18,162 bases of DNA from a bacterium. GTDB taxonomy: Bacteria > UBP6 > JAFGXH01. The position numbers and the translations under genes are program-made. How positions within the stretch are numbered: position 1 is the stretch's first letter; every line of letters starts with the position of its first letter. The notes below the pieces were generated by a model. That model was not told where the DNA came from and made no database searches. It saw only the letters and a list, made by a program, of their open reading frames with translations. Shown in pieces: positions 1 to 18,162 of this stretch. The stretch covers positions 1 to 18,162 of the forward strand of contig JAMOQH010000034.1 in the NCBI GenBank assembly GCA_027064085.1, read 5' to 3'.

Positions 1-126
1 CCAGCTTTTTTCAATATCTGTTAACTCTTTTATATCTTCAAGAAATTTTAAATATCCATTATATCCGCGTCTACTTTTCAATCTGAATTCATTAAAATCA
101 ATATCTACACCATTATAAATATCTAC
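1..126 (-). pseudogene. Displaced C-terminal frame of the pRiA4b ORF-3-like gene, running off the left edge
   Basis: A minus-strand frame of 42 codons is open from 126 to the window edge, with no stop and no ATG. It overlaps the TAG stop of the upstream gene (123-125) in a different frame. Its N-terminal part reads VDIYNGVDIDFNEFRLKSRR. From memory, pRiA4b ORF-3-like proteins commonly end with an acidic-aromatic segment followed by a VN.RLK-like segment, which DFNEFRLKS resembles. I infer that this is the true C-terminus of the upstream gene, displaced by a one-base frameshift near 123-128. It could also be an unrelated gene starting with a rare codon. The gene continues beyond the window, so its length is unknown. 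Confidence 0.4.
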
Positions 127-779
127 TTAAGTTCTGGCGACCAGTATCCCGACCATATTTTTGTTTCTTCATAATTAGGATCGTTCACATCCAACATTAT
201 TTTTCCGAATTCAATAAATCCACCAACTCCTCCGACATCTTCAGGTGGCGTCTGCCCTTTTGCTTCCAAAAGATATGGTAGTTCACCGTCATATTCTTCA
301 ATCACCTGAACCAACTCAATATGATGTTCCCAATAATCTCCAAAATCATACGTATAAATCATCTTCTTATTTTCAGAAAAAACATCTGATAAGTTATAAT
401 CTTGCATAAGAACTGCATCACTGTCAAAATCCAAGTCCGACTCAAAAGGAACTATGCGTATCTCTTTTTTTCCAGTCGTAGAATTATATATGGTGAAATC
501 ATAGAGATGATAATTTCTCCAGTCAAAAACACTCTGTATCACCTTATGTAAATTTGAAAAGCTCATATATGCCGGAACTAGAATTTTTCTTTCAGCCGTA
601 TAGACTTCAAGGTCAAGGGTTATTCTTAGTTCATATACCCGACTTTTGTACGGCTGTATTTCAGTCAGCTCTTCCATTGACTTAATCATTGCCTTATATG
701 GATAAAATTCCTCACCTTTTCCCTTAGAATAATTAACAATTCTATAGTTGTAAGCCACACCAACAACATCACTGTACAT
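123..779 (-). CDS. Plasmid pRiA4b ORF-3-like domain (PF07929), second half of a split gene
   Basis: This 218-codon frame matches the pRiA4b ORF-3 family. It has the YELRITLDLE strand near residue 48, the pattern LHKVIQSVF..WRNYHLYDFTI around residues 75-100, and the YTYDFGDYWEHHIEL signature around residues 141-156. No biochemical function is established for the family, although it often turns up near mobile elements. The ATG at 779 has no Shine-Dalgarno sequence. The frame is open and in phase with the preceding DUF6933 gene across 21 codons, interrupted only by TGA at 843-845. That makes this ATG doubtful and suggests a single ancestral gene spanning 123-1193. The end also looks frameshifted. 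The domain call is secure; an independent expressed gene is doubtful. Confidence 0.7.
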   Translation of the reverse strand: MYSDVVGVAYNYRIVNYSKGKGEEFYPYKAMIKSMEELTEIQPYKSRVYELRITLDLEVYTAERKILVPAYMSFSNLHKVIQSVFDWRNYHLYDFTIYNSTTGKKEIRIVPFESDLDFDSDAVLMQDYNLSDVFSENKKMIYTYDFGDYWEHHIELVQVIEEYDGELPYLLEAKGQTPPEDVGGVGGFIEFGKIMLDVNDPNYEETKIWSGYWSPELK

Positions 780-842
780 CTTATCAATGCCATTATATTC
801 TCTGCCAATATGGAAAGCGCACTCTAAACCGGCCCTTGTTAC

Positions 843-1193
843 TCAGGCCGAAGCATGCCTGCTGCTGTTCTTGGTATATTCAATTTCTCCTGCAAGACGT
901 AAGTACTCATCCACCATCTCTAAATTTAGATTATATTCCAGCAGTGTATTTCTAATTGCATGTTGTACCTTTTCTTCAATTTTATTTAAATCTTTTCGTT
1001 TAACCTGATAAATCGCGACAGTAAAACGAGTGGCATTGTTAACCAGTACAAGAAGATCCTCGGTTCTTCTATTCGCCCACACCTTTGTCCAGTTAGCAGT
1101 CCATGTAAACAGAGGGTTTATGTTCTCATTTGTCGCAGGTGGTTTCATACCTAATGCTTTTGCCAATTTACCTGTTAATGCTATTTGCATCAT
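843..1193 (-). CDS. DUF6933-like protein, first half of a split gene
   Basis: The start is placed at the ATG-ATG pair at 1193, because GGAGG lies six bases upstream. The longer frame from 1235 would overlap the previous gene and has no such site. The product is about 116 residues, with TWTANWTKVWANRRTEDLL followed by VLVNNATRFTVAIYQVK, a pattern I associate with DUF6933 proteins (unknown function, often joined to a pRiA4b ORF-3 domain). It starts 26 bases after the SEC-C gene, so it is probably the last gene of that operon. The frame stops at a TGA (843-845) just after the LAGEIEYTKN segment, and the same frame then continues into the pRiA4b domain. I infer a nonsense mutation of a DUF6933-pRiA4b fusion; a short functional protein is the alternative. 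Confidence 0.65.
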   Translation of the reverse strand: MMQIALTGKLAKALGMKPPATNENINPLFTWTANWTKVWANRRTEDLLVLVNNATRFTVAIYQVKRKDLNKIEEKVQHAIRNTLLEYNLNLEMVDEYLRLAGEIEYTKNSSRHASA

Positions 1194-1219
1194 TTCTTTC
1201 CTCCATCTTTGCTGTTTTT

Positions 1220-2845
1220 TTATTTGCCACAGCAATTCTTATACTTTTTCCCTGATCCGCAAGGGCAAGGTTCATTACGACCTATTTTCTTCCCCTTTAG
1301 TAAAGGTTTTTGATTAAATCCATAATTTGTAGCAACTTTCTCCATCTGTTTTACCAACTTTTTCTCTCTTGCATCAAATAATTGCTGATACAAGATGGCA
1401 TACTCAGGGATTATTGGTCTTTCATCGTTGAATTGAGACCAATTTCTAAATGCTTCTATCGCATTAAATGGTACCTTATATTTTGACGTTTCATTTTGAA
1501 TGCCACCATAAAAGTGAAACTTGAATTCGGACCAGTTACCATTTACTCCAGGATCATAAAACTTTGACTTCACTGAATTTTCCCCAACAGAAAGTAATTC
1601 ATCAAATGGGTGCATCAATACGATACTTGAAATCCAAGTTGCAAGCACCGGTTGTTCTTTTAAGAGCTTTTCCAGATAGACTTTTAACCCTAAGGTATCC
1701 TTCAAGTCTTCAATATAATACATAGATAGTACTCTCAAATAGGCAAGTTTTGGGAATGAACCCACATTGTCTTTATTAATGGCCTCTTCTAAATAACTCA
1801 AATCGCCATCAAAACATTTATACAAGACAACAGGATATTCCTCTGTAATTGTGTAGCCAATTCGCCTGTCGATAGATTCTTCTGAACAAGCCACCAGATT
1901 AATAATATCCTTAGAGGATTCTTTTCTTTCCCACTGGCCCAAAATAAACGGCAGATATACTGAAAGTAATCCATTATCCTGTGCATAGTTATCCGGATCA
2001 CTGATGTAGTACTTCATTTCATTCAGAATTTCTTCTTCTGCCTCTTCCTTATTATCTTCTAAAAATTTTAGATATAAAAATGGTATCTCGTCCGATTCCC
2101 TTCTAAGGTAATTGATTGCATCAGTTACTGATGTGCCTTCTGTTACATTATTTTCTTTTTCTGCTTCAAGAAAATGCTCAAGCTCTTTTTTCTTTATGGT
2201 AATCATTAGGTCTGTCAATCGTTCAATAATAATATCACTCTCATTTATTGATAAACAATTATATACCCTCTTCAATATCTTAAATGCCTTATCAAAATCC
2301 TTATACTTGGAGTAATCCATCCAATATTCATCAGAATAAGCAATATATCCCCACACATTATCCGGATAATCATCAATTAACTGAATAAAAAGCTGTTCTC
2401 CAACTTTCGGATGTCCCAGCAAATAATATGTTTCTGCTAAAGATCTTTTATATCTGTGTACATTTAATTCTTTCTCCTGATTTAGGATAATTAGAAAGTT
2501 AAGTAAGTCGATTTTTAACTTTCCGACTGTTATTTTGGATTCTTCATCAGCATACAAAAGAACTTTTCTAAGGGTATCATCATAATCCTGTACCCAATTT
2601 TGTACATATTGTGTACCATTGAATATATCATCAAAAGATTTCAAATCTCTTAAATGATTTTCCTCAAAGTATGCAGTTACTTCATCGAAAACATCTTTCC
2701 AGCAAATCACTGCCTCGTAAGAATCTCCTTTCAGCTCATATCCATACCCCTCTTGCATCATCATATCAAGTTTTGTAAATTCCGAATTAACCGGTTCAGG
2801 CTCTATTCCATAATATTTACTGCTGTTGATTTTATATTTCATCAT
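1220..2845 (-). CDS. Helical-repeat (TPR-like) protein with C-terminal SEC-C zinc motif
   Basis: This 541-residue soluble protein has no signal peptide or membrane segment. Residues from about 30 to 480 are rich in amphipathic helices with repeat-like spacing, for example the segment near 130-165 ([20 protein letters not shown]), so a TPR-like scaffold is likely. The end (521-541) is a textbook SEC-C motif: [19 protein letters not shown], with zinc ligands C527, C529, C538 and C539. SEC-C is the zinc-binding tail of SecA and is also found at the ends of many otherwise unrelated proteins, where it is thought to mediate protein or ribosome contact. The start overlaps the end of the preceding ~110-residue gene by 14 bases, which implies translational coupling and a shared operon. 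The specific role is unknown. Confidence 0.85.
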
Positions 2846-3161
2846 TCATTCTCTCCTGTAGTATCTTTATATTCTCTTTTAATTCACCAGTAAAATCCGA
2901 AAGATCTTCCATCGTTATCACTCCATCATTGATAAAGCGTATAATATCATACAACATATCTTGCTTAATTAGCTGGAGACACACCCCTGGTTTCTTTTTA
3001 TCCTGTTTAATTTTCTTTTCCAATTCCCAGAATTTACTTGATGCAGGCAAATCACCATCTAAAAAAGCAACGTATTCCTTAACCAGCTTTTCCATATACG
3101 ACTCCTGCCATGAACCAATCCTATCCCTAAACAGTTTCCAGTCTTTTTTTGAAGGTTCCAT
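2832..3161 (-). CDS. Small conserved-looking protein of unknown function
   Basis: The product is about 109 residues, highly charged and predicted mostly helical, with no membrane segment. Recognisable blocks are [20 protein letters not shown] (start), [17 protein letters not shown] (middle) and a C-terminal [12 protein letters not shown] segment. I recall similar small proteins in Clostridia and Bacteroidales annotated only as hypothetical or, misleadingly, as multidrug transporter; nothing here supports transport. Two ATGs compete: 3167 and 3161. A GGGGTGA sequence sits against the first and six bases before the second, so 3161 is preferred. The gene overlaps the start of the SEC-C gene by 14 bases in another frame and is probably the first gene of the left operon. 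Confidence 0.75.
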
Positions 3162-3185
3162 AATCATTCACCCCAATTCCTTTCA

Positions 3186-3415
3186 TTATAATTTTTCATA
3201 ATTAAAATCTTTTATTCTTTGTTTTACTCTATTTTTAAAAACTTCAATTTTAGGCCAAATATAATTTATTTCAGACAATAATTCTACATCAGAAAATGCA
3301 ATTATTCCATTTACTAATAAATCTAGTTCAGAATCAAAATAATATTTCCCGTTTATCTTTCTAATATTTTTTCATTCTTACTCGCATTTTCAATATCACT
3401 TAAATAATCAATCAT
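3186..3415 (-). pseudogene. Frameshifted remnant of a small gene
   Basis: On the minus strand, ATG at 3415 (AGAGG about nine bases upstream) opens MIDYLSDIENASKNEKILER and stops at 3353-3355. An overlapping frame continues directly as INGKYYFDSELDLLVNGIIA and on through a tryptophan-proline segment to a basic, helical end (NRVKQRIKDF), stopping at 3186. Both halves have coding-like composition and join if one base is added or lost between about 3352 and 3378, a stretch that includes a run of six A. The first frame is also open upstream of 3415 to about 3470 without an ATG. The joined product would be about 75-100 residues. I do not recognise the family. It lies at the boundary between the two gene blocks. 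Confidence 0.5.
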
Positions 3416-3483
3416 CAATATTAGCCTCTGCCAACTGATTAAAGATATACATTTTACATATTCATTTTATCATTTGTTCTTAT

Positions 3484-3526
3484 TTTAAAAAAGTACTTAA
3501 TGTATTATCCTCAAGTACTTTCTTTT
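3484..3526 (-). terminator. Intrinsic terminator after the McrC-like gene
   Basis: On the minus strand a nine-base stem AAAGTACTT (3513-3521) is followed by a 14-base loop and the exact complement AAGTACTTT (3490-3498), running straight into six or more T. It starts 14 bases after the stop codon of the McrC-like gene (3536). Flanking A and T tracts make it potentially bidirectional. It marks the end of the McrBC-like operon. Confidence 0.75.
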
Positions 3527-3535
3527 TCATATTCT

Positions 3536-5917
3536 TTAATTTATTACTTTTTTTATTATTTTCATAACCTGAATTAATTTACTATCCCAACTTTCAATAT
3601 TAAATTCAAACTCCTTTGATACCAAATTATTATTTTCTACTTCAAATCTAATGTTGTTAATTTCAAAATTATATTTAATATTAGTAGCATAAGTATTTCT
3701 TATCCTGTTTAACTCAATCCAAATTCTCCATTCCTTAGAATCTTTTAATGCTAATTCCGGAAAATACTTTGCCCTTTCAAGTAGTAAATTATTAGTTAAT
3801 ATATACCTATTACTCACTCCAAAATCCTTTACTTTAATTGGATTTTCTAATTTTTTAAAACTTTCTAGTTCAAAATAATGATAAAGTTCATCTTTTCTAT
3901 TTTCTAATTTTCTAAAAGGAATTTTTTTTCTGTTTATAATCTCTCTTTTTTTTATTTTTGCATAAAATTCAATAACAGATTCACTTCCAAATAGTGCTTT
4001 CGATTGATAAATCGAAATATATTCAATTTGATCTTTTAAAAAGTTATCTCCTTCTTTAATTGGCATATGATAGATCTTTTTCTCTTTTATAAACTCTAAT
4101 TGTTCTTTAGATCTTATTGAACCTATTAAAACATTCCTATTAAACTTAATATTATCAGTATATTCTTCATTTCCAATTGGCAATATATTTCTTTCGTAAG
4201 AAACAAGTGGACTCTCTTCAATTAGATTTTTTAAGAATTTACTCATTAATTTAATACTTCCTGGTAAGAATGGATATCCACCAACATTCATTTTTTTAAT
4301 GCTTTTATAAAATTTATGAGTTTTATATTCTTCTTCATTATTATTTGGAAATAAAACATAAGCACCAATCATAGTTCTTTTAAAATTTCCTTCTTCTTTA
4401 GAAACAATTGCGTCTCTATACCTATGCATTGCATTTATGCTTTCTTTAGTAGGCCCATTATCATTTAAAGTGTCTATTCTATACTTAGCATCAAATATAA
4501 ATTTGTATTTGATTTTAGAATTATTTTTCTGTAATTCTAAAATGTAATCTGGTTTTTGATCTGTTGTTTCACTTGATTCAAATTTATTATATGCAAGTTT
4601 AAATTTTTCATTTGTTTTAGGATTAATATAATTAATTACAGATTTTTTCCCTTTTCTTAAAGAAACATTTATTCCTGAGTAATTAAACTTAACAATATCA
4701 TCACTGACTAATTCATATTCTTCTCGAAGTATTTGATTAATTTTTAGGAAACACCAATATTCATATAGTTCAGCTGTATCCTTCATTGAAAGCCTAAATA
4801 AATCACTTTCAATTGTTAAACCTTTTTTTAGCATTACATAATATTTATATAAATCTCTATAACCAGGTGCCATTTGCAAAACTAATGATAATGAATCTAA
4901 TTTATAAATATCTCCTACATTTTTTAGGAACGTTAAATAGATAAGTGATTTCAATTTTCTATCAATATATTCAATCTTTTCAAGTACTTTTTTATCTGCT
5001 GATCCACTATAGTGATTATCAAAACTTTTCAAATACTTTCTCTTAAAACTGTTTAATCTTATTATGACATCTTTAATCATCCATTTAACAAATTTATTTT
5101 CAAAAGTATCATGTGTAATTTTTTTATCTACATCAAGAAATTTTGTAGGTAATCCAGTTTCAATATTATAAAACTTTGAATTTTGATTAAGCCATTTAAT
5201 ACCTTTTTTACTAACTTTTTTTACTTTAGAAGCTCTTTTTATTATAGTAATTTTTTCTAATTTGTGATGTGTTTGATTATCAACACGTCTAAATGCTTTT
5301 AAAAATAAATCAAAGATATTAATTAAGATACTAAAAAATTCACTATCACTTATTTTAGACTGATCGGTAACACTCATTTCTTGAAATGTTCTTTTCAAAA
5401 AATCAAAAGATAGATTATAAACTTCCTTGTTAATATCTTCCATTAACTGTTTATAATCTTCTTCATAATCTATTTTTGTTGGAAATACCTTTATTATTAA
5501 CTTAAATAAATCAGTCCCTTTTGATTTAACTATAAATTCTGTGTTACCAATATTATTTTTAAAATTAATTAAACCTGACAATATACCTTTATCAACTTCT
5601 TCTACAGAATTTTCAATTGATGAGTCTACATGATGAAATGTTAAATTCTGTTCTCCATCTTTCTTATCCCTAATATATATATTTAAATTTTGCTGTTCAT
5701 AAAATAATGGTGATATTACACTATTATTATACTTTTCTAGTTTTTCATTTTCTGTTGAATAATATTTAATTATATATTCATTACCTTTAAATTCATCTAA
5801 TTGGATACATTTCTCTATTTTTTTGTTTTTTTCTTCTCTTTGACTATATGGATGTACTGGTTTTCCTTTTATAATAAATTTTATATTTTCATTTTCTATT
5901 TTTAAAAGTTCTATCAT
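3536..5917 (-). CDS. McrC-like restriction nuclease subunit (DUF2357 + PD-(D/E)XK nuclease)
   Basis: This 793-residue protein has the layout of the DUF2357/PDDEXK_7 (DUF524) family that partners McrB-type AAA+ motors. The N-terminal ~380 residues are the DUF2357-like region, with FENKFVKWMI near 275 and KDTAELYEYWCFLKI near 385. The nuclease core follows: PDYILEL (P456, D457) and, 19 residues later, FDAKYR (D476, K478), the acidic and lysine residues of a PD-(D/E)XK site. The ~300-residue tail has no assignment. It is far larger than E. coli McrC (about 350 residues). ATG at 5917 has AAGGAG eight bases upstream, overlapping the stop codon of the McrB-like gene 12 bases before, so the pair is translationally coupled. 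The role, cutting foreign modified DNA under control of the AAA+ partner, is inferred from the family. Confidence 0.88.
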   Translation of the reverse strand: MIELLKIENENIKFIIKGKPVHPYSQREEKNKKIEKCIQLDEFKGNEYIIKYYSTENEKLEKYNNSVISPLFYEQQNLNIYIRDKKDGEQNLTFHHVDSSIENSVEEVDKGILSGLINFKNNIGNTEFIVKSKGTDLFKLIIKVFPTKIDYEEDYKQLMEDINKEVYNLSFDFLKRTFQEMSVTDQSKISDSEFFSILINIFDLFLKAFRRVDNQTHHKLEKITIIKRASKVKKVSKKGIKWLNQNSKFYNIETGLPTKFLDVDKKITHDTFENKFVKWMIKDVIIRLNSFKRKYLKSFDNHYSGSADKKVLEKIEYIDRKLKSLIYLTFLKNVGDIYKLDSLSLVLQMAPGYRDLYKYYVMLKKGLTIESDLFRLSMKDTAELYEYWCFLKINQILREEYELVSDDIVKFNYSGINVSLRKGKKSVINYINPKTNEKFKLAYNKFESSETTDQKPDYILELQKNNSKIKYKFIFDAKYRIDTLNDNGPTKESINAMHRYRDAIVSKEEGNFKRTMIGAYVLFPNNNEEEYKTHKFYKSIKKMNVGGYPFLPGSIKLMSKFLKNLIEESPLVSYERNILPIGNEEYTDNIKFNRNVLIGSIRSKEQLEFIKEKKIYHMPIKEGDNFLKDQIEYISIYQSKALFGSESVIEFYAKIKKREIINRKKIPFRKLENRKDELYHYFELESFKKLENPIKVKDFGVSNRYILTNNLLLERAKYFPELALKDSKEWRIWIELNRIRNTYATNIKYNFEINNIRFEVENNNLVSKEFEFNIESWDSKLIQVMKIIKKVIN

Positions 5918-5929
5918 AAATATAACTCC

Positions 5930-8323
5930 TTATAACCAGTATGCTGTAAATCCATCTTCTTCATAACTCTTGATCATATAGCAAACTTTTTCAGCAGATT
6001 TAATATATTTAATTTTTTCATTTTCATCTAAATCTTTCTTAATTAGTTCAGCAATCTTATAACTCTCGTGATCTTTAATCTTCCCGCCAAATTCAATATA
6101 AAGCTTAATAAGCAAATCTTTTATTGCTTTACTGCTTCCTTGAATTCTTGGCAATATTTTTTGCATTATTTGATAATCAAAAGCAATATTATAATCAAGT
6201 AAATTTAATTTTTTATTCTGAACCATATAAAAACTAATTTCATCTCTAACTCTATATCCTACATGTAAATTGTTTTCTTTTAGAATTTCATTAATAGACA
6301 CTAAATCAACTACAACCCTTTCCTTAATAAAGTCATGATATTCTTTTTCAATATTAATGAGTGTTGAGTAATTTGTCATTAAGAATGAATTATTCAATGA
6401 ACTTTTATAATCAACTTTATCAGAAGAATCATCAAATGGTAAGTCTTCTAACATTACCTCTGAAAATTCTATTGTATTTGCTCTATCTAATACTTTTTTA
6501 CTAAATGGGTGTGTTGTTTCATCCATATTTACTGTTCCTATAAAATAAAGATTATTTGGTAAATATATTTTTTCTTCAATTCCTAAATCGAAATAATCTG
6601 AATTAAAGTTTTCATTTTTAGTTTCCATTAAGCTTAAAATATCACTAAAATAATATTCTACTCTAGCAAGGTTCATTTCATCTAGACATACAATATATCC
6701 ATTATTCGAATCATTAATAGCTTCTTTAATAACCTTAAATAATTTTCCTTTTATAAACTTTCCTGATATATCTTTATAGCCTAATAAATCCGACATATCA
6801 TTCCAGTCCGGTTTAACAGGAATAATATCTAAATTATATCCTATTGCTTCTGAAAACAGTTCTACCAGTTTTGTTTTGCCTGTTCCTGATATACCAGCAA
6901 GTAATACAAATGGTTTTGATTTAAGAGATAAATAGAGATTTTCAATTATACCTTTGGGGTAATTGAAACCTTTTTGATTGATGTATAAGTCTATTTTGTT
7001 TATTTGATCAACTTTTATAATTTTTCTATACATTTTTAACATCTCCATTAAATCAATCTCAATTTCTTTTTCACTTGGTAAATTCCCATTCTTATATTTT
7101 TTAGCATATATAATTGCATTATGATATTGTGAACCAATACCAGTATCTGACAACTTTTCAATATTTTTCAGCAAATTTTCATTCTTAATTTTTCTATATA
7201 TATATTGTTTTCTCTTTTCTAATTTATCTAAATCATTAAATTTATTCAGTACAAACACAATATTTACAAATATTTCATCTTTTTTATAAGAATATAAATA
7301 ACCCATTCCTATATCATCTTTAGTTTTATATCCAATCCATGGTACAGTAGCCCATCTACCTATACCTGTTGAACCCGAAAAAACAACTTGTTCCCCCAAT
7401 TTATAATATAGAATATTATAAATAGTTTTAGGCAAATCATTTATAATAATAGGTTTAATTGGATGCCCTTTAAAATTCTCAGTTTTTATAATGTTTTTAT
7501 AATATTTTGTTATAATCCATATTTTATCTTTAATAAATAAACCATTATCTACAACAAATAATTTGAACTTTTTCTCAATTCCAGAGTACATTAAAATATA
7601 ATATTTATTAGAATCTCTCTCATTTCCAGAATCAAGATAATCATAATAATATGGATATACTTTATTTAATTCTTCTTTTAACTCTTTTCTGAAACTAATT
7701 CTATAAAGTTCTTTTTTTCTATTATTTTGAATTACATTCCGTATTCTACAGTTATATTGTTTGTCATTAAACTCTATCTCAATTTCATTTGTATTTCCTA
7801 TTTCTAGCTTACCTAAAATATTATCAAAACATTTATGATTTTCCATATCAATTATAAAACCTTCAGAAAAAAATGTTTTAGATATCTCTTTTTTAGTAAC
7901 TACTTTAAATTCCTGAAGAAACTTGCTAATATCCTGATTTAAGTTATTATTATAATAACTTAATAATTTGCTATCTAATAGTTTTTTTAATTCATGATTA
8001 TCTATTTTTGTCCAATCACCTGCATAATAAATCAAATCACCAAAAACTTTAAGCATTTTAATTCTAAATATTGGCATTTCTTCCATATATTTACCTAACT
8101 TTATTATATCTGTATTTTCAATATCTAGCATTAACCCATCAGTGTTTTCTGTTTCACATTTAAATCCATTATTTTTTAAAGATACATAAAAAAATTTGAC
8201 GTAATCAAATAATTCATTTTTTTTAAATTTACCTCCTTCAGAAGTTAAATCTAAGAATGCTTTGTAAACAACAAATTTATATGATTTTTGACTTCTTTTC
8301 AGATCATTTATTATTTTTTGCAT
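5930..8323 (-). CDS. McrB-like AAA+ restriction motor with DUF3578 (MrcB N-terminal) region
   Basis: This 797-residue protein starts at ATG 8323, with AAGGAG six bases upstream. The first ~50 residues have the SYKFVVYKAFLDL pattern seen at the N-terminus of several restriction proteins. A beta-rich stretch around 150-260 is unassigned. A DUF3578-like region at about 270-420 includes GSTGIGRWATVPWIGY (around 316-331); in relatives such N-terminal regions recognise the DNA target. The AAA+ core follows: Walker A GISGTGKT (477-484), Walker B CLDEMN (D548, E549) and the McrB-type loop NMDETTHPFSKKVLDRA near 597-613. The C-terminal EEDGFTAYW segment is typical of McrB proteins paired with DUF2357 nucleases. 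The motor probably forms a hexamer driven by nucleotide hydrolysis that translocates DNA and activates the nuclease downstream. Whether it uses GTP or ATP cannot be read from the sequence. Confidence 0.88.
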   Translation of the reverse strand: MQKIINDLKRSQKSYKFVVYKAFLDLTSEGGKFKKNELFDYVKFFYVSLKNNGFKCETENTDGLMLDIENTDIIKLGKYMEEMPIFRIKMLKVFGDLIYYAGDWTKIDNHELKKLLDSKLLSYYNNNLNQDISKFLQEFKVVTKKEISKTFFSEGFIIDMENHKCFDNILGKLEIGNTNEIEIEFNDKQYNCRIRNVIQNNRKKELYRISFRKELKEELNKVYPYYYDYLDSGNERDSNKYYILMYSGIEKKFKLFVVDNGLFIKDKIWIITKYYKNIIKTENFKGHPIKPIIINDLPKTIYNILYYKLGEQVVFSGSTGIGRWATVPWIGYKTKDDIGMGYLYSYKKDEIFVNIVFVLNKFNDLDKLEKRKQYIYRKIKNENLLKNIEKLSDTGIGSQYHNAIIYAKKYKNGNLPSEKEIEIDLMEMLKMYRKIIKVDQINKIDLYINQKGFNYPKGIIENLYLSLKSKPFVLLAGISGTGKTKLVELFSEAIGYNLDIIPVKPDWNDMSDLLGYKDISGKFIKGKLFKVIKEAINDSNNGYIVCLDEMNLARVEYYFSDILSLMETKNENFNSDYFDLGIEEKIYLPNNLYFIGTVNMDETTHPFSKKVLDRANTIEFSEVMLEDLPFDDSSDKVDYKSSLNNSFLMTNYSTLINIEKEYHDFIKERVVVDLVSINEILKENNLHVGYRVRDEISFYMVQNKKLNLLDYNIAFDYQIMQKILPRIQGSSKAIKDLLIKLYIEFGGKIKDHESYKIAELIKKDLDENEKIKYIKSAEKVCYMIKSYEEDGFTAYWL

Positions 8324-8416
8324 TTTTTACTCCTTATCAAATATTATTTTTTACTCAAACTTCACACATAAAAAATTTCAACAAAATATTTAGAATTCAA
8401 CATTTTATGATAATTT

Positions 8417-8446
8417 AATATAGCAAAATATCCATAATTGATGTAA
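8417..8446 (-). promoter_or_regulatory. Candidate promoter of the McrBC-like pair
   Basis: Minus strand: TTACAT (8441-8446, four of six matches to the -35 consensus), 18-base spacer, TATATT (8417-8422, five of six matches to the -10). It lies about 95 bases upstream of the McrB-like start in a non-coding gap. In DNA this A/T-rich such matches occur by chance, so the call rests mainly on position. Confidence 0.3.
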
Positions 8447-8623
8447 TGTTAATAGCAACAAAAAGATCAAATCAATTCTAAGATTATATATCAAGAACAT
8501 TATATTTTTTTACATTCTTATTGTATTTTTTCTATATATTATACTCTACATGATCAATATTGAATGGAACATACTTTTCTTAACATTAAATTAACTATGT
8601 TTATTGCCCAGGAGATGATGATT

Positions 8624-8776
8624 ATGTATTATTTATTATTTATTTTTCAGATTATTATTTACATTAATCGTTATTCTAAAACCGTAAAATACATCAAATT
8701 TAGTAAAACGAGAAATCATTGGTATAATAATATCAAATTACATTACATATCAGAATATGTTACAGTATCTCCCTAA
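8624..8776 (+). CDS. Possible 50-residue hydrophobic/basic peptide (weak)
   Basis: This is the only plus-strand frame with any support. AGGAG at 8610-8614 lies nine bases before ATG 8624. The product would begin with a hydrophobic stretch, MYYLLFIFQIIIYI, and continue as a basic, aromatic tail. A short membrane helix with a charged tail is the general look of type I toxins and small membrane peptides, but low-complexity A/T-rich DNA often gives such frames by chance. A TTACAT-17-TATATA pair near 8510-8540 could be a plus-strand promoter but is weak. The frame converges on the helicase gene. Treat as a hypothesis only. Confidence 0.2.
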   Translation: MYYLLFIFQIIIYINRYSKTVKYIKFSKTRNHWYNNIKLHYISEYVTVSP

Positions 8777-8802
8777 GAGTTTGTTTTTTTAATAAGTTAT
8801 TA

Positions 8803-11307
8803 TTATTCATTGAAAAACTCCGTTAAACTGTTATCTTCATAGTAATTATTTAAATCAACTATCATTTTATTTTTCAACTCTTTAATATCATCATTATTTA
8901 AATCTCTCCATAAAATATGATTAAATGCTATTTTACTTAAATCTTTAGAATAATAAATAAATCTTTTTCGTTCAAATTTTTCAAAAGGATTCTGAATCAT
9001 ACTTTGTTCCATGCTTTTCCTATCTTCTAAATAATCCATTCTTGAATAAGGCGAATTTCTCTTTTCTACGATATAATTTTTATTGTGTCTTTCAATATAA
9101 TAATTTATATATATATCAAGGATTTCATTCATTTTTGCCTCACCACTTTTATCAATTACTTTCAAAACTGATAATATAAATATTATTTTATATGAAAAAG
9201 AATAACTCCCTTCATCAATATACTCTTTAAAATCTTCATATATAGTTTCTTCATTATGAAATTTCAAGTCTTTTTCTCTTATAATAATTTCTACTGCTTC
9301 AGGTTTGAAATAATTTAATTTCCTTCTTCCAAAAGGAATTGTTTGATTAGGAATTACTTCACCTTTCTTGATCCAACTTCTTAATGTACCAGTATTAATA
9401 AATAATTCCCTAGCTAATTGTTCCTCACTTAAATAGTCCCCATATAATTCCTCAAATGTAAATATATTTATTTTTTCAATTTTCATTTCATTTTCGAACA
9501 GGTTACTTATAATTTGAAATTCATTATCTGTGGAATATATAATATTTTCTTCCTCAACAATACTAGCCCATGGAGAATAAAAATTTCTTCCAAATAATCC
9601 GTTTAGTGACCACGGCATATTAAAACTATTATAATTATCAACTACATCTATCACATATAATGCTTCTTTTCTTGAAAATTTTCTTGTTCCTCGTCCAAGT
9701 TGTTGAGTATATAAAACCTTAGACATTGTTGGTCTTGCCATTACTATAATCGATGTTCTGGGTGAGTCCCAACCTTCGTTTAATAAATCACAAACGCATA
9801 AAAATTGAATGCTCCCTTTTTTATAATTTTCGATATCTTTTTCACTGTTTTTATGTTTACTACTTATTCCAGCTACAGAAAATCCTTGTTCTTTCATTAA
9901 TCTGGTCATTTCATTTACATGTTTGATATTAACACAAAATATCACACCAGATTTTCTATTTAAAGAACTTTCAACAAAGGTTTTTTTCAATAAATCAACA
10001 ATCAATTGATTCCTAGAAGTAACTCTTATTCTTTTTTCTAAATCTGAAGATGTATAATCCTTTCCATTAAATCTAACTTCACTTAAATCAATACTTGATT
10101 TTAATCTATAAGCTCTTATATTACATAATATATTATCTTTAATTGCATCTTCTAAAGTCATTAGACTTTCGTATTCTCCAAATATTTTACTTACTTTTTT
10201 ACCATCCAGTCTATCTGGAGTTGCTGTTAAACCTATTAGACAATTAGTATCAAAATATTGAATTACTTTTCTTATTGTAGGAGCTGGAGAATGGTGAGCC
10301 TCATCCACAATAAAATAGCTAAATGACAGTTTATCATAATCACGAAAATGTCTAGAAATCCATGAATATGTTTCAATAATAAATTTGTTCTCATATTTTA
10401 CTAAATCTTTTCTCCATTGATCCCTTATTTTTCTAGTAGGACATATTATTAAACCTTTATCAATTTTAATTCTCTCAATATCTTCTAGAATTATTCTACT
10501 TTTGCCTGTACCAGGTGGTAAAACAACCAAAAACGATTTTTTACCATTTTCTCTATCTCGTTCCAATGTTTTAAGCCAATTTTTTTGATGTTTATAGAGT
10601 GTAACTTCTCGATGTAATTTTACTAAATTCATATTAATAAATTCTTCTTTTTCACCAAAATATTGTCTCATTTCATCTGCTACAACATCATGAAATTTAA
10701 TATCCTCTGTTGACCATCTATATATTTTTCCGTTTTGAGAAACTATTGAATTTTGTTTACACAACTGCGATTTATACTGTTTTTTTGTTATATTACATGG
10801 ATTATGAAATGATACTCCATTTTCTTCAATAGCAATAAAATAGTTTTCTTTAAATATAACATAATCAATAAATCTTGTTGCATTCTTAACATCTAAAACA
10901 GGATATTCCCTTTTTACATATCCAATTGCTTCTCTACCATAAACTTCTTCAAATATATTTTCAAAAAAAACTTCATTATTACTTGGATCTATACTTTGCA
11001 ATTCTCTATTACTTCCTCTAAATGAAATTTCATTTTCAGAAAAATCATTTGATAAAAACATTTTATAATCACTTTTCATCTCTTCAAAATCATTTTCATT
11101 ATCAACGAAAAATCTATAACATCCGCTATATTTAAACATTATATCATTCTGCTCTTTTGTATATTTATTGTAACTAAAAGCTATATCACAAATATTAGTG
11201 TTATCTATTATTACTGCAATATCACCATTTACATATAATATTGCATTATCTAAATTTTCAAAAAATTTAAACCCATTTTTGCTAAGCCAATCATTTATTA
11301 CAACCAA
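8803..11307 (-). CDS. SF2 DEAH helicase with N-terminal Vsr/DUF559-like nuclease fold and internal HTH
   Basis: The start is placed at TTG 11307, because GGAG (about nine bases upstream) fits it best; the longer frame from TTG 11322 lacks a spaced site. Using that start (834 residues): residues about 105-200 resemble Vsr/DUF559 endonucleases (RFIDYVIF, then IAIEENG, then QNSIV), with ENG replacing the more usual E.DG or ExK ending. The helicase follows: Walker A PPGTGKS (K269), DEAH at 335-338, GLTATPDR near 358, and motif VI QQLGRGTRK near 535. Residues about 620-670 form an excisionase/MerR-type helix-turn-helix (LSEEQLARELFINTGTLRSW then IKKGEV), unusual inside a helicase. The ~160-residue tail is unassigned. 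It starts 29 bases after the MazG-like gene, almost certainly in one operon. It probably unwinds or translocates on foreign nucleic acid; its exact role is unknown. Confidence 0.85.
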   Translation of the reverse strand: MVVINDWLSKNGFKFFENLDNAILYVNGDIAVIIDNTNICDIAFSYNKYTKEQNDIMFKYSGCYRFFVDNENDFEEMKSDYKMFLSNDFSENEISFRGSNRELQSIDPSNNEVFFENIFEEVYGREAIGYVKREYPVLDVKNATRFIDYVIFKENYFIAIEENGVSFHNPCNITKKQYKSQLCKQNSIVSQNGKIYRWSTEDIKFHDVVADEMRQYFGEKEEFINMNLVKLHREVTLYKHQKNWLKTLERDRENGKKSFLVVLPPGTGKSRIILEDIERIKIDKGLIICPTRKIRDQWRKDLVKYENKFIIETYSWISRHFRDYDKLSFSYFIVDEAHHSPAPTIRKVIQYFDTNCLIGLTATPDRLDGKKVSKIFGEYESLMTLEDAIKDNILCNIRAYRLKSSIDLSEVRFNGKDYTSSDLEKRIRVTSRNQLIVDLLKKTFVESSLNRKSGVIFCVNIKHVNEMTRLMKEQGFSVAGISSKHKNSEKDIENYKKGSIQFLCVCDLLNEGWDSPRTSIIVMARPTMSKVLYTQQLGRGTRKFSRKEALYVIDVVDNYNSFNMPWSLNGLFGRNFYSPWASIVEEENIIYSTDNEFQIISNLFENEMKIEKINIFTFEELYGDYLSEEQLARELFINTGTLRSWIKKGEVIPNQTIPFGRRKLNYFKPEAVEIIIREKDLKFHNEETIYEDFKEYIDEGSYSFSYKIIFILSVLKVIDKSGEAKMNEILDIYINYYIERHNKNYIVEKRNSPYSRMDYLEDRKSMEQSMIQNPFEKFERKRFIYYSKDLSKIAFNHILWRDLNNDDIKELKNKMIVDLNNYYEDNSLTEFFNE

Positions 11308-11336
11308 TATTATCATCTCCAAGATATGTAAAAGAG

Positions 11337-11660
11337 CTATTTTTCAATTACTTTCTCCAAAATAATTCTTTTTTCAAACCCGCCTCTTTTATTTTTTTTA
11401 TCTTTTTTTATTTTTTGGATTTTTGCTTCATCTAAATCAAACACATTTTTTAATGAATCAAGTACTTCAAGAATATCAGCCATTTCTTCTTCACAAGGAT
11501 TTTCTTCAAATTCTTTTAATTCCTCAGAAACTTTTTTTATCAATTCAATAATATATTCATCTTTTTCTGCAATATGGATAAAATACTCATGTCCTGAATT
11601 TTTAATAATTTCTGGTATATCATCTCTAATAAGTTTATTATAAATTATTTCTTTCGACAT
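11337..11660 (-). CDS. Small MazG-like NTP pyrophosphohydrolase
   Basis: This 107-residue protein is of the all-alpha NTP pyrophosphatase (MazG / phosphoribosyl-ATP pyrophosphatase) type. It opens with the family signature YNKLIRDDIPEII (7-19) and carries the magnesium-binding set EExxE (46-50) and ExxD (E59, D62). Relatives hydrolyse nucleoside triphosphates to monophosphate and pyrophosphate. Here the position directly before a nuclease-helicase suggests nucleotide-pool control or a signal-related role in defence, which is inference. ATG 11660 has AAGGGGG four bases upstream. The ~115 bases before it are A/T-rich and may hold a separate promoter (TTACAA-17-ATATAA), though weakly supported. 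The C-terminus is lysine-rich. Confidence 0.85.
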   Translation of the reverse strand: MSKEIIYNKLIRDDIPEIIKNSGHEYFIHIAEKDEYIIELIKKVSEELKEFEENPCEEEMADILEVLDSLKNVFDLDEAKIQKIKKDKKNKRGGFEKRIILEKVIEK

Positions 11661-11762
11661 TTTTCCCCCTTAAATCAATTTGTAAATTTTAAATATATAA
11701 TTAATTCTTCTTATATATATTAATATTAACACATTGTAATTAATTATATAATGTTTTTTAAG

Positions 11763-11784
11763 TTTTATCCTAATTTTATCCTAA
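11763..11784. repeat. Tandem 11-base repeat across the NERD gene stop codon
   Basis: Two perfect adjacent copies of TTTTATCCTAA (plus strand, 11763-11773 and 11774-11784). The NERD stop codon (11776-11778) lies in the right-hand copy, so translation ends before the second copy on the minus strand is reached. It looks like a small slippage duplication; no function is evident. Confidence 0.7.
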
Positions 11785-12342
11785 CTTTCTTTTAATATCA
11801 CTAATATGCTTCTCTTTCATTTCATCACTTACCATGATATTTTCTATTAACAATTCATATAAATTATTAATTTCATAATTAGTTAAAATATCTTCTGAAA
11901 CTTTATTTATTTTTTTAATCTTTTTTATTAAACGCGGTCTTCTTAATACTAAAACATCATCATCAATTCCACTTATTTTTTTTAATGTACATCTTTTGCT
12001 AAATACAATAATTGACTTAAATATATCATCCGATAAATCTAAATATTCTGCTAAAGCGTTAATATGCCCATAATTTTGCCATACAGGGTTATAAAATTTA
12101 TGTTTTTTACCTTTTCCAAAAGTTTGTGTCCAGTTCTTTCTTTTACCATTTTCGTATATCCATCCACCATAATTTTTTGATTCAAAAACATATATACCTT
12201 TTTCATTAATCATTAATAAATCTATTTCTGTTGTTTCATTATCTTCTTTTGGTATATATACATTGAGGAGTATTTTTGCATTTGGAAATTTCTTTTCTAA
12301 TATATAAAATGTTAAAAATTCTCCTAATAATCCTGCATCCAT
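11776..12342 (-). CDS. NERD nuclease-domain protein (core of a probably frameshifted gene)
   Basis: From ATG 12342 the frame codes for 188 residues. The NERD core shows GLLGE (4-8), then TEIDLLMINEKGIYVFESKN (about 37-56) with the acidic and ESK residues of the PD-(D/E)XK-like fold, and a following YNPVWQNYGHI segment. NERD domains occur in defence and DNA-processing proteins and are thought to be nucleases. The start is doubtful: the frame is open upstream to about 12392, reading NSSFLRVVMDAG, which from memory resembles homologues that place NS.F.....G just before GE, behind an N-terminal membrane helix. Such a helix is present in another frame from 12470. I infer a one-base loss in an A6 run (plus-strand T6 at 12387-12392). 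A restart at 12342, with AAGGG five bases upstream, could still yield a soluble NERD protein. Confidence 0.75.
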   Translation of the reverse strand: MDAGLLGEFLTFYILEKKFPNAKILLNVYIPKEDNETTEIDLLMINEKGIYVFESKNYGGWIYENGKRKNWTQTFGKGKKHKFYNPVWQNYGHINALAEYLDLSDDIFKSIIVFSKRCTLKKISGIDDDVLVLRRPRLIKKIKKINKVSEDILTNYEINNLYELLIENIMVSDEMKEKHISDIKRKLG

Positions 12343-12350
12343 TACTACCC

Positions 12351-12470
12351 TTAAAAAACTGCTATTACTATAATTTTTATAAGAACTTTTTTATACTTTA
12401 AATATACTGGTAATATTCTTACTATAACTACTAGAATAAACAGCAAAAACATATAACTAATGAATTTCAT
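12351..12470 (-). CDS. 39-codon membrane-segment frame, probable true N-terminus of the NERD gene
   Basis: ATG 12470 has an excellent ribosome binding site (AAGGAG, six bases upstream) and lies 30 bases after the stop of the large helicase gene. It encodes MKFISYMFLLFILVVIVRIL followed by a short basic stretch (KYKK), a typical single N-terminal membrane helix, then stops at TAA 12351-12353. One extra base in the A6 run (12387-12392) would join it to the NERD frame. Whether it is made as a separate peptide, coupled to the NERD restart nine bases downstream, or is the stranded start of a broken gene cannot be decided from sequence alone. Confidence 0.5.
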   Translation of the reverse strand: MKFISYMFLLFILVVIVRILPVYLKYKKVLIKIIVIAVF

Positions 12471-12500
12471 GATTTTCTCCTTCTTGATACTATTTTATTT

Positions 12501-15500
12501 TTAAATACTACCTTTTAAAACACCTTCAACTATTCCGTTTATAAATAAATTTTCATCTTTAATAAGTATTGGTTCATAATTTTTATTTTCAGGAATTAGA
12601 AGTATTGAATCACCTATTCTATTGTATCTTTTAACAGTAGCTTCATCATCTACTATTGCTACAACAATATCTTTTCGCTCAGCATAATTTTGTTTTCTAA
12701 CTAAAATTTTATCACCAATATCAATGCCAACATCGATCATGCTATCGCCTGTTACTTCCAAAATAAAATAAGTTTCATTTTTATTTATTATATTCTCCGG
12801 AATTAAAACTTCACCAAGATATTCATTATCAACACTGTTTAATGCTCCAGCAGAAATTTTTCCTATATTATTAACTTTTCTTATTTTATTGATCTGTATT
12901 AATTTATCATTTTCCTTCAAGGTAATCATATCCTCATAATTTTGTTCAATAACATAATTTGAATTTTTACTAAACCTAATATATTCAACTTTTCTTGAAC
13001 AATCAATTTCCAATTCATTATTTTTATGAGTATTATTACTTCCTATTGTTGCACTAATATCATATATTTGATTATTTTTTACTAACTCTATAATTGGCAA
13101 CAACACCCTAGTATCTGTTTTTTTATCCTCTGATTTCCAAAAGACAACATGTCTAACTCTTGCAATTGAAAATACATATCCTCTATTAAGATAATTTTGT
13201 AATTCATTCTTAAATTTCTTTGAGAATAATAATATCTTATTTTTCTTCCTATCATAACATCCCTTCACATCAACAGATAATTCATCACCACTAACAAGAT
13301 CCTGTAATGATTCACTAATTCCCTTATTATAATTATAGCTTAAAAAAACATCTTTATAGCTAAGTGGCAAGTACAACTTTGCTAATTTTTCATTTACTTT
13401 TGTAGGTGAAATAAATCTGATATCGTCTCCAATTTTCCTAAATACATCATTAAGCTTAACATCTTTATAATGCACCTGAAGATTATTTTTTGCTCTAGTC
13501 AAAGCGACATAAAGCGCTCTTTTTTGTTCTTCATTGTTTAATTCAAACTTATCTAACATTATTACTACATTGTCAAATTCACGACCTTTTGATTTATGAA
13601 TTGTGGAAACATAATAAGCATTATCATTAGTACTTACAAAATCCTCTAATTTAGACTCCTTTAAATGTATTAAGAGATCTGATATATACATTACTTTTCC
13701 AGATGTTTCTTCAAAGTCGCTAATCATCCTTCTTATAGTATCTAAATTATCACTAGCACTGAATTTGCTAAATAAAGATCGTTTAGCATTAATCCATTGT
13801 ATTTTATCGATAATATGCATTTCCTCATCAAAATGTAATTTATCTAAAAAATATCTAATTTCATTTAAGTTAATAGGATTTATATTGTCATATGCTTGAA
13901 TTAATTTTACATTCAAATTCTTTTCTGTTAGTAATCCTACAACTTGTAAAGCTTCAAAATTTGTATTAGTCAAAATGCAGGTATTTCCACTCCAAGAAGT
14001 TTTCAAAATTGACTCAATAACATTGGTAATCATATTATCAGATTGATTATAATGACACGCAAAAATCTCACCAGCCTCTTTTCTTACCGGTAATATTGGT
14101 GTATTCTTCATTCTGTTTTGGATTATTGAAGCAAAGCCATTAGATAAATTAATTAAATTAGATTTACTTCTATAATTTTCAACAAGTTCATACAGTTTTG
14201 CATCAGTTGCATTCAATATCTTTTTCATATACTCTGAACTTGATCCTCTGAAACCATATATATTTTGATCATCATCACCAACAGCAATAACTCTCATATT
14301 TTCATTTTGTTTAACCATTGATCTTATAAAGTTAAATTCATTTTTATCCATATCTTGAGCTTCATCTATAACCATAACTGTTTTAGTTATTCTTGAATGT
14401 TCAATTTCATCATTCAAGATCATTTCAGCAGTTTCAGCTACAATACTATCTGATCGATTAACATCTCCAACTTTCCCTTGTAAATCAAAGCAGTATGAAT
14501 GAAATGTTTTAATATCAATATAATTTGCTGCTGCTCCAATTAAGTCCTTAAGTCTTTTCTTAAACTCAATTGCAGATGCTCTTGAAAACGTCAACATTAA
14601 CAGCTGCTCATGTTTAACATCTTCTAATAAAAGTAAAGATGCCAACTTATGAACTAAAATTCTTGTTTTTCCACTACCTGGTCCTGCTGCTACTACAATA
14701 TACTTAGTTTCATTGTCTTTAATAATAGATAACTGTGATGTTGACAATGATCCAAATAATTCCTCAAATTTTTTAGGTGTAATATTCTTCTTCAACATAT
14801 CTTTTTTATCATCCTTAAAGTATTTACTTAAGAATGCTTTATACTCTAATTGAAAATAATCATCTACAAATTTTAAAGCACCTAAATAATCGCTAATCAT
14901 TTTTTTAGCATATTCTCCTACTATATGAATTTGATGTCCTTTTTGTTTATAGTAAGTATCAAGTGTTTTATAATCATCGATTTTATATTTTATTCTATTA
15001 TCTAACTCTAATCTCTGGATATTTAAGCGATTGTAAATTACTAAGAAACCACCTTCTATTTTTAAAGCACCTATCCTTGAAAGATAAAAAAGCGATTCTT
15101 CAACTGCCTTCAATGTTATTTCTGTTCCCATTAATTGATTGCTATAATTAAATTCATCTTTAAGTTCATTTACAGAAAATTCAACAGCAAAATTACTGTC
15201 ATTACTTGAGTTCTTTTCATATAAAAAATTAAGAATAAAATCAGATACATTAATTCTATTATTATATAAAGTATTAAGATTATCATGTTCCTTTTTAAAT
15301 ACAACTCTTATATGATTTCGATCACCTTTTGAAGTGTCTTTTTTAATCCAGCCTTTTATTTCCCAGAAATTAAGTAAAGTAATAATCTTATCTGTAGTAA
15401 CTTTTTTTAATCCTTCTTTATCTGCACTTTCATTTAAAGCCTTAATATTGTAAACACCATCTTCAACTATATTGTTAATCAAAAATATCTCAAGCTCTTT

Positions 15501-17882
15501 AAACCACTTAAGTAAATTAGACGACTTTTGTTGACTACTTTCATCATTTAAGAACGCTGATAAGTCTTTATCATCAGCTAATATTCCCTCTTCTCTCAAT
15601 AAAGAAATAATTCTGATAGTATTTCTAATGTCTATTCCCAAAAGATCACTTATATAATCAACTCTTGTCTCGTTTTCCGCAGATTTTCTACTCTTACTTT
15701 TTATCAACATAGAAATCATATTAACAGCTATCTCTTTATCTTCTTCAGCTATTTTTTTTGAAGCTCTAATAATAGTTTGTGCATCCATAACACTTTTAGA
15801 TAAAATACTATCCGCATAAATACGTGGTGAATTTTGTCCACGCTTAATATAACCTGATTGCTCAAGAGCTGTTATTGCAGTTTTTACTCTTGTCTCCAAA
15901 TCATAAATATTATCGTCCCATCCAGCTTTTCTTGCTATTTCAAGGGCTGATTGTGTTATATTTTTTCTAGTTCTAGTAATATCTTTTATAGCTTTCCAGA
16001 TCTGTCCGATTTCACTAATACTTAGCTTTGTTTGATTTAATAGATTAAAATGCGCATTAAGATCATTATCATCATATAAAATGAAACATTCAGCATCAAT
16101 TGTTTGATCTCTTCCCGCTCTGCCAGCTTCTTGAACATAATTTTCTAAGGAATTCGAAATTTGATAATGTATAACTAAACCAACATCAGATTTATCTACT
16201 CCCATACCAAATGCAGAAGTTGCAACCATAATATCAATATTACCAAGTATGAACTGCTCCTGATTCTTGTTTTTCTGTTGTTTATCCATCTTACCATGAT
16301 AAGAAGCAGCATTATAACCATCGCTTTTAAGTCTATCCGCAATCTCTTCAGTTAATTTAGTCTTAGATGCATAAACAATAGTTGGAGTTTGCTTCTCTTC
16401 TATAAGCAGTCTTAATCTATCATACTTATCCGATTTAGCACATTCTATTACTTTATAGGATAGATTTTTCCTCGAAATACTCGCTGAAAAAAACTCCATC
16501 TCAACACCTATATAATCTTTAAAATAAGCCATTATATCATCTACTACACTTTGTTTTGCTGTTGCAGTAAAACAAGAAACTGGTATCATTTTTTCTAAAT
16601 TTTTAGCTTTATATAACTTATTTATGAATTCACCAATATACAAGTAATCAACTCTAAAATCCTGACCCCATGCAGAAAAACAATGAGCTTCATCAATAAC
16701 AAATCTCTCAATTTTTCTTGATAACAATAACCTTTCCATTGATTTTGATCTCAATGATTCAGGAGAAATATACAGAAGTTTTGCTTCACCATTTTCAACT
16801 CTTTTAATAGTTTCTGATCTTTCTATTGGATCAAGCAATCCATTAATTGCAACTGCACATGTAATACCCTTTGATTCCAAATTATCTACTTGGTCTTTCA
16901 TTAGTGATTGAAGTGGAGATATGATTACTGTAAGTCCACCTGATGCTTTCCCTGACATAAGTGCAGGAACTTGAAAAGTAATTGACTTACCACCGCCAGT
17001 TGGAAATATAGCTAAAAGTGATTTTCCTTCCATTGCTGCCGTAGCCGCTTCTTTTTGCAATTCTTTCCCATCAAAAGATCTAAAATTATCATAACCAAAG
17101 TAATGACGTAACCCTTGTGTTGGATCTAATTGTGAACGACAATATGAACAACCCATATCACATGGCTTACTTCTTAAAACAGATATTACATTTTCCACTT
17201 TTGGATACTTCATAAGAACCCATTTTGGTGTAACTGATGCATCATCTCTAGAATTAATCACTGACAATGCATATGCTAATTCAATAGAATTATTCTCGAT
17301 TAAGTTTGTTAAATTTACATTTTCACAAATTCTTTCTTTAAATACACTATTTATTAGTTTTATTATATTTTTTTCTTTTCTCTCAGTTTTCCAAAAAATT
17401 AGCTTAGATTTCTGTAATTTTTCATCTACGTACTTGAAAAAGCCTTTAAATTCATCTGTATCTTTTAACAAAATACTAAAGATATCCTTCATATTCTGCG
17501 ATAATTTTTTATAAGCATTTATTTCATCATAGAAAAGTTCCCTTGCCTTAATAGAGTCATTAACAGGGTTATTTAACTGTTCTGTAAGTAGCTTGTCATC
17601 TTTCACTAACTTGTGATATGGATTCTTAGCGAACAGTAAAGGAGATAAATACAAAGTATCAATTATATCTTTACTATCCAAACTAGTATCTGACTTTCTT
17701 ATATAGACTAAGTCATGATTCAATATATTATGACCACATATATATTCGGCATCCTCTACAAACGGAAAAAATTCATCCTTTTTACCTGTATGCACATTCC
17801 CACCAAATTCGTCTACAGCACCAAAGTCAACAATTTTCCTACTATCGATATTCACTTCTGTATCAATAAATACTATCTTCAT
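12501..17882 (-). CDS. Exonuclease-RecQ-UvrD-LexA-like (S24) fusion protein
   Basis: The start is ATG 17882, because AGAGG lies eight bases upstream; the longer frame from TTG 17918 lacks a site. Domains of the 1793-residue product: 1-130, DnaQ-like exonuclease (D7, E9, D57, D109; the usual histidine five before D109 is Asn104); C241-X3-C245-X2-C248, a possible zinc site; about 255-640, RecQ (Walker A PTGGGKS with K299, DEAH 397-400, QEAGRAGRD near 585) with winged-helix-like segments after it but no canonical RecQ zinc motif; about 1040-1490, UvrD-type SF1 helicase (GPGSGKT with K1072, DEAQ at 1173, GDDDQNIYGFRG near 1200, VALTRAK near 1460); 1500-1660, unassigned; about 1670-1793, LexA-like S24 protease with Ala1678-Gly1679, Ser1714 and Lys1751. 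It probably processes broken or invading DNA and may be controlled by self-cleavage. First gene of the operon. Confidence 0.9.
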   Translation of the reverse strand: MKIVFIDTEVNIDSRKIVDFGAVDEFGGNVHTGKKDEFFPFVEDAEYICGHNILNHDLVYIRKSDTSLDSKDIIDTLYLSPLLFAKNPYHKLVKDDKLLTEQLNNPVNDSIKARELFYDEINAYKKLSQNMKDIFSILLKDTDEFKGFFKYVDEKLQKSKLIFWKTERKEKNIIKLINSVFKERICENVNLTNLIENNSIELAYALSVINSRDDASVTPKWVLMKYPKVENVISVLRSKPCDMGCSYCRSQLDPTQGLRHYFGYDNFRSFDGKELQKEAATAAMEGKSLLAIFPTGGGKSITFQVPALMSGKASGGLTVIISPLQSLMKDQVDNLESKGITCAVAINGLLDPIERSETIKRVENGEAKLLYISPESLRSKSMERLLLSRKIERFVIDEAHCFSAWGQDFRVDYLYIGEFINKLYKAKNLEKMIPVSCFTATAKQSVVDDIMAYFKDYIGVEMEFFSASISRKNLSYKVIECAKSDKYDRLRLLIEEKQTPTIVYASKTKLTEEIADRLKSDGYNAASYHGKMDKQQKNKNQEQFILGNIDIMVATSAFGMGVDKSDVGLVIHYQISNSLENYVQEAGRAGRDQTIDAECFILYDDNDLNAHFNLLNQTKLSISEIGQIWKAIKDITRTRKNITQSALEIARKAGWDDNIYDLETRVKTAITALEQSGYIKRGQNSPRIYADSILSKSVMDAQTIIRASKKIAEEDKEIAVNMISMLIKSKSRKSAENETRVDYISDLLGIDIRNTIRIISLLREEGILADDKDLSAFLNDESSQQKSSNLLKWFKELEIFLINNIVEDGVYNIKALNESADKEGLKKVTTDKIITLLNFWEIKGWIKKDTSKGDRNHIRVVFKKEHDNLNTLYNNRINVSDFILNFLYEKNSSNDSNFAVEFSVNELKDEFNYSNQLMGTEITLKAVEESLFYLSRIGALKIEGGFLVIYNRLNIQRLELDNRIKYKIDDYKTLDTYYKQKGHQIHIVGEYAKKMISDYLGALKFVDDYFQLEYKAFLSKYFKDDKKDMLKKNITPKKFEELFGSLSTSQLSIIKDNETKYIVVAAGPGSGKTRILVHKLASLLLLEDVKHEQLLMLTFSRASAIEFKKRLKDLIGAAANYIDIKTFHSYCFDLQGKVGDVNRSDSIVAETAEMILNDEIEHSRITKTVMVIDEAQDMDKNEFNFIRSMVKQNENMRVIAVGDDDQNIYGFRGSSSEYMKKILNATDAKLYELVENYRSKSNLINLSNGFASIIQNRMKNTPILPVRKEAGEIFACHYNQSDNMITNVIESILKTSWSGNTCILTNTNFEALQVVGLLTEKNLNVKLIQAYDNINPINLNEIRYFLDKLHFDEEMHIIDKIQWINAKRSLFSKFSASDNLDTIRRMISDFEETSGKVMYISDLLIHLKESKLEDFVSTNDNAYYVSTIHKSKGREFDNVVIMLDKFELNNEEQKRALYVALTRAKNNLQVHYKDVKLNDVFRKIGDDIRFISPTKVNEKLAKLYLPLSYKDVFLSYNYNKGISESLQDLVSGDELSVDVKGCYDRKKNKILLFSKKFKNELQNYLNRGYVFSIARVRHVVFWKSEDKKTDTRVLLPIIELVKNNQIYDISATIGSNNTHKNNELEIDCSRKVEYIRFSKNSNYVIEQNYEDMITLKENDKLIQINKIRKVNNIGKISAGALNSVDNEYLGEVLIPENIINKNETYFILEVTGDSMIDVGIDIGDKILVRKQNYAERKDIVVAIVDDEATVKRYNRIGDSILLIPENKNYEPILIKDENLFINGIVEGVLKGSI

Positions 17883-18047
17883 AATATCAACCTCTAATAT
17901 CTTTTTCTGTATCAACAACAGTCAATAGTTTCATCATAACACTTACTATAATCCATACATCTAATCATTCACGCATAATTAAACGAATCATTTTCAATAT
18001 ATGTTCCGATAGTTATTCTTTAACTACATATTATTTATGTATTTTAT
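17883..18047 (-). other. Leader region upstream of the large helicase gene
   Basis: About 165 A/T-rich bases between the candidate -10 box and the start codon. It contains the ribosome binding site AGAGG at about 17891-17895. I see no clear riboswitch, hairpin-terminator pair or operator palindrome in it. Confidence 0.4.
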
Positions 18048-18076
18048 ATTATAATAACATAAATAAAAGTTTTTAA
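18048..18076 (-). promoter_or_regulatory. Candidate promoter of the helicase-NERD-MazG operon
   Basis: Minus strand: TTAAAA (18071-18076, four of six matches to the -35 consensus), 17-base spacer, perfect TATAAT (18048-18053). It leaves an untranslated leader of about 160 bases before ATG 17882. No LexA-box-like GAAC....GTTC palindrome was found here. Confidence 0.4.
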
Positions 18077-18090
18077 TAGGGTTAAAAGTC

Positions 18091-18104
18091 ATATTTATAA
18101 ATAT
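18091..18104. repeat. 14-base perfect palindrome
   Basis: ATATTTATAAATAT is identical to its reverse complement. It sits about 15 bases upstream of the candidate -35 box of the large operon and directly after the stop codon of the upstream frame. It could be an operator or simply A/T-rich chance; there is no U-tract that would make it a terminator. Confidence 0.5.
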
Positions 18105-18162
18105 TCATTGATTTTCACAAACATTACACTTAATTGCCATAAATTCGTCACACTTGCCCCTT
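18105..18162 (-). CDS. C-terminal end of an upstream gene (partial)
   Basis: The last 18 codons before TGA (18105-18107) read RGKCDEFMAIKCNVCENQ and run off the right edge. The cysteine spacing (C-X7-C-X2-C) is unlike random A/T-rich sequence and suggests the tail of a zinc-binding protein encoded upstream on the same strand. It ends about 220 bases before the large helicase gene. Too short to name. Confidence 0.3.
   Translation of the reverse strand, partial: RGKCDEFMAIKCNVCENQ

Follow-up and report, generated by a model that had tools for sequence, protein, structure and literature searches.

A LexA-type S24 domain at the C-terminal end of an exonuclease-helicase, and its possible role as a self-cleavage switch

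To our knowledge, self-cleavage by known S24 domains controls either repressors of transcription or UmuD, a small subunit of a polymerase. The LexA repressor combines the S24 fold with an Ala-Gly bond and a Ser-Lys dyad, with spacings of 35-36 residues from bond to Ser and 37 from Ser to Lys. UmuD is a small separate subunit, encoded next to umuC, that loses an N-terminal stub; its RecA-stimulated self-cleavage activates a subunit of DNA polymerase V (PMC9578287), i.e., the S24 domain controls an enzyme rather than gene repression.

Here we describe a 1793-residue protein whose C-terminus is formed by a complete LexA-type S24 domain. It is encoded in a window of 18,162 nucleotides, the whole stretch of DNA that was analyzed. 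Like LexA, its tail has the S24 fold, the Ala-Gly bond and the Ser-Lys dyad; unlike LexA, it lacks a winged-helix DNA-binding domain, lies behind a 1600-residue exonuclease-helicase and has Leu in place of the Pro of the AGxP motif. We propose that the tail controls an enzyme, as UmuD does, although in this case the S24 domain is fused in cis. The setting is not that of umuD, the tail lying inside the 1793-residue open reading frame, with NERD, MazG-like, ResIII and McrBC-like genes as neighbors. In the open-licence papers searched, no description of a helicase fused to an S24 domain was found, and it appears that, while the parts are known, their combination is new.

Domain architecture and the S24 tail

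The domains of the protein (Table 1) were assigned from Pfam and NCBIfam profiles and from structure models, and follow in the order DEDD-type exonuclease-fold domain, RecQ helicase, UvrD-type helicase, conserved C-terminal domain, linker and LexA-type S24 domain. The original prediction of a helicase in front of the S24 domain was borne out, with a probable exonuclease domain in addition. The RecQ family model (TIGR00614) scored 291.8 bits, above its cut-off of 219.8, whereas the canonical RecQ equivalog (TIGR01389) scored 337.7 bits against a cut-off of 640.2, matching only model positions 4-346 of 591. The UvrD-type helicase carries the Walker A motif AAGPGSGKT and DEAQ as motif II, while the conserved domain that follows it (residues 1492-1606) has no convincing Pfam match.

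Table 1. Features of the window (all on the minus strand) and the evidence for each
Feature	Position	Strand	Evidence or remark
Helicase-S24 gene, 1793 aa	12501..17882	-	ORF with ATG start at 17882
N-terminal domain, residues 1-235, probable DnaQ-like DEDD 3'-5' exonuclease fold	17178..17882	-	Alignment, AF2 model
RecQ-type SF2 helicase core, about residues 257-621	16020..17114	-	TIGR00614 recQ_fam, 9.2e-87
UvrD/PcrA-type SF1 helicase, about residues 1047-1472	13467..14744	-	PF00580, 6.3e-30; PF13361, 1.3e-16
Conserved C-terminal domain, about residues 1492-1606	13065..13409	-	Alignment, C-termini of homologues
Variable linker, residues 1607-1668, S24-bearing form only	12879..13064	-	
LexA-type S24 self-cleavage domain, residues 1669-1793	12504..12878	-	Profile, PDB, alignment and fold matches
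Predicted scissile bond Ala1678-Gly1679 (GKISA/GALN)	12846..12851	-	Bases checked by hand
Predicted catalytic Ser1714 (GDSM)	12741..12743	-	Bases checked by hand
Predicted catalytic Lys1751 (EATVKR)	12630..12632	-	Bases checked by hand
Helicase-S24 + NERD block shared with locus L010	11773..17934	-	blastn, 90.8% DNA identity
NERD-domain gene, downstream of helicase	11776..12470	-	PF08378, 9.5e-28
NERD frame; membrane-leader frame	11776-12342; 12387-12470	-	Offset by one base relative to L010
McrC-like (DUF2357 + PDDEXK_7) and McrB-like (MrcB_N + AAA_5) pair	3536-8323	-	
ResIII/SNF2-type helicase adjoining small NTP pyrophosphohydrolase-like (MazG-like) protein	8803-11660	-	Small protein without Pfam match

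Residues 1-235 form a probable DEDD (DnaQ-like) exonuclease domain, as judged from alignment and modeling. In an alignment of 27 sequences of the helicase family D7, E9, D57 and D109 were invariant, and Asn104, five residues ahead of D109 where DEDDh enzymes carry the motif III His, was present in all 27. The AF2 model of this domain (pLDDT 84) gave Staphylococcus aureus DinG as its top structural match (Z 13.4, rmsd 4.0, 208 residues aligned), followed by DnaQ, ExoI and Orn, with DnaQ-type matches spanning Z 9.6-13.4. S. aureus DinG likewise joins a DEDD exonuclease domain to a helicase, although its helicase is XPD-like rather than RecQ plus UvrD, and we know of no S24 domain in it.

The tail matched Pfam Peptidase_S24 at 7.8e-26 (90.5 bits, cut-off 23.3) and the NCBIfam lexA model at 1.2e-28 (100.1 bits, slightly below the equivalog cut-off of 110.95). 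Among PDB chains it matched Thermotoga maritima LexA (6.4e-18), and UmuD chains recognized it too. The positions predicted for the bond, Ser and Lys proved exact in the ATG-started open reading frame, as did the spacings of 36 residues from A1678 to S1714 and 37 from S1714 to K1751, which lie inside the LexA/UmuD range. The domain itself was predicted at 12501-12860, which is where it lies, except that this span omitted its first residues: it starts near 12878 (residue 1669). When both known helicase tails (see below) were aligned with 24 LexA/UmuD-type proteins drawn from Clostridia, the host phylum, plasmids and phages, the A, G, S and K were invariant, and across these 26 sequences the spacings ranged from 34 to 36 (A to S) and from 37 to 40 (S to K). 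In the AGxPxxA scissile loop, the usual Pro is replaced by Leu and the usual Ala by Val or Ile in both helicase tails.

Neither Pfam nor NCBIfam detected a helix-turn-helix or winged-helix domain beside the S24 domain, in agreement with the predicted lack of a repressor DNA-binding domain; what precedes it is the linker of 62 residues and the helicase C-terminal domain. In a tree of S24 domains the helicase tails formed a pair, carried by a long branch that lies outside the UmuD-type group; the tree did not single out their nearest relative.

In an AF2 model of residues 1600-1793, pLDDT exceeded 90 across nearly the whole S24 core, while the linker was modeled as low-confidence beta strands. 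The best structural matches were LexA, namely 1jhe (Z 17.3, rmsd 1.9, 122 residues aligned), which we take to be LexA crystallized in a cleavable form, and T. maritima LexA (Z 17.3). LexA bound to RecA also matched (8s7g and 8gms, Z 17.1; 8trg, Z 16.1), with UmuD' lower at Z about 11.8. Structure prediction, the check that had been suggested for the tail, therefore returned a LexA fold at Z 16-17, RecA-bound LexA included.

Distribution and conservation of the tail

A tblastn search with the tail covered 62 related loci, 44 of which had a recognizable C-terminal domain. Besides the window, only one carried the tail, i.e., locus L010 of Clostridiaceae bacterium HSG29, a Clostridia MAG, whose protein is 92% identical to that of the window. 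The tail-less relatives, annotated as 'RecQ family ATP-dependent DNA helicase' (1600-1760 residues), have the same order of exonuclease-fold, RecQ, UvrD and C-terminal domains. Where their C-terminus is readable they end shortly after residue 1606, with no linker and no S24 domain, and no NERD gene of the window type was found in the loci compared. Their identity to the window protein is about 48% in Bacteroides/Phocaeicola; in Clostridia it reaches 59% along the entire protein. We rejected the idea that the tail is a family-wide trait. Because it was found only in L010 and the window, and relatives stop at about residue 1606, sequence comparison indicates that the S24 tail is a recent, or late, addition in one lineage onto an older nuclease-helicase. 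The prediction that homologues would conserve the Ala-Gly bond, Ser and Lys held for both fusions, but most homologues lack the entire domain.

The tail-less form is widespread: it is carried by plasmids from Bacteroides, Aliarcobacter, Rhizobium, cyanobacteria and others, and by contigs of viral collections. When genomes were sampled from the phylum, the order and the class to which the Clostridia MAG belongs, the family turned up in 16 of 398, 11 of 297 and 24 of 391, respectively; the samples partly overlap, and that MAG is included in each count. Many members elsewhere are interrupted by stops or breaks.

No S24 domain fused to another large protein was seen in 80 viral S24 loci, nor among the approximately 155 best S24 matches listed from 391 Clostridia genomes, where open frames reached at most 332 residues. 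One locus (L241, 5507-8272) has a LexA-like repressor 2.5 kb from an ordinary member of the helicase family. It was considered as a split helicase plus S24 pair and rejected, the S24 gene being an ordinary helix-turn-helix repressor separated from the helicase by an opposite-strand methyltransferase/restriction-type pair. Clostridium sp. CCUG 7971 (L013, 8869-9345) has a frameshifted S24 protein without a DNA-binding domain, whose gene lies upstream of one for a cytosine methyltransferase and of others of restriction type.

Between the window and L010, dS was 0.36 and dN/dS 0.11 over the whole gene. For the S24 domain dN/dS was 0.14 (bootstrap range 0.07-0.27) at a dS of 0.44, much as in the helicase domains, while the linker (residues 1607-1672) was 64% identical with a dN/dS of 0.36. 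The bond and dyad were unchanged, and the codons for G1712 and D1713 differed silently. These values, from a single comparison of two copies that are 92% identical, are evidence that the S24 domain is under purifying selection, i.e., that it is maintained, as had been predicted for the intact domain; they are no proof of cutting. Chance resemblance to S24 domains is excluded by the HMM scores, the fold and the selection.

Genomic setting and host

By blastn, the homology between the window and L010 is confined to exactly the helicase and NERD genes, and the flanks are unrelated; this suggests that the two form a mobile cassette. In an A-run of its NERD gene, the window has one base fewer than L010, so that the leader and NERD frames are split, which may reflect decay, phase variation or sequencing error. 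The view that NERD is an obligate partner was unsupported. In Acetoanaerobium noterae, an orphan relative, i.e., a membrane-anchored NERD protein (L273, 10481-11167), lies near other defence-type genes; an AbiE-type pair and a type I restriction-modification system adjoin it.

The other genes of the window, including the McrB/McrC-like pair and the ResIII helicase, have the appearance of a defence island. PADLOC matched the McrB-like protein to PDC-M26A and the McrC-like protein, weakly, to PDC-M26B; its Gabija (GajB) and Dpd (DpdF) matches to the helicase cover generic helicase cores only, and no gajA or dpd partner genes were seen in the window. Defence-type genes often recombine, decay and carry stops. 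Given these defence-island neighbors, and the many family members broken by stops, a role for the helicase-S24 protein in phage defence is plausible from genomic context. There was no conserved SOS box upstream of the helicase.

The host bin (G000) comprises 195 contigs and is 94.7% complete. A RecA gene is present in this bin, in two genomes of the same family (G001 and G002), and in the genome of L010 (G028), which also has its own LexA. No canonical LexA was found in G000, and G001 and G002 gave only weak LexA-type matches (L071 and L072) that look signal-peptidase-like by eye. Judging by these three genomes, canonical LexA seems to be missing from this family, which keeps RecA, while a LexA of about 215 residues occurs in most of the host phylum. 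If the contig was binned correctly, no LexA-type S24 domain other than the helicase tail was found in G000. The GC content of the contig is 0.27 and that of other contigs in the bin 0.21-0.31; we keep in mind that transfer or misbinning of the contig may lie behind its 92% match in a Clostridia MAG.

Possible consequences of self-cleavage

According to the mechanism that we favor, the S24 domain would dock onto RecA-ssDNA filaments, as LexA, CI and UmuD do, and Ser1714 and Lys1751 would cut the Ala1678-Gly1679 bond within the same chain. A C-terminal piece of 115 residues would be shed; in LexA-like proteins, this piece also holds dimer contacts. The remaining residues 1-1678 would resemble the tail-less enzyme of nearly all relatives, roughly the ancestral form, and cutting would lift a brake, leaving the enzyme free to act on DNA that is damaged or comes from a phage. 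Removal of a brake is favored because the cut product would nearly equal the tail-less form of the family, and we judge the chances that the tail is a switch of this activating kind to be about even. We infer the cleavage itself, RecA as its trigger, and activation rather than destruction as its outcome. The fuller scheme is more tentative, and we would sooner doubt it than adopt it. It envisages a precursor nuclease-helicase, carried with NERD on a mobile cassette, whose LexA-type tail, on sensing RecA-ssDNA, would cut itself off and turn the SOS signal directly into enzyme activity without transcription. Counting against the mechanism that we favor are the Leu in place of the AGxP proline in both tails, the lack of a conserved SOS box upstream, and the existence of LexA-like proteins that work independently of RecA (see below). 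The residues with which LexA contacts RecA may co-evolve and differ between species (PMC3834820).

An exposed C-degron after cutting would reverse the outcome. Self-cleavage, either RecA-triggered or slow and constitutive, might expose the new C-terminus to ClpXP-type proteases, so that the helicase was removed or short-lived. Once autocleavage has occurred, the fragments of LexA-like proteins are often broken down, and RecA-independent LexA-like proteins exist, e.g., IrvR, which self-cleaves constitutively for turnover (PMC7101444). The predicted N-terminal product would end in ...GKISA, which could be read in the same way; however, its new end would be a single Ala (ISA; ITA in L010) instead of the ...AA at which E. 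coli LexA ends after cleavage, and so a weaker match to a known degron. Discarding a very large enzyme upon DNA damage also seems less obviously useful than releasing it, and we regard destruction as unlikely.

Rather than cutting the protein, the tail might dock it on RecA-ssDNA or hold it as a dimer, cleavage being incidental. The S24 model matches RecA-bound LexA equally well as free LexA, and UmuD and LexA both bind RecA filaments and dimerize via the S24 domain (PMC3834820). However, docking alone needs none of the Ala-Gly bond, Ser and Lys, which are kept in both copies under purifying selection. We regard this as a distinctly unlikely account of the tail. Highly unlikely, in our estimation, is a recent fusion in which S24 is a passenger with no role in the helicase. 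That view would fit the rarity of the fusion (a single locus among the 62 searched, besides the window) and the recombination and decay common in defence-type genes, many members of the family being interrupted by stops or breaks; against it stand the dN/dS of 0.14 in the S24 domain at a dS like that of the rest of the gene, and a frame that is open in two assemblies with unrelated flanks. Finally, a chimaeric gene or a contig from another organism, suggested by the 195-contig bin and by a closest relative in a Clostridia MAG (92% amino acid identity) when G000 belongs to another, small group, is scarcely credible, because junction, linker and tail all recur, between different flanks, in the independent L010 assembly, while a misbinned contig, for which the GC of 0.27 gives no sign, would alter the host but not the gene.

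If the activating switch is correct, this helicase-nuclease would carry its switch in cis, and the processing of DNA would be tied directly to RecA filaments. Damage to the DNA, or an infection, could then cut, and hence switch, the enzyme itself, and the tail-less relatives would provide a ready control for what the tail contributes.
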